Shown: positions 1 through 64,000 of the stretch, piece by piece | Position numbering within the stretch: position 1 is the stretch's first letter | How the letters are laid out: each line of letters starts with the position of its first letter | DNA from: Chryseobacterium binzhouense | Lineage (GTDB): Bacteria; Bacteroidota; Bacteroidia; Flavobacteriales; Weeksellaceae | DNA: 64,000 nt | Direction: 5' to 3' | Assembly: GCF_007474545.1 (NCBI RefSeq) | Contig: NZ_VKOG01000001.1 | Location: 434,001-498,000 of the forward strand | Position numbers and translations under genes: made by a program | Notes under the pieces: generated by a model | What the model was told of the DNA's origin: nothing | Database searches by the model: none | Seen by the model: the letters and a program-made list of their open reading frames with translations, nothing else

Positions 1-1104
1 TTCAGATTGATGAATGATAAAATCGGCGCAGCAGTCATCAAAGAAGTGCTTCCCGGTTTTTATTTTCCTAAGAAAATTTCGCCAGAATATAACTTTTATC
101 CTGTTTACAATGGTTTTGCGCTGGAAAAAACACCAAACCAGAAAGTAAATTTTCTTGCAGATTTAGTTTTCAGAAAAGCTAAGGCGTTTAATAATCATAA
201 TGAAACAGCAATACATCATCAGCAAAGCATCAGCTATAAATATAATAACTTTCATTTTAGCTTTATAGCTCCTAACGAAGAAGGAGTGGAATATCAGTAT
301 TATTTAAAGGGTTTTTCAGATAAATGGTCGCCTTGGAGTACTAAAAATGAAGTAAATTTTTTAAACCTCAAAGAAGGCGATTATACACTTCACATTAAAG
401 CAAGAAAAGAAAATTTTTTATCGGAAACGAAAAAAATTAATTTTACGGTAAAAGCACCTTGGTACAGAACAATATACAGCTATGTTCTATATGGACTAAT
501 CATAATTGCTTCATTTTACTTTTTGAGGAAGCATCATCAAAACAGACTTAAAAAACAAGCTTTTGATTTCCTGCAAAAACAACGGGAATTTCTTAGAGAG
601 CAGTCCGAAAAACACCGTGAGGAAATTCTGATTGCAAAGCAAAAACAGATGGAAACAGAACAGCAAAACCTGAGAGAGGAAATCCGAAGGAAAACCATTG
701 AGCTGGCTACTAAAGCAAAAGATGATGAAGACAAAAACAGAATACTTTCTATCATTAACTGCAAAATAAAAGAAATAGAAGATACCCCAAATATTTCTAA
801 AATTAGGTTGGGAGAAATCCGCAGAATGCTCAGCCAGTATCTTCATACAGAAGATCACACGTTTGAAATTCAAATGGATGAGCTGCATCAGGAATTTTTC
901 AAATCTATGAAAGTCAGGTTTCCCAATCTTTCTATTTATGAATTGCGGCTTTGTGCCTATCTTCGAATAGGCTTAAACTCAAAAGAAATGGCGGATATTT
1001 TCCAAGTGCTTCCGTCAAGCATTAATGTAAGCAGATCCCGACTAAGAAAAAAACTCGGACTAAAGCCAGAAGATGATCTTTACAACTTTCTTAATGGATT
1101 TTAA
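1..1104 (+). CDS. Triple-Y domain sensor with LuxR-type HTH (5' truncated by window)
   Basis: The frame is open from the first base, so the gene begins upstream of the window. What is visible is the C-terminal half of a one-protein signalling regulator. A Y_Y_Y-type beta-sandwich (YQYYLKGFSDKWSPW... HIKARKEN) lies at about residues 60-150, followed by one membrane helix (YSYVLYGLIIIASFYFL). A long charged coiled coil covers about 180-280, and a LuxR-like helix-turn-helix ends the protein (LRLCAYLRIGLNSKEMADIF, SINVSRSRLRKKLGL). In Bacteroidota this layout usually follows an N-terminal periplasmic beta-propeller that senses a ligand. The missing N-terminus is therefore probably a propeller, which is inference. 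No His-kinase motif is seen, so the protein probably acts directly on DNA from the membrane. Confidence 0.8.
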   Translation, partial: FRLMNDKIGAAVIKEVLPGFYFPKKISPEYNFYPVYNGFALEKTPNQKVNFLADLVFRKAKAFNNHNETAIHHQQSISYKYNNFHFSFIAPNEEGVEYQYYLKGFSDKWSPWSTKNEVNFLNLKEGDYTLHIKARKENFLSETKKINFTVKAPWYRTIYSYVLYGLIIIASFYFLRKHHQNRLKKQAFDFLQKQREFLREQSEKHREEILIAKQKQMETEQQNLREEIRRKTIELATKAKDDEDKNRILSIINCKIKEIEDTPNISKIRLGEIRRMLSQYLHTEDHTFEIQMDELHQEFFKSMKVRFPNLSIYELRLCAYLRIGLNSKEMADIFQVLPSSINVSRSRLRKKLGLKPEDDLYNFLNGF

Positions 1105-1333
1105 ATATTTATTCTCTTTTATTTTAAGATATTGTATTGATTCTCATTAAAAAAAAGTGTAAAAATCAGTTATAATGAGTGCTAATTAATACGTTTCTTA
1201 TAAAAAGATGTGTGAATAGGTTGTTCTCATCAGCTTAAAGTATGAAACAAAATCCAGGCAATGTTAAATAGATTTGCCATTGTTCTTTTTTAAATTAAGA
1301 ATACTGATATATACTCGGTCAACTTAATTTTTA

Positions 1334-1341
1334 TAAATTTG
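1334..1341 (+). promoter_or_regulatory. Candidate -7 promoter box TAAATTTG
   Basis: Exact match to the Bacteroidota TAnnTTTG -7 box, 17 nt before the ATG at 1359. No convincing TTG -33 element sits 17-23 nt upstream, so support is moderate. Confidence 0.4.
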
Positions 1342-1358
1342 TGATTCTTCAAACACTT

Positions 1359-2513
1359 ATGAAAAATACACTTTACCTGTTCTTTATTTTATATACATTA
1401 ATTTTCAAAGCTCAATCTTTGAAAACAGTTTCAGTTTTCGATTCTGAAGAAAATAAACCAGTTCCTAATGCAAAAATTCTTACAGAAACAAGGGTTTATT
1501 ATACCAATGAAGATGGTAAGGTTTTAATTCCTGAAAATATTAAAGAGATTGAGATTTCTGCACCTCTTTATGAAAATAAAAAAACCGGCATTTCTGCTCA
1601 AATTTTTCTGAAACCTCTTTTTAAAGAAATTGAAGAGGTAACAATTACAAATATTGATTTAAAAAAACTATTCCAAGACTTAATTGATAATTACAAAACA
1701 GTTTACTATTCAAGCCCTTCACTTTATTCAGGAACCATAAAACAAAAGTCATTCGTTGATGGAAAAATTTCACATCTTTTGGTAGCAGATGTTAATATCT
1801 GGACTAAATTTAATTTTTTTAACTTCAGTGCATCGAAAGACGCCGACAGCTTTTTCAATATTGGTCTTAACAATATTAGGTTTTACAAAACAATAAAGCT
1901 GGACGAAAAATATCCTTTTCAATCTGTTCCGAATTTACAACCGGAAGATTTTGTAGGAACTTTCTTCATGAATCGTCAGATTGTGGGAATGCTGAATGTT
2001 TTTAAGGATACAAAAATAAAAACTTCATTACTATACGAAAATGCAGGTATTCAGAAACTCCGTTTTGAAACTGAAAAAAATGAGAAATTAGGAGTGAAAT
2101 TTGCCGGCTTTATAACGTATAATAAAAATGACCGTGCAATTGTAAATATGCAGGTGGATATTGATCAAAACAATGTTGAAACAGAAAAAAAAGCAAAAAA
2201 CGGCGAACTTTACAATAGTAATACGACTAAGGCAAACGTGTTTTTTGACTTTTACAAAAGAAACAACAAGTATTTGCCATCACTTATTACAGTTACAGGA
2301 GAAGGGTATTGTGAATTTAAAAACAGAAAAATACCATTTGCTGCTTATCAGGAAATAAAGCTGGAAAATTTCGTTGAAGGAAATAAAAGAGGTTTAAAAG
2401 AAAAAATAGACCTCTCCAAGCCTTTTGTAGAAAATATTCCCGATAAAAAGATCAATGAAACTAGCACATTGCTCTCTAAAGAAGAACAGAATTTTATTGA
2501 TACAAAACAATAA
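1359..2513 (+). CDS. Secreted protein with carboxypeptidase-regulatory-like domain
   Basis: A signal peptide (MKNTLYLFFILYTLIFKAQS) is followed by a CarboxypepD_reg-like/CNA-B-like beta-sandwich (TVSVFDSEENKPVPNAKI ... TNEDGKVLIP). The remaining 290 residues are unassigned. The same overall organisation occurs in Bacteroidota cell-envelope proteins whose function is unknown. I chose the ATG at 1359 over an in-frame GTG at 1341 because it gives a clean signal peptide and lies just after a TAnnTTTG box. The epimerase gene starts 13 nt downstream, so the two are probably cotranscribed. Export is well supported; function is not known. Confidence 0.7.
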   Translation: MKNTLYLFFILYTLIFKAQSLKTVSVFDSEENKPVPNAKILTETRVYYTNEDGKVLIPENIKEIEISAPLYENKKTGISAQIFLKPLFKEIEEVTITNIDLKKLFQDLIDNYKTVYYSSPSLYSGTIKQKSFVDGKISHLLVADVNIWTKFNFFNFSASKDADSFFNIGLNNIRFYKTIKLDEKYPFQSVPNLQPEDFVGTFFMNRQIVGMLNVFKDTKIKTSLLYENAGIQKLRFETEKNEKLGVKFAGFITYNKNDRAIVNMQVDIDQNNVETEKKAKNGELYNSNTTKANVFFDFYKRNNKYLPSLITVTGEGYCEFKNRKIPFAAYQEIKLENFVEGNKRGLKEKIDLSKPFVENIPDKKINETSTLLSKEEQNFIDTKQ

Positions 2514-2526
2514 TATAAAACAGCAA

Positions 2527-3549
2527 ATGATATATCTCGTTACCGGAGGAAGCGGTTTCATAGGTTCCCATCTTATAGAAAATTTATTAAAAAAAGGACA
2601 TTCTGTCATTAATGTTGACAATTTTGATGATTTTTATGATTATAAAATAAAAATCGAAAATACTTTGGAGTCTTTAAACATAATTCAGCAATTTGAATTT
2701 GCAGATAAGAAAAAAGATATCGAAAGACTTTCTGCCCTTACAAAATCCCCACAGTATCAGTTGTTTTTTCAGGACATCCGGGATAAATCTGGGCTGGAAA
2801 AAATTTTCAGTGAAAATACAATAGATATGGTAATTCATCTGGCTGCTCTTGCCGGAGTCCGCCCTTCTATTGAAAGACCTCTGGAATATGAAGAAGTAAA
2901 TGTCCGCGGAACGATGAATCTTCTGGAACTTTGCTGTCAGTTTCACGTTAAAAAAATTGTCTGTGCATCTTCATCCAGCGTTTATGGAAACAACCAGAAA
3001 GTTCCTTTCTCTGAAAACGATAATGTAGATAATCCTATATCGCCTTATGCTGCAACCAAAAAATGTGTAGAGATTTTAGGTCATGTGTACCATGATTTAT
3101 ATAAAATTGATATGATTCAATTAAGGTTCTTTACCGTGTACGGACCGAGGCAAAGGCCCGATCTTGCCATTTGCAAATTCACTAAATTAATTTCTGAAGA
3201 CAAAGAAATTCCCTTCTATGGTGATGGCAATACGGCAAGAGACTATACGTATATTGATGATATTATTGATGGGATTTTAAAGTCTGCCTCTTATCTTGAA
3301 AATAATTCAGATGTTTACGAGATCATTAATTTGGGAGAAAACGAAGTTATTACATTATCTGAGATGCTTTCTGAAATTGAAAAAAATCTTGGTAAAACTG
3401 CCATCCGGAAAAATCTGCCATTACAACCGGGTGATGTATTGAAAACCAATGCAGATATAGCAAAAGCAAGACACTTAATAGACTATCATCCTGCCACAAA
3501 CTTCCAAAATGGCATAAAAAAATTTGTGGAATGGTTTTTGAGAAAATGA
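2527..3549 (+). CDS. NAD-dependent nucleotide-sugar epimerase/dehydratase (UDP-glucuronate 4-epimerase-like)
   Basis: An extended short-chain dehydrogenase/reductase of about 340 residues. The Rossmann motif GGSGFIG is at residues 7-13, the catalytic SSSVYG and YAATK (YxxxK) motifs follow, and RFFTVYGPRQRPDLAI is the signature of the UDP-glucuronate/UDP-galactose 4-epimerase branch. It should act in the cytoplasm on UDP-sugars for capsule or LPS glycans. The exact substrate cannot be read from sequence. The ATG at 2527 is preferred to an upstream in-frame ATG at 2455, which lies inside the preceding gene and would add 24 residues before the Rossmann fold. No glycosyltransferase cluster surrounds it, so it is an isolated sugar gene here. 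Confidence 0.85.
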   Translation: MIYLVTGGSGFIGSHLIENLLKKGHSVINVDNFDDFYDYKIKIENTLESLNIIQQFEFADKKKDIERLSALTKSPQYQLFFQDIRDKSGLEKIFSENTIDMVIHLAALAGVRPSIERPLEYEEVNVRGTMNLLELCCQFHVKKIVCASSSSVYGNNQKVPFSENDNVDNPISPYAATKKCVEILGHVYHDLYKIDMIQLRFFTVYGPRQRPDLAICKFTKLISEDKEIPFYGDGNTARDYTYIDDIIDGILKSASYLENNSDVYEIINLGENEVITLSEMLSEIEKNLGKTAIRKNLPLQPGDVLKTNADIAKARHLIDYHPATNFQNGIKKFVEWFLRK

Positions 3550-3665
3550 CAGCAATACGCCGGAAAAACTTTGGTAGCAATACTTTAAAGTTTTCAGCAG
3601 TAAATATTTTATTAAAAGAATTGAAAATCAAGTCATAAAAAAGTTTATAATATAACCTATTTTTA

Positions 3666-3673
3666 TACTTTTG
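3666..3673 (+). promoter_or_regulatory. -7 promoter box TACTTTTG
   Basis: Exact TAnnTTTG match 17 nt before the start codon of the DUF2795 gene at 3691. I did not find a TTG -33 element at the expected distance. Confidence 0.5.
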
Positions 3674-3690
3674 CAAAAAAAATAAAAATT

Positions 3691-3912
3691 ATGTACTGGA
3701 CATTAGAATTAGCTTCTTATTTAAGCGACGCACCTTGGCCGATGACAAAAGCAGAACTTATCGACTATGCGATCAGAACTGGTGCACCAATGGAAGTAGT
3801 GGAAAACCTTCAGGCAATTGAGGACGAAGGCGAAATCTACGATGCAATTGATGAAATCTGGAGCGATTATCCTACAGATGAAGATTATCTTTGGAACGAA
3901 GACGAATATTAA
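3691..3912 (+). CDS. DUF2795 family small acidic protein
   Basis: A 73-residue, strongly acidic protein (MYWTLELASYLSDAPWPMTK... ending WNEDEY). It matches the DUF2795 family as found throughout Bacteroidota: a short helical domain with the conserved LASYLSDAPWPMTKAELIDYA stretch. No signal peptide or membrane segment is present. Function is unknown. The gene is monocistronic with its own -7 box, and its high acidity and short length are typical of well expressed small housekeeping proteins. The start is unambiguous. Confidence 0.85.
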   Translation: MYWTLELASYLSDAPWPMTKAELIDYAIRTGAPMEVVENLQAIEDEGEIYDAIDEIWSDYPTDEDYLWNEDEY

Positions 3913-3936
3913 TAAGCACCTAAGCTTTAGGCATCA

Positions 3937-4018
3937 CGCTTAAAGCTTTTTTGCCTTTTCTACATATCAATTTACACGTTAAGTGTTATTAAAACGCTTA
4001 AAGCATTTCGCTTAAAGC
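3937..4018. repeat. Three copies of the decamer cgcttaaagc before secA
   Basis: The decamer cgcttaaagc occurs at 3937-3946, 3995-4004 and 4009-4018, all on the same strand. A related taagctttagg lies at 3920. The decamer is nearly self-complementary. The last copy ends 15 nt before the secA ATG. It may be a repeat relic or a binding-site array; function is unknown. Confidence 0.5.
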
Positions 4019-4033
4019 ATAAAGCAAAAATTT

Positions 4034-7000
4034 ATGAGTTTTTTAAACAAAGTTCTTAAAGGGTTTTTGGGAGACAAAAAAGCGCAGGACCTAAAAGAAG
4101 TAAAAAAAGTTGTAACAAAAATCAAAGCCGTTGAACCAACGATTCAGCAATTGTCTGATGATGGTTTGAGAGAGAAAACTGCGGAGTTTAAATCTAAAAT
4201 AAAAGAGGCAACAAGCAGCATTTCGGCTCAGATAGAACAAATTAAAGAGCAGATCAAAAACTCCAAGAATGTAGATGAAAAAGAAGCTCTTTTTTCTAGA
4301 ATCGAGACTTTAAAGAAAGATTCTTACGAAATTGAAGAAAAAGTACTTGCTCAGGTATTGCCGGAAGCTTTTGCCTTAATTAAAGAAACATCCAGAAGAT
4401 GGGCTCAGAATGGTGAGATCCGTGTAACAGCGACAGATTGGGACAGACAATTGGCGGCTGCAGGAAAAGATTTCATCGAAATTCAGGGCGACCAGGCTGT
4501 ATGGAAAAATTCATGGAACGCTGCAGGAACTCCTGTAGTATGGGACATGGTGCATTATGATGTTCAGTTTATTGGCGGGGTAATTCTTCACAGCGGAAAA
4601 ATTGCCGAAATGGCAACAGGTGAAGGTAAAACGTTAGTAGGAACACTTCCGATTTACTTAAATGCGCTTCCGGAAAGAGGGGTACACGTAGTAACCGTTA
4701 ACGATTATCTTGCAAAAAGAGACTCGGCATGGATGGGACCATTGTATCAGTTCCACGGAATGTCTATTGACTGTATTGACAACCATCAGCCAAATTCTGA
4801 CGGAAGAAGAAAAGCATACAATTCGGATATTACTTACGGAACCAATAATGAATTCGGTTTTGATTACCTTAGAGATAATATGGTGACTTCACCTACTGAA
4901 TTGGTTCAGAGAGAGTTGAATTTTGCCATAGTTGATGAGGTTGACTCCGTATTGGTGGATGATGCAAGAACGCCATTAATTATTTCTGGTCCTGTGCCGC
5001 AGGGAGACAGACAGGAATTTGATGTTTTAAAACCTTCTATCGACAGAATCGTTGAGGTTCAGAAAAAAACAGTTTCTGCAATCTTTAATGAAGCTAAAAA
5101 ATTAATTGCAGCAGGAAATACTAAAGAAGGTGGTTTCAAATTGCTTCAGGCTTACAGAGGTCTTCCAAAAAACAGACAGTTAATTAAATTTTTATCGGAG
5201 AGCGGAAACCGTGCATTGCTTCAGAAAGTAGAAGCGCAGTATATGCAGGACAACAACCGTGATATGCCGATTGTAGATAAAGATCTTTACTTCGTGATTG
5301 AAGAAAAGAATAATCAGGTGGATTTGACCGATAAAGGAGTTGAATACATGTCTCAGGGGAATTCGGATCCTAACTTTTTCGTACTTCCGGATATCGGGAC
5401 AGAAATTGCAGAAGTTGAAGCTAAAAATTTATCTAAAGAAGAGGAATTTGAAGCTAAAGAAAAACTTTTTTCAGAATTTGCCGAGAAATCTGAGCGTGTG
5501 CATACAATGAGCCAGTTGTTGAAGGCATATACTTTATTTGAGAAAGATGACGAATATGTCGTTATTGACGGGGAAGTAAAAATCGTTGACGAACAGACAG
5601 GTCGTATCATGGAAGGAAGACGTTATTCAGACGGTCTTCACCAGGCAATTGAGGCTAAAGAAAATGTAAAAATTGAAGCAGCTACTCAAACTTTTGCAAC
5701 AGTTACCCTTCAGAATTACTTCCGTATGTACAACAAATTGGCGGGGATGACGGGTACAGCAGAAACTGAAGCGGGAGAATTGTGGCAAATTTATAAGCTG
5801 GATGTAGTGGTAATCCCTACCAACAGACCAATTCAGAGACATGATAAACAGGATTTGGTGTATAAAACCAATCGTGAAAAATACAATGCAGTAATTGAAG
5901 AAATAGAAAGACTTACCGCAGCAGGAAGACCTGTTTTGGTGGGTACAACTTCGGTTGAGATTTCACAGTTATTGTCAAAGGCACTACAGCTTAGAAAAAT
6001 TCAGCATCAGGTTTTGAATGCGAAACTTCACAAAAAAGAAGCGGAAATTGTAGCTGGAGCAGGACAACCGGGAGTTGTAACCATTGCAACCAATATGGCG
6101 GGTCGTGGTACCGATATTAAGCTTTCTAAAGAAGTAAAAGAAGCAGGAGGTTTAGCAATTATCGGTACAGAAAGACATGATTCCAGACGTGTTGACAGAC
6201 AGCTAAGAGGTAGAGCAGGAAGACAGGGAGATCCTGGAAGCTCACAGTTTTATGTTTCTTTGGAAGATAATCTGATGCGTTTATTTGGTTCTGAAAGAAT
6301 TGCCAAAATGATGGATAGAATGGGGCATAAAGAAGGTGAGGTAATTCAGCATTCTATGATTTCTAAATCTATCGAAAGAGCGCAGAAAAAAGTAGAGGAA
6401 AACAACTTCGGAGTAAGAAAAAGATTGTTGGAGTATGATGATGTGATGAATAAGCAGCGTGACGTAATCTATAAGAGAAGAAAGAATGCATTATTCGGAG
6501 ATCATTTGAAATACGATATTACCAACATGATTTTTGATGTGGCAAACTCTATAGTTTCTAAAGGGAAAGTATCCGGAAATTATAAAGATTTTGAGTTTGA
6601 AGTCATTAAGAATTTCACAATGGAATCTCCGGTTTCTGAAAATGATTTTAAATCAAAACAAATTCCTGAGCTTACCAATATTCTTTTCAAAGCTGCTCAG
6701 GAAGATTATAATATGAAGCTTAATCTTCTGAAAGAGAAATCATTCCCGATTATAGAAAATGTATACCAGAATCAGGGTTCTATGTTCAAAATGATTCAGG
6801 TTCCTTTTACAGATGGAACAAAGACATTAACTATTGTTACTGATCTGAAAGAAGCTTATGAAACACAATGTGACAGCTTGATTAATGATTTTGAAAAGAA
6901 TATTACTTTATCCATTATTGATGAAAACTGGAAACTTCACCTTCGTGAGATGGACGATTTAAGAAGATCTTCTCAAGGTGCGGTTTATGAGCAGAAAGAT

Positions 7001-7108
7001 CCTTTGGTAATTTACAAACAGGAATCTTTCCATCTTTTCAGTGAAATGGTAGATAAAATGAATAAAGAAATCATTTCATTCTTATACAGAGGAGAAATTC
7101 CTGCGTAA
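4034..7108 (+). CDS. secA: Preprotein translocase ATPase SecA
   Basis: The motor of the Sec secretion pathway, which binds SecYEG and drives unfolded preproteins across the inner membrane with ATP. Walker A (ATGEGKT) is at residues 194-200. The DEVD Walker B region ([20 protein letters not shown]) follows, then the preprotein-crosslinking domain, and motifs V and VI ([29 protein letters not shown]). At 1024 residues it is longer than the E. coli protein (901), partly because of an N-terminal charged helical insert at about 55-105, common in Bacteroidota. It ends at [11 protein letters not shown] and lacks the C-terminal cysteine-rich zinc/SecB-binding tail. It appears monocistronic, with a strong terminator downstream. 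Confidence 0.97.
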
Positions 7109-7127
7109 GATTTAATTTTTAAAATAG

Positions 7128-7160
7128 AAAAGTCCTGTTGATGATCCGACAGGACTTTTT
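7128..7160 (+). terminator. Intrinsic terminator after secA
   Basis: Perfect 11-bp stem aaaagtcctgt (7128-7138) with acaggactttt (7149-7159), a 10-nt loop, and a T-run at the 3' side. It lies 19 nt after the secA stop. Confidence 0.9.
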
Positions 7161-7228
7161 ATTTGGAATAAATCTTAACAAGCTGACAAAAATCACTCAA
7201 TTGATTAATTTAGAATAATTAAAAACAA

Positions 7229-7236
7229 TATATTTG
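7229..7236 (+). promoter_or_regulatory. -7 promoter box TATATTTG of the siderophore receptor gene
   Basis: Exact TAnnTTTG match, 18 nt before the ATG at 7255. I see no clear Fur box, though the flanks are very AT-rich. Confidence 0.5.
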
Positions 7237-7254
7237 CAAAAAGTTTTTAATATT

Positions 7255-9390
7255 ATGAAGAAAGTTTTGGTGTGTGTATCTATTTTGGGTACAGTTGCAG
7301 CAACTGCACAGGAAAAAGATTCTGTAAATGCAAAGAATATTGATGAAGTAGTTGTTACCGGATATTTGTCAAAAGACAGCCAGTCTGCCAACAAAATGCC
7401 TTTGAAAGATATTGAGAATCCGCAGGTTTACAATACTGTAAATAAAAATGTAATCAAAGAGCAGGTGGTGACCAATTTTAATGATGCCTTGAAGAATGTT
7501 ACCGGAATTACAAGGCTTTGGGAGTCTACAGGAAGAGGCAACGACGGAGGAGAATTTTATTCAATGAGGGGATTTTCTTTACAGCCCAACCTTATCAATG
7601 GAATGCCGGCTTTTAATAACGGAACACTAGATCCTGCCGGAATTGAAATAATTGAAGCTATAAAAGGACCTTCAGGTACATTGTATGGCGGAAGCGTAAT
7701 TTCTTATGGCGGTCTTCTGAATGTTATTACTAAAAAACCGTATCATTATTTCGGGGGAGAAGTAGGCTACGTTACCGGAACTTATGGTCTGAATCGTGTA
7801 ACAGCAGATGTGAATGCTCCCGTTGCAAAAAATATGTTTGCAAGAGTAAATGCAGCGTATCAAAAACAAAATTCTTTTCAGGATGCAGGATACAGCGAAT
7901 CATTTTATGTAAATCCTTCCTTGAAGTTTATTGCTAATGATAGACTTACTTTCTTTATCAATACTGAGATTAAAAAATCTGATGCAGCCAATGCTCCCAT
8001 GATTTTCTTAAGCAGATACAGTCCGTTATCATTTAATTCTATTGATGTATTTGAGCAGAATTACAAAAAATCGTATACTTCAAATGATCTGAATATCAAA
8101 AACTCTACTTTCAATATTCAGGCACAGGCTCAATATAAAATATCCGATAACTGGACGTCAAGTACCATACTTTCCAGAGGAAATACTAAAACAGATGGTT
8201 ACTACCAATATTTATGGGATTCTTCCAACGGGAATGAGTTTACAAGATTTATCACGAAGGCTTACGGAGAAACCAATACAACAGGAATTCAGCAGAATTT
8301 TGTAGGAAACTTCAATATCGGAAGCGTAAAAAACAAACTTTTATTCGGATTAGATTACTTGCAAAGAGAATTTTTGATTGGAGGAACGGGCTGGACAGGT
8401 TTCGGAACAATTTCTTTAATAAACCAAACCGATACGTCTTTTCAAAAGTTAAATAAATCTGCTGTAGATAATGCACTTGCAGGAACCAATCAGGAAATAA
8501 ATACAATGACGGCACAGATTTACAGTGCGTACGTTTCAGATGTTGTGAATATACTTCCTAATTTATCTGCAATGTTAAGTTTAAGACTTGATCATTTTAC
8601 AGGAAACCCTACAGCATTTGCTACGGAAGAATCTGAGCCTACTACCACTTTGTCTCCAAAATTAGGATTGGTTTATCAGCCGATAAAAGATAAGGTTTCA
8701 GTTTTTGCAAACTACATGAACGGATTCCAGAATGTTGAGCCGCAACTGGTTCAGTTTACAGATCAAACCGGAAATGTTACCGGACAGGAAGTCCGCTATT
8801 TTACTCCGGAACAGGCGAATCAGTGGGAAGTGGGAACTAAAGCAAGCTTAATCAAAGATAAACTATCTATTACAGCGAGTTACTACGATATTAAAGTTAA
8901 AAACAAATTGATGGGAACAGGTCCTGATATAAGTCAGGGAGGAGAGGTAGAAAGTAAAGGTTTCGAAATAAGTGTTGTTGGTAGCCCGATTGAAGGATTA
9001 AATGTTATTGCAGGATTCAGTTCAAATGACAGCAAAGTGGTTGCAGGAGATGATACTTATGTAGGGTACAGACCTGAAGAAGCTGGACCAAGAAATATTT
9101 TTAACTTTTGGACTAACTATAAAATCCAGCAGGGAGTTCTGAAAAATGTAGGAATTGGTTTTGGAGCCAATTCTGCAAGCGAATTATATACATTAAACAG
9201 AGCGGCAGTCGGTACTTTTGCAATTCCTAGTTATGCTGTTTTCAATGCGGCATTGTCTTATAATGCTGAAAAATATTCAGTAATAATGAAACTGGACAAT
9301 ATTGCCAATAAAAAATACTTTACAGGATGGTCTACAGTAACTCCGCAAAGACTAAGAACATTATCTCTAAGTTTAAATTATAAATTTTAG
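7255..9390 (+). CDS. TonB-dependent siderophore receptor
   Basis: An outer-membrane beta-barrel that imports a ferric-siderophore-type ligand using TonB energy. The order is: signal peptide (MKKVLVCVSILGTVAATAQ), a TonB-box-like segment (IDEVVVTGY), a plug domain at about 40-170 (NVTGITRL, FYSMRGFSLQPNLINGMPAF, IEIIEAIKGPSGTLYGG, GGLLNVITKKP), then a 22-strand-type barrel ending in the aromatic terminus LSLNYKF. It lacks the N-terminal carboxypeptidase-like domain of SusC proteins and fits the FhuA/ferrichrome-type siderophore class. The ATG at 7255 gives the signal peptide; the TTG at 7234 overlaps the promoter box. The PepSY gene downstream is the usual partner. The ligand cannot be read from sequence. 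Confidence 0.92.
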   Translation: MKKVLVCVSILGTVAATAQEKDSVNAKNIDEVVVTGYLSKDSQSANKMPLKDIENPQVYNTVNKNVIKEQVVTNFNDALKNVTGITRLWESTGRGNDGGEFYSMRGFSLQPNLINGMPAFNNGTLDPAGIEIIEAIKGPSGTLYGGSVISYGGLLNVITKKPYHYFGGEVGYVTGTYGLNRVTADVNAPVAKNMFARVNAAYQKQNSFQDAGYSESFYVNPSLKFIANDRLTFFINTEIKKSDAANAPMIFLSRYSPLSFNSIDVFEQNYKKSYTSNDLNIKNSTFNIQAQAQYKISDNWTSSTILSRGNTKTDGYYQYLWDSSNGNEFTRFITKAYGETNTTGIQQNFVGNFNIGSVKNKLLFGLDYLQREFLIGGTGWTGFGTISLINQTDTSFQKLNKSAVDNALAGTNQEINTMTAQIYSAYVSDVVNILPNLSAMLSLRLDHFTGNPTAFATEESEPTTTLSPKLGLVYQPIKDKVSVFANYMNGFQNVEPQLVQFTDQTGNVTGQEVRYFTPEQANQWEVGTKASLIKDKLSITASYYDIKVKNKLMGTGPDISQGGEVESKGFEISVVGSPIEGLNVIAGFSSNDSKVVAGDDTYVGYRPEEAGPRNIFNFWTNYKIQQGVLKNVGIGFGANSASELYTLNRAAVGTFAIPSYAVFNAALSYNAEKYSVIMKLDNIANKKYFTGWSTVTPQRLRTLSLSLNYKF

Positions 9391-9437
9391 AACAAAAATA
9401 CTTTGAGTAAAAGAAGTTTTTTATAAAATACATTCTG

Positions 9438-9463
9438 AGCCAGGCTTTTTACAGCTTGGCTTT
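9438..9463 (+). terminator. Hairpin between receptor and PepSY genes (weak terminator or processing stem)
   Basis: Stem agccaggc (9438-9445) with gcttggct (9454-9461), one G-U pair, loop of 8 nt, and only a short T-run. It may attenuate read-through into the PepSY gene rather than stop transcription. Confidence 0.4.
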
Positions 9464-9486
9464 GTGCGTTTAATTCAATAGTAGAA

Positions 9487-10716
9487 ATGAGAAAAAAACA
9501 TCATCATCAAAAAAAGAAGCCGACACTTTTCAAGAAATGGACGGGAAAGCTGCATCTCTGGTTCGGGCTTTCTATCGGGCTTATTATATTTGTTGTTTCG
9601 GTGACAGGAGCTTTATACGTCTTTAAAGACGAAATAGAAAACTATACCCGTAAAGATGTTGTTTATCATAACGAAAAAAATATTGAGCAAAAGCAGACTC
9701 TTCCTATTCGTGTTTTAGAAAAAGCGGTAGAAACTCAGGTTCCGGAAAAATATAAGATTCATTGGGTAAATGTTCCGATTGATAAAAAAATGTCTTATCA
9801 GTTTTACTGGTATGAGCATGATACGGAAGGAACCTGGAACTATTTTGATGAGATTCCTATTTTCAAAGTAGCGTATGTAAATCCATATACAGGTGATGTT
9901 ATTCGGGTTTACGATGAGAAAAACGGCTTCTTCCAGATCGTTAAGATGATTCACTGGAGTTTTTTACTCAAACAGGATTGGGGAAAATATGTTGTGGGAA
10001 TACCGGTCATCATTTTTATCATTATGCTGATTTCAGGAATTATTCTGTGGTGGCCAAAAAACAGAGCAGCCCGCAAGCAAAGATTTTCCTTTAACTGGAA
10101 AAATGTTAAAAGCTGGAAAAGAAAAAATTATGATTTACACAACGTTTTAGGTTTTTATACATCCGTTTTTGGATTAATTTTTGCCATTACAGGGCTTTTT
10201 TATGCTTTTTTTGTAGTTCAGACTATGATATACGTAGTTTTTTCCGGCGGAAATACTGTTTACCCGGACTTTTCTCATATTACTACAAAAGCTCCTATCG
10301 AAATGCGTAATGAGACAACTCTAGATAAAGTAATGGCAACTGTAGAACAAAAATATCCCGATTCTTACGGATATTCTATTGATTTGGGACATCCGCATAT
10401 GGATGATCATGAGCATCCTAATTTTTCAGTTTTTGTGAAACATCTTTCTTATTCTTATCATAAAAACAGCAGCCTTATTTTTGATGAAAACTCAGGTGAG
10501 CTTCTTCATACACATGATCATGATAACAAAAATCTTGGTGAAAAAGCAATTGCTGCCAATTACGATGTTCATGTAGGTTCTATTTTGGGACTTCCTACCA
10601 AGATTATCGCATTTGTTGTAAGTCTTATGTGTGCATCCTTGCCTGTAACTGGTTTTCTGATTTGGTGGGGTAGGAGGAAAAAGCAGAAAAAAGCTGTAAT
10701 ATCATTCAAAAAATAA
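9487..10716 (+). CDS. PepSY-associated transmembrane protein, probable ferric-siderophore reductase
   Basis: A four-helix inner-membrane protein of the PepSY_TM family. Helix 1 (LHLWFGLSIGLIIFVVSVTGALYVF) is at about 20-45, a periplasmic PepSY-like domain follows, and helices 2-4 lie at about 160-185, 215-250 and 360-395. Conserved histidines typical of these haem-binding reductases are visible (KLHLW, MIHWSFLL, YDLHNVLGFY, NYDVHVGSILG). His/Asp-rich stretches (HPHMDDHEHPNF, HTHDHDN, N-terminal HHHQ) could bind metal. Family members next to TonB siderophore receptors are thought to reduce ferric siderophores in the periplasm. The position directly after the receptor gene supports that role here, by inference. 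Confidence 0.85.
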   Translation: MRKKHHHQKKKPTLFKKWTGKLHLWFGLSIGLIIFVVSVTGALYVFKDEIENYTRKDVVYHNEKNIEQKQTLPIRVLEKAVETQVPEKYKIHWVNVPIDKKMSYQFYWYEHDTEGTWNYFDEIPIFKVAYVNPYTGDVIRVYDEKNGFFQIVKMIHWSFLLKQDWGKYVVGIPVIIFIIMLISGIILWWPKNRAARKQRFSFNWKNVKSWKRKNYDLHNVLGFYTSVFGLIFAITGLFYAFFVVQTMIYVVFSGGNTVYPDFSHITTKAPIEMRNETTLDKVMATVEQKYPDSYGYSIDLGHPHMDDHEHPNFSVFVKHLSYSYHKNSSLIFDENSGELLHTHDHDNKNLGEKAIAANYDVHVGSILGLPTKIIAFVVSLMCASLPVTGFLIWWGRRKKQKKAVISFKK

Positions 10717-10792
10717 AGAATTATTTCTATTAATAAAGATTAAATCAATCTTTTTTATAAATTTATTGCTTCTAAATTATACAATAATAAAA

Positions 10793-11761
10793 ATGTCAGT
10801 AATAGATTTGTCAAAACAGGTTGCATTAGGGATAGATATTGGTGGAACAAATACCAAGTTCGGACTGGTTAATCACAGAGGTGAAATTATAGTTAAAGGT
10901 TCTATCTCTACCGATCAGTATGAGACAGCAGAAACTTTTGTGGATGCTTTATACGAAACCATTAAGCCATTGATAGATAAGCATTGTGACGGAAAAATAA
11001 TGGAAGGTATCGGAGTAGGTGCGCCGAATGCAAACTATTACACCGGAACTATCGAACACGCACCCAACCTTCCATGGAAAGGAGTGATAAATTTTGCTGA
11101 ATTGATGTCTGCAAAATTTGGAAGCCCTTGTAAAATGACCAATGATGCCAATGCTGCTGCTCTGGGAGAGATGATGTACGGAGCTGCACGTGGGATGAAA
11201 GATTTTATCATGATTACTTTAGGAACCGGTGTAGGAAGCGGAATTGTTTCGGGAGGTCATCTGATCTACGGACATGATGGTTTTGCCGGAGAATTGGGAC
11301 ATACCATTGTAAAGCCGGGAGGAAGAAAACATTGGAGTACAGGCTCTGAAGGCAGTCTTGAAGCGTATGCTTCTGCAACAGGAATTTCTATTACCGCTAA
11401 AAAAATGAGAGCAGAATTTCCAGATTCTATGCTCAATAGCTATCCTGAAGATGCCATTAATTCTAAAACAGTTTACGAATGTGCAGAAAAAGGAGACGCT
11501 GTCGCTATTGAAGTATTCAGATATACAGGTCAGAAGTTAGGAGAAGCTTTGGCAAATTTTGTTATGTTTTCCTCACCACAGGCAATACTCTTGTTCGGAG
11601 GCGTTATTAAAGCAGGAGATTTTATTTTAAAGCCTGCAAAGCTCCACATGGAAAGAAATCTTCTTCCTATCTTCAGAAATAAAGTAAAACTTGTCTTTAG
11701 TGAACTTGATGAGGCTGATGCTGCAATTTTAGGAGCAAGCGCATTGGTTTGGGAAAAGTAA
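10793..11761 (+). CDS. ROK family sugar kinase (glucokinase-like) lacking the zinc cysteines
   Basis: A cytoplasmic ASKHA-fold kinase, probably phosphorylating glucose or a related hexose. Phosphate-1 loop LGIDIGGTNTKFG is at about 12-24, the catalytic region MTNDANAAALGEM and phosphate-2 ITLGTGVGSGIVSGG follow, and GFAGELGHTIV is typical of ROK enzymes. The zinc signature CxCGxxGCxE, which normally follows, reads WSTGSEGSLE here: all three cysteines are replaced (W, T, S), while the histidine of GELGH is kept. I chose the ATG at 10793; an in-frame TTG at 10766 would add nine residues with no homology. It is monocistronic and faces a convergent thioredoxin gene across a shared terminator. Confidence 0.85.
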   Translation: MSVIDLSKQVALGIDIGGTNTKFGLVNHRGEIIVKGSISTDQYETAETFVDALYETIKPLIDKHCDGKIMEGIGVGAPNANYYTGTIEHAPNLPWKGVINFAELMSAKFGSPCKMTNDANAAALGEMMYGAARGMKDFIMITLGTGVGSGIVSGGHLIYGHDGFAGELGHTIVKPGGRKHWSTGSEGSLEAYASATGISITAKKMRAEFPDSMLNSYPEDAINSKTVYECAEKGDAVAIEVFRYTGQKLGEALANFVMFSSPQAILLFGGVIKAGDFILKPAKLHMERNLLPIFRNKVKLVFSELDEADAAILGASALVWEK

Positions 11762-11786
11762 AATTGAATAATTTATATACAAAAAT

Positions 11787-11822
11787 AAAGCATCCGAAAA
11801 AATGGATGCTTTTGCTTTTATA
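11787..11822. terminator. Bidirectional terminator between ROK kinase and thioredoxin genes
   Basis: Perfect 9-bp stem aaagcatcc (11787-11795) with ggatgcttt (11804-11812), with T-rich sequence on the plus side and A-rich sequence on the other. It serves the two convergent genes. Confidence 0.85.
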
Positions 11823-11828
11823 TTTAGG

Positions 11829-12137
11829 TTAAATTGATTCTGAAAACTGCTTTAAAAGATCAGTCAGTGTATTCACATCATGTACTCCGCTTTGCTTGTA
11901 CAGCAATTCACCGTTTTTGAAAACAGCTAAGGTTGGAACTCCTCTTACGCCTACCTGAGCTGCAATATCTGGGTATTGGTCTACATCCAACATCATAATT
12001 CTTGCAGACTCTCCTACATTTTCTTTTACTTTTGTTAAAACTGAAGACTGTACTTTACAAGGCTGACACCATGTTGCGAAAAAATCAATAAGAACCGGAC
12101 GTTCAGAGTTGATAACTTCCTGAAATTTTTTAGACAT
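11829..12137 (-). CDS. Thioredoxin-like protein with CQPC active site
   Basis: A 102-residue single thioredoxin fold: FFATWCQPCKVQSSVL carries the redox pair, and the cis-proline loop reads RGVPTLAVFKNGE. The usual CGPC is CQPC, which should shift its redox potential. No signal peptide is present, so it is cytoplasmic. It starts 11 nt after the stop of the persulfide-dioxygenase/rhodanese gene and is almost certainly cotranscribed. This suggests it reduces persulfides or recharges the rhodanese of that partner, which is inference. A general thioredoxin role is possible, as TrxA is not otherwise in the window. Confidence 0.88.
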   Translation of the reverse strand: MSKKFQEVINSERPVLIDFFATWCQPCKVQSSVLTKVKENVGESARIMMLDVDQYPDIAAQVGVRGVPTLAVFKNGELLYKQSGVHDVNTLTDLLKQFSESI

Positions 12138-12148
12138 TTAGATCAAAT

Positions 12149-13558
12149 TTAAAGGACTTTAGACTGACAAACAAAATCCGAAACCGGAAGTTTTTCTGTT
12201 TTTTTAATTCCGTTGAATCCTCCTTCTATTTCCGTGAAATTTCTGATTCCGTGAGAGTTAAGAATACTGGCTGCGATCATGCTGCGGTAGCCTCCCGCAC
12301 AGTGTAAAAAGAAATGTTCAGAATCATCAATCGCAGAAACCCATTCGCTGATGATATCTAGAGGTCTGTTATACGCATTGTCAATATGTTCTGCGGAATA
12401 TTCTGAAATTTTTCTTACATCAATTACTTTTGAATTTGCAGTAAACTGTTCAGCAAATTCAGCAGGAGAAATCCTTTTTACTTCGTCAATTTCTTTGCTG
12501 GATTTTTTCCAAGCATCAAATCCTCCTTTCAGATATCCCAAAACATTGTCGAAACCAACTCTGCTCAATCGCATAATTACTTCTTCTTCAGTTCCTTCAT
12601 CAGAAACCAATATAATAGGTTGCTGAACATCTACTACCAATGTTCCTACCCAAGGTGCAAAGTCTCCTTTTAGACCAATATTGATCGAATTAGGAATAAA
12701 ACCTTTGTGAAAATCTGCTGGATTTCGGGTGTCTAAAATTAAAGCGCCCGTTTCTTCTGCAAAGCTTTCAAAGTCTTCAACAGAAATAGGATTAAGCCCT
12801 TTATTCATGACAACTTCCAGACTTTCGTAACCACCTTTATTAAGTGCAACATTCATCCCGAAATATTTCGGAGGAGCAGTTAACCCATCCAACACTTCTC
12901 TTATAAAAGATTCTTTATCCGGCTGATTGAGTGCGTAGTTTGTTTTTTTCTGATTTCCAAGAATATCAACAGTTTCTTTCTGCATATTTTTTCCGCAGGC
13001 AGATCCGGCTCCATGTGCCGGATAAACAGTAATGCTGTCATCCAAAGGCATGATTTTCGACTGTAAACTGTCATAAAGAATTCCTGCCAAATCTTCTTGC
13101 GTAAGATTGGTTGCTTTTTGGGCAAGGTCAGGTCTTCCGACGTCACCTAAAAATAAAGTATCTCCGGTAAAAATAGCAGTTTCGATACCATTTTCGTCAA
13201 TTAAAAGATACGTTGTGCTTTCCATAGTGTGACCGGGCGTGTGAAGAGTCTTTATTTTGATTTTTCCAATTTCAAAAATTTGACCATCTTCTGCAATGAT
13301 TGCCTCAAACTGAGGTTCTGCAGTGGGACCGTACACGATAGAAGCATTTGTTTTTTTACTTAAATCCAAATGACCCGAGACGAAATCTGCATGAAAATGA
13401 GTTTCAAATATATATTTTAGAGTAACGTTATCTTTTTCTAATCGATCCAGATAAGGTTTCACCTCTCTCAATGGATCTATGATTGCTGATTCATTTTCTG
13501 ATACGATATAATATGCACCTTGTGCTAAACAGCCTGTATATATTTGCTCAATTTTCAT
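12149..13558 (-). CDS. Metallo-beta-lactamase fold persulfide dioxygenase fused to two rhodanese domains
   Basis: A cytoplasmic sulfur-oxidation enzyme expected to oxidise glutathione or related persulfides to sulfite. The N-terminal MBL domain (1-240) has metal ligands ETHFHADFVSGH (H54, H56, D58, H63), TPGHTMEST, FTGDTLF and YPAHG, as in the ETHE1/Blh group. Two rhodanese domains follow. The first (about 265-355) is inactive in appearance, with LVSDEGTE where the cysteine loop should be. The second (about 365-455) keeps the active cysteine in HCAGGYRS. Its 469 residues match the usual MBL-rhodanese-rhodanese length. It heads a two-gene operon with the thioredoxin. In this family such fusions produce sulfite and thiosulfate. 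Confidence 0.88.
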   Translation of the reverse strand: MKIEQIYTGCLAQGAYYIVSENESAIIDPLREVKPYLDRLEKDNVTLKYIFETHFHADFVSGHLDLSKKTNASIVYGPTAEPQFEAIIAEDGQIFEIGKIKIKTLHTPGHTMESTTYLLIDENGIETAIFTGDTLFLGDVGRPDLAQKATNLTQEDLAGILYDSLQSKIMPLDDSITVYPAHGAGSACGKNMQKETVDILGNQKKTNYALNQPDKESFIREVLDGLTAPPKYFGMNVALNKGGYESLEVVMNKGLNPISVEDFESFAEETGALILDTRNPADFHKGFIPNSINIGLKGDFAPWVGTLVVDVQQPIILVSDEGTEEEVIMRLSRVGFDNVLGYLKGGFDAWKKSSKEIDEVKRISPAEFAEQFTANSKVIDVRKISEYSAEHIDNAYNRPLDIISEWVSAIDDSEHFFLHCAGGYRSMIAASILNSHGIRNFTEIEGGFNGIKKTEKLPVSDFVCQSKVL

Positions 13559-13649
13559 TTGGGATTGATAATTTGTCTTTAATGTACAAAAATCGGATAT
13601 TATTTTCTAAAAAGCCAGTAAAATGAATATCTGTTATGATAGAATAAAT

Positions 13650-14720
13650 CTATAAAGTTTCATTTAGTTTAAAATCGTAGAATAATTTGTAGTAAGTATC
13701 ATCTAGCTCCTCAGAAATCTTATGGTTTTTTTTAAACTCTATATAGGATGTTTTATAAGTCTCACCTTCAGGATAATCAATTACTCCCATGTTTCTGTTA
13801 TAGAGATAATGTTTAATGAGTTTATTATCAGAAATTACAATCAGATCTTCAAAATATTTTTTTGTTTCAGGAGTTTGTTCCCAATTGTTTTTGTTTGTTT
13901 TGTAAAATTCCAGCATCTTTTCTGTAGCATAAACTTCAGATTCAATTTGCATATCATTAAAGCCTGTTAAAATATCTTTTATATCCAGATTTTTTTTCAG
14001 CCATTCTATTTTGGCTTCTGCAGCGACGAGGGTTGCTTTCGTCATCATAGAATCTCTTTTTACGATAGGAGAAAAGAGAATGTCCGGAGAATCGTTCACC
14101 GGTAATGTTTTTGTTGCGGCAATATCCAAAACACTGAAATAGCTTTCTGTTTTCTGTTTCAGATCAAGTAATTGTTCGTTGGTCATTTCGTCGCTTGAGA
14201 CTCTTATTTTAAATGTCCATCCGCCACTTTCATAGATTGCAAGCAGAGAATTTTTTTCAACAGGTCTTATTCCATTGAAGAAGTCGGCTTCAACCATTGA
14301 GTTTTTGAACAGTGAATAAATATAATGTACATTGAGCTGATCACCCGAAATTTTTCCGAATAAAGGTTTCATCTCAACATGGGTTTGTGAGTTTTTATTA
14401 ATGGCAACCCAATAGCTCAAAAACTCATCTCTGAGAGTCTGATTATTAATTTCTTCTTTCGGATAAATGTAAATGGTAAGGACGGTTTTATTTTTCTTAG
14501 ATTGTTTTTGTATATAACTGATTCCTATATTTTTATTTTTAGAATCGTATGATCGCACTGTTTCTCTCTCAAAGCCTGCCCATAGTTTCGGGAAAACGGT
14601 TTTTGTCCATTGATGGGTAAAGTCTTCTTTTACTTTAAGATCAACGGGTTTTTGATTTTGCTGTGAGAAAATAATAACTGAAATAAAACAAAAGGAAAAA
14701 AACAGACTCTTTCTAAACAT
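13650..14720 (-). CDS. Secreted protein of unknown function
   Basis: I do not recognise a family. The 356-residue product starts with a signal peptide (MFRKSLFFSFCFISVIIFSQ) and so is exported. It has no lipobox and no further membrane helix. The mature part is rich in Lys, Glu and aromatic residues, with a short motif GGWTFKIRVSSDEMTNEQLL and a helical C-terminus (AAEAKIEWLKKNLDIKDI). It stands alone: the persulfide dioxygenase gene starts 91 nt downstream, and the divergent ATPase gene starts 124 nt upstream. Base use resembles its neighbours. A periplasmic role is the most that can be inferred. Confidence 0.75.
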   Translation of the reverse strand: MFRKSLFFSFCFISVIIFSQQNQKPVDLKVKEDFTHQWTKTVFPKLWAGFERETVRSYDSKNKNIGISYIQKQSKKNKTVLTIYIYPKEEINNQTLRDEFLSYWVAINKNSQTHVEMKPLFGKISGDQLNVHYIYSLFKNSMVEADFFNGIRPVEKNSLLAIYESGGWTFKIRVSSDEMTNEQLLDLKQKTESYFSVLDIAATKTLPVNDSPDILFSPIVKRDSMMTKATLVAAEAKIEWLKKNLDIKDILTGFNDMQIESEVYATEKMLEFYKTNKNNWEQTPETKKYFEDLIVISDNKLIKHYLYNRNMGVIDYPEGETYKTSYIEFKKNHKISEELDDTYYKLFYDFKLNETL

Positions 14721-14844
14721 AATTAAGGTATTCTGACTGCTAAATTAAATTTATTTTATTAAAGTGGTGGTGTAGTCTAATAAGTAAAAGAGATTATTAA
14801 AACTTTTTACAAAAAACTTTATCTTTAGATGTTAAAAAAATCAA

Positions 14845-16374
14845 ATGAGAGACAAAACAAAATTTATTGATGAACTTACTGCAAGATATACTCCGAAAGG
14901 GGAACATATCATTTTAGGCAAAGGAATGTTGGATGGCGATGTCGTGACGGAAGTGAATGTTACCATTCCTTTAAAAACAATCAACCGTCATGGTCTTATT
15001 GCCGGAGCTACAGGAACCGGAAAAACAAAAACACTTCAGGTTTTTGCAGAGCAGCTTTCGCATGCAGGAGTTCCGTCTTTAGTTTTAGATATTAAAGGGG
15101 ATTTTTCGGGTATTGCAGAAGCCGGAAAAATGAATTCTGTTATTGAAGAGCGATACGCAAAAACACAACTTTCTTACAATCCGCAGGCTTTTCCTGTTGA
15201 GCTGATGAGTATTTCGGGCGGAAAAGGTGTGAAATTACGTGCTACAGTTACCGAATTTGGTCCTGTTTTATTAAGTAAGATTTTACAGCTGAATGATACT
15301 CAGCAAAGTATCATGTCGATTGTTTTCAAATATTGTGATGATAAAGGGCTGCCTTTAATAGACTTAAATGACCTCAAGAAAGTTCTGCAATATGTTACAG
15401 ATAATCCGCAGGGAAAAGCAGAATTGTCAGCCAATTACGGCTCTATTGCCTCTGCATCTTTAGGTGCAATTTTGAGATCCATCGTTGCTTTGGAACAGCA
15501 GGGAGCATCAGATTTTTTTGGAGAGCTGAGTTTTGATGTTCATGATTTACTGGAAACACGAGATGGAAAAGGCGTTGTTAATATTTTACGGGTTGCAGAT
15601 ATTCAAAGTAAACCGCAATTGTTTTCTACGTTTATGCTTTCGCTTTTTGCTGAAATCTATATGACGTTTCCGGAAGAAGGCGACAGCGGAAAACCTAAAC
15701 TGGTTCTTTTCATTGATGAAGCGCATCTGATTTTTGATGAATCTTCCAAAGCTTTAATTTCACAAATTGAAACGATGGTGAAATTGATCCGTTCTAAAGG
15801 TGTTGGGATTTATTTTATCACTCAGATTCCAGGTGATGTACCGGAAAATGTGCTTTCTCAGTTAGGTTTAAAGATTCAGCATGCATTGAGAGGTTTTACG
15901 GCAAAAGATAAAAAAGAAATTTCAAAAGCAGTTGAAAATTATCCTTCAACGGAATTTTATAATGCCTCAGAGCTAATTCAGAATTTGGGAATTGGTGAAG
16001 CTTTCATCACCGCTTTAGACGAAAAAGGAATTCCGACGCCTTTGGTTCATACTTATCTGATTTCTCCGGAATCCAGAATGGATGTTTTGAATGATGCGGA
16101 AGTTTCAGATCTGGTTTCAAGATCTGCACTGGTTGCTAAATATGAAAAACCGATTGATAGCGAATCTGCCTACGAAATCTTAGTGCAAAGAATGGAGCAG
16201 GCTGTTGAAAATTCGGCTTCTGCACAAAAAACAAAACCTGTAAAAGAAGAACCGGGAATGTTTGAAAAGGTTTTAAACAGTCGGCAAGGAAGAACTTTTA
16301 CAAATACTTTGCTGCGTGAAGGTGCAAAAGCGATTTTAGGAATGCTCGGTTTAGGAGGTAGAAAAAGAAGGTAA
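14845..16374 (+). CDS. HerA/YjgR-like ATPase (DUF853)
   Basis: A FtsK/HerA superfamily ATPase of 509 residues. Walker A GATGTGKT is at 54-61, Walker B LVLFIDEAHLIFDE is near 285, and the sensor-like segment RSKGVGIYFITQIPGDVPENVL follows. The whole matches the DUF853/YjgR branch. The C-terminus is a variable linker and a short basic tail (GMLGLGGRKRR). Family members are thought to be DNA-translocating hexamers, but the role of the YjgR branch is not established. No NurA nuclease or Sir2/HerA defence partner is adjacent, so I read it as a housekeeping gene. The downstream exonuclease is 108 nt away. Confidence 0.88.
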   Translation: MRDKTKFIDELTARYTPKGEHIILGKGMLDGDVVTEVNVTIPLKTINRHGLIAGATGTGKTKTLQVFAEQLSHAGVPSLVLDIKGDFSGIAEAGKMNSVIEERYAKTQLSYNPQAFPVELMSISGGKGVKLRATVTEFGPVLLSKILQLNDTQQSIMSIVFKYCDDKGLPLIDLNDLKKVLQYVTDNPQGKAELSANYGSIASASLGAILRSIVALEQQGASDFFGELSFDVHDLLETRDGKGVVNILRVADIQSKPQLFSTFMLSLFAEIYMTFPEEGDSGKPKLVLFIDEAHLIFDESSKALISQIETMVKLIRSKGVGIYFITQIPGDVPENVLSQLGLKIQHALRGFTAKDKKEISKAVENYPSTEFYNASELIQNLGIGEAFITALDEKGIPTPLVHTYLISPESRMDVLNDAEVSDLVSRSALVAKYEKPIDSESAYEILVQRMEQAVENSASAQKTKPVKEEPGMFEKVLNSRQGRTFTNTLLREGAKAILGMLGLGGRKRR

Positions 16375-16482
16375 CTGCAAGTTTCTGGAATTTTATTATT
16401 TTAGCAGAATTGCGTTTTAACAACAGACGATTAAAAGGTTTGGTTTTTGATTGCTGAATTTGTAAAGTAAGATTAGAAATAA

Positions 16483-17706
16483 ATGTATTCAATTATAGAT
16501 ATAGAAAGTAATGGTGCAGGTTTCAGAAAAGAATGCATTATAGATATTGCCATTTATCGCTATGATGGTCAGAAAATTGTAGACCAGTTTATCTCTTTGG
16601 TAAATCCTGAGAGTGATATTACCCCTTTTGTGCAAAAACTGACCGGAATTACTCCAAAAATGGTAAAAACTGCTCCAAAATTTCATGAATTGGCAAAAAG
16701 AGTTGTAGAAATCACACAGAATACCACATTGGTGGGTCATAATATTGATTTTGATTACAGAATGCTCCGTCAATCATTCAGTCGACTTGGGTATGATTTC
16801 AAAATCAATACTTTAGATACGATACCCCTGGCTAAAAAGCTGATTCCTGATGAGGTAAGTTATTCACTTCAAAAATTGGTTAAATCTCTCGGTATTCCGC
16901 TTTCTAATGCTCATAGGGCGGAAGGTGACGCAAGAGCTACTTTAGAACTGTTCAAGCTTTTAATCTCAAAAGATACAGAAAACGAGATTATTCAGAAACA
17001 GCACGAAGAGACTAATGCTAAAAATTATATCAACAAAATCAGAGAGTTAACTCAGGATCTGCCTAACGAAAAAGGATTTGTATACTTTCAGAACGGAGAC
17101 GGAAAAATTATTTTTTCGGATTACGTGCAGGACATCAATAAGTTTTCTAAAAAGCTGTTTAATTCCAAATCCAAAAAATGGGAAATAATACAGCGGGATG
17201 TGGAACAGATTCATTTTGAACTTACAGGCTCGGATATTATTGCCAAATTGATTCTAAATTCTAAAGGAATTAAAAAAAGGGAAGTGTTTCCATTCGGACT
17301 GTATTTCAGAAATCAAAAGTATATTGTAGAGAAAAATAATTTAAACAAAACCGAAAAACCGATTCTCAGATTCAAAGCATTTACGCAAGGCACAAAAGCT
17401 GTTCAGTTTATTAAGCTTCTTGAAGAATGGAAAGATCCTGAAAATCTTAAATCTAAAATTGATTTCAGAAAAAGAAACGAACTTTGGCTGGGAACGGGCA
17501 GAAAGCTTGGCGAAAAATTATTTATCATCGTAGAAAACGGAAAGCCTGTTTCGTATGGTTTTTATGAACTTTTTACCCAGATTCAGACGATGAGCAAAAT
17601 TTCAAAACTGAAAATTGATCTGCCGCTTCCCGTCACAGATCTTATCAATGACCTGCAGCTCGCTTTGCTTCGCAGTGATTTTGAAACACTTCCGCTGCCA
17701 AAATAA
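16483..17706 (+). CDS. DEDDh 3'-5' exonuclease (DNA polymerase III epsilon-like) with C-terminal extension
   Basis: Residues 1-165 form an RNase-T/DnaQ-type exonuclease: Exo I IIDIESNG (D6, E8), Exo II HNIDFDYRML and Exo III HRAEGDARAT give the DEDDh residues. It should remove nucleotides from DNA or RNA 3' ends. The remaining 240 residues match nothing I recognise confidently. They contain basic segments and motifs such as KGFVYFQNGDGKIIFSDYV, so they might form a nucleic-acid-binding module of the sort attached to DnaQ domains in Bacteroidota. At 407 residues it is larger than a plain epsilon subunit. The Exo I second acidic position is followed by SNG rather than TTG, a mild departure. Confidence 0.82.
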   Translation: MYSIIDIESNGAGFRKECIIDIAIYRYDGQKIVDQFISLVNPESDITPFVQKLTGITPKMVKTAPKFHELAKRVVEITQNTTLVGHNIDFDYRMLRQSFSRLGYDFKINTLDTIPLAKKLIPDEVSYSLQKLVKSLGIPLSNAHRAEGDARATLELFKLLISKDTENEIIQKQHEETNAKNYINKIRELTQDLPNEKGFVYFQNGDGKIIFSDYVQDINKFSKKLFNSKSKKWEIIQRDVEQIHFELTGSDIIAKLILNSKGIKKREVFPFGLYFRNQKYIVEKNNLNKTEKPILRFKAFTQGTKAVQFIKLLEEWKDPENLKSKIDFRKRNELWLGTGRKLGEKLFIIVENGKPVSYGFYELFTQIQTMSKISKLKIDLPLPVTDLINDLQLALLRSDFETLPLPK

Positions 17707-17751
17707 CGAGGCTTCTTCAGAACCTTTTTTCTCAATGTAAAAAAGAAATAG

Positions 17752-17759
17752 TATTTTTG
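17752..17759 (+). promoter_or_regulatory. -7 promoter box TATTTTTG of the lysA leader transcript
   Basis: Exact TAnnTTTG match. Transcription from here would start around 17765 and produce a leader of about 145 nt that includes the small ORF at 17778 and the hairpins before lysA. Confidence 0.55.
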
Positions 17760-17777
17760 CAGAAATTAAACAGAGCA

Positions 17778-17849
17778 ATGCAGAATTTTAAACAAAATAA
17801 AACCGGAAAAAAGGGAACTGTAAAGTTCTCTAAGGTTTGGAATATTTAA
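17778..17849 (+). CDS. Putative Lys-rich leader peptide of lysA
   Basis: A 23-codon ORF starting at ATG 17778 and stopping at TAA 17847. It begins MQNFKQNK and ends KVWNI. Lysine is at codons 5, 8, 11, 12, 16 and 19, six of 23, far above a typical protein. It lies 18 nt after an exact -7 box and ends exactly where an antiterminator arm begins (17848). This geometry fits a leader peptide whose translation senses lysyl-tRNA charging. Alternatively, the GTVKF string inside it recalls the start of cold-shock proteins, so it could be a decayed csp fragment. AT-rich DNA also favours AAA codons by chance. Confidence 0.55.
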   Translation: MQNFKQNKTGKKGTVKFSKVWNI

Positions 17850-17911
17850 AAGAGTAGCTTGCATAAAATAATCATTGCGGCAGACTCTTTTTTAAGAATC
17901 TGTCGTTTTTT
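17813..17911 (+). promoter_or_regulatory. Attenuator before lysA: pause hairpin, antiterminator and terminator
   Basis: Four elements are visible. (1) A small stem within the leader ORF, gggaac (17813-17818) with gttctc (17825-17830). (2) An 8-bp perfect pairing aaaagagt (17848-17855) with actctttt (17884-17891). (3) A competing stem cggcaga (17878-17884) with tctgtcg (17899-17905), one G-U pair, extended internally by tctt/aaga (17886-17889 with 17894-17897). (4) A run of six T at 17906-17911 directly before the lysA ATG. Helices 2 and 3 share bases 17884-17889, so they exclude each other. A ribosome at the leader stop would cover the 17848 arm and favour the terminator. A ribosome stalled on a Lys codon would leave the arm free and favour lysA expression. 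Confidence 0.6.
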
Positions 17912-19129
17912 ATGTCAAAAAATAAAATTATGAATTCAAAAGATTTACTTAAAATTGCCAATGAATTTGGTACACCGTTGTATGTATACAATGCAGACTC
18001 GATAAAAGCACAATACGAAACACTTTCTTCGTCATTTTTAAAACACACCAAGTTTTTTTATGCTGCCAAAGCTTTAACGAATATCAATATATTAAAGTAC
18101 ATCAAAAATTTAGGAGCTTCGTTGGATTGTGTATCCATCAATGAAGTAAAATTGGGTTTAAAGGCAGGATTTCCAAAAGAAAAAATTCTTTTCACGCCCA
18201 ACTGTGTAGATCTTGCTGAGATTGAAGAAGCGATGCAGTATGGCGTTCACATCAACATCGACAATATCTCTATTCTGGAGCAGTTCGGGAACAAATACGG
18301 AAATTCTTATCCGATTTTTGTCAGAATCAATCCGCATATTTATGCCGGTGGAAACCACAAAATTTCTACAGGACATATTGATTCAAAATTTGGTATTTCA
18401 ATTCACCAGATGCGTCATATTGAAAGAGTGATGAAATCAACCAATCTGAATGTAGAAGGGCTTCATATGCATACCGGAAGTGAGATTAAAGATCCGGAAG
18501 TTTTCATTCAGGCATTGGAAATTATGCTGGATCTGGCTGAACATTTTCCGAATCTGAAATATCTTGATATGGGAAGCGGATTCAAAATTCCTTATCAGGA
18601 CAGTGAAATGGAAACAGACGTAAAAACTTTAGGAAAGAAAGTAGAAAAAGTACTCTCCGAATATGCCAAAACAGCCGGAAGAAAATTTGAGCTATGGTTT
18701 GAGCCCGGAAAATTTTTGGTGGGAAAGAGCGGATATCTTCTGGTAAAAGCAAATGTTATCAAACAGACCACCGCAACCGTTTTTGTAGGAGTAAACTCAG
18801 GATTCAATCATCTGATCCGTCCTATGTTTTATGATTCTTACCATGAAATTGAGAATTTATCCAATCCGAAAGGGGCCGAAAGAATTTATACTGTTGTAGG
18901 AAATATTTGTGAAACCGATACTTTTGCATGGGACCGAAAACTGAATGAGGTAAGAGAAGGTGATATTCTGGCTTTCCATACTGCGGGAGCCTATGGTTTT
19001 GAGATGAGTTCTAATTTTAATTCAAGACTTAAGCCTGCGGAAGTTTTATTTTTGGATGACAAAGCACATTTAATCAGAAAAAGAGACGAGTTTGAAGACT
19101 TACTGAGAAATCAGATTGAAGTCTTATAA
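17912..19129 (+). CDS. lysA: Diaminopimelate decarboxylase
   Basis: A PLP-dependent alanine-racemase-fold enzyme that decarboxylates meso-diaminopimelate to lysine, the last step of lysine synthesis. The PLP lysine is K53 in FYAAKALTN. Other signatures are GHIDSKFGI, the HMHTGSEI loop, GSGFKIP, FEPGKFLVG and the substrate-binding CETDTFAWDR near the C-terminus. Length (about 400) is normal. Two in-frame ATGs are possible, 17912 and 17930 (MNSKDLL). The first sits directly on the T-run of the attenuator, so initiation at 17930 is quite possible. It appears monocistronic, with a strong terminator after it. Confidence 0.93.
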   Translation: MSKNKIMNSKDLLKIANEFGTPLYVYNADSIKAQYETLSSSFLKHTKFFYAAKALTNINILKYIKNLGASLDCVSINEVKLGLKAGFPKEKILFTPNCVDLAEIEEAMQYGVHINIDNISILEQFGNKYGNSYPIFVRINPHIYAGGNHKISTGHIDSKFGISIHQMRHIERVMKSTNLNVEGLHMHTGSEIKDPEVFIQALEIMLDLAEHFPNLKYLDMGSGFKIPYQDSEMETDVKTLGKKVEKVLSEYAKTAGRKFELWFEPGKFLVGKSGYLLVKANVIKQTTATVFVGVNSGFNHLIRPMFYDSYHEIENLSNPKGAERIYTVVGNICETDTFAWDRKLNEVREGDILAFHTAGAYGFEMSSNFNSRLKPAEVLFLDDKAHLIRKRDEFEDLLRNQIEVL

Positions 19130-19150
19130 CTTAAACTTAAATAAAAAAAG

Positions 19151-19185
19151 GAAACTTCACTTTTGTCGTGGAGTTTCTTTTTTTT
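19151..19185 (+). terminator. Intrinsic terminator after lysA
   Basis: Stem gaaacttcac (19151-19160) with gtggagtttc (19168-19177), 10 bp with one G-U pair, followed by a run of eight T. Confidence 0.9.
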
Positions 19186-19259
19186 GGCTCAATTTTTACT
19201 GTGAAATTTAATGATTAGCTTTTATGTAATACAGCTCTATTAATTCTAAAATTACGCAC

Positions 19260-19742
19260 ATGAAAACATTAACATTTTTACTAGCCTTAATCACTGCCAA
19301 TCTTACTTATTCTCAGGTTTTAGATGAAAGAGACGATTCTTTTATGATGGAAAATAATAAAAATTTGCTGAAAATTGATATCAAAGAACCTTTCATGCAG
19401 GTTGCCATAAAAGGATGTTCCGATTTCAAACCGGCGAGTTTTGAAGGTGGAGCAGCCGCATACAAAGAGATATTGAGAAAATACATGTATACATTTCTGA
19501 ATTCCGATTTTTATACATTAACGGGCGATTTTACTTTTACACTTACTATTGATGCGATGGGCAAAGTGATTGATATTGCAGGAGATCCAAAGGTGCTGAA
19601 CAGTGAAATTTTTTTTGATGACATGCAATATGTTGTAAGAAGAATTAAAACAAATTGGACACCCGCAATGTGTAACGGAGAACCTGTAAAATCTGAAATG
19701 AAATTAAAAATGAATTTCTCATCTTTGTCATCTGATATGTAA
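19260..19742 (+). CDS. Small secreted TonB-C-like protein (paralogue 1 of 3)
   Basis: 160 residues with a signal peptide (MKTLTFLLALITANLTYSQ). The mature part has the pattern of a TonB C-terminal-like domain: a FEGGAAAYKEIL opening, the strand block GDFTFTLTIDAMGKVIDI and the NWTPAMCNGEPVKS turn equivalent to the W-P-A-x-x-N-G-x-P motif of TonB proteins. It lacks the inner-membrane anchor and proline-rich spacer, so it is not an energy transducer of the usual form. Two related genes follow on the same strand, the next 2 nt downstream. Function unknown. Confidence 0.72.
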   Translation: MKTLTFLLALITANLTYSQVLDERDDSFMMENNKNLLKIDIKEPFMQVAIKGCSDFKPASFEGGAAAYKEILRKYMYTFLNSDFYTLTGDFTFTLTIDAMGKVIDIAGDPKVLNSEIFFDDMQYVVRRIKTNWTPAMCNGEPVKSEMKLKMNFSSLSSDM

Positions 19743-19744
19743 AG

Positions 19745-20158
19745 ATGATAAAGTACTTTGTGATGATATGTTTTCTGTTAGGCTTTAAAAGTTATTCGCA
19801 GGAAACAAGGGTAGACTCTGAAAATTCTGTAACATATAAAAGTGCAGAGTTTCCGGGAGGTGACGGTGCATTTTCGAAAGAGTTTTTAAAAATGATTCAT
19901 GCATATATTGACTTGGGTTTGTATGCGGTGAACGGTAAATTTGTTTTCACGTTTGATGTTGATGAAAATGGAAAAGTAATCAATCTCAAAGTTTTACCTA
20001 AAGTTAAAAACAGTGAAATGTTCATAGAAGATATGCAGTTTGCAATGAAGAAAGTAAAGAAGAAATGGAAACCGGCTATCAGAAATGGGAAGCCTGTACT
20101 ATCACAAAAAATAATCAGTATTTATTTTACGTCAGATTATTTTGATCATGGAGATTAA
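19745..20158 (+). CDS. Small secreted TonB-C-like protein (paralogue 2 of 3)
   Basis: 137 residues. A signal peptide (MIKYFVMICFLLGFKSYSQ) precedes a TonB-C-like domain: SAEFPGGDGAFSKEFL, GKFVFTFDVDENGKVINLKV and KWKPAIRNGKPVLSQ. It is clearly related to the product of the gene ending 2 nt upstream, sharing the order EGG/PGG - strand block with GKVI - W-P-A-NG-P. The two are translationally coupled in all likelihood. The EFPGG motif is the same one seen in the TonB-C tail of the M56 protein at 57659-59092. Function unknown. Confidence 0.75.
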   Translation: MIKYFVMICFLLGFKSYSQETRVDSENSVTYKSAEFPGGDGAFSKEFLKMIHAYIDLGLYAVNGKFVFTFDVDENGKVINLKVLPKVKNSEMFIEDMQFAMKKVKKKWKPAIRNGKPVLSQKIISIYFTSDYFDHGD

Positions 20159-20225
20159 TCTTTTATCTTTTTAATAAAAAATCCTATTTTAGCTGTTGTT
20201 AATTTAGAATAGCTATTTTTTTGAT

Positions 20226-20915
20226 ATGAATAAATTTTTTGTTTTAGTTGGTCTGTCTATTACATCATTTTTTAATACTCAGGTTTTATATGATGATAAT
20301 ATTAAAGGATATGAAGGAGGCTCTGAACAGTTCTATGCTGATTTGAATGATGCTTTAGTTAAAAATGGTTTTGAAAAATGTAATAATAGGATGTCTGAAA
20401 TGTTTGTGGCAAAAGTTGAAATTATCGAAGGTATTGCTAGAATAAACAACAAGAATATTCTAGATGATTGCGCAACACAATGGTTTATTAAAGGATTTAA
20501 TAATATCAATAAATTAAAAAAATGGAGGTATGCAGATGGAAATTTAAATAAATTTTCTATAACATTTTATCCAATTGATTACGGAAAAAATTTTATGAAA
20601 GGCTATACTCCAGAAAAGCTTGTAAAAAATGCTGAGTTTCCCAGTGGAACGATTGCTTTTAGAAATGCACTATTTGAAAAATTAAGAAATCAGAATATTA
20701 ATCTTAAAGATTTACAAATTGTTGTCACTTTTACCATTAACAAAGAAGGAGATTTAAATAATATCATTGTAGAAAAACCACAAAATTTAGGATTAGATTT
20801 AAAAAGTAAAATTATCAAATCGATAGAACAAATTAATACGAAATGGAAACCGCAATCTTTTCGAAATATTCCAGTGTCCTCAAGATTCAGAATTCCAATA
20901 ACATTCAAAGGTTAA
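20226..20915 (+). CDS. Secreted TonB-C-like protein (paralogue 3 of 3, longer)
   Basis: 229 residues, starting with a probable signal peptide (MNKFFVLVGLSITSFFNTQ). Two related halves can be seen. The first (about 25-120) begins YEGGSEQFYADLNDAL. The second (about 135-229) begins AEFPSGTIAFRNALFEKL and continues with IVVTFTINKEGDLNNIIV and KWKPQSFRNIPVSSRFRIPI, the TonB-C-like pattern of the two preceding genes. It is 67 nt beyond the second paralogue. It may be a tandem-domain version of the same family. Function unknown. Confidence 0.72.
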   Translation: MNKFFVLVGLSITSFFNTQVLYDDNIKGYEGGSEQFYADLNDALVKNGFEKCNNRMSEMFVAKVEIIEGIARINNKNILDDCATQWFIKGFNNINKLKKWRYADGNLNKFSITFYPIDYGKNFMKGYTPEKLVKNAEFPSGTIAFRNALFEKLRNQNINLKDLQIVVTFTINKEGDLNNIIVEKPQNLGLDLKSKIIKSIEQINTKWKPQSFRNIPVSSRFRIPITFKG

Positions 20916-20951
20916 TTAAAAACACTCCTGACATTCTGTCACAATATTTTG

Positions 20952-20959
20952 TATCTTTG
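20952..20959 (+). promoter_or_regulatory. Promoter of miaB: -7 box TATCTTTG
   Basis: Exact TAnnTTTG match. A ctgaca at 20928-20933 resembles the -33 TTG element and is separated from the -7 box by 21 nt between CTG and TA, inside the usual range. The predicted 5' leader is about 85 nt. Confidence 0.55.
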
Positions 20960-21051
20960 CAAATTCAATAAGTTCAGAATTTAATATTTTGAGTTCAAAT
21001 CTTTATGTGTAGAACCTAGACGTTAAATTTTAAACCTTAAATAAGATTATC

Positions 21052-22491
21052 GTGCAGGAAAAATATATAGACGAAACAAAACAGGGAGAAGCTTTCGCCA
21101 TTGCGGAAAAAGCAGAAAACTCAAAGAAACTGTTCCTGGAGAGCTACGGTTGTCAGATGAATTTCTCTGACTCTGAAATTGTTGCATCCATACTTAATGA
21201 GCAGGGTTACAATACAACATTAAAGGTTGAAGAAGCAGACCTTATCCTTTTAAATACCTGTTCCATCCGTGAAAAAGCCGAGCAGACCGTAAGAATGCGT
21301 CTGTCTCAGTTCAAAAACCTGAAAAAAGAAAAGCCGAATATGACGGTTGGTGTTCTGGGCTGCATGGCAGAAAGATTAAAAACCAAATTCTTGGAAGAAG
21401 AACAGTTGGTGGATCTTGTGGTTGGTCCCGATGCATACAGAGATTTACCCAATCTTTTAAAAGAAACCGAAGACGGAAGAGATGCAATCAACGTAATTCT
21501 TTCGAAAGAAGAGACTTATGCAGATATCAATCCGGTTCGTTTGGGCGGAAATGGGGTTACAGCTTATGTAACTATTACAAGAGGCTGCGACAATATGTGT
21601 ACATTCTGCGTCGTTCCTTTCACGAGAGGGCGAGAAAGAAGCCGTGATCCGCATTCTATTCTTGATGAGTGCAAAAGCCTGTGGGAAAATGGGTATAAAG
21701 AAATTACCTTATTGGGGCAGAACGTAGATTCCTACCTTTGGTATGGAGGCGGTCCTAAAAAAGATTTTGCCAAAGCATCTGAAATGCAGAAAGCTACAGC
21801 TGTAAATTTTGCACAGTTGCTTGATCTGGTTGCGAAAGCCGTTCCTGAAATGAGAATCCGTTTCTCCACTTCCAATCCGCAGGATATGAGTCTGGATGTA
21901 TTCAGAATGATGGCAAAACACGATAATATCTGTAAATATGTTCACCTTCCGGTTCAGAGCGGAAGCAACAATATGCTGGAAGCCATGAACAGACAGCACA
22001 CCCGTGAAGAATACTTAGATTTAATTAAAAAAGCAAAAGAAATCGTTCCCGCAGTTGCTTTTTCTCAGGATATGATCGTTGGTTTCTGCAACGAAACAGA
22101 GGAAGATCATCAGGATACATTAAGCTTAATGAGAGAAGTGGAATATGACTACGGTTATATGTTCGCTTATTCAGAAAGACCGGGAACTCCTGCTCACAAA
22201 AAGATGGAAGACAATATTCCTGCGGACGTTAAACAGAGACGTTTGGCGGAAGTTATTGCTTTACAGGGAGAACTGTCCAGAAAAAGAATGAAATCTTATG
22301 TAGGAAGAGTTCACCAGATTTTAATTGAAGGAACTTCCAAAAAGAACGAAAACCAGTGGAAAGGAAGAAACTCCCAGAATGCGGTTTGCGTTTTCGATAA
22401 ACTGGAAGGGCAGAAAATTGGTGACATTGTGGACGTTTTTGTTTTTGATAATACACAAGGTACACTTTTAGGGGAAACGGTAAATAAATAA
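21052..22491 (+). CDS. miaB: tRNA-2-methylthio-N6-dimethylallyladenosine synthase MiaB
   Basis: A radical-SAM methylthiotransferase that adds a methylthio group to i6A37 of tRNAs reading UNN codons. The N-terminal UPF0004 domain holds the auxiliary-cluster cysteines C34 ([12 protein letters not shown]), C70 ([11 protein letters not shown]) and C104 (GCMAERLK). The radical-SAM CxxxCxxC is at 179-186 ([10 protein letters not shown]), followed by [12 protein letters not shown]-terminal TRAM domain includes [11 protein letters not shown] and GDIVDVFVF. Its 479 residues are normal. The frame starts at GTG 21052; no in-frame ATG precedes the conserved region, so GTG is the likely start. Confidence 0.95.
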
Positions 22492-22504
22492 TTTAAAATT
22501 TTTA

Positions 22505-22600
22505 TGGCAGCTTTATCCGCCCTCCGTTCCCGCTTTTTTGCTCGTCGTTCCTCCTCGCAAAAAGAGCTCCACTCAGGTCGGGCTGCGAAGTGAGGTTTCA
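22505..22600. repeat. GC-rich palindromic dispersed repeat (REP-like)
   Basis: A stretch unlike its AT-rich surroundings, with nested inverted repeats. Outer arms are gcagc (22507-22511) and gctgc (22582-22586); inner arms are gcttttttgc (22532-22541) and gcaaaaagagc (22557-22567) around ctcgtcgttcctcct. Sequences with the same layout (tttatccgc..., a tttttgc/gcaaaaa hairpin, then tccac... gggct) recur between genes in Flavobacteriia as I recall them. It sits between miaB and a truncated nuclease gene. Confidence 0.6.
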
Positions 22601-22619
22601 AAACAAGATTTATCGTTAA

Positions 22620-23081
22620 ATGAAAGATTTACAAAATACACCACTTTTAAATACGATTTCTGCATTATTAGAAAATGCCAGAAAGAGTGTTGTTGTTGCT
22701 GTAAATCAAACAATGGTTCTGACCTATTTTGAAATTGGAAAAACAATTGTAGAAGACGAGCAAAATGGAGAATACCGTGCAGAATACGGAAAAACGCTCC
22801 TAAAAGATTTGTCTTTACATCTTACGGAAAGATTTGGAAAAGGGTTCTCGGTAGAAAACCTTGATAGAATGCGATTTTTCTATAAAACTTATTCTGAACA
22901 AATTTCGTCAACACTGTTGACGAATTCTTCAAATACAATTTCCCAGACACTGTCTGTAAAATTCAATCTTTCATGGTCTCACTATTTAAAATTAATGAGA
23001 ATAAAAGACCCTAATGAAAGAAAATTCTACGAAATTGAAAGTTATAAAAATAACATAAACAAGATTTTATTAACATTTTAA
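22620..23081 (+). pseudogene. Truncated DUF1016/YhcG-type PD-(D/E)XK nuclease gene
   Basis: The 153-residue product matches the N-terminal domain of the DUF1016 family (YhcG): LLENARKSVVVAVNQTMVLTYFEIGKTIVEDEQNG, YGKTLLKDLSLHLTERFGKGFSVENLDRMRFFY, and SWSHYLKLMRIKDPNERKFYEIE. Full members are about 340-380 residues and carry a C-terminal PD-(D/E)XK nuclease domain. Here the frame departs right after the FYEIESYKNN position and stops (INKILLTF), and the nuclease half is absent. The next gene starts 9 nt later. It is best read as a remnant; a stand-alone DUF1016_N protein is possible but less likely. An adjacent palindromic repeat suggests a rearrangement site. Confidence 0.75.
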
Positions 23082-23090
23082 ACTCAGACA

Positions 23091-23522
23091 ATGGAAAAAT
23101 TTCATAAATATTGCCTAAGTGTATTGTTGGTAATAATCTGCAGCAATATTTCGGCACAAATTTCCAATGGAACAGCCGAAAGTGAAGACTGTAAACAGTT
23201 GTATGAACTTTATAACCGGATTTTAAATCAGGGTTGTGAAGATTTACAGGAAATTGGGGTAAAAGAAGATCTTGTGCATAAGATAACGATAAATCAAAAG
23301 CAGTACGCAATTGATATTATCGGTAAAATTTTTCCTAATAAACAAAAGAACAATTTTCATCAAAATATAACGAGAGCAGATTTTTCTGAAAAAGAAAAAC
23401 ACAGTCTTCTCCTGAAAAACTTTGAAAACAATAGTAGAGAAAATCTCTTCGCTGAAATTTTATATTTTAAAACCAAGGTTTCAAAAGTCAGAAATAAAGA
23501 TTATTTAGACGTTGTAAGTTAA
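23091..23522 (+). CDS. Small secreted protein of unknown function
   Basis: 143 residues. The N-terminus has a signal peptide (YCLSVLLVIICSNISAQ). The mature part has two cysteines close together (EDCKQLY, NQGCEDL), which could form a periplasmic disulphide, and a basic, helix-rich C-terminal half. No family recognised. It lies between the truncated nuclease gene and the sigma-54 activator. The small size and location beside a remnant leave some doubt that it is functional. Confidence 0.55.
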   Translation: MEKFHKYCLSVLLVIICSNISAQISNGTAESEDCKQLYELYNRILNQGCEDLQEIGVKEDLVHKITINQKQYAIDIIGKIFPNKQKNNFHQNITRADFSEKEKHSLLLKNFENNSRENLFAEILYFKTKVSKVRNKDYLDVVS

Positions 23523-23610
23523 ATTTAAATCCAATTATTTTTAAACTAACTAACAGATTTACACTTATTAATGTAAGTCATATTCAAATCAATAATCTAA
23601 AAATTTACTT

Positions 23611-24906
23611 ATGAGCAACGAGCTTCAAAATATAAAAAACCGTTTCGGAATTATCGGAAATTTTCCGGCATTGAATCGTGCATTAGAAAAATCTATACAA
23701 GTAGCACCTACCGATATTTCTGTTTTAGTAATCGGGGAAAGTGGAGTGGGGAAAGAATTTATTCCGAAAATCATCCATTCAGAATCTAAAAGAAAACATC
23801 AGCCTTATATTGTCGTTAATTGTGGTGCAATTCCGGAAGGAACGATTGATTCCGAATTGTTCGGACACGAAAAAGGGGCATTTACAGGAGCCACAGCAAC
23901 CAGAAAAGGTTATTTTGAAGTTGCTGATGGCGGAACGATCTTTCTGGATGAGGTAGGAGAACTTCCTTTGCAGACGCAGGTTCGTTTACTTCGAGTTTTG
24001 GAAAGCGGCGAATTTATGAAAGTAGGTTCTTCGCAGGTTCAGAAAACGAATGTAAGAATTGTTGCCGCAACGAACGTGAATATGATGAAGGCAATTCAGG
24101 ACGGAAGATTTCGTGAAGATTTGTTCTATCGTTTGAACACCGTTCAGATTGATATGCCTGCTTTGAGAGAGCGGAAAGGTGATATTCATCTGCTGTTCAG
24201 AAAATTTGCCATTGATTTTGCAGAAAAATACAGAATGCCTGAATTGGAGCTTGAGCCAAGCGCAGTTCATTATATCGAAAATTACACTTTTCCCGGAAAT
24301 GTACGCCAGCTGAGAAATTTGGTAGAACAAATGACCGTAGTGGAAAGAGAAAGAAAAATATCAGTAGAAAAACTGACAGAATATATTCCGATGGATGCCC
24401 ATCTTCCAATGGTTGTCAATCAGCCGAATACACAAAAGCAAAGTGATTTTGGAAGTGAAAGAGAAATTATGTACAAAATTCTCTTCGATATGAGAAACGA
24501 TATTAATGATCTGAAATCCTTAACTTCGGAACTGATTAAAAACAGGGGAAACTCGGATCTGAGTAATCAGGAAAAAAATCTTATCAACAGAATTTACACT
24601 TCAGAAACCCAACAGTCGGCAAATCCGAATTCTCTTTTGTTTTTTGAAAATAATAATAGCTCAGGACAAAATAATATTCAGAATCCTACAATTATATCTA
24701 ATTCCGATGATAATTTTGATGATTTTGAAGACGTGGAAATTGAAGACAATAAACCGGAATCTCTTTCACTACAGAATAATGAAAAAGATCTGATTGTGAA
24801 AGCTTTAGAAAAGCACAACGGAAGAAGAAACAGAGCAGCAGATGAACTGGGAATTTCTCAGAGAACGCTTTACCGTAAGATTAAACAGTATAATCTGGAA
24901 GATTAA
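23611..24906 (+). CDS. Sigma-54 interaction domain transcriptional activator (no receiver domain)
   Basis: An NtrC-family AAA+ activator of sigma-54 RNA polymerase. Walker A GESGVGKE is at 42-49, the sigma-54-contacting GAFTGA loop at 89-94 (SELFGHEKGAFTGATA), Walker B is GGTIFLDEVGEL, and the arginine-finger region FREDLFYRLNTV follows. A low-complexity linker leads to a C-terminal Fis-type HTH (NGRRNRAADELGISQRTLYRKIKQY). There is no N-terminal receiver or sensor domain: the AAA+ module starts almost at residue 1. It is therefore probably constitutive or controlled by abundance. It opens a run with lptE and the TPR/repeat gene (24-nt and 4-nt gaps), which suggests a link to the envelope. 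Confidence 0.92.
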   Translation: MSNELQNIKNRFGIIGNFPALNRALEKSIQVAPTDISVLVIGESGVGKEFIPKIIHSESKRKHQPYIVVNCGAIPEGTIDSELFGHEKGAFTGATATRKGYFEVADGGTIFLDEVGELPLQTQVRLLRVLESGEFMKVGSSQVQKTNVRIVAATNVNMMKAIQDGRFREDLFYRLNTVQIDMPALRERKGDIHLLFRKFAIDFAEKYRMPELELEPSAVHYIENYTFPGNVRQLRNLVEQMTVVERERKISVEKLTEYIPMDAHLPMVVNQPNTQKQSDFGSEREIMYKILFDMRNDINDLKSLTSELIKNRGNSDLSNQEKNLINRIYTSETQQSANPNSLLFFENNNSSGQNNIQNPTIISNSDDNFDDFEDVEIEDNKPESLSLQNNEKDLIVKALEKHNGRRNRAADELGISQRTLYRKIKQYNLED

Positions 24907-24930
24907 ATATTTAACCCGAAACACCAATAA

Positions 24931-25452
24931 ATGAATAAGCTCACAAATCTTTTTATTTTGATATTATCAGTAGGATTGCTCAATTCTTGCTATACATTTA
25001 CCGGCTCTTCTCTGAAAGATGAGAAAACAGTCCAGATCAATGAGTTTCCTAATAATGCAGCTTTAGTAAACCCAACACTTTCTCAGCAGTTTTCGACGGA
25101 TATTCAAAACAGATTCCTGCAGCGAACTACTTTGAAAGGAACAAAAACCAATCCGGATATTTTAATTGAAGGAGAGATTATAGATTATGCCATCACGCCG
25201 ACAACCATTAGTTCGTCAACACAGCAGACAAGCGCTGGAGCAATTCAACAGTCTCAGAATAAGCTTACGATCACTGTGAAAGTGCGTTACGAAAACAAAC
25301 TTCATCCTGATGTGAGCTTTGAAAGAAATTATTCTGATGAAGCCGTTTTCAACAGTGATTTGTCGCAGAGTCAGATTGAAACATCACAGGTAAGACTGGT
25401 AACAGAGAGAATTATTAATAAGATTTTTAACGATATTGTAGCTAATTGGTAA
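24931..25452 (+). CDS. lptE: LPS-assembly lipoprotein LptE
   Basis: A 173-residue outer-membrane lipoprotein with a signal sequence and lipobox (LLNSCYTFTGSS). The rest matches the Bacteroidota LptE family: KTVQINEFPNNAALVNPTLSQQFSTDIQNRFL..., NPDILIEGEIIDY, and VRLVTERIINKIFNDIVANW. LptE plugs the LptD barrel and helps insert LPS into the outer leaflet. It starts 24 nt after the sigma-54 activator and overlaps none of its neighbours; the next start codon is 4 nt after its stop. The position of an LPS-assembly gene behind a sigma-54-type regulator is conserved-looking for this group. Confidence 0.85.
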   Translation: MNKLTNLFILILSVGLLNSCYTFTGSSLKDEKTVQINEFPNNAALVNPTLSQQFSTDIQNRFLQRTTLKGTKTNPDILIEGEIIDYAITPTTISSSTQQTSAGAIQQSQNKLTITVKVRYENKLHPDVSFERNYSDEAVFNSDLSQSQIETSQVRLVTERIINKIFNDIVANW

Positions 25453-25456
25453 AGTG

Positions 25457-27634
25457 ATGAATAACAGAGTTTTAGAATTATTAAAAAATCCGAAAATTAT
25501 TCAGTCAGAAGATTTAAGTCTTTTGAAAGAGGAAATTAATTCTTCCCCGTATATTCAGAATATCCGCGCACTTCACCTTTATGGAGTTCATCTTTTTGAC
25601 AGAGAAAATTATCAGAAAGAATTATCTACTACAGCGGCTTATACCACTGATAAAAAAATCCTTTACCAGCTGATTAACGGTAAATTACAGCAGCAGCCAT
25701 CAATTCCGAAAATAGACGAAGAAACTAAAACTGTTGAAAAAGAAAATGTAAGAGAGAAAGTAAAACATGATTACGAAGCTGTCTCACAGGATCTTATTGC
25801 TCCCAAACCGGAGATTAAGCATGTTTTGGTAAACGGAGAACGAAACAGGATTTTATATGAAGGAGAGGAGAATTTCCTGACTGATGAAAACTCTGAAACA
25901 ATTGATCTGGAATCTACATTAGAATCCGGAGTAATTGTAATTCAAAAAAGAGAAATATCTACAGAAACTCAAAATACAGAAGAAAAAAATCTTCAGGAAA
26001 CTGATTTAGATGAAAAACAGACCGCTTCCAGCTCTTTAGATTCGGAAATGCCTGGAACTTTACTGTCTGACAAAGATAATACACAAGAAATTCAGGAAAA
26101 AGTTCATATTTCAGAGCCTGGAATTGAGCCAGTTGCAGGAAATCTGAATGTTGAAACGGTTATTAGTGAAGATAAAATTGATTCTGAAAAGGTTTCCGAC
26201 AAAGTAAATGATGAATCAGAACTTAGTTTCCTGAAAATTGAATCTTTTGAACCCGAAAGTGGAACAGAAGAAATTCAGAATCAAAGTACTGTTTCAGAGC
26301 CTGAAATTGAGCCAGTTGCAGAAAATCTGAATGTTGAAGCGGTTATTAATGAAGATAAAATTGACTCTGAGAAAGTTTCCGACAAAGTAAATGATGAATC
26401 AGAACTTAGTTTCCTTAAAATTGAATCTTTTGAACCTGAAAGTGAAGTAAATGCAGGAAGCTTGCCTGAAAGAGAAGATCATCAGGAGGAATCAAAGGTG
26501 ACTCTAAATCCTGAAACCATCATTAATGAAGACCGGATTGAAACACCTAAGATTGCGGAACAGATAAAAGATGATGCTCAACTAAGTTTTCATGGAACAG
26601 AATCTTTTCTCCCTGAAATAAGAATTGAAACTTCTCATTCTGAAGCTCAAACAAAAATTAATAGTCCTAAATCTTCTGTAAATAAATATGAAGAAGAGAT
26701 GAGACGCCTGATTGAAGAAGTTGAAAAAAGGATGAAAACGGAGAAGAAAGCAAATACTGCTGAAACGCCAAAAGATGATGATCATCCAGGAAATGAGATC
26801 AGTTTCGCAGAAACACAGGATTTTGTGATTGATACTAAAGAAGAAAAAGAAAATTTAACTTCAGATAATCAAAAAAATATTTCGGACGAAATAAATAATG
26901 AAGAGGAGGAAAATAAGATTGTAAACTCGAGCTGGAAGCCGATGAGTTTTGAAAGTAACCTTCCCGATGCTTTATTAAACAAAAAAAATGAAAGTAAGGA
27001 AATCTCAGCAGAAGAAACAGAAATTGTAAAAATACAGGAAGATAAATCTAATCTTGAAGAACCAAAAACATTTTCTGAAACTGAAATGAATGATGAATTT
27101 GAAATTGAAGAAAGCAAAATAATAACAGATGATGAAAGCGAAAGTGGGGAAGTTCCTGTAATGAATGTGTCATTCTTTGGATCAGAAATTTCAAGTCTGC
27201 TGATTAATCAGGACCACAATAAGCCAAAGGAGAAAACACAGCAAGTACCAATTGCTGCTGAACCACTAAAAAAACAAGCTGCTGACAGTAATATTCCCGG
27301 TTTTATCAATACATGGCAAAGCTGGCTGAAAATTGACCGGACAGAAGAGATTCTGAAAGAAAAGGCTATAACTAAAACTAAAGTTATTGAATCTTTCATT
27401 GAAAACAACCCTAAAATCAGTCAGCTGAAAGATGAAGTAAATTTTGTGGTAAAGGAAAAAACTGACGATATTTCGCATTTGATGACAGAAACTCTTGCTA
27501 ATTTGTACATTGAGCAAAAGCTTTACACAAAGGCAATTAATGCATTTCAGATTTTAATTGGGAAACATCCTGACAAGAAAGATTATTTTGAAGCCAAAAT
27601 TCAGGAAATAAAAGATAACAGAGGAAAAAATTAA
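25457..27634 (+). CDS. Large acidic protein with internal 61-residue repeats and C-terminal TPR-like region
   Basis: 725 residues with three zones. The N-terminal 80 residues are folded-looking (LLKNPKIIQSEDLSLLKEEI, IRALHLYGVHLF). The middle 550 residues are acidic and Glu/Ser/Asn rich. They hold two nearly identical repeats (SEPxIEPVAxNLNVExVI...SFLKIESFEPES) coming from DNA repeats at 26110-26262 and 26293-26445, plus a degenerate third. The C-terminal 100 residues look like a TPR-type helical pair (LANLYIEQKLYTKAINAFQILIGKHPDKKDYFEAKIQEI). No signal peptide or membrane segment is visible. ATG 25457 is chosen over GTG 25454. Function unknown; the layout suggests a scaffold. Confidence 0.7.
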   Translation: MNNRVLELLKNPKIIQSEDLSLLKEEINSSPYIQNIRALHLYGVHLFDRENYQKELSTTAAYTTDKKILYQLINGKLQQQPSIPKIDEETKTVEKENVREKVKHDYEAVSQDLIAPKPEIKHVLVNGERNRILYEGEENFLTDENSETIDLESTLESGVIVIQKREISTETQNTEEKNLQETDLDEKQTASSSLDSEMPGTLLSDKDNTQEIQEKVHISEPGIEPVAGNLNVETVISEDKIDSEKVSDKVNDESELSFLKIESFEPESGTEEIQNQSTVSEPEIEPVAENLNVEAVINEDKIDSEKVSDKVNDESELSFLKIESFEPESEVNAGSLPEREDHQEESKVTLNPETIINEDRIETPKIAEQIKDDAQLSFHGTESFLPEIRIETSHSEAQTKINSPKSSVNKYEEEMRRLIEEVEKRMKTEKKANTAETPKDDDHPGNEISFAETQDFVIDTKEEKENLTSDNQKNISDEINNEEEENKIVNSSWKPMSFESNLPDALLNKKNESKEISAEETEIVKIQEDKSNLEEPKTFSETEMNDEFEIEESKIITDDESESGEVPVMNVSFFGSEISSLLINQDHNKPKEKTQQVPIAAEPLKKQAADSNIPGFINTWQSWLKIDRTEEILKEKAITKTKVIESFIENNPKISQLKDEVNFVVKEKTDDISHLMTETLANLYIEQKLYTKAINAFQILIGKHPDKKDYFEAKIQEIKDNRGKN
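26110..26445 (+). repeat. In-frame 183-nt tandem repeat inside the acidic gene
   Basis: Two 153-nt segments, 26110-26262 and 26293-26445, offset by exactly 183 nt (61 codons), are nearly identical at the nucleotide level. A third, more diverged protein-level copy lies around 26500-26617. The DNA similarity points to recent duplication. Confidence 0.85.
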
Positions 27635-27644
27635 TAAATTTAAG

Positions 27645-28196
27645 ATGGATAATGTGAAACAAATTACCTTTGGTGGCGGGTGTTTTTGGTGTGTTGAAAG
27701 CTGTTTTAATATGCTTAACGGTGTAATTTCTGCCGTTTCAGGATATTCAGGAGGTCATAAAGATCATCCGACATATGAGGAGGTTTGTACAGGAGAAACA
27801 GGTCACGCAGAGGTCGTTCAGATTACTTATGATGCGGATGTGATCTCTTACGAACAACTGATGGATGTTTTCTTTTTTCTGCATGATCCAACACAGCTCA
27901 ACAGACAGGGAAATGATATAGGAACCCAGTATCGTTCAGTAATTTTTTATAAAGATGAAGAGGAAAAAACAAAAGCGGAAGAAGCTGTTGAAGCATCAAA
28001 AAAATCGGGAAGATGGGAAGGAACTTATGTGACCGAACTTTCAAAACTGGAAAAATTTTGGGCTGCTGAACAGTATCATCAGGGATATTATAACGAGAAT
28101 CCGTTACAGCCTTATTGCAGCGCTGTTGTAGGACCTAAAATTCAGAAGTTTAAAAAGTATTTCGGGGAGCTCGGAATACTCAAAAATGAAGCTTAA
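27645..28196 (+). CDS. msrA: Peptide-methionine (S)-S-oxide reductase MsrA
   Basis: Reduces methionine-S-sulfoxide in proteins, using thioredoxin. The active-site signature is at the N-terminus: FGGGCFWCVESCF, catalytic cysteine C13. The family signatures GGHKDHPTYEEVCTGETGHAEVVQ and QYHQGYYNENP follow, with a C-terminal Cys (PYCSAVVGPK) that can act as the resolving residue. 183 residues is the standard single-domain size, with no MsrB fusion. It starts 10 nt after the acidic-repeat gene and ends the run; a perfect hairpin terminator follows. Confidence 0.95.
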   Translation: MDNVKQITFGGGCFWCVESCFNMLNGVISAVSGYSGGHKDHPTYEEVCTGETGHAEVVQITYDADVISYEQLMDVFFFLHDPTQLNRQGNDIGTQYRSVIFYKDEEEKTKAEEAVEASKKSGRWEGTYVTELSKLEKFWAAEQYHQGYYNENPLQPYCSAVVGPKIQKFKKYFGELGILKNEA

Positions 28197-28221
28197 TAAG
28201 TTCGTACTATAAACATATAAT

Positions 28222-28252
28222 GAAGCCCGAAAATAACTTTCGGGCTTCTTTA
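28222..28252 (+). terminator. Intrinsic terminator after msrA
   Basis: Perfect 11-bp stem gaagcccgaaa (28222-28232) with tttcgggcttc (28238-28248), loop of five nucleotides and a short T-run. The rest of 28253-28360 has no feature I can identify. Confidence 0.88.
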
Positions 28253-28360
28253 ATCAAATCGATATGCAAAGGTTGAATATCCGTAGTGTGTTGCGAGATA
28301 CTTGGCTGGAGATAATATTTGCGAGATTAAACCCGAAATTTTAAACCCAAACCCTGAACT

Positions 28361-28807
28361 CTATGAAAGCAGCTTTTTTGCCATCTCGGAAATACTTTTC
28401 CCGTCAGATTTTCCGGCTAAATTTTTAGATGCTATTCCCATAACTTTACCTAAATCTTTTATAGATTCGGCACCAGTTTCTGCAATAATAGCCTTCATTT
28501 CGGCTTCCAGCTCTTCTGAAGAAAGCTGTTTAGGCAAAAACTGTTCTATAATTTTCATCTGAGCTTCTTCTACTTCTGCCAAGTCATTTCTTCCCTGTGC
28601 AGAAAACTGGTCGTAAGAATCCTTACGCTGCTTCACCATTCTCTGAAGAATGGCAATTTCCTGCTCCGGAGAAACTTCTTTTCCCAAAGCTTCAGTTTTC
28701 AGTAATAATATTTGTGCTTTCACAGCGCGAAGAGAATCTAAAGCTACTTTATCTTTAGCTCTCATTGCTGTTTTTATCGCTTCAGTGATTGTATTTTCTA
28801 AACTCAT
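28361..28807 (-). CDS. GatB/YqeY domain protein
   Basis: A 148-residue, all-helical, cytoplasmic protein matching the YqeY family: MSLENTITEAIKTAMRAKDKVALDSLRAVKAQI, and RKDSYDQFSAQGRNDLAEVEEAQMKIIEQFLPKQLS. This domain also forms the C-terminal tRNA-binding tail of GatB amidotransferase, and free-standing YqeY may bind tRNA, but its role is unproven. It is the last gene of the dcw run, 114 nt after ftsZ. The ftsZ-yqeY adjacency is common in Flavobacteriia. Confidence 0.88.
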   Translation of the reverse strand: MSLENTITEAIKTAMRAKDKVALDSLRAVKAQILLLKTEALGKEVSPEQEIAILQRMVKQRKDSYDQFSAQGRNDLAEVEEAQMKIIEQFLPKQLSSEELEAEMKAIIAETGAESIKDLGKVMGIASKNLAGKSDGKSISEMAKKLLS

Positions 28808-28818
28808 ATTATTTAATT

Positions 28819-28914
28819 TAACAATGTATCAATGTAACAGTTTATCAATAGATTCTTCGACAGGCTCAGCATGACAATTCGAGATTGTTACATTGGTACA
28901 TTTCTACATTGTTA
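28819..28914. repeat. Nested inverted repeat carrying a ctgagc/tgtcgaag-type dispersed core
   Basis: Outer arms taacaatgta (28819-28828) and tacattgtta (28905-28914) are perfect complements, as are inner arms caatgtaac (28830-28838) and gttacattg (28887-28895). Between them is attcttcgacaggctcagca, the core of a repeat that recurs in Bacteroidota intergenic DNA. It separates ftsZ and yqeY and could slow or process the message. Confidence 0.65.
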
Positions 28915-28921
28915 TATTATT

Positions 28922-30808
28922 TTAATCTACATCTTTATTCAAAAATCTGTTTTCTCTGATCTGCATGTTTCCGTTGTTATCAGAAAGATAGGTGTTGATA
29001 TTTTGGTCTGATGCATTGCTTCCGTCAATCGAAATATTTTTTCTCTTGAAAGCAGGAACAGATTCAAACTCATTAGCCATATCAAAATTCTGGTAACGGG
29101 AATTGAACTCTTTCAGCTTATTTCTTCTTTCCATTACACGCTCCTGATCTGCGGGTTTGCTGACAAAAGTAAATTCGCTTTCTGTCTGTCTTGGCATTTC
29201 AGTTTTTGGCTCTGTAATATTTTTTCGCTCTTCTTTTACTTCAAATATATTCTGAGCTTTTGGAGCGGTTTCTTCTGCCGTTTTTGTGAAAGTTTCTACT
29301 TCGTTTTTTGGCTGTCCGAAATCTGCTTTTGGTTCGTTTACCGGTTCATTTACCGTAAAACTAAATTCTACAGGCTTTTCATCAGCATACTTTCTTGTAA
29401 ATGTATCGTTGTCTGACTCTTCTTTTTTGTTTTCAAAATCAAATGAAAAAGACTGAATTTCCAGATCATTATCGCCCTCATCGTCAAAAGAGAAAAGATT
29501 GTATGCATCATCCTGAGATTCTTCACTGTTTTTCCAGCTCTGAACAGGGTTGTCAATCGTATCTTGCTCTCTATCAGAGAATTTTATTTCGGTTTTAACA
29601 TCTTCATCCTCAATAATCATTTTTTTTTCAGTAGAGGAAACTTTAAACTGAGGCGTATCCTGATCTTCATCATCTAATCTGAAAAGATTTTTACCTCCAA
29701 AATCATATCCATGCTCTGGTGTAGTTTCTCTTTCTTCCTTTGTTTTGAAAGGTGAAGCTTTCGGAGTATCTAAAGCATCATTCAAACCAATTCTGATTTT
29801 CTCTGTAGGACCGGCAAATTTTTTGTTATCGTTAGAAAAACCGGTTGCAATAACCAAAACACTTACTGCATCGCCCAATTCTTCATCTGCACCAACTCCA
29901 AAGATAATATCTGCAGTATTTCCTGCCTCTTTCTGGATATAATCCATGATAATTCCGATTTCATCCATCGTAGCTTCTTCTGCACCACTTCGGATAAGCA
30001 AAAGTACATTTCTCGCTCCGGTAATTTTATTGTCATTCAATAACGGAGAATCCAATGCTTTTTTCACTGCTTCTTCTGCTTTGTTTTCGCCTGAAGCCAT
30101 ACCTGTTGACATCAATGCTGTTCCGGAATTTTGAAGAACAGATTTGGCATCACGGAAGTCAATATTTACATCAAAGTAACCCGTAATTACTTCTGCCATT
30201 CCTTTAGCTGCGTTGGTTAGTACCTCATCAGCTTTAGAAAATCCTTGTTTGAAGCCTAAATTTCCAAACTGCTGTCTCAATTTATCATTATTGATAACAA
30301 TTAAAGAATCAACATTATTTCTCAGCTTTTCAAGACCATTTTCTGCCTGTTCCAGTCTTCTTTTTCCTTCAAAGCTGAAAGGTACGGTAACAATTCCTAC
30401 AGTAAGAATTCCCATATCTTTGGCTACTTTAGCAATAACGGGAGCAGCTCCGGTTCCTGTACCACCACCCATTCCGGCAGTAATAAAAACCATTTTCGTA
30501 TTTTGTCCCATGGCTGCTTTAATGTCTTCAATACTTTCGATAGCAGCTTTTTCTCCTACTTCTGGGTCTGCACCGGCACCAAGACCTTCGGTAATGGTAA
30601 CACCCAACTGTACTTTGTTGGATACCGGATTGTTGTCTAAAGTCTGAGCATCGGTATTACAGATCACGAAATCTACTCCGTGAATTCCTTTTTCGTACAT
30701 GTGCTTTAATGCGTTGTTACCGCCGCCGCCAACACCGATTACTTTTATAATTGATGAATTTCCTTTTGGCAAATCAAATGAAAATCCTTGTGAACCTATA
30801 TTTTCCAT
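28922..30808 (-). CDS. ftsZ: Cell division protein FtsZ
   Basis: The tubulin homologue that builds the division ring. The GTPase core (about 15-330) has VIGVGGGGNNAL, the tubulin signature GGGTGTGAAP at 114-123, NNDKLRQQFG and the T7 synergy-loop region VNIDFRDAKSVL. A roughly 300-residue acidic, presumably disordered C-terminal tail follows, rich in Glu/Asp/Phe, ending in a short conserved-looking peptide (RENRFLNKDVD) that should bind FtsA. At 628 residues it is far longer than E. coli FtsZ (383) but normal for Flavobacteriia. The in-frame ATG at 30865 would add 19 unlikely residues; MENIGSQGF at 30808 is the better start. It follows ftsA by 80 nt. Confidence 0.96.
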   Translation of the reverse strand: MENIGSQGFSFDLPKGNSSIIKVIGVGGGGNNALKHMYEKGIHGVDFVICNTDAQTLDNNPVSNKVQLGVTITEGLGAGADPEVGEKAAIESIEDIKAAMGQNTKMVFITAGMGGGTGTGAAPVIAKVAKDMGILTVGIVTVPFSFEGKRRLEQAENGLEKLRNNVDSLIVINNDKLRQQFGNLGFKQGFSKADEVLTNAAKGMAEVITGYFDVNIDFRDAKSVLQNSGTALMSTGMASGENKAEEAVKKALDSPLLNDNKITGARNVLLLIRSGAEEATMDEIGIIMDYIQKEAGNTADIIFGVGADEELGDAVSVLVIATGFSNDNKKFAGPTEKIRIGLNDALDTPKASPFKTKEERETTPEHGYDFGGKNLFRLDDEDQDTPQFKVSSTEKKMIIEDEDVKTEIKFSDREQDTIDNPVQSWKNSEESQDDAYNLFSFDDEGDNDLEIQSFSFDFENKKEESDNDTFTRKYADEKPVEFSFTVNEPVNEPKADFGQPKNEVETFTKTAEETAPKAQNIFEVKEERKNITEPKTEMPRQTESEFTFVSKPADQERVMERRNKLKEFNSRYQNFDMANEFESVPAFKRKNISIDGSNASDQNINTYLSDNNGNMQIRENRFLNKDVD

Positions 30809-30888
30809 GTTTAATTTTTTTATAATTGATAATCGACTCTGATAATTGATGAGAAAATCATTCATCGCTTACCATTCATCATTTATTT

Positions 30889-32271
30889 TTATTCTACTTC
30901 TTCAAAGAATTTTTTTACTTTTTCCATCAAAGATTGCCCGAAAGTCGGCTTTGACTGTTTTGCAGGCTGTGCCTTTACCTCTTCCTGTACCTGTTGAGGC
31001 ATCATCGCCGGCTGGGAATCTTCAGTTTCAGTTTCAGATGTGTGCTTTTCTTCAGTTTTCGTTTCTGCTTTATTTTCAATAGTTTCTTCTGCAACGACAG
31101 TTTTTTTGTCACGGATTTTCAAGCTTTCCATTAATAATCCGATGGAAGTAGCAAATTCCGGTCCCTTAAGATACTGATTTTTATCGTTTGCAATATACTC
31201 ATTGGCAAAACCGATTCTGCTGTCGAATCCTGTCGTATAATTTGCCAATTGACGAAGATGTTTCAGGTTTGAACCACCTCCAGTCAAAACGATTCCTGCA
31301 ATCAGTTTTTTCTTCTGTTCAAATGCGCCGTACGCCTTTAGTTCTGTATTTACCATTTCCAGAATTTCTTCTACTCTTGCATTGATAATCTGCGCTAAAG
31401 TTTTAAGCGAAATTTCTTTATCCGGTCTTCCGTGAAGTCCGGGAATGGTTACAAATGTACTGTCTTTTTCCAATTCAGGAACTGCAGAACCAAACTTAAC
31501 CTTTAATTGCTCGGCATGCTTTTCTATAATTGAACATCCTTCTTTAATGTCTTCTGTGATAATACCACCCCCGTAAGGAATTACACAGGTATGACGGATG
31601 ATATTATCTTTAAAAATAGCAATATCTGTAGTTCCGCCACCGATGTCTACAATGGCAACTCCTGCTTCTTTCTCTTCTTTGGTAAGAACAGCTTCGGAAG
31701 ATGCTAAAGGCTCAAGAGTAAGTGCTTCCATCTCCAAACCGGCTTCTCTTACGCATCTCGCAATGTTTCTGATGCTTCCCATTTGTCCTACTACCACATG
31801 AAAATTGGCTTCCAGACGTTTTCCGTGCATTCCGACAGGCTCCTGAATTTCTCCTTCAGAATCAACTTTATATTCCTGCGGAAGAACGTGGATAATTTCT
31901 TCACCCGGAAGCATGACCAGTTTTTTTACCTGATCCTTCAATGCTTCAATATCATCATCCGTAATAAATTTATCAGGATGTTCACGCATAATGTAATCGG
32001 AATGCTGTAAAGAGCGAATGTGCTTACCTGCAATTCCTACTGTTACCTTTTTGATAGGAACTCCTGCGCTGGATTGTGCTTCCGAAACAGCTGCTTTGAT
32101 TGAATTGATCGTCTGCGAAATATTATTCACAATACCTTTGTGAACCCCAAGACTTTTGGCTTTCCCAACACCGAGAACTTCTATTTTCCCGTGTGCATTC
32201 CTCCTTCCGACAATGGCGACAATTTTGGTTGTCCCAATGTCCAGACCTACTGAATACTCTTGATTTTCCAT
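30889..32271 (-). CDS. ftsA: Cell division protein FtsA
   Basis: The actin-like membrane tether of FtsZ. Phosphate-1 motif VGLDIGTTKIVAIVG is at 8-22, the SHS2/1C domain includes VPIKKVTVGIAGKHI, phosphate-2 is VAIVDIGGGTTDIAIF and the adenosine motif is GIVLTGGGSNLKHL. The C-terminus has a Glu/Lys/Pro-rich linker (about 385-440) and ends in the amphipathic membrane-targeting helix QSLMEKVKKFFEEVE. 460 residues, somewhat longer than E. coli owing to the linker. It lies between ftsQ and ftsZ as in most dcw clusters. Confidence 0.95.
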   Translation of the reverse strand: MENQEYSVGLDIGTTKIVAIVGRRNAHGKIEVLGVGKAKSLGVHKGIVNNISQTINSIKAAVSEAQSSAGVPIKKVTVGIAGKHIRSLQHSDYIMREHPDKFITDDDIEALKDQVKKLVMLPGEEIIHVLPQEYKVDSEGEIQEPVGMHGKRLEANFHVVVGQMGSIRNIARCVREAGLEMEALTLEPLASSEAVLTKEEKEAGVAIVDIGGGTTDIAIFKDNIIRHTCVIPYGGGIITEDIKEGCSIIEKHAEQLKVKFGSAVPELEKDSTFVTIPGLHGRPDKEISLKTLAQIINARVEEILEMVNTELKAYGAFEQKKKLIAGIVLTGGGSNLKHLRQLANYTTGFDSRIGFANEYIANDKNQYLKGPEFATSIGLLMESLKIRDKKTVVAEETIENKAETKTEEKHTSETETEDSQPAMMPQQVQEEVKAQPAKQSKPTFGQSLMEKVKKFFEEVE

Positions 32272-32302
32272 TGTTTATATCGATTTGATTTTTTATCTAT
32301 TT

Positions 32303-33238
32303 TTACTTTGCCTTCGTTTTCTGCTTTGCTGCTGTTGTTTTTTTCTCTGTTTTCCTGACTTCTGACTTTGCTGTCTGAGTTTTTACGGAGGCTGTTTTTT
32401 TAGTTTCAGAGACCTTTGCCACTGGCTGTTTTTCTTTTTTTAAGGAAGTGTTTTCTGAAATTTTTGCCAGATCTTTTCCTCTTGCTTTCAGTAAACTGTC
32501 ATTTTCCTTAAAATAAGGATTCAAAGTAGTAACAATCTGATTCTGATACTTCACCGAAATCATACTGTATTTTTGTGAATCCTGGTAAACAAGATATTTT
32601 TCTACAAAGGTTTTGAATCCTTTTACTTTGAAATCTATATTGTCTAAATCTCCAATTTCCACTTTATAGTTCCCCTCACTTGTAAGGAGATTGTAGTCAT
32701 TGTTTCTGTCTTTTGAAATTCCTATAAAATATCTTTTACTGAAATCATCTTTGTCTATTTTTTCGACGAGTTCGGCAAGCTTTTGATATTCATCTTTTTT
32801 TACATCTCCGGTAACCAGCATACATGGATGAGAATATGTTTTGGAAATCGGAAACTCTACTCCTTTTTCATCCACATAAAAATCTTTTCCGTCTTTATTT
32901 AATCTGAAAACCGGTACCCTCTGTTTGATATCTAAATTTAATTTTCCATTCAGATTTAAATAAACATTTGCGCTGTCAACAGCCGGAAGCGCGTTGATTT
33001 TCTTTTCCAGTTCAGGAATATTTAAATCTCCTACCTTTCTGGAAGGATTTTCTTTATTGACGATCTCCCGAATGTCTTTTTCATCAATAAAATAAACCGG
33101 TGTTTTCTCGTTCATCTTCACAGAAATCTTATTGTCTGTAATCTTTTGTCCGCTGAATTTCTTCAAAGAGAAACTCAACAGGAAACCAAGAATGATTACT
33201 GTGATGACAATTTTTAAAATTCTGTATTTGTTTTTCAT
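32303..33238 (-). CDS. ftsQ: Cell division protein FtsQ
   Basis: A bitopic divisome protein: one N-terminal membrane helix (ILKIVITVIILGFLLSFSLKK) and a periplasmic domain with a POTRA-like module (TPVYFIDEKDIREIV..., NALPAVDSANVYLNLNGKLNLDIKQRVPVFRL) followed by the FtsQ beta domain (GVEFPIS). A long Lys/Thr-rich tail closes the protein (about 260-311). Such a basic periplasmic tail is unusual in E. coli FtsQ but occurs in Bacteroidota. Its place directly before ftsA supports the call, since sequence identity within FtsQ is low. Overall assignment is firm by context. Confidence 0.88.
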   Translation of the reverse strand: MKNKYRILKIVITVIILGFLLSFSLKKFSGQKITDNKISVKMNEKTPVYFIDEKDIREIVNKENPSRKVGDLNIPELEKKINALPAVDSANVYLNLNGKLNLDIKQRVPVFRLNKDGKDFYVDEKGVEFPISKTYSHPCMLVTGDVKKDEYQKLAELVEKIDKDDFSKRYFIGISKDRNNDYNLLTSEGNYKVEIGDLDNIDFKVKGFKTFVEKYLVYQDSQKYSMISVKYQNQIVTTLNPYFKENDSLLKARGKDLAKISENTSLKKEKQPVAKVSETKKTASVKTQTAKSEVRKTEKKTTAAKQKTKAK

Positions 33239-33248
33239 TTTTGTTCTA

Positions 33249-33896
33249 TTTGAACACGAAGTTCACAAAGTTTTTCTTTTTTTAGTTTCACAAAGTCGCT
33301 TCGCTTATATAAGCTTACATTTTATTTTATATATCCGTTTATTACTCTTTGAATTCCGGTTTTAAAGAGTTTAGAATTAAAATTTAATAATAAACCCAAT
33401 CTGTAGTTTCCTAATTTTAAATAATTTAATAATTGAGCATTGTGAAATTTATCTAATGCTTCCTGAGCTTTAATCTCTACAACTACTTTACTTTCAACTA
33501 GTAAATCAATTTTAAAAGCATTCTCAACTTTTAATTTTTCGTACTGAATTGAAAGAAATTTCTGTCTTTCAACAACTAATCCTCTGTTTTTTAATTCATA
33601 TTCCATACACTGCTCATAAACTGTTTCATATAAACCTGATCCCAAGGTTCTATGAATTTTTAATCCTGCGTCTACAATAATAGCCGAAACTTCATTTTCA
33701 TTCATTGTGTGTTTTATCTTTTGGAACACTAAGTTCACCAAGCTTTTTTTATAATACTATTCATCTGTTTCACAAAGCCGCTTCGCTTGTATGAGGAATT
33801 GCAATTTATAATTTCATTTTTTTACTTTTATAAGCGAAGCGGCTTCGTGAAACCTCATTCGCATTAAAAAATTCTCTGTTACACTTTGTGTTCAAT
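33249..33896. mobile_element. Small unit with inverted-repeat ends carrying a GxxExxY gene
   Basis: The unit fills exactly the space between the murC stop and the ftsQ start. Left end, reading inward: ttgaacacgaagttcacaaag (positions 33250-33270), then gtttcacaaagtcgcttcgc (from 33285, motif to 33308). Right end, reading inward on the other strand: ttgaacacaaagtg, then gtttcacgaagccgcttcgc (33830-33853). A third copy of both pieces, in the left-end orientation, lies just before the GxxExxY gene (33724-33742 and 33767-33789). No transposase is encoded, so it resembles a non-autonomous element. Confidence 0.6.
33322..33705 (-). CDS. GxxExxY protein
   Basis: A 127-residue member of the GxxExxY family, with the name-giving motif GLYETVY at residues 24-30 and the following segments EYELKNRGLVVERQKFLSIQYEKL and KVVVEIKAQEALDKFHNAQLLNYLKLGNYRLGLLLNFN. 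The D/E...VVEIKA pattern is reminiscent of a PD-(D/E)XK nuclease core, which is how this family has been related, but no activity is established. I use ATG 33705; an upstream TTG-type start at 33741 would reach into the repeat. The gene has no link to cell-wall synthesis and lies within a repeat-bounded unit inside the dcw cluster. Confidence 0.88.
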   Translation of the reverse strand: MNENEVSAIIVDAGLKIHRTLGSGLYETVYEQCMEYELKNRGLVVERQKFLSIQYEKLKVENAFKIDLLVESKVVVEIKAQEALDKFHNAQLLNYLKLGNYRLGLLLNFNSKLFKTGIQRVINGYIK

Positions 33897-35250
33897 TAAT
33901 ACTTTGCAACCATTCACAAATCGGATCATACAGCGTATCTATATTCCCTGCACCAACCGTGAGCAAAATGTCAAAATCCTTTTCTTTTATTTTATCAAAA
34001 GCTTTATCTAATGTTGAAACTTCTTTTTTACCTAAATTCACTTTTTCCAATAGCCAATCTGAAGTAATTCCTTCAAAATTTTCCTGAAGTTCTCTGGCAG
34101 GATAAATATCAAGCAGAATCAGTTCGTCAGACTTGCTTAAGCTTTCTGCAAAACCATCCGCAAAATCTTTGGTTCTGCTGAATAAATGCGGCTGAAAAAC
34201 CACCAGAAGCTTTTTGTCTGGGTTAAATGTTCTCACCGAATCTATTACTGCGTTAAGTTCTGTCGGGTGGTGGGCATAATCATCAATGTAGATTTTACCA
34301 CTCTCAAAAATATGTTTGGTATACCTTCTTTTTATTCCTTTAAAAGAGGAAATTGCTTTTTTCAGGGTTTCAAAATCGACTCCTAAATGATGCAGAATAG
34401 CAATAGCTACTGTTGCATTTTCTACATTATGCGTTCCGGGAATCAGCCAGACGAATTCTTCTTTCTGATCATTATGGTAAAAGTCAAACATCATCCTGCC
34501 ATCAACAATACGGAGATTGTCTGAATAATAATCAGCTTCTTCGTTTACAGCGTACGTGAGGTGAGGTCTTCCGATTTCGATTCCTTTTCTTACAAAAAGC
34601 TGTTTGTCTTCCGGAACTAAAGCCGCAAACTCTCTGAATCCTTCTTCAATGGTATTTTTATCTCCATAAATGTCCAGATGATCAGCATCTGTAGAAGTAA
34701 TCACTGCCCAATCCGGAGAAAGATTAAGAAAACTTCTGTCATATTCGTCTGCTTCTACAACTGAGTATTTATTGCCGTTATACAGAAAGTTGGATTTAAA
34801 ATTCTCAGAAATCCCGCCTAGAAAACAAGAAAACGGTAAATCTGCTTCTTTACACAAATGAGAAACCAATGTTGATGTCGTGGTCTTCCCATGTGTGCCC
34901 GCAATGGCAATGCAGTTTGTATTTTCTGTAATTAGACCTAAAACTTTTGCACGTTTTAAAACTTCAAATCCATTTTCATTAAAATAGTCTAAAATTCCCA
35001 GCTTTTTAATGGCAGGAGTATAAATGACCAATGTATCAGCTTTCTTAATTGAAGTGATTTTCTCATCAGCAATATCTTCAAAAACAATATCAATTCCTTC
35101 GCTGATCAGAGCTTGCGTGAGTTTGGTATTGGTTTTATCATATCCCAACACATTCTTGCCTGAAGCATGAAAGTAGCGCGCCAAAGCACTCATTCCGATA
35201 CCTCCGATTCCCACGAAGTAAAAATTTTGATATGTATTTAAATTCTTCAT
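33892..35250 (-). CDS. murC: UDP-N-acetylmuramate-L-alanine ligase MurC
   Basis: Adds L-alanine to UDP-MurNAc, the first step of stem-peptide synthesis, in the cytoplasm. The UDP-binding motif YFVGIGGIGMSALA is at about 11-24, the ATP-binding loop IAGTHGKTTTSTLVSHL near 105, then VVEADEYDRSFLNL and the C-terminal-domain IYIDDYAHHPTEL. Its 452 residues are normal. The ATG at 35250 is better than that at 35292, which adds 14 residues ahead of the conserved start. Its stop codon lies within the end of the GxxExxY unit. Confidence 0.96.
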   Translation of the reverse strand: MKNLNTYQNFYFVGIGGIGMSALARYFHASGKNVLGYDKTNTKLTQALISEGIDIVFEDIADEKITSIKKADTLVIYTPAIKKLGILDYFNENGFEVLKRAKVLGLITENTNCIAIAGTHGKTTTSTLVSHLCKEADLPFSCFLGGISENFKSNFLYNGNKYSVVEADEYDRSFLNLSPDWAVITSTDADHLDIYGDKNTIEEGFREFAALVPEDKQLFVRKGIEIGRPHLTYAVNEEADYYSDNLRIVDGRMMFDFYHNDQKEEFVWLIPGTHNVENATVAIAILHHLGVDFETLKKAISSFKGIKRRYTKHIFESGKIYIDDYAHHPTELNAVIDSVRTFNPDKKLLVVFQPHLFSRTKDFADGFAESLSKSDELILLDIYPARELQENFEGITSDWLLEKVNLGKKEVSTLDKAFDKIKEKDFDILLTVGAGNIDTLYDPICEWLQSIN

Positions 35251-35318
35251 TCTTTTTGTATTGCTGTATTCATGTAAATGTATAAATGGCACATTAATAC
35301 ATTTTACAATTATACATT

Positions 35319-36452
35319 TTACAGTTTATTTAAAATCGCATCTACAATCTCTTTTGCTGCATTAGGCTTGGCAAAATATTTCAGATTGTCTGACATTTCT
35401 TTTCTTAAATTTTCATCTTCACATACTTCTGAAAGTGTATTCCAGAATTTTTCTTTCATTTCAGAATCTTTCACCATTCTCGCGGCATTCTTTTCAACCA
35501 GATTCATTGCATTCTTGGTCTGGTGATCTTCCGCTGCAAACGGAAACGGAACCAAAATTACAGGCTTTTGTGCCACTGCTAATTCTGAAATCGCTATAGC
35601 CCCTGCTCTTGAAACGATTATATCCGCAGCAGAATAAGCTGTTTCCATCTCTTTGATGAATTCTTTAATTTGAATCTGGTTGTTGGTTGTTGGTTTTTGG
35701 TTGTCGGAATTTCCATCAACTGATAACTGAAAACTATCAACAATTTCTTTATAATCCAATTTTCCGGTTTGCCAGATTAGCTGATATCCTTTTTCTTTCA
35801 GATTTTCAAGATTGTCTTTCCAGCCATTGTTTAAGGTTCTTGAACCTAAAGATCCTCCAACAGAAAGAATCGTCAATTTATTTTTATCTAAACCTAATTT
35901 CTCTTTTGCCTGAGAAGATTCCTGCATTCCTGAAATAATGTTTTCACGAATAGGATTTCCAAGGAAAAATACTTTGGAATTTTGAAAAAATTTGTCCATA
36001 TCCGGATAAGCGGTGAAAATAGCTTTAGCTTTTTTCCCATTGGCTGTATTGGTTTTTCCGGGAAGAGAATTCTGCTCCTGAATAAAAGTCGGAATTCCCA
36101 TTTTTGCAGCCATAAACAAAGCCGGTCCGCTTGCAAACCCCCCTGTTCCTATTGCAAAATCCGGTTTAAATTCTTTTATAATTTTTTTAGCTTTAAGCAA
36201 ACTCGAAATAAGTTTGAACGGCAAGCCTATATTCTTAAGCAAATTTCCTCTGTCGAATCCTGCAATATTTAATCCTTCAATCTTGTAGCCGGACTGCGGA
36301 ACTTTTTCCATCTCCATTTTTCCGTTGGCTCCGATGAACAAAAACTCTGCATCAGGAAATCTTCTTTTGATTTCGTCTGCAATAGCAATGGCAGGAAAGA
36401 TGTGTCCTCCTGTTCCGCCGCCGCTTAGTAAAACTTTTAATTTCTTGTTCAT
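35319..36452 (-). CDS. murG: UDP-N-acetylglucosamine transferase MurG with low-complexity insert
   Basis: A peripheral membrane GT28 enzyme that converts lipid I to lipid II. N-terminal LLSGGGTGGHIFPAIAIADEI, QEQNSLPGKTN and C-terminal VGGSLGSRTLN, IVSRAGAIAISELA, ILVPFPFAAEDHQTKNA are the donor and acceptor sites. Between WQTGKLDYKEIVDSF and IQIKEFIKEMETAY lies an extra QLSVDGNSDNQKPTTNNQ, absent from typical MurG and built from simple DNA repeats (see findings). It lies in a surface region outside the catalytic motifs, so activity is probably kept. 377 residues, slightly long. Confidence 0.95.
   Translation of the reverse strand: MNKKLKVLLSGGGTGGHIFPAIAIADEIKRRFPDAEFLFIGANGKMEMEKVPQSGYKIEGLNIAGFDRGNLLKNIGLPFKLISSLLKAKKIIKEFKPDFAIGTGGFASGPALFMAAKMGIPTFIQEQNSLPGKTNTANGKKAKAIFTAYPDMDKFFQNSKVFFLGNPIRENIISGMQESSQAKEKLGLDKNKLTILSVGGSLGSRTLNNGWKDNLENLKEKGYQLIWQTGKLDYKEIVDSFQLSVDGNSDNQKPTTNNQIQIKEFIKEMETAYSAADIIVSRAGAIAISELAVAQKPVILVPFPFAAEDHQTKNAMNLVEKNAARMVKDSEMKEKFWNTLSEVCEDENLRKEMSDNLKYFAKPNAAKEIVDAILNKL
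35676..35733. repeat. Low-complexity insert inside murG
   Basis: Plus-strand DNA contains iterated tggttg/ttggtt units (35677-35706) followed by ccatcaactgataactgaaa, that is, opposite-strand cagttatcagttgatgg. It encodes about 18 residues in frame in MurG. Confidence 0.6.
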
Positions 36453-36467
36453 ACTTATTTATTATTG

Positions 36468-36526
36468 ATAAACGATGAGTGATAAGCGATATGAAAATCA
36501 GTTATAAATTATCATTCATCATTTAT
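36468..36526. repeat. AT-rich inverted repeat between ftsW and murG
   Basis: Arms ataaacgatgagtgataa (36468-36485) and ttatcattcatcatttat (36509-36526) pair over 18 positions with two exceptions. A related sequence (atcattcatcgcttaccatt, on the plus strand at about 30857) lies between ftsA and ftsZ. Confidence 0.6.
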
Positions 36527-36528
36527 AT

Positions 36529-37767
36529 TTATGCAATGTCATTTATCTCTGCAATGCTTTGTTTTTTTCCTAATCCTTCTTCATCGTAAATCTGTATTCT
36601 GGAACTTATATTTAAAATAATTCCTAGCTGGATGTAGGTTACCAGCATAGAAGTTCCTCCATAACTAATCAGCGGCAATGGCTGCCCGGTAACCGGAATG
36701 AGATTTACGGCAACGGCAATATTTACTGCCAACTGAATAAAAATCATTACTCCGAGGCTCAAAACCAGCAACGAGCCGAAAAATGCGGGCATTTTACTGG
36801 CAATCATCACAATCCGGACAATCATAATCAAATACATGCTGATTAAAAATCCGGCTCCTATTAAACCATATTCTTCCACAATTACCGCGAAAATAAAATC
36901 GGATGCAGATTGAGGAAGCATTTGCTTTAATGCAGACTTTCCTGGTCCCATTCCGGTTATTCCTCCGTGAACGATGGCTGCTTTCGCCTGCATCACCTGG
37001 TAATTTTTTGCTTTTAAACTTTCATCATCAACATCGGCTGTTTTTGCTTTGCTTGATGTAAAGGTTTCGATACGGCTCATCCATGTATGAACACGGTTTC
37101 CGCCAATTAAATTTGTATTTAAAGCAATCAGTAAAAACAAAACAATCGCAATAAATGATGCAGAAATAAATCCTGCGATATATTTCCAGTGAAGTTGCCC
37201 GATAACCAGTACAATCACAGAAACCATTAAGATCATCAAAGCTGTAGAACCGTTATCTTTTGCAACCAATACGAAAACCAGTAAAATAGGTCCGAAAATG
37301 TACATCACATTCTCAATCGGAAGCCTTTCTCTCGTTATTTTCTTGGTTAAATATCTGCACAGATAGATAATCAACATTAAAAAAGCAAAAGATGAAGGCT
37401 GAAATGAAATCGGTGTTCCGGGGATTTTCAACCATCTTGAGGCACTTGCGCCGTCGATCGTCTGCCCGGTAAATATGGTGACAATCAGCAAAATAATCAT
37501 TAATCCCAGCATGATGCTGCTGAGTTTTCCCATGTATTCATATTTTACTGTTCCCACTAATCTCATGATTCCCAGTCCCAGAACTACAAAAAACATATGT
37601 TTCATTACGTGACCGGTAGTGGTTCCGTTATTTACAATATATTCCAGATTTGAACTTGCAGAGTATACCGGGAAAATAGAGAAAATGGAGATCACAAGAA
37701 TGACCATCCAAAGCACTTTATCGCCCTTTAGAAATTCAAATCTGCTTTCTGTAATCTGTTCGTTCAT
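36529..37767 (-). CDS. ftsW: Lipid II glycan polymerase/cell-division protein FtsW
   Basis: A SEDS-family membrane glycosyltransferase of 412 residues with about ten helices. It carries the conserved segments GASASRWLKIPGTPISFQPSSFA, ILLVFVLVAKDNGSTALMI, the loop FIFAVIVEEYGLIGAGFLI and the C-terminal VTGQPLPLISYGGTSMLV. It polymerises lipid II at the septum with the FtsI transpeptidase. Its position between murD and murG in the dcw cluster identifies it as FtsW, not RodA. There is an 11-nt gap after murD and a 76-nt gap before murG. Confidence 0.93.
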   Translation of the reverse strand: MNEQITESRFEFLKGDKVLWMVILVISIFSIFPVYSASSNLEYIVNNGTTTGHVMKHMFFVVLGLGIMRLVGTVKYEYMGKLSSIMLGLMIILLIVTIFTGQTIDGASASRWLKIPGTPISFQPSSFAFLMLIIYLCRYLTKKITRERLPIENVMYIFGPILLVFVLVAKDNGSTALMILMVSVIVLVIGQLHWKYIAGFISASFIAIVLFLLIALNTNLIGGNRVHTWMSRIETFTSSKAKTADVDDESLKAKNYQVMQAKAAIVHGGITGMGPGKSALKQMLPQSASDFIFAVIVEEYGLIGAGFLISMYLIMIVRIVMIASKMPAFFGSLLVLSLGVMIFIQLAVNIAVAVNLIPVTGQPLPLISYGGTSMLVTYIQLGIILNISSRIQIYDEEGLGKKQSIAEINDIA

Positions 37768-37778
37768 ATTGTATGCGG

Positions 37779-39116
37779 CTAACTGCCTTTAGCTTTTAGT
37801 ACTTGTTCTTTAAACTGTTTTCCTCGGTCTTCGTAGCTTTTAAATAAATCAAAACTTGCACAGCATGGCGAAAGTAAGACTGTATCTCCTTTTTTGGCAA
37901 TAGATTTTGACATTTCTACTGCGCTTTCCATACTTGAAGTGTTGTAAATAAAGTCTTTTTTATCTTTGAAAAAATCAATAATCTTCTGGTTATCAATTCC
38001 TAGACAAACAATTGCTTTTACTTTTCTTTTAACTAAATCTTCTATTTCGGTATAGTCATTTCCCTTATCAACTCCGCCTACAATCCATACCGTTGGATTT
38101 TTCATGCTTTCTAAAGCGTAGTATGCAGCATTTACATTGGTTGCTTTGCTGTCGTTGATGTATTTCACGCCGTCTATTTCAGTAACAAATTCCAATCTGT
38201 GTTCAACTGCCTGAAAAGTCATCAATGAATTTCTTATGCTTTCGTTGTTGATTTCCAATATTTTACCTGCAATTGATGCCGCCAAACTGTTAGCAACATT
38301 ATGATTTCCCAATAGAGACAGCTCATCAATCTTCATTGATAATTCATCCTTTAGCTTAATCACAATTTTATCTTCTTGAATAAAACCTCCTTCCGCTAAT
38401 TTTTCATGTGTTGAAAAAGGAATCATTTTAGCCTTTACTTCAAACTTTTCGAGAATATTTTTACTCATTTCGTCATCTTTGTTGTAGATGAAAAAATTGT
38501 CATTTTCCTGATTTTCAGTAATTCTGAATTTGGCTAATGCATACTCTTCGTAGTTGTAATTGTACTGATCCAAATGATCTTTAGACAAATTAAGCAACAT
38601 AGAGATATATGGTCTGAAGTTCTGAATATCATCTAATTGAAAAGAGCTTACTTCCAAAACATAATATTCATAGTTTTCATCAGCAACCTGCTTTGCAAAA
38701 CTATAGCCAATGTTTCCGCCAAGACCTACATTTAATCCGTCATTTTTCAGGATATAATAGATCAGGGATGTTGTTGTTGTTTTTCCGTTGCTTCCTGTGA
38801 TGGCAATGATCTTAGCATCCGTAAATTCAGAGGCAAATTCAATTTCGGAAGAAAGTCTGATTCCTTTCTCATGAATTTTATGGATGATGTCTGCTTTTTT
38901 CGGAATTCCCGGGCTTTTTACAATCCAGTCTGCATTCAGAATTCTTTCTTCGTCATGATTTTCCTCTTCAAATTCAATTTCATTTTCCAACAAAAATTGT
39001 CTGTAGTGATCTTTAATGGCAGATCTGTCTGAAAGAAAAACTTCCAAACCTTTCTTTTTAGCCAGATAAGCAGCACCACAACCACTTTCTCCTCCTCCTA
39101 AAACAACTATTTTCAT
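37779..39116 (-). CDS. murD: UDP-N-acetylmuramoylalanine-D-glutamate ligase MurD
   Basis: Adds D-glutamate to UDP-MurNAc-L-Ala in the cytoplasm. The N-terminal UDP-binding domain begins KIVVLGGGESGCGAAYLAKK, the ATP loop is ITGSNGKTTTTSLIYYIL near 115, and the C-terminal domain has EFVTEIDGVKYINDSKATNV and VWIVGGVDKGNDY. Length 445, normal. It starts 74 nt after mraY and is followed closely by ftsW (11 nt). The spacer 39117-39190 is AT-rich, with repeats of gtaaaatgtaaaa type, and shows no gene. Confidence 0.96.
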   Translation of the reverse strand: MKIVVLGGGESGCGAAYLAKKKGLEVFLSDRSAIKDHYRQFLLENEIEFEEENHDEERILNADWIVKSPGIPKKADIIHKIHEKGIRLSSEIEFASEFTDAKIIAITGSNGKTTTTSLIYYILKNDGLNVGLGGNIGYSFAKQVADENYEYYVLEVSSFQLDDIQNFRPYISMLLNLSKDHLDQYNYNYEEYALAKFRITENQENDNFFIYNKDDEMSKNILEKFEVKAKMIPFSTHEKLAEGGFIQEDKIVIKLKDELSMKIDELSLLGNHNVANSLAASIAGKILEINNESIRNSLMTFQAVEHRLEFVTEIDGVKYINDSKATNVNAAYYALESMKNPTVWIVGGVDKGNDYTEIEDLVKRKVKAIVCLGIDNQKIIDFFKDKKDFIYNTSSMESAVEMSKSIAKKGDTVLLSPCCASFDLFKSYEDRGKQFKEQVLKAKGS

Positions 39117-39190
39117 AAATAATCTTTTTGTAAAAATGTAAAATGTAAAACGTAAGATGTAATTCTAGCTGTTTTACTTTTCACAAGATT

Positions 39191-40432
39191 CTATCTCATC
39201 TTCAATGTAATGAGACACACAATTGCCAACATAACTCCTATGATAATCATTCTGTTAACGATTTTACTTTCGTGAAAACCGTCTTTCTGATAATGATGGT
39301 GTAAAGGTGACATTTTAAACAATCTGTTGTTCTGGGCGTATTCCAGCCCGAATTTTCTTTTTCTGTATTTAAAAACCGCTACCTGAAGCATTACTGAAAT
39401 ATTTTCTATCAGAAAAATTCCACAAAGCACAGGAATCATCAGTTCTTTTCTTAATATAATAGCTAAAACGGCGATTACCCCTCCCAACATAAGACTTCCG
39501 GTATCCCCCATAAAAACCTGAGCCGGATACGTATTATACCAAAAAAAGCCAATCACTGCACCCACCATTGCTACTGCAAAAATGGTAGTTTCACCCATAT
39601 TCGGGAGAAACATGATATTCAGATAATCTGCAAAAATGATATTTCCAGAAACATAAGCAAAGAAAGCCAATGCCAAAAGGATAATTGTGCTGGTTCCTGC
39701 AGCCAATCCATCAATTCCGTCGGTAATATTAGCTCCATTGGAAACTGCTGTAACAATAAAAATCACAATCGGAATAAATACCACCCAAGCCCACTCGTGA
39801 GCATCTTCATCATTCATCCAAAATAGAAATCCGCTGTAATCGAATTCATTATTTTTAGCGAAAGGAACTGTAGAAACTGTAATATTCTCAGTTGGCATAA
39901 AATTTTGCTCAACATTGTTTCTGTTGACCACTTTAGCATCTGCATATTTCCTCTTTACTGTAATGTCTGAGTGAAAATACATGGTTACTCCCACAATCAG
40001 TCCCAATCCAACCTGACCTACAATCTTAAATTTGCCACTTAATCCGTCTTTGTTTTTTTTGATTTTCTTTAAATAATCATCTAAAAAACCAATAGCTCCC
40101 ATCCACAAAACTGTTACAAGTAAAAGGATGATATAAATATTGGTAATTCTTGTAAACAGCAAAACCGGAATAATGGTCGCCAAAATAATGATGAGTCCTC
40201 CCATTGTAGGAGTTCCTTCTTTTTGTTTTTGCCCGTCTAAACCTAAATCACGAACCAATTCGCCCATCTGTTTTGCTCTGAGATAATTGATGATTCTCTT
40301 TCCGTATACTAAAGCAATAGTAAGGGAGAGCAAAACTGCCATTCCTGCACGGAAAGAGATATATCTCAGCATTCCGAGACCGGGAACGTGGATTCCGTGA
40401 TTGGTTAAATATTCATATAGGTAGTATAGCAT
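39191..40432 (-). CDS. mraY: Phospho-N-acetylmuramoyl-pentapeptide transferase MraY
   Basis: A polytopic membrane enzyme that links UDP-MurNAc-pentapeptide to undecaprenyl phosphate, producing lipid I. Conserved motifs: [13 protein letters not shown], the aspartates in [23 protein letters not shown] and [19 protein letters not shown], and [11 protein letters not shown]. It is 413 residues, some 50 longer than E. coli MraY, because of a hydrophilic loop at about 155-215 ([19 protein letters not shown]...), a known feature of Bacteroidota MraY. It is separated from murE by a roughly 400-nt interval holding a broken small gene. Confidence 0.95.
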
Positions 40433-40555
40433 TTCTTTTATTTCAGTTCTTAAAGATTATACATTTTTGTAAAAATGTTATTTCTGTGTCTGCATAACGA
40501 ATCAATATTTTTCTCGGGATTTTCAATTTTTAGTCTAATCCCTCCAAAAGGCTCA

Positions 40556-40809
40556 TTATATAACTTTAAAATTTTTTTTATATTTTTTATCTTTACTCTC
40601 AAGATATTTTTCACAAAGGCAAATTGCTACATCAACTTTTGCATTTGATTCTGATACCTCTAAATAACCAAGCTTTGGCTTGTTAAGTTCATAAGTTTGT
40701 TCACAATCTAAAATCTTAATTTTCTTTTTAGAATTATTTAAAAGAAAACTATTAACAATCCCAATCCAAAAACTGCGGAAATTATTAATATGATTTTAGA
40801 GGTTTTCAT
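40556..40809 (-). pseudogene. Frameshifted small membrane-anchored protein gene
   Basis: Too short for ordinary gene calling. ATG at 40809 opens a hydrophobic helix (MKTSKIILIISAVFGLGLLI) and stops at 40738 after 23 residues. In the -1 frame, overlapping this stop, an open frame continues without a break to the stop at 40556 (NNSKKKIKILDCEQTYELNK, then a segment with CLCEKYLESKDKKYKK). Joined, they would form an 84-residue, single-helix anchored or exported protein. A single missing or extra base in the run ttttctttt explains it; a sequencing error is possible. It may alternatively be two unrelated fragments. The rest of 40433-40555 holds no gene I can see. Confidence 0.5.
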
Positions 40810-40829
40810 TTATTTAAATTAAATATCTT

Positions 40830-42290
40830 TTATTTTGACATTAATTTCCAAAGCTCATTAATTACTTCTTTGTCGTCAAAATGATGTTTTACACCATTGA
40901 TTTCCTGATAATTTTCGTGACCTTTTCCGGCAACGAGGATAATATCTTTTGGCTCGGCAAATTTTATTGCCATTTTTATCGCTTCTTTTCTGTCGGGAAT
41001 TGAAGTGTATTTGCTGAAGTTTTGAGGCTCAACACCAGTTTCAATATCTTTTATAATTGCATTGGGGTCTTCCGATCGGGGATTATCTGAAGTGATGATC
41101 GCCAATGTTGATTTTTTCGTGGCAATATTTCCCATTTCAGGTCTTTTTGCATGATCTCTGTCGCCGCCGCAGCCAAAAACAGTGATCAGTCTTTCGTTTT
41201 TTGTTCTGATATCATTGATACTGTCTAAAACATTTTCCAATGCATCCGGAGTATGAGCATAATCTACAATAAAGAAAATTCCGCCGTCTGATTTGAAGGT
41301 TTCAAACCTGCCATTTACTCTTTTTAGTGTGCTGATTGCCTGAAGAATTTCATCATGTTCAAAACCCAATTCAGAAGCAATCCCAAAAACCAACAAAAGA
41401 TTATATATATTGAATTTCCCGGTTAATGTAGTCCAGAATTCCCTTCCATTAAAATTCAGGAGCATTCCGTTGAAGTCGACTTCTAAAAGTTTTCCGTGAT
41501 AATCTGCCAATTTTTTCAAAGCATAAGATCTTTTCTGTGCTTTTGTGTTCTGAAGCATCACATTTCCGTTTTTGTCATCAATGTTGGTGATAGCAACAGC
41601 TTCATCATTTAATTCATCAAAAAATCTTTTTTTAGTTTTAAGATATTCATCAAAAGTTTTATGATAATCTAAATGATCGTGTGTAAGATTCGTAAATCCT
41701 GCAATTTTGAAATGTAAACCTTCAATTCTGTTTTGGGCAATTCCGTGAGAACTTACTTCCATAAAGGCGAATTCACAACCTTCTTCAACCGCCTGCGCCA
41801 AAATTTTATTGATGGTAATTACATCCGGAGTAGTGTGTGTTGCTGGAATTATTTTCTCTCCGATTCTGATTTCAACTGTGGAAAGCAAAGCAGAATCGTA
41901 ACCTAAATTTTTAAAGACATCAAAAAGTAAAGTAGAAACAGACGTTTTTCCGTTGGTTCCGGTCACGCCAATTAATTTTAAATTTTCAGAAGGATTTCCG
42001 TAAAAATTAGAAGCCAGCCTTCCTAATATTTTAGAAGAATCTTTAACTTTTACATAAGTTACATTTTCGTCTAAATTTTCAGGAAACTCTTCACAAACAA
42101 CCGTTTTTGCTCCTTTCTCAATAGAAGATGCGATAAATGAATGTCCATCCGCAAGCGTTCCTCTCATTGCTATGTACAAAGAGTCTTTCGCCACCTTTCT
42201 GCTGTCGAAAACCAAATCGGAAACCTCACGGTTGTGATTACCATGAATTTCTATTACCGGAATTCTGCTTAATAAATCATTTAACTGCAT
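40830..42290 (-). CDS. murE: UDP-N-acetylmuramoyl-tripeptide synthetase MurE
   Basis: Adds the third stem residue, expected to be meso-diaminopimelate, to UDP-MurNAc-L-Ala-D-Glu. It carries the UDP-binding RKVAKDSLYIAMRGTLADGH, the ATP loop GVTGTNGKTSVSTLLF near 110, and FMEVSSHGI. The C-terminal domain has DYAHTPDALENVL, FGCGGDRDHAKRPEMG and the DAP-specificity motif ITSDNPRSEDPNAII (DNPR). The presence of lysA and DNPR agrees with a DAP-type peptidoglycan. 486 residues. It starts 15 nt after ftsI. Confidence 0.96.
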   Translation of the reverse strand: MQLNDLLSRIPVIEIHGNHNREVSDLVFDSRKVAKDSLYIAMRGTLADGHSFIASSIEKGAKTVVCEEFPENLDENVTYVKVKDSSKILGRLASNFYGNPSENLKLIGVTGTNGKTSVSTLLFDVFKNLGYDSALLSTVEIRIGEKIIPATHTTPDVITINKILAQAVEEGCEFAFMEVSSHGIAQNRIEGLHFKIAGFTNLTHDHLDYHKTFDEYLKTKKRFFDELNDEAVAITNIDDKNGNVMLQNTKAQKRSYALKKLADYHGKLLEVDFNGMLLNFNGREFWTTLTGKFNIYNLLLVFGIASELGFEHDEILQAISTLKRVNGRFETFKSDGGIFFIVDYAHTPDALENVLDSINDIRTKNERLITVFGCGGDRDHAKRPEMGNIATKKSTLAIITSDNPRSEDPNAIIKDIETGVEPQNFSKYTSIPDRKEAIKMAIKFAEPKDIILVAGKGHENYQEINGVKHHFDDKEVINELWKLMSK

Positions 42291-42305
42291 TTTCTTATGC
42301 TTTAT

Positions 42306-44297
42306 TTAGTTTTGGAGAGATAAATAAATTCTCTGGTTTTTACTTATACTTGTTCCTTCCAGCGGAAACTGCTCTTTTATTCTGCCAACACCTTTAAAAT
42401 CTATTCTATAGCCTAAATTTTCAAGCTGCGGAATTACATTTTTTCCAATTAATCCCACCACATTTGGCATCTTTTTATTCTGCACAGTCACTTTTACGTT
42501 AGGTTCTACCAGTTTATTCAGGTTAACTTTCTTATCGACAAGCATTTCTTTTTCAATATTTTGCGGTGTTTTTAGGAAGGTTTTACCTGCTATTTCTTTA
42601 AAAACCGGTGCTGATACGGTTCCTCCGTAAAATCCTTTGGAAACATTAGGCTCGCTGATCATTACATAGCAAGTGTATTTAGGATTATCAGCCGGATAAA
42701 AACCAGCAAATGAGGCTCTGTATTTCATAGGACCGGGAAGCCAGTATTCAAACCTTGCGGTTCCCGTTTTTCCAGCCATTCTCAGATTGGGTGTGAAAAT
42801 ACTTTTTGCGGTTCCCTTTTCTACAGCTTTTGTAAGAGCACTGGTCATCATTTTTATGGCTTTTTCGGATGCCATTTTGTTAACCATTACCTCTGGTTTT
42901 GCATCATACAATACTTTCCCGTCCTTCATTATTTTGTCAATAAACAAAGGCTTAAGCATTTTACCTCCATTCGCTACTCCGTTGTAAAAAGTAGTAAGCT
43001 GCAAAAGGTTGAAATTGCTTGCATATCCAAAAGATGTAGAGGCAAAAGTTCCCTTGCTCCATTTTTTATGCTCCGGAGTGTATACAAATGGTTTTGTAAT
43101 GCCAGGAAGCTCAATATTCATTTTGTCGAGCATTTTCCATCTTTTTAAATGATCAAGAAAGATACTTGGTTTATCACCATAGAATTTTGTAATTAATTTA
43201 GCTGTTCCTACGTTGCTGGATTTTGCTAAAACATCACTAATGTCATACGTTCCATGTCCGTGTCCATCACTGATTCTTTGTCCGGCATATACCCAAACTC
43301 CGTTTCCGATATCTACTGTTGTATTCTCGTCAATAAATCCGTCATCCATTGCTGCTAAAAGCGAAACCGTTTTAAAAGTCGATCCCGGTTCAATGCCATC
43401 TTTTAGTGCATAATTATAGGAGTCTGTGTAACTTCCGTCTTCGGTTTTGGTTAAATTAACCAATGCTCTGACCTTGCCTGTTGATACTTCCATTACGATA
43501 ACGGTTCCGTGCTTTGCTTCGAAATTGATCAGCTGTTTTTCTAATGCAGAATGAGCTATATCCTGAATCCTGAGATCTAGAGTTGTATAAACATCCTGTC
43601 CGTCTGTGGGTTCGTTTACTTTCCAGTAATCAATTGGTTTCCATTGAGAAGAATTGACCCTCTGTTCCAATCTGCTTCCGTCGGTACCAGTAAGATATTT
43701 TGAGAAAGCACCTTCAAGACCTGAGCTGTATTTCCCATGATCCATCCCGATAGTTCCGGCTCCGATTTCTGTGGTTGCAAGTTCACGCTTATAATTCCGG
43801 TCAACAATAAAGCCTCCTTTATTTTTTCCTTTTTTGAAAATCGGAAAATTTCTGATCCTGTCATATTGGTCAAAATCAAGACCTTTTACCAAAGTATAAT
43901 ATTGGTTTTTTTTCTTTCTCTGCTCGTCAAATCTTTTTCTGAACTCAGCTCGTGACTTTCCGAACATTTTGCTTAAAGAATCTGTAAGAGCGCCGATATT
44001 ATTGCTGTAAACGGTATCTTTTATGGTTTTAAAATCAAGATAAATATCATATCGCATTACGGTTGTTGCCAGGATAGAACCATCTGATGCGTATAAATTT
44101 CCTCTTGCTGCCTTCAAAGTTGCTGTCCGGTAATTATTGTTGATATAATCATCTTTAATTTCCTGAACATTAGTGTTTTGAAGAATAATGATTCTTCCCA
44201 AAAACATTACAAAAACGCATAAAGCAACCACTGCAAAGAGGTAGCCCCATCGCAGCGTTTTTTTTCGCTTGTTATCGTAATCATTTTGTTTTTGCAT
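42306..44297 (-). CDS. ftsI: Septal peptidoglycan transpeptidase FtsI (PBP3) with PASTA-like tail
   Basis: A class-B penicillin-binding protein that crosslinks septal peptidoglycan. N-terminal anchor helix (LFAVVALCVFVMFLGRIIIL), then a dimerisation/pedestal domain from about 55 (ARGNLYASDGSILATTV). The transpeptidase domain has SxxK at GSTFKTV (about residue 305), SxN at SSNVGTAKL and KTG at AGKTGTARFE. The C-terminal 60 residues (MPNVVGLIGKNVIPQLENLGYRIDFK...) form a single PASTA domain, typical in Bacteroidota. 663 residues. It overlaps the end of ftsL by 17 nt, implying translational coupling. Confidence 0.95.
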   Translation of the reverse strand: MQKQNDYDNKRKKTLRWGYLFAVVALCVFVMFLGRIIILQNTNVQEIKDDYINNNYRTATLKAARGNLYASDGSILATTVMRYDIYLDFKTIKDTVYSNNIGALTDSLSKMFGKSRAEFRKRFDEQRKKKNQYYTLVKGLDFDQYDRIRNFPIFKKGKNKGGFIVDRNYKRELATTEIGAGTIGMDHGKYSSGLEGAFSKYLTGTDGSRLEQRVNSSQWKPIDYWKVNEPTDGQDVYTTLDLRIQDIAHSALEKQLINFEAKHGTVIVMEVSTGKVRALVNLTKTEDGSYTDSYNYALKDGIEPGSTFKTVSLLAAMDDGFIDENTTVDIGNGVWVYAGQRISDGHGHGTYDISDVLAKSSNVGTAKLITKFYGDKPSIFLDHLKRWKMLDKMNIELPGITKPFVYTPEHKKWSKGTFASTSFGYASNFNLLQLTTFYNGVANGGKMLKPLFIDKIMKDGKVLYDAKPEVMVNKMASEKAIKMMTSALTKAVEKGTAKSIFTPNLRMAGKTGTARFEYWLPGPMKYRASFAGFYPADNPKYTCYVMISEPNVSKGFYGGTVSAPVFKEIAGKTFLKTPQNIEKEMLVDKKVNLNKLVEPNVKVTVQNKKMPNVVGLIGKNVIPQLENLGYRIDFKGVGRIKEQFPLEGTSISKNQRIYLSLQN

Positions 44298-44703
44298 CAG
44301 TACTGTCTAATTTTATTAACAATTTGTGCGGATGGCTTTCCAACGGCATTAATGAATCTGCTGCTACTTCTTTTCCCAGCTGAGATTCCATTTTTACTTT
44401 AATTAATTTACTCTGTGCAAATGCATTTCTGGATTTGTATTCTTCTGTCTGTTCCTTCAGTGCATTTACAATTTTTATTTTTTTATTTACCAGATGATTG
44501 CTGTAAATCATTGCCATCATTAATACAAAAAGCAGCAGGAAGTACTTGTAGTACATCTTTAGCTCATCCCGATTGAGGAAATTTCCCTTTACAATATCTA
44601 TAAAGGTGAGTTTCTTTTGGGGTTTGTATGTTGTTCTTTTTGCCACAGCTTTTTTAATATCAATTTGCTTTTGCAGTGAATTTGCTTTGTTGTCAATTAT
44701 CAA
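44281..44703 (-). CDS. ftsL: FtsL-like divisome protein
   Basis: 140 residues: basic cytoplasmic N-terminus, one membrane helix (YFLLLFVLMMAMIYSNHLV) at about 52-70, then a coiled-coil periplasmic segment (KIKIVNALKEQTEEYKSRNAFAQSKLIKVKME). Sequence is weakly conserved, but size, topology and position between rsmH and ftsI fit FtsL, which links FtsB/FtsQ to FtsWI. The Bacteroidota version has a longer N-terminal part than E. coli. It overlaps ftsI by 17 nt. Confidence 0.83.
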   Translation of the reverse strand: MIIDNKANSLQKQIDIKKAVAKRTTYKPQKKLTFIDIVKGNFLNRDELKMYYKYFLLLFVLMMAMIYSNHLVNKKIKIVNALKEQTEEYKSRNAFAQSKLIKVKMESQLGKEVAADSLMPLESHPHKLLIKLDSTDAKTK

Positions 44704-44740
44704 TTTTAAAAATCACCGCTGACAATTCACTCGTTCACGT

Positions 44741-45634
44741 TTATACTTTTATTCCTGTTCTCATTTTTGCACTTCTGGCTCTTGAGTTTTCTTCAATTTC
44801 TTTATTATCAGGAATGATTGCTTTGCTTTTTACCAGTTCAAATGCTTTTTTATAATTTCCGAAAATATCTCTTTCCGGCTCACCTTCAAACATACCGTTC
44901 TTCAAAAATCTTTTTACAAGACGGTCTTCAAGAGAGTGATAAGAAATTACGACAAGCCTTCCTCCCGGCTTTAAAATATTATATGACTGAACCAGCATTT
45001 CTTTTAAGACCTCCAGTTCCTGGTTTACCTCAATTCTAATTGCCTGAAACAACTGTGCGTAAAATTTATTTACTTTATGCGGTGGGAGGTAACTGAAGAG
45101 TTTTTTCAGATCTTCGGTGGTTTCTATGGTTTTGGATTTCCTGTGATGAACGATGTCCCGCGCCAGTTTTCTGGCTTCTCTGAGTTCGCCGTAATAATAA
45201 AAAATGTCTGCCAAAGCCTCTTCATCATATTCATTGATGACTTTTTTCGCATCAAGACTCTGCATTACATTCATCCTCATATCAAGCGGAGCATCGCTTC
45301 TGGTAGAAAAACCTCTTTCTGCTTCGTCAAACTGGTGTGATGAGACACCGAGATCAGCCAAAATTCCGTCTACCTTAGAAACTCCGTACATCAGGAGAGA
45401 ATTTTCTAAAAACCTGAAGTTTTGGTTAATAAGTGTGAATCTTTCGTCGTTAAAAGAATTTTCAAGCGCATCAAGGTCTTGGTCAAAGGCGTATAATTTT
45501 CCTTTTTCGGAAAGTCGGCTTACAATTTCACGGGAATGTCCACCACCACCAAACGTGCAGTCCACATAAATTCCGTCAGGATTCGTCACCAAATCATCCA
45601 CACTTTGCTTCAATAAAACGGGGTTGTGATACAT
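44741..45634 (-). CDS. rsmH: 16S rRNA (cytosine-1402-N4) methyltransferase RsmH (MraW)
   Basis: An SAM-dependent enzyme that methylates N4 of C1402 in the ribosomal P site. Starts YHNPVLLKQSVDDLV; the SAM loop is DCTFGGGGHSREI; then DGILADLGVSSHQFDEAERGFS, DMRMN, and the C-terminal RLVVISYHSLEDRLVKRF and ENSRARSAKMRTGIKV. 297 residues, normal. It follows mraZ by 22 nt and precedes ftsL by 37 nt, the invariant order at the head of dcw clusters. Confidence 0.96.
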   Translation of the reverse strand: MYHNPVLLKQSVDDLVTNPDGIYVDCTFGGGGHSREIVSRLSEKGKLYAFDQDLDALENSFNDERFTLINQNFRFLENSLLMYGVSKVDGILADLGVSSHQFDEAERGFSTRSDAPLDMRMNVMQSLDAKKVINEYDEEALADIFYYYGELREARKLARDIVHHRKSKTIETTEDLKKLFSYLPPHKVNKFYAQLFQAIRIEVNQELEVLKEMLVQSYNILKPGGRLVVISYHSLEDRLVKRFLKNGMFEGEPERDIFGNYKKAFELVKSKAIIPDNKEIEENSRARSAKMRTGIKV

Positions 45635-45656
45635 TCTGTATTTGTGTTTACATTAA

Positions 45657-46115
45657 TTATTCTTCATCAAAAGCTCCCATTACATCTTCTGCCAGATTGG
45701 CAAAATCTTCTTCGTTGGTTGCGATTACTTTTTCATAAGCTTCTTTATCCCAGATCTCAAAAAGTTCTCCGGCACTTGTGACAACCACATCTTTCGTAAG
45801 CTGGGCAAAAGTGGTAAGGTCTTTAGAGATCTGCAGTCTTCCGGCAGTATCAAGCTCTACGGTCTTTACGCCTGCGGTAAACATGCGGATAAAATCTGCA
45901 TTTTTTTTGATGAATCTATTCAGTTTGTTAATCTTTTCCATCAGTTTGTCCCAGGCTTTCATAGGATAAACTTCAAGACATGGTTGGAACACGGAGCGTT
46001 TTACCACAAAGGTTTTATCCTCAAAGTTCTCCATCTGCTTGATAAGCGATGAAGGTACTTTCAGGCGACCCTTGTCGTCTATTTTACACTCATATGTTCC
46101 AATGAAATTTCTCAT
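45657..46115 (-). CDS. mraZ: Transcriptional regulator MraZ
   Basis: A DNA-binding protein with two SpoVT/AbrB-like repeats: FIGTYECKIDDKGRLKVPSSL at the N-terminus and VKTVELDTAGRLQISKDLT in the middle. It assembles rings and represses or modulates its own dcw promoter by binding spaced GTGGGA repeats, which are present just upstream. It is 152 residues from ATG 46115 (MRNFIGTYECKID); an upstream in-frame start at 46154 would lie in the promoter. It is the first gene of the dcw run. Confidence 0.94.
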   Translation of the reverse strand: MRNFIGTYECKIDDKGRLKVPSSLIKQMENFEDKTFVVKRSVFQPCLEVYPMKAWDKLMEKINKLNRFIKKNADFIRMFTAGVKTVELDTAGRLQISKDLTTFAQLTKDVVVTSAGELFEIWDKEAYEKVIATNEEDFANLAEDVMGAFDEE

Positions 46116-46121
46116 TTGGGA

Positions 46122-46129
46122 CAAAATTA
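46122..46129 (-). promoter_or_regulatory. mraZ/dcw -7 promoter box TAATTTTG
   Basis: Exact TAnnTTTG on the minus strand, its last base only six nucleotides before the mraZ ATG. The transcript would start at or very near the start codon, so the message may be leaderless. Confidence 0.6.
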
Positions 46130-46138
46130 GAAATATTT

Positions 46139-46164
46139 TTCCGAAATTTCCCACTTTTTCCCAC
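46139..46164 (-). promoter_or_regulatory. MraZ box: GTGGGA repeats upstream of mraZ
   Basis: On the minus strand GTGGGA occurs at 46159-46164 and 46149-46154, exactly 10 bp apart, with a degenerate TCGGAA another 10 bp on (46139-46144). This is the known MraZ operator pattern of GTGGGA repeats with 10-bp spacing. It covers the position where the -33 element of the TAATTTTG promoter would be, so bound MraZ should block RNA polymerase. Confidence 0.75.
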
Positions 46165-46354
46165 TTTTTGACTTAATGTTAATAAGTTTTGATATTTGTT
46201 GATTATCAGCGAGATAAATATTTTTGCTTATTAATCTTTGAAAGCTTTATTCACCGCATAGGAAAAAGAATTTCAAATTTCTTTTCAGAAGTGGGTGAAT
46301 ATATTATTTTTAGTTTAAATTAGAGACATCAAAACAATTTTGGTGTTTAATTTG

Positions 46355-46362
46355 TATTTTTG
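46355..46362 (+). promoter_or_regulatory. -7 promoter box TATTTTTG of the hydrolase gene
   Basis: Exact TAnnTTTG match, 21 nt before the ATG at 46384. Between this and the divergent mraZ promoter (46165-46354) I see no gene. Confidence 0.5.
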
Positions 46363-46383
46363 CAAGGCTTATACAGGCACTTT

Positions 46384-47145
46384 ATGAGATTTAGTACAAA
46401 AAAAGAAAAGAAATATAACTTTATAGAAGCGGGAGAAGGTCATCCGCTTGTGCTTTTGCACGGGCTTATGGGTGGTTTGAGTAATTTTGATAAAATGGTG
46501 AATTTTTTTTCAGAGAAAGGATTTAAGGTGTATGTGCCTCAATTGCCGATTTATGATTTGCCGGTACTCAATACCAATCTTACGACCATTGCAAAATACG
46601 TTATCAAGTTTATTGAAACCAATATCGGGAAACCCGTAACCATTGTAGGAAACTCTATGGGTGGTCATGTAGGTCTTATTTTAACACTTGCAAGACCAGA
46701 TCTGGTGCAGAATCTCGTTCTTACCGGAAGTTCAGGATTGTATGAAAGAGCTTTTGGTGACAGTTTTCCGAGAAAAAATGACCGCTCTTATATCAGGAAA
46801 AAAGCTGAGGAGGTTTTTTATGATCCTGCAGTTGCTACGGAAGATCTGGTAGATGAGGTCTTCAGTGTTGTAAATGATCGGATGAAAGGAATCAAAACCG
46901 TCATGCTGGCAAGAAGCGCGATTAAACACAATATGCTGAATGATCTGCCCAAAATATCCAGACCTACATGTCTGATTTGGGGAAAGCAGGATAATGTAAC
47001 ACCTCCGGAAGTAGCAGAAGATATGCATAAATTTATTCCGAACTCAGATTTATTCTGGATTGATAAGTGCGGACATGCTGCGATGATGGAAAAACCGGAC
47101 GAATTCAACGAAATTCTTTACAACTGGGTAAAAGATAAAGTATAA
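46384..47145 (+). CDS. Alpha/beta hydrolase
   Basis: A cytoplasmic alpha/beta-hydrolase fold enzyme of 253 residues. Oxyanion loop LHGLMGG is at 25-31, nucleophile S91 sits in GNSMGG, the acid is in LIWGKQDNVTPPEV and the histidine in DKCGHAAMMEKPDEF, giving a full Ser-Asp-His triad. Substrate not predictable; BioH, MhpC and epoxide-hydrolase-like members share this layout. The ATG at 46384 is preferred to a TTG-like start at 46360 inside the promoter box. It precedes engB by 58 nt with a hairpin between. Confidence 0.87.
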   Translation: MRFSTKKEKKYNFIEAGEGHPLVLLHGLMGGLSNFDKMVNFFSEKGFKVYVPQLPIYDLPVLNTNLTTIAKYVIKFIETNIGKPVTIVGNSMGGHVGLILTLARPDLVQNLVLTGSSGLYERAFGDSFPRKNDRSYIRKKAEEVFYDPAVATEDLVDEVFSVVNDRMKGIKTVMLARSAIKHNMLNDLPKISRPTCLIWGKQDNVTPPEVAEDMHKFIPNSDLFWIDKCGHAAMMEKPDEFNEILYNWVKDKV

Positions 47146-47153
47146 AACAATAG

Positions 47154-47185
47154 CCATTAAGAGAGTTCTTAATGGTTTATTTTTC
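47154..47185 (+). terminator. Hairpin terminator after the hydrolase gene
   Basis: Perfect 9-bp stem ccattaaga (47154-47162) with tcttaatgg (47167-47175), 4-nt loop, followed by T-rich sequence. Confidence 0.78.
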
Positions 47186-47203
47186 TAAATAAAAATCAGA
47201 TCA

Positions 47204-47827
47204 ATGGTTATTAAAACAGCAACTTTTGTAAAAAGCAGCGGCAAATGGCAGGAATGTCCTGAGCCGAATATGCCTGAATATGCTTTTATCGGGAGATCAA
47301 ATGTAGGAAAGTCTTCGCTTATCAATGCGATGATGAATCATAAAGATTTAGCAAAAACTTCGGGTACGCCGGGAAAAACCCAGCTTATCAATCATTTTTT
47401 AGTAAACGAAAACTGGTATCTTACCGATTTGCCGGGATATGGATATGCAAAGGTTTCAAAAGTTATCAGAAAAGATTTTGAAAAGCTCATTACCAATTAT
47501 ATTTTAAACAGGAGGAACCTGGTCAACCTTTTTGTGTTGGTAGATTCGCGTCACAGTCCGCAGAAAATAGATCTGGAATTTATCCAGTGGTGCGGAGAAA
47601 GCGGTGTTCCGTTTTCAATAGTATTTACAAAAGCGGATAAACTTAAACCTAATGTTGCACTCCAGAATGTTGAAAATTATAAAGCTGAACTTCTTAAAAC
47701 ATGGGAAGATCTGCCGGAATTGTATCTGACATCAGCGGAAAAAAAAGAAGGCTGTGAGCAAATTTTACATTTCATTCAGAAAACCAATGAATTTTTAGCC
47801 AACAATAGTGTAAGTTTTGATGAGTAA
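47204..47827 (+). CDS. engB: Ribosome biogenesis GTPase EngB (YihA/YsxC)
   Basis: A TrmE-Era-family GTPase needed for late large-subunit assembly. G1 GRSNVGKSS is at 30-38, G2 includes KTSGTPGKTQ, G3 DLPGYGYAK, G4 TKADKL and G5 TSAEKKEG. 207 residues, standard. It ends in an 8-nt overlap with the GNAT gene start (ATGAGTAA), so the two are translationally coupled. Confidence 0.95.
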   Translation: MVIKTATFVKSSGKWQECPEPNMPEYAFIGRSNVGKSSLINAMMNHKDLAKTSGTPGKTQLINHFLVNENWYLTDLPGYGYAKVSKVIRKDFEKLITNYILNRRNLVNLFVLVDSRHSPQKIDLEFIQWCGESGVPFSIVFTKADKLKPNVALQNVENYKAELLKTWEDLPELYLTSAEKKEGCEQILHFIQKTNEFLANNSVSFDE

Positions 47828-48269
47828 TATAATCTGGAAAGTAAAGAGCTTTGAAGAAATAACGACTTCTGAACTTTATGAAGTGATCAAAGCGAGAGTA
47901 GATGTATTTGTAGTTGAACAAAACTGTCCTTATCCTGATCTGGATAATTATGACAGAAAAGCCCTGCATTTGTGGGCGGAAGAAGATCATACCGTTCTAG
48001 CTTACTGCAGGATTTTTGATAAAGAAATTAAATATCCTGAATGTTCCATCGGGAGAGTTTTGACCTCGGAAAAAGGGCGCGGAAAAAATTTAGGAAAACA
48101 GTTGATACAATATGCTGTTGAAATTATTGAAAACCGCTTCAGAACTTCAGAAATAAGAATCTCTGCACAAGATTATCTGTTAAGGTTTTATTCCTATTTC
48201 GGATTTGAAGATACGGGTAAAAAGTATCTTGAAGATAATATTCCGCATTCGGAAATGTTCAGAAAGTAA
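47820..48269 (+). CDS. GNAT acetyltransferase, ElaA-like
   Basis: 149 residues from ATG 47820. ElaA-type start (WKVKSFEEITTSELYEVIKARVDVFVVEQNCPYPDLDNYD) and GNAT acetyl-CoA loop (CSIGRVLTSEKGRGKNLGKQLIQYAV), then ISAQDYLLRFYSYFGFEDTGKKYLEDNIPHSEM. Expected to transfer an acetyl group from acetyl-CoA to an unknown small amine or protein in the cytoplasm. It overlaps the engB stop codon, so expression should be coupled. It is followed by a terminator. Confidence 0.9.
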   Translation: MSNIIWKVKSFEEITTSELYEVIKARVDVFVVEQNCPYPDLDNYDRKALHLWAEEDHTVLAYCRIFDKEIKYPECSIGRVLTSEKGRGKNLGKQLIQYAVEIIENRFRTSEIRISAQDYLLRFYSYFGFEDTGKKYLEDNIPHSEMFRK

Positions 48270-48301
48270 GATGTTGCTAACCTTACGAATGGCAAATAAA
48301 T

Positions 48302-48336
48302 AAACCGGACTTTTTAAATCCGGTTTTGTTTTTTGG
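48302..48336. terminator. Terminator between the GNAT and DUF3820 genes
   Basis: Stem aaaccgga (48302-48309) with tccggttt (48319-48326), loop of nine and a following T-run on the plus strand. It lies between two convergent genes. Confidence 0.78.
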
Positions 48337-48347
48337 TATTATTGAGT

Positions 48348-48593
48348 TCATTCTTTTTTGAAATTGACTAATCCTTTACGAATTGGGATCAATAAATCGG
48401 TCAATCCGTTCAGTTTTATTTCATAAATCGTAGCAAGCTGCATCCCCAATTTTCCTTTTGGCATTCCCTGTCTCTGAAACCATTCCAGATAACTAATCGG
48501 AAGATCTGCCAATACGGTATTCTGATATTTTCCGAAAGGCATTTTTACGGTACATATTTCCTGTAAAATCTCAGGATTGATTCCATTCTCCAT
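48348..48593 (-). CDS. DUF3820 family protein
   Basis: An 81-residue cytoplasmic protein matching DUF3820, a putative quorum-sensing-regulated or nuclease-associated small domain, here with the core VKMPFGKYQNTVLADLPISYLEWFQRQGMPKGKLG. Its role is unknown; similar domains are found appended to exonuclease-type proteins. It starts 3 nt after the AI-2E transporter stop and closes that operon. Confidence 0.85.
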   Translation of the reverse strand: MENGINPEILQEICTVKMPFGKYQNTVLADLPISYLEWFQRQGMPKGKLGMQLATIYEIKLNGLTDLLIPIRKGLVNFKKE

Positions 48594-48596
48594 TTT

Positions 48597-49685
48597 TTAT
48601 ACCATTAAATCTATTTTTTCTTCCAGTTCATCATCTTTGTCGGGAAGCTGAAGCTCTGGCGTTTCATCATCTGAAAATTCATTTCTGTATACCTGAATCA
48701 ACAGTAGGGTAAATGAAACCAGAATAGGACCAAAAACCAATCCCATAAATCCAAATAGTTTCATCCCCATGATGATCCCGAAAACGGTGTTAAGCGGATG
48801 AATATCTTCCAGCTTTTTAAGAAGAGTAAAGCGAAGAACATTATCAGTAAGACCTACTACAACCATACAGTATGCCCCCAAACCTAATCCTGCACCTGTG
48901 TTTCCTTCCGCAATCATAAAAATACATATCGGAACATATATAATCGCAGCTCCTACAATAGGAATCATCGAAGCTACTGCGGTTAAAGCAAAAAGCAAGA
49001 TCGGACTTGGCGCTCCAAAAATGAAGTAACCAACCAATGCAACAATTCCCTGTCCTAAAGCTACAACTGGAATTCCAATAGCATTTGCCATAATGAGTTT
49101 TCTCATTTTTTCTCCAATCATAGATACGTTCGATCTTTTCAAAGGAGCGGCAGATGTAAGAATGCGCTCAAAAAGTCTTGGCTTTTCAAACATAAAGTAA
49201 AGAATAAAATACATTGAAGCGATTACGGTCAGCGTATTAAAGGTACTGCTCAGTGCAGTTGTAGAATATTTTCCGGCAAAATCTTTCAGCTTCGTCATGT
49301 TTTCTTTACTCAGAATGTCGAAATTGGTTTTAGAATAAACAAAATCATGAATCTTATCTATAAAAATATTGAACTTTTCCATGTAAGCCTGCGCATTTCC
49401 CAGCTTTTCGATCAGCAGGTCAGCAATGAAATAAATTGGAAGGATGATGATGATCAAACTTGCGAACATCAATGCAAGAGAAGATGCCCAAGGTTTCCAT
49501 TTTCTCTCTTCCTGAAGATAGAAATTGTATTTTCTGCATACTACATAGATCGTAATTGCTCCTAAAACAGACGGAATAAACAAGGCAAGATTAAAGCAGA
49601 TAAGAACTGCCAAAATCAGAATAATTGCAAGAAGGGAGACCTGTTTTATTTTAATACTGCTGATTTGATTTTCTTTGTGTAACAT
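48597..49685 (-). CDS. AI-2E family (UPF0118) transporter-like membrane protein
   Basis: A polytopic membrane protein of 362 residues with about eight helices. Paired N-terminal helices (LAIILILAVLICFNLALFIPSVLGAITIYVV), a soluble region at about 90-150 and the C-terminal helix set (VALVGYFIFGAPSPILLFALTAVASMIPIVGAAIIYVP, GLGLGAYCMVVVGLTDNVLRF, IMGMKLFGFMGLVFGPILV) match the AI-2E exporter family. The substrate is not established: members include efflux and sodium/proton antiport-type proteins. It starts one base after the stop of the upstream membrane protein gene. Confidence 0.9.
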   Translation of the reverse strand: MLHKENQISSIKIKQVSLLAIILILAVLICFNLALFIPSVLGAITIYVVCRKYNFYLQEERKWKPWASSLALMFASLIIIILPIYFIADLLIEKLGNAQAYMEKFNIFIDKIHDFVYSKTNFDILSKENMTKLKDFAGKYSTTALSSTFNTLTVIASMYFILYFMFEKPRLFERILTSAAPLKRSNVSMIGEKMRKLIMANAIGIPVVALGQGIVALVGYFIFGAPSPILLFALTAVASMIPIVGAAIIYVPICIFMIAEGNTGAGLGLGAYCMVVVGLTDNVLRFTLLKKLEDIHPLNTVFGIIMGMKLFGFMGLVFGPILVSFTLLLIQVYRNEFSDDETPELQLPDKDDELEEKIDLMV

Positions 49686-50417
49686 TTAGTGGTTTGTTAT
49701 TTGTCTTGGTTTTCCTAAAAATGCACAGTAAGTAGAATACATTACGATGTTGATGAATGGTAAACTAAAAATTATACCAACACAGCAAAAAAGTAATCCT
49801 GAAAGACTGATTATCCCTCCCAATAGTGCCGTAAGTAAAAAAACAGCATAATTTTCTTTAGCAATATTAAATGTCTTGTTGAGAGCATCCATTGCGGTGG
49901 CATTTTCAAACAATAAAATAGGATATCCCATTAAAAATAAAGGATATACAAAAAGGAAAGGCAGTCCGCACAACATTAATGATACAAAATAAATGATGGT
50001 AGTGATAAGCCCGTAAAGCAATATATTACCGAGATTTTGCCGATAACCAATAAAAAGATCAGAAAACTGAATTGGAATTTTGGTGTTAAATTTATTGGTG
50101 ATATAGATTAAACCAACACTGAGTGGTGCAAGCAGGATGCCCCAAAGTCCTGAAAAAGAATAATAAACCCGTGATTCAGGTCTTTCCCAAATTGACGAAT
50201 TGGAAGAGAGTTCGCTGAAATTTCCATAATCGAAATCCTGCCATATTGTAAATCCCGTTAATGTTTGGATGATGCTGTCACCAATGATATAAATAATCAT
50301 GTATAAGATGACATACAGAAATACACCCTTATACATTTCAAAAGCGTGAGAGATAATAGAGCCTGTTTCTCTTGCAGGAACAGAACCCTGCTCATCAAAT
50401 TCGTTAAATTCTGACAT
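49686..50417 (-). CDS. Polytopic membrane protein of unknown function (paralogue A)
   Basis: 243 residues with about five to six helices. Visible motifs are HAFEMYKGVFLYVILYMIIYIIGD, FSDLFIGYRQNLGNILLYGLITTIIYFV and LFENATAMDALNKTFNIAKENYAVFLLTAL. It resembles the product of the gene upstream (50487-51209), which has a corresponding LSDLFVGYNGSNFFRYGSYFLF segment and the same spacing of helices, so the two are paralogues. No function known. It adjoins the AI-2E gene with no gap and has its own -7 box. Confidence 0.8.
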   Translation of the reverse strand: MSEFNEFDEQGSVPARETGSIISHAFEMYKGVFLYVILYMIIYIIGDSIIQTLTGFTIWQDFDYGNFSELSSNSSIWERPESRVYYSFSGLWGILLAPLSVGLIYITNKFNTKIPIQFSDLFIGYRQNLGNILLYGLITTIIYFVSLMLCGLPFLFVYPLFLMGYPILLFENATAMDALNKTFNIAKENYAVFLLTALLGGIISLSGLLFCCVGIIFSLPFINIVMYSTYCAFLGKPRQITNH

Positions 50418-50440
50418 AGTTTAATATTTTTATGATTACT

Positions 50441-50448
50441 CAAATTTA
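50441..50448 (-). promoter_or_regulatory. -7 promoter box TAAATTTG within a palindrome
   Basis: Exact TAnnTTTG on the minus strand, 23 nt before the ATG at 50417. It overlaps an inverted repeat, actcaaa (50438-50444) with tttgagt (50454-50460), which could be an operator or a weak hairpin after the upstream gene. Confidence 0.45.
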
Positions 50449-50486
50449 ATTTTTTTGAGTCATTAAACCATGAAAGATTCAGTATT

Positions 50487-51209
50487 TTATGATTTTTCTG
50501 AAAAAATAATCTTGTAAAGAGAATAAATCATGGCGTTCCAAAAAGGAAAAGTGAAAAGTGCACCCACGAAAAATACTCCAAAACCGATGTATTTGAAGAT
50601 GAAAGCAATCAGAATACAAACAAAAATTTCAATAAAGTAATTTTTCATTGCTTTGAAGCTTAACGAAAGTCCCTCAAAAATGGTTTTGTTCTGGAAAAAC
50701 ATCAAAGGTGCAATAAATAAGGTAACAGCAATCCAGAATACCGGAAAAATGACTGTTCCTAAAAGTTGTGAGTAAGGTAAGATCCAAAACAGAAAATAAG
50801 AACCGTATCTGAAAAAATTGGAACCATTATATCCTACAAACAGATCAGAAAGACCGATTTCTTCATTCAGATCCATCTTTCTGTAGATTTGGAAAAAGCC
50901 CAGATTTAAAGGATAAAGAAAAATGATGGTTCCTAAGAAAGAGTACATAAACATTCTTGAACTTTCGGTCTGCGAAAGAGCCTGAGCTTTCTCCAGATAA
51001 GCTTCTGTACTTGTTTTATACGCTTCGATCAATGCCTGATTCTGTTCCCATATTCCGAATTTTGTGGCAAAGAAAAATAGGGAGGTAAAAAAGATGGAAA
51101 AATAGATAATGGAAAACATCAGTTGATAGATCAACGTTTTATTCCAGTAGAAAAACGCCTGCTTAACTATAAAATCTATTCCCGGTTTTTGTGGATAATT
51201 CTCCTGCAT
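50487..51209 (-). CDS. Polytopic membrane protein of unknown function (paralogue B)
   Basis: 240 residues, about five helices: YQLMFSIIYFSIFFTSLFFF, MYSFLGTIIFLYPLNLGFFQIY, YGSYFLFWILPYSQLLGTVIFPVFWIAVTLFIAPLMFF and FVCILIAFIFKYIGFGVFFVGALFTFPFWNAMIYSLY. It shares the SDLFxGY segment, the following FFRYG helix and overall topology with the product of 49686-50417. Function unknown. It is divergent from pabB and each has an exact -7 box. A 69-nt gap separates it from paralogue A. Confidence 0.8.
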   Translation of the reverse strand: MQENYPQKPGIDFIVKQAFFYWNKTLIYQLMFSIIYFSIFFTSLFFFATKFGIWEQNQALIEAYKTSTEAYLEKAQALSQTESSRMFMYSFLGTIIFLYPLNLGFFQIYRKMDLNEEIGLSDLFVGYNGSNFFRYGSYFLFWILPYSQLLGTVIFPVFWIAVTLFIAPLMFFQNKTIFEGLSLSFKAMKNYFIEIFVCILIAFIFKYIGFGVFFVGALFTFPFWNAMIYSLYKIIFSEKS

Positions 51210-51223
51210 TGAAATTTTTTATG

Positions 51224-51231
51224 CAAAAGTA
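51224..51231 (-). promoter_or_regulatory. -7 promoter box TACTTTTG of the membrane protein gene
   Basis: Exact TAnnTTTG on the minus strand, 14 nt before the ATG at 51209. It is 12 nt from the divergent pabB -7 box, so the two promoters overlap back to back. Confidence 0.55.
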
Positions 51232-51243
51232 AACATCAATAAC

Positions 51244-51251
51244 TATTTTTG
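51244..51251 (+). promoter_or_regulatory. -7 promoter box TATTTTTG of pabB
   Basis: Exact TAnnTTTG, ending four bases before the pabB ATG at 51256. The message is predicted to be leaderless or nearly so. Confidence 0.55.
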
Positions 51252-51255
51252 CGGA

Positions 51256-52233
51256 ATGTTTTCTGTAAATACTCAAAAATTTTTGGAAATGGACGAACTT
51301 TCACAGCAGAAAGTTCCTTTTTTCTTCATGATTGATTTTTTGGCAGACCATATTGAAGTGTTTAAAGAGAATGAGTTGAAAGAAAAAGGCTTGTTAGTTG
51401 ATTTTCAATTGTTTTCTAATGCTTCTGAAAAGCCTGAATTAAATAAAATTCCCGAATTGCATTCTTATCCCGAAACGCTCGAAAGTTTCAGAAAGGGCTT
51501 TGAACATGTTCAGAAAAATATTCGTTTAGGCAATTCCTATCTTACCAATTATACCAGAAAAACCAAAATTGAAACAAATCTAAGCCTTGAAGAGATTTTT
51601 TATCATTCTAAGGCTAAATATAAAGTATTATATCCGGATTTTTTCGTATTTTTTTCTCCCGAAACATTTGTAAAGATCATTAACGGAGAAATTTTCACTT
51701 ATCCGATGAAAGGCACTATTGATGCTTCTGTAGAAAATGCCGCCGAAGTGCTTAAAAATGATAAGAAAGAAAAAGCAGAACATTATACAGTTGTGGATCT
51801 TTTAAGAAATGATCTCAGCAGAGTGGCAGATGATGTAAAGGTGGATAAATTTCAGTACATTGATTTTTTAAAAACCCACCAGAAAGATTTGTACGCAATG
51901 AGTTCTGAAATTTCGGGAATAATAAAGCCTGAATATGTTGGGAAAATCGGAAGTGTAATGCGGAAACTTCTTCCTGCCGGTTCTATTCTGGGTGCGCCAA
52001 AACCCAAAACTCTGGAAATTATTCTGGAGGCAGAAAACTACAACAGAGGGTTGTACACAGGCATTTGTGGCTGGTTTGATGGTGAGAATCTCGACAGCTG
52101 CGTGATGATAAGATTTATTGAAAAAGAAAATGATACGCTATACTTCAAAAGCGGCGGTGGAATTACCCACATGAGCAAACTGGAAGACGAGTATCAGGAA
52201 ATGAAAAATAAGATTTATGTTCCAATTCATTGA
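51256..52233 (+). CDS. pabB: Aminodeoxychorismate synthase component I
   Basis: A chorismate-binding enzyme that makes 4-amino-4-deoxychorismate in folate synthesis. 325 residues cover only the catalytic chorismate-binding domain. Visible motifs: FTYPMKGTIDA (the PIKGT-like lysine loop), HYTVVDLLRNDLSRVADDVKV, SEISGIIKPEY, GSILGAPKPKTLEIILEAE and GLYTGICGWFDGENLDSCVMIRF. The weak N-terminal domain and short length are typical of the Bacteroidota PabB form. pabC overlaps it by 17 nt, supporting the assignment over anthranilate synthase or isochorismate synthase. Confidence 0.9.
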   Translation: MFSVNTQKFLEMDELSQQKVPFFFMIDFLADHIEVFKENELKEKGLLVDFQLFSNASEKPELNKIPELHSYPETLESFRKGFEHVQKNIRLGNSYLTNYTRKTKIETNLSLEEIFYHSKAKYKVLYPDFFVFFSPETFVKIINGEIFTYPMKGTIDASVENAAEVLKNDKKEKAEHYTVVDLLRNDLSRVADDVKVDKFQYIDFLKTHQKDLYAMSSEISGIIKPEYVGKIGSVMRKLLPAGSILGAPKPKTLEIILEAENYNRGLYTGICGWFDGENLDSCVMIRFIEKENDTLYFKSGGGITHMSKLEDEYQEMKNKIYVPIH

Positions 52234-52843
52234 AAGTATTAAAGTAGAAGATCAGGAAATTTTCCTTTTGGAGCTTCATCAAAAGCGTATAAATCAGACC
52301 TTTGCCAATTTTGGTAAGGAAGGTTCTATTGATCTGGAAAAAATTTTTAAGAATCTGAATCATGATGAAGATGGTTTGTATAAACTAAAAATTACCTACG
52401 ATTTAGACAAACGTTTCCGTACAATGATGATTCCTTATGCTATTCCGGAAATTCATGATTTTCAGTTGGTTGAAAACAATAGCTACGATTATTCGTTCAA
52501 GTTTGAAGACCGGAAAGAACTGGAAAGAATGAAGATGAAAGCTAAAGCTGAAGAAATCATTATTGTAAAAAATAATCATATTACCGACACTTCATTTTCT
52601 AATCTGCTTTTTCTAAAAGGTAAAGAATGGTTTACACCGACAACCTACCTTCTGAACGGTGTACAGAGACAGAATCTTCTGAAAAAAAAGAAAATCAAAG
52701 AAATGGAAATCACCCTTCAGAATATTAAGGAGTTTTCTCATTTTCAGTTGATTAATGCGCTGAATGACTTTGATGATATGTTTATCTACCCGATTCACAA
52801 AATCAGCAATCTTCCCGGAAACAACGATTATCTGGATTTTTAA
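52217..52843 (+). CDS. pabC: Aminotransferase class IV, probable aminodeoxychorismate lyase
   Basis: A PLP fold-type IV enzyme of 208 residues that would convert aminodeoxychorismate to p-aminobenzoate and pyruvate. Visible features: FIESIKVEDQEIFLLELHQKRINQTFANFG, KLKITYDLDKRFR, and the PLP region DTSFSNLLFLKGKEWFTPTTYLLNGVQRQNLLKK. It is shorter than E. coli PabC (269) and sequence conservation is modest. The assignment depends partly on the 17-nt overlap with pabB. The stop lies 10 nt from the convergent response regulator, with no terminator visible between them. Confidence 0.82.
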   Translation: MFQFIESIKVEDQEIFLLELHQKRINQTFANFGKEGSIDLEKIFKNLNHDEDGLYKLKITYDLDKRFRTMMIPYAIPEIHDFQLVENNSYDYSFKFEDRKELERMKMKAKAEEIIIVKNNHITDTSFSNLLFLKGKEWFTPTTYLLNGVQRQNLLKKKKIKEMEITLQNIKEFSHFQLINALNDFDDMFIYPIHKISNLPGNNDYLDF

Positions 52844-52853
52844 TTGAATTGTT

Positions 52854-53498
52854 TCAGCACAGATTATGTTTCATAGCAAAAAGCACAAGTCCGACTCTGT
52901 TTTTGATTTCTAATTTGATGAAAACAGAATCTCTGTAGCCGTCAACAGTTTTTGGGCTTACAAACATTTTGTCAGCAATTTCTTTATAGGTCAGTTCACT
53001 GCATGCCCATTTAATAAATTCGAGTTCTCTACCTTTTAATTCTGAAAGTAAAGATTCGGTTTTAAGATCTTCGGTTTTCACCTTTAGTAATTTTTGTGCG
53101 ACGAAATCGGTATAAAAGCTGCCCTTTTCGTATACCGTATCAATTGCCTGAAATAAAATGGAAGGCTGCATATCTTTCAGCAAATATCCTTTGGCTCCGG
53201 CTTTCAGCATTTTGATCAGAATTTTTTCATCATCTTCCATGGTAAGTGCAATGACTTTAATTTCCGGGTGATTTTTAGAGAGCCATTCCGTGGTTTCGAT
53301 TCCATTTTTAAAGGGCATATTAATATCCATGAGAACAACTGCGGGAAGTTCTTCTGATTTCTGCAGTGCTTCAATAAAGTCTTCACCGTTCGGCTGATTC
53401 ATCACCACACGATAATTGGGGTTTTCCACGATCATATTTTCCAGCGCTTTAGACATCAAGGTATGATCGTCAACAATGGCAATGGGAATTGTTTTCAT
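52854..53498 (-). CDS. LuxR-type response regulator (NarL/FixJ family)
   Basis: 214 residues: a receiver domain (1-120) with acidic pocket D10/D11 (IAIVDDHTLM), phospho-acceptor D58 (VVLMDINMP), a T/E switch (ALTMED) and the lysine in KGYLLKD, then a linker and a LuxR HTH (LKGRELEFIKWACSELTYKEIADKMFVSPKTVDGYRDSVFIKL). It should bind DNA when phosphorylated by the histidine kinase encoded 19 nt upstream. Last gene of a four-gene cassette. Confidence 0.92.
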   Translation of the reverse strand: MKTIPIAIVDDHTLMSKALENMIVENPNYRVVMNQPNGEDFIEALQKSEELPAVVLMDINMPFKNGIETTEWLSKNHPEIKVIALTMEDDEKILIKMLKAGAKGYLLKDMQPSILFQAIDTVYEKGSFYTDFVAQKLLKVKTEDLKTESLLSELKGRELEFIKWACSELTYKEIADKMFVSPKTVDGYRDSVFIKLEIKNRVGLVLFAMKHNLC

Positions 53499-53517
53499 AG
53501 GTATTTTTTTAGGGTAA

Positions 53518-54282
53518 TCAGTTTTTATGATAGATTATGGTTGTCTGTGTTCCTTTTTCCAATTGAGAACTGATGGAAAAGTCTGCCTGAATGATTTTTG
53601 CGCGAAGCTGCATATTTTTTAGTCCCGAACCGTCATTTTCTGTGGCAGTATCAAACCCTTTTCCGTTATCTGAAATCGTAATGGAAAGAATGGATGGCGT
53701 TTCATCAATCGTAATTTCTACTTTCTTAGCTCTTGAATGTTTCAGAATATTGTTGATGCTTTCCTGAATAATTCTGAAAAGAATAAGACCATTTTTCGGA
53801 GAAATATCAATGTCATGCTTTTGTGAAATGATTTCAATATCCAAAAGTCTCAGCTTTCTGATTTTCAGAATCTCACGCTCCAGAGATTCCATCAGTCCGA
53901 AATGGATAACCTGCTCTGTGATGAGTGTTTTTGATAAATTTCTGATGTCCTGAATGCACTCACCCAGCAATTCGCTCAATTCTGTAAGCTCTTCCTTCTC
54001 TACAGTATTTATTTTGCTGATGAGCTGATTCTGCCTTAATCTTACTACTGAAAGTTTTTGACCAAGATCGTCATGAAGTTCCTGACCGATGTAATTGAGC
54101 GTCTGTTCTTTTATTTCAATCTGAGAAGTCGTTAATTCTTTTTCAAAACGCATATCTTTCTCTTTCTGCTGAATCAGTAATATTGTTTTTTTCTGAAGAA
54201 AAATTACATAAACGAAAATCATCGTCAGAACAACGATCAGTAAGGTAATGGTAAAAATGATAACCAGATTATTCAGTTCCAT
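53518..54282 (-). CDS. Sensor histidine kinase (HPK7/NarX-like), single membrane helix
   Basis: 254 residues: one N-terminal membrane helix (LVIIFTITLLIVVLTMIFVYVIFL), a coiled coil, the HisKA_3 box with H70 (YIGQELHDDLGQKLSVVRL) and an HATPase domain (IIQESINNILKHSRAKKVEI, SDNGKGFDTATENDGSGLKNMQLRAKII). There is no extracellular or PAS/GAF sensor domain. Input must therefore come from a partner, possibly the membrane protein and lipoprotein encoded upstream in the same operon (14-nt gap). Its partner regulator follows directly. Confidence 0.92.
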   Translation of the reverse strand: MELNNLVIIFTITLLIVVLTMIFVYVIFLQKKTILLIQQKEKDMRFEKELTTSQIEIKEQTLNYIGQELHDDLGQKLSVVRLRQNQLISKINTVEKEELTELSELLGECIQDIRNLSKTLITEQVIHFGLMESLEREILKIRKLRLLDIEIISQKHDIDISPKNGLILFRIIQESINNILKHSRAKKVEITIDETPSILSITISDNGKGFDTATENDGSGLKNMQLRAKIIQADFSISSQLEKGTQTTIIYHKN

Positions 54283-54296
54283 ACGCTGATTTCAAT

Positions 54297-54935
54297 TTAT
54301 GTTTTTTCGGGTTTGTTCAGAATAAGACCAAAAATAATAATGGCGTTATTGATAAGATTCAATAAAAATAAAATAAAAAAATAAATGTTGAGAGAAACGG
54401 TATTCCGGAAAAAAATAATAGGAATGATTCCGATATAGAAAATCAGACAGGCAACAGAAATCCAGAAAGGCAGATAATTTTTTATTCTGAATATTTTATC
54501 AGAATTGAACGTTTGGTATAAAAATAAAATAACCGAAAAAGTGAGCAAAAGGATGTTAACGTAAAATATACTAAAAGAAAAATGCCCAAAAAAATTAGGA
54601 TTAAAAAACATCATTACCCCAATATTTACCCAGAAAACCATCAGAAATAAAAGTTGCGTTTTTTTAAGAAAAGGGATGTAAAACAGACGGTAATAATATA
54701 GTAAATAAAGAAAAAAAGCACCGAAAATGCCTAAAATATAAAAGGTATCGGTTGGCTTCTTTGTTGTTTTAAAATAGAAATAGCAAAAAAGATCAATGGC
54801 AGAGAGTAAAATAAATCCTGAAAAAAAATACATATTTACTTTCTGGATTTTTTTATAATTCCAGAAAATTATCATCAAAACGATCACCAGCATGATCATT
54901 GACACTTTTTTGCTTATTTCTACATCCCAATTCAT
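54297..54935 (-). CDS. Seven-helix membrane protein of unknown function in a two-component cassette
   Basis: 212 residues, nearly all hydrophobic, with about seven helices (for instance MIMLVIVLMIIFWNY, YFFSGFILLSAIDLFCYFYF, FFILFLLNLINNAIIIFGLIL). The loops are very short. No catalytic motif is seen. It is placed between a lipoprotein gene (11-nt gap) and a sensorless histidine kinase gene (14-nt gap), so a sensor or accessory role is likely but not shown. I do not recognise the family. Confidence 0.8.
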   Translation of the reverse strand: MNWDVEISKKVSMIMLVIVLMIIFWNYKKIQKVNMYFFSGFILLSAIDLFCYFYFKTTKKPTDTFYILGIFGAFFLYLLYYYRLFYIPFLKKTQLLFLMVFWVNIGVMMFFNPNFFGHFSFSIFYVNILLLTFSVILFLYQTFNSDKIFRIKNYLPFWISVACLIFYIGIIPIIFFRNTVSLNIYFFILFLLNLINNAIIIFGLILNKPEKT

Positions 54936-54946
54936 TTTGCTGATTT

Positions 54947-55507
54947 TTAGTTCATGGAATTGGTTAAAGAGTTAGGCGGCGGTGCAAGATTGGTCATATT
55001 CAGTGGCTGAATAGACTGTACATCTTCGTTTTCGTCCATCGTTTGTGCTCTTTTAAGTGTTGTATTGTCTTCTTTTTCTGCTTTTGCAGTTGGCATTAAA
55101 AAAATGGTCTGGTAGCCGGCGTATTCAGGTTTTGCCATTTTACCGGCAGGATGATTTTCCGGATATTTGCCTAAATAAATTCTAATTCCGGGGTTTTTCA
55201 GATTTTGTTTTTTAGCATTTTCTTTTACGTACTTGATGTAGCCTTCCATATCTTCCAGGGAAAACCAATACCAGCGGGAATCGGGATTTCCGTTTCTTGA
55301 TTGGGCGAGAATCTGATTGTTGGTTCTGGAGTATTCGTCAAACAAAACCCTGCTTTCCTCATAGGTAATGAGTTTCTTTTTGTAGCTGTCGCTTACGGGT
55401 TCTTCGGGCGGAGGCGGAGTGCATCTTACAGTAAAGACTGCAATAAAAGCAAATACAATCAGGCTCAAAATTGCACCTGAATTTCTGAACAAAAATTTAG
55501 TTTTCAT
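54947..55507 (-). CDS. Lipoprotein of a two-component cassette
   Basis: 186 residues. Signal sequence with a lipobox-like cysteine (VFTVRCTPPPPEEP); after it come a YKKKLITYEESRVLFDEYSRTN helix and the core SRWYWFSLEDMEGYIKYVKENA...GIRIYLGKYPENH, then a low-complexity acidic/Asn-rich tail with PPPNSLTNS. Proteins with such a WYWFSLEDLEGYI...GIRIYLG core recur in Flavobacteriia near sensor kinases as I recall, though no function is known. First gene of the four-gene run with an exact -7 box upstream. Confidence 0.75.
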   Translation of the reverse strand: MKTKFLFRNSGAILSLIVFAFIAVFTVRCTPPPPEEPVSDSYKKKLITYEESRVLFDEYSRTNNQILAQSRNGNPDSRWYWFSLEDMEGYIKYVKENAKKQNLKNPGIRIYLGKYPENHPAGKMAKPEYAGYQTIFLMPTAKAEKEDNTTLKRAQTMDENEDVQSIQPLNMTNLAPPPNSLTNSMN

Positions 55508-55537
55508 GTTTTACTATTTTTTTATAAGGTTGTGTAA

Positions 55538-55545
55538 CAAAGTTA
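55538..55545 (-). promoter_or_regulatory. -7 promoter box TAACTTTG of the two-component cassette
   Basis: Exact TAnnTTTG on the minus strand, 30 nt before the ATG at 55507. A TTG lies 16 nt upstream of it on the same strand (55562-55564), slightly short of the usual spacing. Confidence 0.5.
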
Positions 55546-55615
55546 GTTATATGCTTCCTTACAAAAAAGGGGTAAAACACCGTTTTTTAAACCAAAAAAA
55601 AATATTGAAGAAAGT

Positions 55616-57607
55616 TTATCCTTTCAAAGCAGCAATCTCGTCACGCAATTTGGCAGCTTTTATAAAATCTAAATTTTTAGCAGCCGCTTCCATTTCTTTT
55701 TGTTTCTGAGCGATAATTTTCTCTACATCTGCTGATGAATAATTGGCTTTAGTTTCTGCAACTTTTTGTACAATTTCTTTCTGAGTGTACCTTTCATCAG
55801 GGAAATCCTTGCTTCTTCCTACCAGATTTTCGGATATTTTTTTATTTAATGCAGTCGGAACTTTGCCATGTTTCTCGTTATATGCTATTTGTTTAGCTCG
55901 GCGGTATTCGGTTTCATCCAGTGTATTCTGCATAGATTTTGTGATTTTATCTGCATACATAATCGCTCTTCCGTTCACGTTTCTCGCTGCACGTCCTACA
56001 GTCTGAATCATAGACCTTCGGCTTCTGAGCATTCCTTCTTTATCAGCGTCCAAAATGGCAACCAATGAAACTTCGGGTAAATCTAAACCTTCTCTGAGTA
56101 AATTTACTCCAATCAATACATCAAATAGTCCCAAACGCAGATCCTGCATAATCTGAATACGCTCCAGAGTTTCTACATCAGAATGAATATATCTTGTTCT
56201 GATTCCAAATTTTGTAAAATATTTGGTGAGTTCTTCCGCCATTTTCTTAGTTAAAGTGGTCACAAGAACCCGTTCGTCAATTTCTGCGCGCTTCCGGATT
56301 TCTTCCATTAAATCATCAATCTGATTGATAGTCGGGCGGATTTCAATAATCGGATCTAAAAGTCCGGTTGGGCGGATAATTTGTTCAATATATTCACCGC
56401 CTGTTTTTTCAAGCTCATAATCTGCAGGAGTTGCCGAAACGTAAATGACCTGATTCTGAATTGCTTCAAATTCTTCAAACTTTAAAGGTCTGTTGTCCAT
56501 CGCAGCAGGAAGTCGGAAACCGTATTCTACCAAAGCTTCCTTACGGCTTCTGTCGCCGCCATACATGGCATGCACCTGCGGAACGGTAACGTGGCTTTCG
56601 TCAATGACCATCAAAAAATCTTTAGGAAAATAATCTAAAAGGCAGAATGGCCTTGATCCGGGAATTCTTCCGTCCAGATATCGGGAATAATTTTCAATTC
56701 CTGAGCAGTAACCTAGTTCCTTAATCATTTCAAGATCAAGTTCGGTACGTTCCTGAAGCCTTTTAGCTTCAAGCGGTTTTTCGATAGAACTGAAAAAATC
56801 AACTTGTTTTACCAGGTCATCCTGTATGTTTCTTATGGCTCCGTTTAATGTTTCTTTTGAAGTAACAAAAAGATTGGCAGGATAGATCTGAATCTGTTCA
56901 AAATTAGATGTTACATTTCCTGAGGCCGGATCAAAGCTTTGGATTTTTTCTATTTCATCACCAAAAAACTGAATTCTTACTCCATTATCTGCATAGGCAG
57001 GAAAGACATCTACTACATCACCTTTTACCCTGAATGTACCTCTTTGGAAGTCTCCCAATGTTCTGGAATATAACGCATTAACCAAAGAATGAAGAAGGGA
57101 GGTCCTTGTAGTTTTTTCACCAATTGCCAGTGAAATCAAAGATTTATGAAACTCTGACGGATTTCCGATACCGTAAATGCATGAAACAGAGGCAACAATC
57201 AGTACATCTCTTCTCCCTGAAAGTAAACTTGCCGTTGCTGAAAGTCTTAATTTTTCCACCTCTTCATTGATGCTGAGGTCTTTTTCTATATAGGTTCCGG
57301 AACTCGCAATGTATGCTTCAGGCTGATAATAATCGTAATAACTGACGAAATACTCTACCGCGTTTTCAGGAAAAAATTCTTTAAATTCCATAAAAAGCTG
57401 AGCTGCCAAAGTTTTGTTGTGAGCCAAAACCAAAGTCGGTTTTTGTACATTGTTCACCACATTGGCAACGGTAAAGGTTTTTCCCGAACCTGTCACTCCG
57501 AGTAAAGTCTGATATTTTTCACCGATTTCTACGCCTTTTGTCAGCTTTTCAATGGCTTGAGGCTGGTCTCCGGTTGGCTTATATTCTGATTGAAGCTTGA
57601 ATTTCAT
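55616..57607 (-). CDS. uvrB: Excinuclease ABC subunit UvrB
   Basis: The damage-verification helicase of nucleotide excision repair, acting with UvrA and UvrC. Walker A GVTGSGKTFTVANV is at about 39-52, the beta-hairpin region YYDYYQPEAYIASSGTYIEKD follows, and helicase motifs are DVLIGVNLLREGLDLPEVSLVAILDADKEGMLRS and QTVGRAARNVNG. The C-terminal UVR domain (KQKEMEAAAKNLDFIKAAKLRDEIAAL) binds UvrC. 663 residues, normal. Minus-strand message may begin at its ATG (see promoter at 57612). Confidence 0.97.
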   Translation of the reverse strand: MKFKLQSEYKPTGDQPQAIEKLTKGVEIGEKYQTLLGVTGSGKTFTVANVVNNVQKPTLVLAHNKTLAAQLFMEFKEFFPENAVEYFVSYYDYYQPEAYIASSGTYIEKDLSINEEVEKLRLSATASLLSGRRDVLIVASVSCIYGIGNPSEFHKSLISLAIGEKTTRTSLLHSLVNALYSRTLGDFQRGTFRVKGDVVDVFPAYADNGVRIQFFGDEIEKIQSFDPASGNVTSNFEQIQIYPANLFVTSKETLNGAIRNIQDDLVKQVDFFSSIEKPLEAKRLQERTELDLEMIKELGYCSGIENYSRYLDGRIPGSRPFCLLDYFPKDFLMVIDESHVTVPQVHAMYGGDRSRKEALVEYGFRLPAAMDNRPLKFEEFEAIQNQVIYVSATPADYELEKTGGEYIEQIIRPTGLLDPIIEIRPTINQIDDLMEEIRKRAEIDERVLVTTLTKKMAEELTKYFTKFGIRTRYIHSDVETLERIQIMQDLRLGLFDVLIGVNLLREGLDLPEVSLVAILDADKEGMLRSRRSMIQTVGRAARNVNGRAIMYADKITKSMQNTLDETEYRRAKQIAYNEKHGKVPTALNKKISENLVGRSKDFPDERYTQKEIVQKVAETKANYSSADVEKIIAQKQKEMEAAAKNLDFIKAAKLRDEIAALKG

Positions 57608-57611
57608 AGAA

Positions 57612-57619
57612 CAAATTTA
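57612..57619 (-). promoter_or_regulatory. -7 promoter box TAAATTTG of uvrB
   Basis: Exact TAnnTTTG on the minus strand, ending four bases before the uvrB ATG at 57607. Predicts a leaderless or near-leaderless message. No SOS-type operator is seen nearby. Confidence 0.55.
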
Positions 57620-57621
57620 GG

Positions 57622-57648
57622 AAATAAAAAAGAGTCCGAATCGGACTC
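57622..57648 (-). terminator. Terminator after the M56 peptidase gene
   Basis: Stem gagtccg with cggactc (57632-57638 and 57642-57648), loop of three, and a T-run on the minus strand (57625-57631). It closes the BlaI-M56 operon immediately before the uvrB promoter. Confidence 0.8.
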
Positions 57649-57658
57649 CTGAATATAT

Positions 57659-59092
57659 TTATTGTGTTTTTTTAGGTTTTTCAAAATGCAGGCTTATCGG
57701 TATGCTAAATGCCGTTTTTACTGGTTTTCCTGCATTGGTTGCAGGCTTCCACAATGTTTCTCCTAATGCTAGTTTTACAGACCTTTCTGCCTCCTTATTA
57801 AAATCTTCCTGAATTCCTGTGCTAACTACTTTTTCTACTTTTCCGGTTTCATCAATAGAAATATATACTACAGATTGTAAAATTTCCTTGTCATCTTTAA
57901 TATTAGCAGGATTAAAGACTTCTGCTGCTTTTTTTCTAATATTAGATGCTCCGCCAGGAAATTCTGCCTGTACAAAACTTGATGATGGAGGCGGAGGCGC
58001 CGGAATGGAAGAGTCATTGCTTTTATGGTTTTCTTCTGCTTTTATATTGTTCTTTTCTTGAGGTTTTATTGTGTCTTTTTCTGGATATGATAAGAAGTCG
58101 TTTTTATCATTGTCTTTAAATGTGACGCCGATATCTTTTTTTTCATCATTATTGATCTTTTGATAAACTTCAGAATGATCAGTTGATTGTTTTTTAGTAT
58201 CTGTTGTTATTTTTGAATCAGCAGCTTTTGTATTTTCATTCGCATATACTTTTTCAGCAAATACAAATGCAAGTACAATAAAAGCGGGTAATGCCAGATA
58301 GTTCTTGGTAGTTGCAAATTTTGAATTTTTCTTTGTCATCATAATAAATCTTTTTTTAGTGTTGTTAAAATTAAATTGGTGTATTAAAGCTATATTTTGC
58401 TGCTTTAGAACTTCCTGTAAAATCAGTTCCTGATAAACTTTTATATTTTTATTTTCTGCAATTACAGCTTCATCAGCGAGAAATTCATGATTGTTGATAA
58501 TTGCTTTTTTATAGAAATATATGAAAGGATTAAACCAAAAAACAGCTTTTATAATTTCTATAAAGAATATATCTGCTGTGTGTTTTTGCGTTATGTGAAT
58601 ATTCTCATGCAGAAAAATAGTTTCATCAATCCTTGAGTCTTTAAAATAGTTTTCTGAGAGATAAATTGTATCCCAAAAACTGAATGGAGCAAAATCTTTC
58701 TGTAGGAGAACAATTTTTCGGTCTTGGTAGATGGTTCTTTTTCCTTTTAATCTTTTTATTTTTAATACTGAGTAGATAAGTTTTAAAAGTAAAAGTCCCG
58801 TAATAATGATATTTGCAATCAGAAAAGTTTTTATATAATCAAAACTTTTTTGCTGAACATCCGGATTTTGTAAAACGGTCTGTGAAATTTCTCCCACTGA
58901 AACTGTTTTTGGAGTTACTTCTTCAATTTGTTTTGTTTCTATCGTTACAAAAGGAATTGATAGTGAGAATATTAAAGCTGAAAGTAGATAAAAACGATTG
59001 AATACAAAAGTTTTTTCTTTTGCTAGAAATATATGATAAAAACCCAACAACATTCCTGAGCATAAGATAGTTTTCAAAAGAATGATTTCCAT
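57659..59092 (-). CDS. M56 (BlaR1-like) membrane metallopeptidase with TonB-C-like tail
   Basis: 477 residues. N-terminal helices (about 1-110; IIITGLLLLKLIYSVL) precede the zinc HExxH motif H162-E163-x-x-H166 (FLHENIHITQKH) of the BlaR1/MecR1 peptidase domain, then FWFNPFIYFYKKAI and the second zinc-site ligand NNHEFLADEAVI. A further helix (YLALPAFIVLAFVFAEKVYA, about 265-285) leads to a low-complexity linker and a TonB-C-like domain (AEFPGGASNIRKKAAEV, WKPATNAGKPVKTAFSIP). In BlaR1 a ligand-binding domain sits here instead, so the signal is unknown. It presumably cleaves or releases the BlaI-like repressor encoded 2 nt upstream. Confidence 0.9.
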   Translation of the reverse strand: MEIILLKTILCSGMLLGFYHIFLAKEKTFVFNRFYLLSALIFSLSIPFVTIETKQIEEVTPKTVSVGEISQTVLQNPDVQQKSFDYIKTFLIANIIITGLLLLKLIYSVLKIKRLKGKRTIYQDRKIVLLQKDFAPFSFWDTIYLSENYFKDSRIDETIFLHENIHITQKHTADIFFIEIIKAVFWFNPFIYFYKKAIINNHEFLADEAVIAENKNIKVYQELILQEVLKQQNIALIHQFNFNNTKKRFIMMTKKNSKFATTKNYLALPAFIVLAFVFAEKVYANENTKAADSKITTDTKKQSTDHSEVYQKINNDEKKDIGVTFKDNDKNDFLSYPEKDTIKPQEKNNIKAEENHKSNDSSIPAPPPPSSSFVQAEFPGGASNIRKKAAEVFNPANIKDDKEILQSVVYISIDETGKVEKVVSTGIQEDFNKEAERSVKLALGETLWKPATNAGKPVKTAFSIPISLHFEKPKKTQ

Positions 59093-59094
59093 AA

Positions 59095-59466
59095 CTAATC
59101 TTTTATTTCTTTATCAATAATATCACGGAGTTCTTTCAGTTGTTTTTGAGTCAATTTTGAATTGGAGGTAAAAAATGAAGCAAATTGTGTCACAGAGCTG
59201 TTAAAAAAACGGTCAATCATAGTATTCATTTCCTCTTTGAAATATTCGGTTTTTGCTACTTTCGGGAAGTATTCACGCGAATTCCCATATACCTTAAATC
59301 CTACAAGATCTTTGTTATGCATTCTTTTTAGAAGCGTTGCAACGGTAGTTGCTGCTGGCTTCGGGTCGGGATAAGCTTCCAGAATATCTTTCATAAAAGC
59401 TTTTTCTTTTTCCCAGAGAATTTCCATCAGGCTTTTTTCTGAATTGGTAAGTTTTATTTCATTCAT
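59095..59466 (-). CDS. BlaI/MecI/CopY family repressor
   Basis: A 123-residue winged-helix repressor: LTNSEKSLMEILWEKEKAFMKDILEAYPDPKPAATTVATLLKRMHNKDLVGFKVYGNSREYFPKV, then a dimerisation tail (TQKQLKELRDIIDKEIKD). Family members bind TACA/TGTA dyads and are inactivated by a partner M56 peptidase. That partner starts 2 nt after this stop. A near-perfect TTCTACA-TGTAGAA dyad overlaps its own promoter, indicating autorepression. Regulated genes beyond this operon are unknown. Confidence 0.93.
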   Translation of the reverse strand: MNEIKLTNSEKSLMEILWEKEKAFMKDILEAYPDPKPAATTVATLLKRMHNKDLVGFKVYGNSREYFPKVAKTEYFKEEMNTMIDRFFNSSVTQFASFFTSNSKLTQKQLKELRDIIDKEIKD

Positions 59467-59467
59467 G

Positions 59468-59503
59468 TTCTACAAAATTTAATATTGTTCTACAAATGTA
59501 GAA
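59468..59503 (-). promoter_or_regulatory. BlaI-type operator overlapping the -7 box
   Basis: Perfect arms TTCTACA (59488-59494) and TGTAGAA (59497-59503) around a 2-bp centre. A further half-site TTCTACA is at 59468-59474, exactly 20 bp (about two helical turns) away. The minus-strand -7 box TACATTTG (59493-59500) is inside the dyad, so repressor binding would block the promoter. Confidence 0.75.
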
Positions 59504-59577
59504 ATTAATTTTAATTGTGCAAAATTATTGTGGCATTATTTTTCCACTTATAGGAAATTGAACCTTTAAATATTATT

Positions 59578-60777
59578 ATGAAAAAATTACTCTTACCTAT
59601 TTTACTGGCTTCTGCTACAGGCTTAGTTTCCTGTCAGGGAAAAGGAAAGCCAAGTGAACCATCCGCAAAAGAAGAAAAGCCGAACACCAACTACAAGCCT
59701 GCTTTTGGAGGACAAACAAGGATTACTCCAATAAAAACCTCAACTCCATATAAGGTAGAAGTCCTTAATACATCTTTAGGCAGACCTTGGGGAATTATCA
59801 ATCTTCCTGACGGCCGTTTTTTAATTACTGAAAAATCAGGTTATATGAATGTGGTTTCTGCTGACGGAAAACAGGTTTCTAAAATTGAAGGATTTCCTAA
59901 AGTAGATTCAAAAGGACAAGGCGGTATGCTTGATGTTGCTCTGGATCCAGATTTCAAAACTAATAATATGATCTTTTTTGTTTTTTCTGAGCCTTATGGC
60001 GAAGGAAATTTGACATCTGTTGCCAAAGGAAAGCTTTCTGAGGATATGAAGAATATTTCTGATGTAAAAGTAATTTTCCGTGCCACTCCTTCTTATGACG
60101 GAGATAAACATTACGGAAGCCGTCTTGTTTTTGATAAAGATGGTAATCTTTTTGTAAGTACTGGAGAAAGATCTGATAAGGTGACAAGAGTATATGCTCA
60201 GAAAACAGATAACTATTTAGGAAAAATCCTGAAAATAACAAAGGATGGAAAACCTGCTCAGGGAAATCCATTCATTGGTAAAGATGGTTATAAGCCTGAA
60301 ATCTATGCTTTTGGAATCCGCAGTCCGCAAGGTATTGCGCTGGATGAAAAAGGGCAGCTTTGGGATATTGAAATGGGACCGAGAGGTGGTGATGAAATCA
60401 ATTTAATTCAACCGGGGAAAAATTACGGTTGGGGCGATGTAAGCTATGGAATTGAATACAATGGTGATAAAATAAACAATGGAACCACCCAAAAGGCAGG
60501 GACTGAACAGCCGGTTTATTATTGGGACCCAGTAGTTTCTCCGAGTGGCGTGACATTCTATAACGGAAATATTGAGGAATGGAAAAATAATCTTTTTATT
60601 GCGTGTCTCAGCGGACAACATATTAACAGAATTGTCCTGAAAGACAATAAAGTAGTAGGTGAGGAGCGTCTTCTTTTAGATCAGAAAGAAAGATTCCGTG
60701 ATGTTTTGAGTGCAACGGATGGAAATCTGTACGGAATTACCGACAGTGGAAAATTATATAAAATTTCCAGAAAATAA
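59578..60777 (+). CDS. PQQ-dependent sugar dehydrogenase-type lipoprotein
   Basis: 399 residues, with a lipoprotein signal (LLASATGLVSCQGKGK, cysteine about 19). The rest is a six-bladed beta-propeller of the soluble glucose/aldose dehydrogenase family (GSDH/Asd/YliI): TSLGRPWGIINLPDGRFLITEKSGYM, GQGGMLDVALDPDFKTN, GDKHYGSRLVFDKDGNLFVSTGERSD, KPEIYAFGIRSPQGIALDEKGQLWDIEMGPRGGDEINLI and GKNYGWGDVSYG. It should oxidise an aldose in the periplasm if PQQ is available; no PQQ synthesis genes are in the window. The gene stands alone. Confidence 0.88.
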   Translation: MKKLLLPILLASATGLVSCQGKGKPSEPSAKEEKPNTNYKPAFGGQTRITPIKTSTPYKVEVLNTSLGRPWGIINLPDGRFLITEKSGYMNVVSADGKQVSKIEGFPKVDSKGQGGMLDVALDPDFKTNNMIFFVFSEPYGEGNLTSVAKGKLSEDMKNISDVKVIFRATPSYDGDKHYGSRLVFDKDGNLFVSTGERSDKVTRVYAQKTDNYLGKILKITKDGKPAQGNPFIGKDGYKPEIYAFGIRSPQGIALDEKGQLWDIEMGPRGGDEINLIQPGKNYGWGDVSYGIEYNGDKINNGTTQKAGTEQPVYYWDPVVSPSGVTFYNGNIEEWKNNLFIACLSGQHINRIVLKDNKVVGEERLLLDQKERFRDVLSATDGNLYGITDSGKLYKISRK

Positions 60778-60842
60778 ATTACTGATTAATCAAATTGATA
60801 TGTAATTCCAGTGTAAAGTAAATAATTTTGCACAGGAAAATA

Positions 60843-60882
60843 AAATATCCCTTTCAAAAAAATGAAAGGGATATTTATTTAA
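60843..60882. terminator. Strong bidirectional terminator
   Basis: Perfect 14-bp stem aaatatccctttca (60843-60856) with tgaaagggatattt (60863-60876). The 6-nt loop is all A. The plus strand ends in a T-rich run and the minus strand in an A/T run. It serves the convergent sugar dehydrogenase and hemE genes. Confidence 0.92.
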
Positions 60883-60904
60883 GGCTCTTTAATAAATTAT
60901 AGAA

Positions 60905-61936
60905 TTAATTAATTGGTTTCCAATCAACAACTGCTCTGATAAAAGCTTCTGCGTTTTCCACAGGAATATTGGGTAAAATTCCGTGTCCGAGATTGGCGAT
61001 GTATCGGTCTTTTCCGAAACGGTTGATCATTTCAGTAACCATTTTTTTAATAGTTTCAGGACTTGAATGTAGTCTTGCCGGATCAAAATTTCCCTGCAAT
61101 GTGATTGAATTATTGGTGAGCTTTCTTGCTATTTCCGGACTTACTGTCCAGTCTACACCTAATGCGGAAGCATTAGAATTTGTCATATCTTCTAAAGCAA
61201 ACCAACATCCTTTTCCGAAAACGACAACGTGAGTTAGCGGGCTTAAAGCTTCTACGATTTGATTGATATACTGCCATGAAAATTCCTGATAATCAGCAGG
61301 AGAAAGCATCCCGCCCCAGGAATCAAAAACCTGAACGGCAGAAACACCTTTTTCAACCTTTCTCTTTAGATAAGCAATTGTGGTATCGGTGATTTTTTGA
61401 AGCAACAAATGTGCGGCTTCCGGCTGCTGGAAACAGAAAGATTTTGCAATATCAAATGCTTTGCTTCCTTTTCCTTCCACACAATAGCATAGAATTGTCC
61501 ATGGAGAGCCTGCAAAACCAATCAGAGGAATCTCGTTGTCTAATTTCTGCAAAGTAAGTTCTATCGCATCAAAAACATATCCTAAAGTATCATTCACATC
61601 GGGAACAACAACATTCTGTACATCTTCCATAGTTCTGATCGGATTATCCAGCCATGGACCAACAGATTCTTTCATCTTAAAATCTATTCCCATCGCCTGC
61701 GGAACTACCAGAATATCAGAAAATAAAATCGCAGCATCTAAAGGAAATCTTCTGATCGGCTGTACCGTGATTTCGGACGCCAATTCAGGAGTCTGACATC
61801 TTGTAAAAAAATCATACTGATCACGAAGTGCAATAAATTCCGGCAAATATCTTCCTGCCTGTCTCATCATCCAAACCGGAGGTCTTTCTACGGTTTCTCC
61901 ACGAAGTGCTTTTAAGTATAGGTCGTTTTTAATCAT
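60905..61936 (-). CDS. hemE: Uroporphyrinogen decarboxylase HemE
   Basis: Removes four carboxyl groups from uroporphyrinogen III to give coproporphyrinogen III in haem synthesis. N-terminal signature [16 protein letters not shown], then [50 protein letters not shown] and [20 protein letters not shown]. 343 residues. The ATG at 61936 ([11 protein letters not shown]) is preferred to an upstream in-frame start at 61972. It follows hemD by 44 nt on the same strand. Confidence 0.96.
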
Positions 61937-61980
61937 AATTATAGTTGATGGTTGTTGGATTTCACTAAGCACTTTACAGG

Positions 61981-62661
61981 CTAAATCTTTTTTAAATTGT
62001 TTCGGATAATCGACAGCAGATTTAATAAAGTATTTTGCTTACTTGTGAAAATCTCAGATTTTGTATGTTTCTTTAATTCTTTTGAGGTGGTTTCTCCAAT
62101 AGAAAAAAGGATGGCACCTTCTAAAGAATTATTTTTTGCAAAACTACGAACTCCGCTTGGGCTAAAAAAAACTATTGCGTGATATTTCTCATTTATTACA
62201 GGATAAAGTGGTTCTGTTTCATAAACAGTAATTTTTTTATACTCAATATTCTGCAGCGGGAGTTCTCGGTCTAGTACATCTAACGCTAAATTTCCGCAAA
62301 AATGAATAAACTTTTCATGCGCGCAGTTTTCGATAATAAAATGAGAGAGTGTTTCTGCATTTTTTAAAACCTTAAAGGTTCCGAAACCGTTTTTACGAAG
62401 TTCTTTTTTCGTTTTTTCTCCTACACAGTAGATTTTATTGTAGTTTTTGGCTGTGAAATCTTCGTTTGGCTGAAATTTGTTTTCAAAAAATGCCTTTACC
62501 CCGTTTGAACTGGTGAAGATTAAAGATTTATCTTTTAAATCGAAACTTTTTACGGAAAGTGATTTTGTTTTTATTACCTCAATGCATTCAGCCGTAATAT
62601 CATCTCCCAATTTTTCGGAGATGTATTTTAGGTCTAAATTTTTGGTAAATAAAATGTTCAT
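61981..62661 (-). CDS. hemD: Uroporphyrinogen-III synthase HemD
   Basis: 226 residues, cyclising hydroxymethylbilane to uroporphyrinogen III with ring-D inversion. HemD sequence is poorly conserved; the support is the two-domain layout with segments [54 protein letters not shown] and [15 protein letters not shown], and the place directly before hemE. The upstream gap of 117 nt to the amidase stop has no recognisable feature. Confidence 0.88.
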
Positions 62662-62778
62662 TATTTAAATTGTATAATTTTTACGTAAAGGTCGCAAAGA
62701 TTACTTTTAAGTTATTGAGGATATTTTCGTTCATAAATGCGTTACACTCAGCAAAGAGCGTAAAGTTTTTAATATTAA

Positions 62779-63435
62779 TTATGGTTTGTCTTTTAATTTT
62801 AGATCAATGACCTGAAGTCTTACTTTATTCATAAAATCTTTTCCCGGATCTTCTTTGCCGGTGAAATAGTTCGGGTCTGATTCTTTCCACAGTTTAGAAT
62901 TTCTGAAAACGCCATATTCCGAATGACCGATGAGGTATTCTATTTTATATTTTTGAGCTAAATATCTTACTAACTGTGCGTTTGCAGTAACTTGTTTCTC
63001 TGTAAGAGGCTGCTTTTTGCTTCCTATATTTTCAACTCCGATGGCACAGTAGTTTAAGCCTATTGTGTGTCTCGCAAACATATTCGGTTCCATCAGCTGA
63101 TAAATCGTTCCGTCTCTGTCTATGATAAATTGCGATGAAACATTCAGTGTACTTTGCTTTTTTAAAGTATTTCTGGTGTTTTCCAGATGTGTTTTATTGA
63201 AATATTTAAAGTTGCTTTCAACTGTTCCGCCTGCAGTGTAATGCAAAACAATCATTTTAGGAATAATGACCGGATTTTTTTGTACTAAGCCATGATGATC
63301 CTTCAGATATTCCAGGCTTAACCGCACTCTTTCCTCGTTGTAGCTGATTGGTTTACTGATGATTTTAATTTCACTTTTCTGTGCTGTTGAAAAGCTGCCA
63401 ATCAACAAAAACAGAAAATAGATCAAGTTTTTCAT
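62779..63435 (-). CDS. Exported N-acetylmuramoyl-L-alanine amidase (amidase_2 fold)
   Basis: 218 residues. Signal peptide (KNLIYFLFLLIGSFSTAQ) and an Amidase_2/PGRP-type catalytic domain: MIVLHYTAGGTVESNFKYF supplies the first zinc histidine, MFARHTIGLNYCAIGVENIG the region around the second, and YLIGHSEYG the third. It should cleave peptidoglycan stem peptides or muropeptides in the periplasm. It starts 6 nt after the upstream DUF1287 gene, so the two are co-expressed and probably work together on the wall. Confidence 0.9.
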   Translation of the reverse strand: MKNLIYFLFLLIGSFSTAQKSEIKIISKPISYNEERVRLSLEYLKDHHGLVQKNPVIIPKMIVLHYTAGGTVESNFKYFNKTHLENTRNTLKKQSTLNVSSQFIIDRDGTIYQLMEPNMFARHTIGLNYCAIGVENIGSKKQPLTEKQVTANAQLVRYLAQKYKIEYLIGHSEYGVFRNSKLWKESDPNYFTGKEDPGKDFMNKVRLQVIDLKLKDKP

Positions 63436-63441
63436 ATCCTT

Positions 63442-64000
63442 TTATTTCTGATATTGATAATGTCCAGTAATGGTAAAATTGAACAGGCAATCTTCAATTA
63501 CTTGTCCGCCACCAATATTATGAACAATTAAATATCTTTTTCCGTCTGCAGATTTTTTGTTGACCACAATTCCGATATGCGTTAAATTTCCAGGAAGAAG
63601 CCATATCACAATATCTCCGGGAACATATAATGCAGGATTTTTTTCAATAGGTTTAGATTTACCGAACTTGGCAAAGAATACCTGCAGATTGGGCACTCTT
63701 CTGTGATCAATATTCGTATCTGGTTTTTTCAGACCATATTTTTTAGGATATTTAGAAAAATTTTTCTTCATATCTTCATGTACTTCTTTCTGAAGATCTA
63801 TTCCGAGCTTTCTGTAGGCACGGATGACAACATCTGTACAAACACCCTTGTCTGCAGCTATATCTCCATTAGGATATTTAATTGAGTAATAAGCAGGATC
63901 GTAAGTGACTTTATCTTTAGTTAAGCTTAAAGCAGCATCAGACAGTTTTTGTGCAAACGTATTTTGAGCATTTACAGTAAAAACAAAAAACAAGAAAATA
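63442..64000 (-). CDS. DUF1287 (NlpC/P60-like) exported protein, 5' truncated by window
   Basis: At least 185 residues. The frame stays open to the window edge, and the visible start is the end of a signal peptide (LFFVFTVNAQ). Matches DUF1287: ALSLTKDKVTYDPAYYSIKYPNGDIAADKGVCTDVVIRAYRKLGIDLQKEVHEDM, HRRVPNLQVFFAK, YVPGDIVIWLLPGNLTHIGIVV and IVHNIGGGQVIEDCLF. The cysteine in GVCTDVV and histidines in THIGIV and VHNIGGG resemble the NlpC/P60-type triad, so a wall-related amidase or peptidase activity is inferred. Operon with the amidase. Confidence 0.88.
   Translation of the reverse strand, partial: IFLFFVFTVNAQNTFAQKLSDAALSLTKDKVTYDPAYYSIKYPNGDIAADKGVCTDVVIRAYRKLGIDLQKEVHEDMKKNFSKYPKKYGLKKPDTNIDHRRVPNLQVFFAKFGKSKPIEKNPALYVPGDIVIWLLPGNLTHIGIVVNKKSADGKRYLIVHNIGGGQVIEDCLFNFTITGHYQYQK

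Follow-up and report, generated by a model that had tools for sequence, protein, structure and literature searches.

The region upstream of lysA in Chryseobacterium binzhouense very probably contains a ribosome-mediated transcription attenuator, which would couple the expression of lysA to the supply of lysyl-tRNA. In the 64,000 nucleotides analysed (the window), the leader in front of this gene fits ribosome-mediated attenuators by every sequence-level feature checked, without the early-hairpin competition of the trp/his type. The parts of the leader, their conservation, their mutual exclusion and their geometry are supported by the sequence and by the comparison with relatives. What we infer is that the polymerase pauses, the ribosome stalls, transcription terminates in vivo and the switch responds to lysine.

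All elements are located on the forward strand between an exonuclease-like gene (16483-17706) and lysA (17930-19129). The leader promoter carries the box TATTTTTG (17752-17759) with the motif TAnnTTTG, which we take to be the Bacteroidota-type -7 box. The leader ORF of 23 codons extends from ATG 17778 to TAA 17849 and encodes the peptide MQNFKQNKTGKKGTVKFSKVWNI with six lysines. Box and ORF had been described in the first-pass annotation and, like the other annotated parts, were read back base for base from the sequence. A pause-type hairpin, also annotated before, is predicted within the ORF (17812-17819 with 17824-17831); its last base directly precedes the Lys19 codon AAG (17832-17834), the proposed decisive control codon. 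The antiterminator 5' arm AAAAGAGT (17848-17855) overlaps the leader stop and pairs with the 3' arm ACTCTTTT (17884-17891). The terminator between leader ORF and lysA consists of the arms CGGCAGA (17878-17884) and TCTGTCG (17899-17905) and a tract of six T (17906-17911, read back). Antiterminator and terminator exclude each other, with 17884 and 17886-17889 as common bases. The annotated coordinates of both helices were confirmed by folding. The antiterminator of eight perfect base pairs is present as annotated, but the folded helix is longer, with GCU/GGC and GCA/UGC as inner pairs above. The T tract had been placed directly at lysA; its position holds, but not that of the gene start. Near the start the sole in-frame ATG is residue 7 of the reading from 17912 in 80/80 Chryseobacterium loci. 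Translation of lysA therefore most likely starts at ATG 17930 and not at 17912. The product is a diaminopimelate decarboxylase: it matched TIGR01048 with 393.6 bits (cut-off 297.9; read from 17912), and PF02784 and PF00278 when read from 17930.

Folded alone, the ORF hairpin reached -9.7 kcal/mol (z -4.7) and the terminator -14.3 kcal/mol (z -4.6), each with 0/200 shuffles equally good. For the antiterminator -12.3 kcal/mol was calculated (z -3.1; 2/200 shuffles), and the entire leader of 148 nt folded with z -4.0. Given the composition, six lysines among the 22 sense codons that follow the start have a binomial tail probability of about 0.006-0.010, which is weak when taken alone. That the leader elements of the window are more than chance is confirmed by their conservation in related sequences.

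According to the proposed mechanism, RNA polymerase would start beyond the -7 box and would probably pause once it has passed the hairpin within the leader ORF. A translating ribosome would melt this hairpin and release the paused polymerase. When lysyl-tRNA is scarce, the ribosome would wait at a Lys codon, the last of which is Lys19 directly behind the hairpin. Its front edge would then end before 17848, and 17848-17855 could pair with 17884-17891; the antiterminator thus formed would block the terminator and lysA would be transcribed. When lysyl-tRNA is plentiful, the ribosome would reach the stop codon and cover 17848-17855. With this arm covered the terminator (17878-17905) would form and transcription would end at the six T.

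The ORF hairpin and the antiterminator 5' arm have no bases in common, and both helices form together in the predicted untranslated pre-terminator fold of the window leader. Hence, an untranslated leader should read through. The early hairpin of trp/his attenuators differs in this respect, and the untranslated trp leader over-terminates. The three-hairpin design of trp/his type, in which a pause hairpin (1:2) competes with the antiterminator (2:3), was not found in the window leader. The first-pass annotation had spoken of a classical amino-acid attenuator. This description holds for the parts, their exclusion and their geometry; the three-way trp/his design has to be taken out of it.

For comparison, 161 lysA upstream regions were collected. 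The best 80 of 572 confirmed Chryseobacterium lysA loci were combined with 81 from the family and the order, which were drawn from 30 genomes of 29 genera of the family (LysA in 23), 119 genomes of the order (LysA in 63; the best 30 places were used) and 30 further family genomes (LysA in 30). The full element, comprising Lys-rich ORF, hairpin, antiterminator arm and terminator, was predicted in 101/161 regions from seven genera of the Weeksellaceae; the leader ORF of these loci thus carries putative control codons for the amino acid made through lysA. The family assignment follows the tree labels of the named loci of genus g1. The window's own locus is one of the 101, and 95 of their leader-to-terminator sequences are distinct. 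By genus, the leader core was detected in 76/90 loci of g1, 10/16 of g26, 8/8 of g9, 2/2 of g7, 2/7 of g11, 2/2 of g24 and 1/1 of g27; all other genera gave 0.

Among the 80 Chryseobacterium loci 71 possess the 23-codon leader with a nearly identical peptide, and nine are leaderless (L004, L015, L033, L053, L062, L065, L068, L072 and L080). Lys5, Lys11, Lys12 and Lys19 are lysine in 72/72 Chryseobacterium leaders, the window included. Lys16 is replaced by Arg in 11/72 of them and in all eight g9 leaders, Lys8 by Gln in 11/72. In g1 (76 leaders counted) a Lys7 replaces the missing Lys8 in 10/11. In the other genera the peptides differ, while Lys codons are kept around the hairpin. Examples are MKVQKSIKKDASKGKKFFSKANSVD and MTAKKSIKKFATKGKKLSTKANIVH for g26, MSAVVTFKKVSSKGKKHFFKGISVT for g24 and MNAILKIKSTSSKGKKHFPKAKKWSYSKELQ for g11. 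The g27 leader ends with ...MKKGSKKFSKKPV in a longer frame without ATG, perhaps starting with TTG, and the peptide of L220, MNRSSAAPMISLAGKKFSSKKPGAN, has four lysines only. An additional genus, g14, has MPTLSSKQIKISKKGIKPFSKDFVLS before lysA at a locus found with the covariance model described below. Conservation of ORF and alternative helices, proposed with the first-pass annotation as the check to make, was thus found in Chryseobacterium, with diverged versions and covarying helices in other genera.

A lysine codon directly behind the hairpin was present in 101/101 leaders, a count that is partly built in, because the search motif, written after the sequences had been viewed, demanded Lys at this position. 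Therefore, 40 loci from model hits (L223-L262; some genomes overlap the Chryseobacterium set) served as a motif-independent check. A leader peptide was obtained from 38 of them, none from the chance hit L224 nor, by the criteria used, from L233. Lysine behind the hairpin was identified in 37/38 leaders; in L239 (MIISKSIKQVASKGKKFFSEDNFVD) this residue is Glu and the last Lys lies four codons earlier. Lys19 as control codon, as named in the first-pass annotation, is thus nearly but not wholly universal. Furthermore, the regions were searched, irrespective of lysine, for ORFs of 12-50 codons with their end 20-85 nt from a following terminator. Within the family 102 loci were positive and 101 of these had the Lys core; the remaining one, L147, carries a different ORF. 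Outside the family four loci with unrelated ORFs were detected. Regarding codon choice, the lysine codon behind the hairpin is AAG in 93 and AAA in 8 of the 101 leaders; AAG makes up 14% of the 242 Lys codons in eight genes of the window.

The peptide core is almost invariant within g1 and g9. Val-Trp-Asn is unchanged in 72/72 Chryseobacterium leaders and kept in the eight g9 leaders. Such conservation would also be expected if the peptide itself (GKKG..KFSKVWN) arrested the ribosome, perhaps with free lysine as ligand, and controlled the same terminator. We regard this nascent-peptide arrest as improbable, since the residues around the Lys codons vary freely across genera (KANSVD, KGISVT, KKPV or KAKKWSYSEELQ before the stop), while most Lys positions and the hairpin persist despite the changing peptide. 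Moreover, the hairpin is written in synonymous codons, which accounts for much of the core conservation. When the core of the window was recoded synonymously at local usage, 0/1000 versions folded as stably. The test was applied to 18 rows, of which 17 were usable (L063 was left out), and at most 44/1000 versions were as stable in 13 of these 17 representatives. Weaker results were obtained for L220 (0.16), L152 (0.30), L218 (0.07) and L216 (0.07). Recoded cores rarely fold as well, which indicates that part of the peptide conservation in Chryseobacterium reflects RNA structure.

In another reading, the hairpin with its T-run merely ends transcription of the exonuclease gene upstream, or closes a small transcript or protein gene that stands by itself, and has no part in the regulation of lysA. 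The terminator is indeed strong, and its action would set free a small leader RNA. We consider this reading highly improbable in view of the promoter, the gene content and the covariation at these loci. A TAnnTTTG box, located between the upstream gene and the leader, starts 24-37 nt before the leader ATG in 100/101 loci (2.2% in the shuffled control); the sole exception is L052 with TAGTACTTTTAC. The terminator was found at most 60 nt from lysA in 101/101 leader loci, but in only 1/44 leaderless family loci (L159). When the full 300 nt upstream were considered, it was detected in 8/60 leaderless loci, namely three of the 44 in the family (L147, L159 and L162) and five outside it. Leader and terminator therefore come and go together. 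LysA-coding sequence was present at 39/42 loci from model hits, the rest being the chance hits L222 and L224 and a contig end (L244). Finally, the alternative helix covaries. Among the leaderless loci a TAnnTTTG box was detected 15-90 nt before the start of the LysA match in 25/44 family loci. In the nine leaderless Chryseobacterium loci the -7 box starts 39-49 nt before the LysA match instead.

The covariation was examined with an alignment of 31 rows picked by hand from the 101 leader loci. For hairpin and terminator 95.4% of the cells were paired, compared to 87.5% in shuffles, and 40 cells with double changes were counted, compared to 15.8 (0/500 in both cases). For the antiterminator 89.1% of the cells were paired (86.5% in shuffles) and 14 double-change cells were found (5.7 in shuffles), again with 0/500. 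The shuffles ignore relatedness, and among related sequences all shuffles may be exceeded even where no structure exists. Neither the number of pairs nor that of pair types was clearly above shuffles for hairpin and terminator (54 and 61/500) or for the antiterminator (196 and 214/500) in this alignment. Sliding the antiterminator partner dropped the pairing to 33-61%. Alignment column 145 (window 17884) is base-paired in each of the two structures and covaries with either partner. It is A in 10/12 g1 rows and 4/4 g9 rows, with G prevailing in the others. The antiterminator pair 97/145 is UA in 15 rows, CG in 12, UG in two and another combination in two, with a C-A mismatch in L202 and L152. 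With its terminator partner column 145 forms AU in 17, GC in seven and GU in seven of the 31 rows. A base that changes along with two alternative partners is the expectation from mutually exclusive helices. The antiterminator pairs 98/143 and 100/141 are doubtful, with seven and nine unpaired cells, respectively.

The specificity of the antiterminator arms was also calculated. In an arm swap among 15 representatives the cognate arms reached -11.1 kcal/mol and the swapped arms -9.7 kcal/mol (permutation p 0.002), with the cognate partner ranked first in 1/15; this test is weak because the arms are partly conserved between lineages. Over the 101 loci the arms gave a mean z of -3.1 against shuffled 3' arms. 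In L213 the antiterminator reached -5.7 kcal/mol only.

The first-pass annotation had further claimed that a ribosome finishing the leader peptide hides the antiterminator arm, which overlaps the stop codon, and that one stalled at Lys19 leaves it free. A masking calculation, which places the ribosome front edge, by assumption, 12 nt beyond the first base in the A-site, bears this out at the level of computed geometry. For the window the predicted antiterminator energy was -12.7 kcal/mol with Lys19 in the A-site, -9.6 with Trp21, -4.6 with Asn22 and -1.7 with the stop codon. Over 101 loci (in g11 and g27 the control codon was assigned manually) a mean of -11.5 kcal/mol was calculated at the last core Lys and of -1.3 kcal/mol at the stop. 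In 101/101 loci the antiterminator would be at least 3 kcal/mol weaker at the stop, so that the control codon is predicted to free the arm and the stop to block it. The last Lys codon was computed to be mostly 12-20 nt away from the arm, with 15 nt in 40/76 g1 loci and 18 nt in 6/10 g26 loci. Outliers are six g1 loci with 4-7 nt, 7/8 g9 loci with 10 nt and both g11 loci with 11 nt; in the outliers the duplex program placed the arm start before the stop. The stop of the g11 leaders is displaced downstream, and the final part of their ORF includes the antiterminator arm.

Without a ribosome, the antiterminator was predicted with a probability over 0.5 before the terminator 3' arm is made in 88/101 loci, and the ORF hairpin in 100/101. 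The remaining 13 loci stayed below this value for the antiterminator; it was reached in 0/2 loci of g24 and 6/10 of g26. At equilibrium the terminator is predicted to win in 98/101 loci. An antiterminator that forms first and a terminator that wins at equilibrium point to a kinetic switch.

The distribution of the element was investigated with a covariance model, which found one place each in 132/247 family genomes at E 0.001 or better. One of these matches (G025, E 1.1e-4) is due to chance; it lies at the end of another gene in a genome without LysA match. In a sample of 295 genomes of the class only the window's own genome matched, under stricter filters, and weak relatives may thus be missed there. 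The leader core was found in 0/16 order-level loci outside the family, and 44 family loci without the element were examined. A second gene under the same control was looked for in the window's genome, where the model finds the lysA element alone (E 1.7e-19); a second match (E 0.55, window 9331-9464) resembles an ordinary terminator by eye. A relocated leader was considered for leaderless genomes. Second FSKVWN matches in G120, G142, G233 and G234 read SSPFSKVWNFME, with neither leader nor LysA beside them, and the match in L135 has no leader ATG and no LysA. The remaining leaderless genomes were covered by this pattern and the model searches.

When 78 rows from the family loci were selected for a LysA tree, the leader proved patchily distributed, with at least 17 changes, nine of them forced by well-supported branches; bootstrap of this tree had not settled. 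The near neighbours L141 and L194 differ in the presence of the leader. The shared anatomy suggests one old element that was lost many times. Gain or transfer of the leader may be an alternative to repeated loss.

Control of lysine genes is usually described in terms of the L-box riboswitch, and attenuating peptides in terms of Trp, His, Leu, Phe, Thr and Ile. The L-box (RF00168) resembles the lysA leader in that lysine genes are controlled by a 5' RNA. It does so in some other phyla, but binds lysine directly, unlike the mechanism proposed here (part of PMC12925634). A metabolite-binding riboswitch for lysine, L-box-like or new, in place of the attenuator is very unlikely for the lysA leader. 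In 16500-19500 there were nine weak Rfam matches, all of them outside the leader. RF00168 was detected in 0/39 relatives, the window's genome included, whereas 4/14 control genomes were positive. By eye, no aptamer-like conserved core was recognized apart from ORF, hairpin and both alternative helices.

As a ribosome-mediated attenuator, the lysA leader resembles the trp/his attenuators of enterobacteria, with an ORF of control codons, a pause-type hairpin, mutually exclusive antiterminator and terminator, and the ribosome position as the deciding element (part of PMC1183508). The same source describes a race of ribosome and polymerase, in which the ribosome frees the paused polymerase and codon choice is important. 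The trp/his systems use Trp or His and the lysA leader lysine; its early hairpin, unlike theirs, has no bases in common with the antiterminator arm and should not favour termination without a ribosome. For Flavobacterium psychrophilum, transcript data were reported to give strong clues that leader peptides attenuate amino-acid operons, and pheA and hisG are separately named among conserved 5' elements (part of PMC9723704). This is the same class of bacteria and the same general mechanism. The term lysA is absent from the main text of that paper, and the element is absent from the five lysA loci of g35 (same order, perhaps Flavobacterium). The Bacteroid-trp RNA motif (RF01692), a cis-regulatory RNA of Bacteroidetes (Table 1 of PMC2864571), belongs to a different gene by its name, and no Rfam match lies on the lysA leader. 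No lysine attenuator was found among the matches listed in our literature search, which covered mostly papers outside subscription, and an earlier prediction is possible. The first-pass annotation knew of no described case in Flavobacteriia. This holds for lysine and lysA; because attenuation has already been suggested for amino-acid operons of Flavobacterium psychrophilum (part of PMC9723704), the novelty does not extend to attenuation in this class. Within the literature searched, lysine as the amino acid of a ribosome-mediated attenuator appears to be new.

A wider proposal can be made, to which we give a slightly better than even chance. The lysA leader would be the first lysine-specific ribosome-mediated attenuator, a family-wide lysyl-tRNA sensor of the Weeksellaceae that replaces the L-box at lysA, with two states and read-through as its untranslated default, and lost repeatedly in favour of a plain promoter. 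To our knowledge, little RNA regulation is known in Bacteroidota. If the proposal is true, a conserved lysine attenuator acting on the final step of lysine synthesis would close a gap. The separated hairpin predicts that removal of the leader start codon would raise lysA expression and not lower it. The diverged leaders provide a series of natural variants: peptide and helices vary, the Lys codons and their distance to the antiterminator are mostly kept, and the required geometry may thus be read from evolution. Near neighbours with and without the element would allow its worth to the cell to be tested.

The AAG codon is frequent in the Lys-rich leaders upstream of lysA. Counted over the 101 leaders found among 161 lysA upstream regions, 297 of 597 Lys codons were AAG, compared with a share of 14% in eight genes of the window. 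The codon directly behind the hairpin (stem 17812-17819/17824-17831 in the window), where Lys was demanded by the search motif, was AAG in 93 of these 101 leaders. The AAG excess is accounted for only in part by the hairpin, and a role as slow codon is possible. The following codons of Val20-Trp21-Asn22 (GTT TGG AAT, 17835-17843) showed one synonymous change across 72 Chryseobacterium leaders, despite their position behind the hairpin. The GTT of Val20 may close a lower stem.

Behind the hairpin of L239, a locus of genome G143 detected by covariance model, Glu was found where Lys was expected (leader SKGKKFFSEDNFVD). This leader carries a naturally occurring change at the codon proposed to exert control (Lys19, 17832-17834 in the window). 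For L149 and L216, two loci of genus g11, the leader ORF is extended and the antiterminator arm, in the window at 17848-17855, lies inside its last codons. No leader was present in the five other g11 genomes examined.

Further ORFs of the window were inspected. Three small ORFs, similar by eye, follow lysA in a row (19260-20915). A TonB_C match (PF03544, E 1e-5) was obtained for one of them, and no Pfam match for the other two. In the 153-aa ORF at 22620-23081, DUF1016 is represented by its N-terminal domain alone (PF17761, E 3e-37); the protein stops after this domain and may be truncated.

Within Chryseobacterium the leader is absent in nine of 80 lysA loci (L004, L015, L033, L053, L062, L065, L068, L072 and L080). 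No terminator was found in the 300 nt upstream of lysA in any of these nine loci, and a -7 box is located 39-49 nt 5' of the LysA match start. Judged from these upstream regions, the proposed switch is replaced there by a predicted plain promoter.
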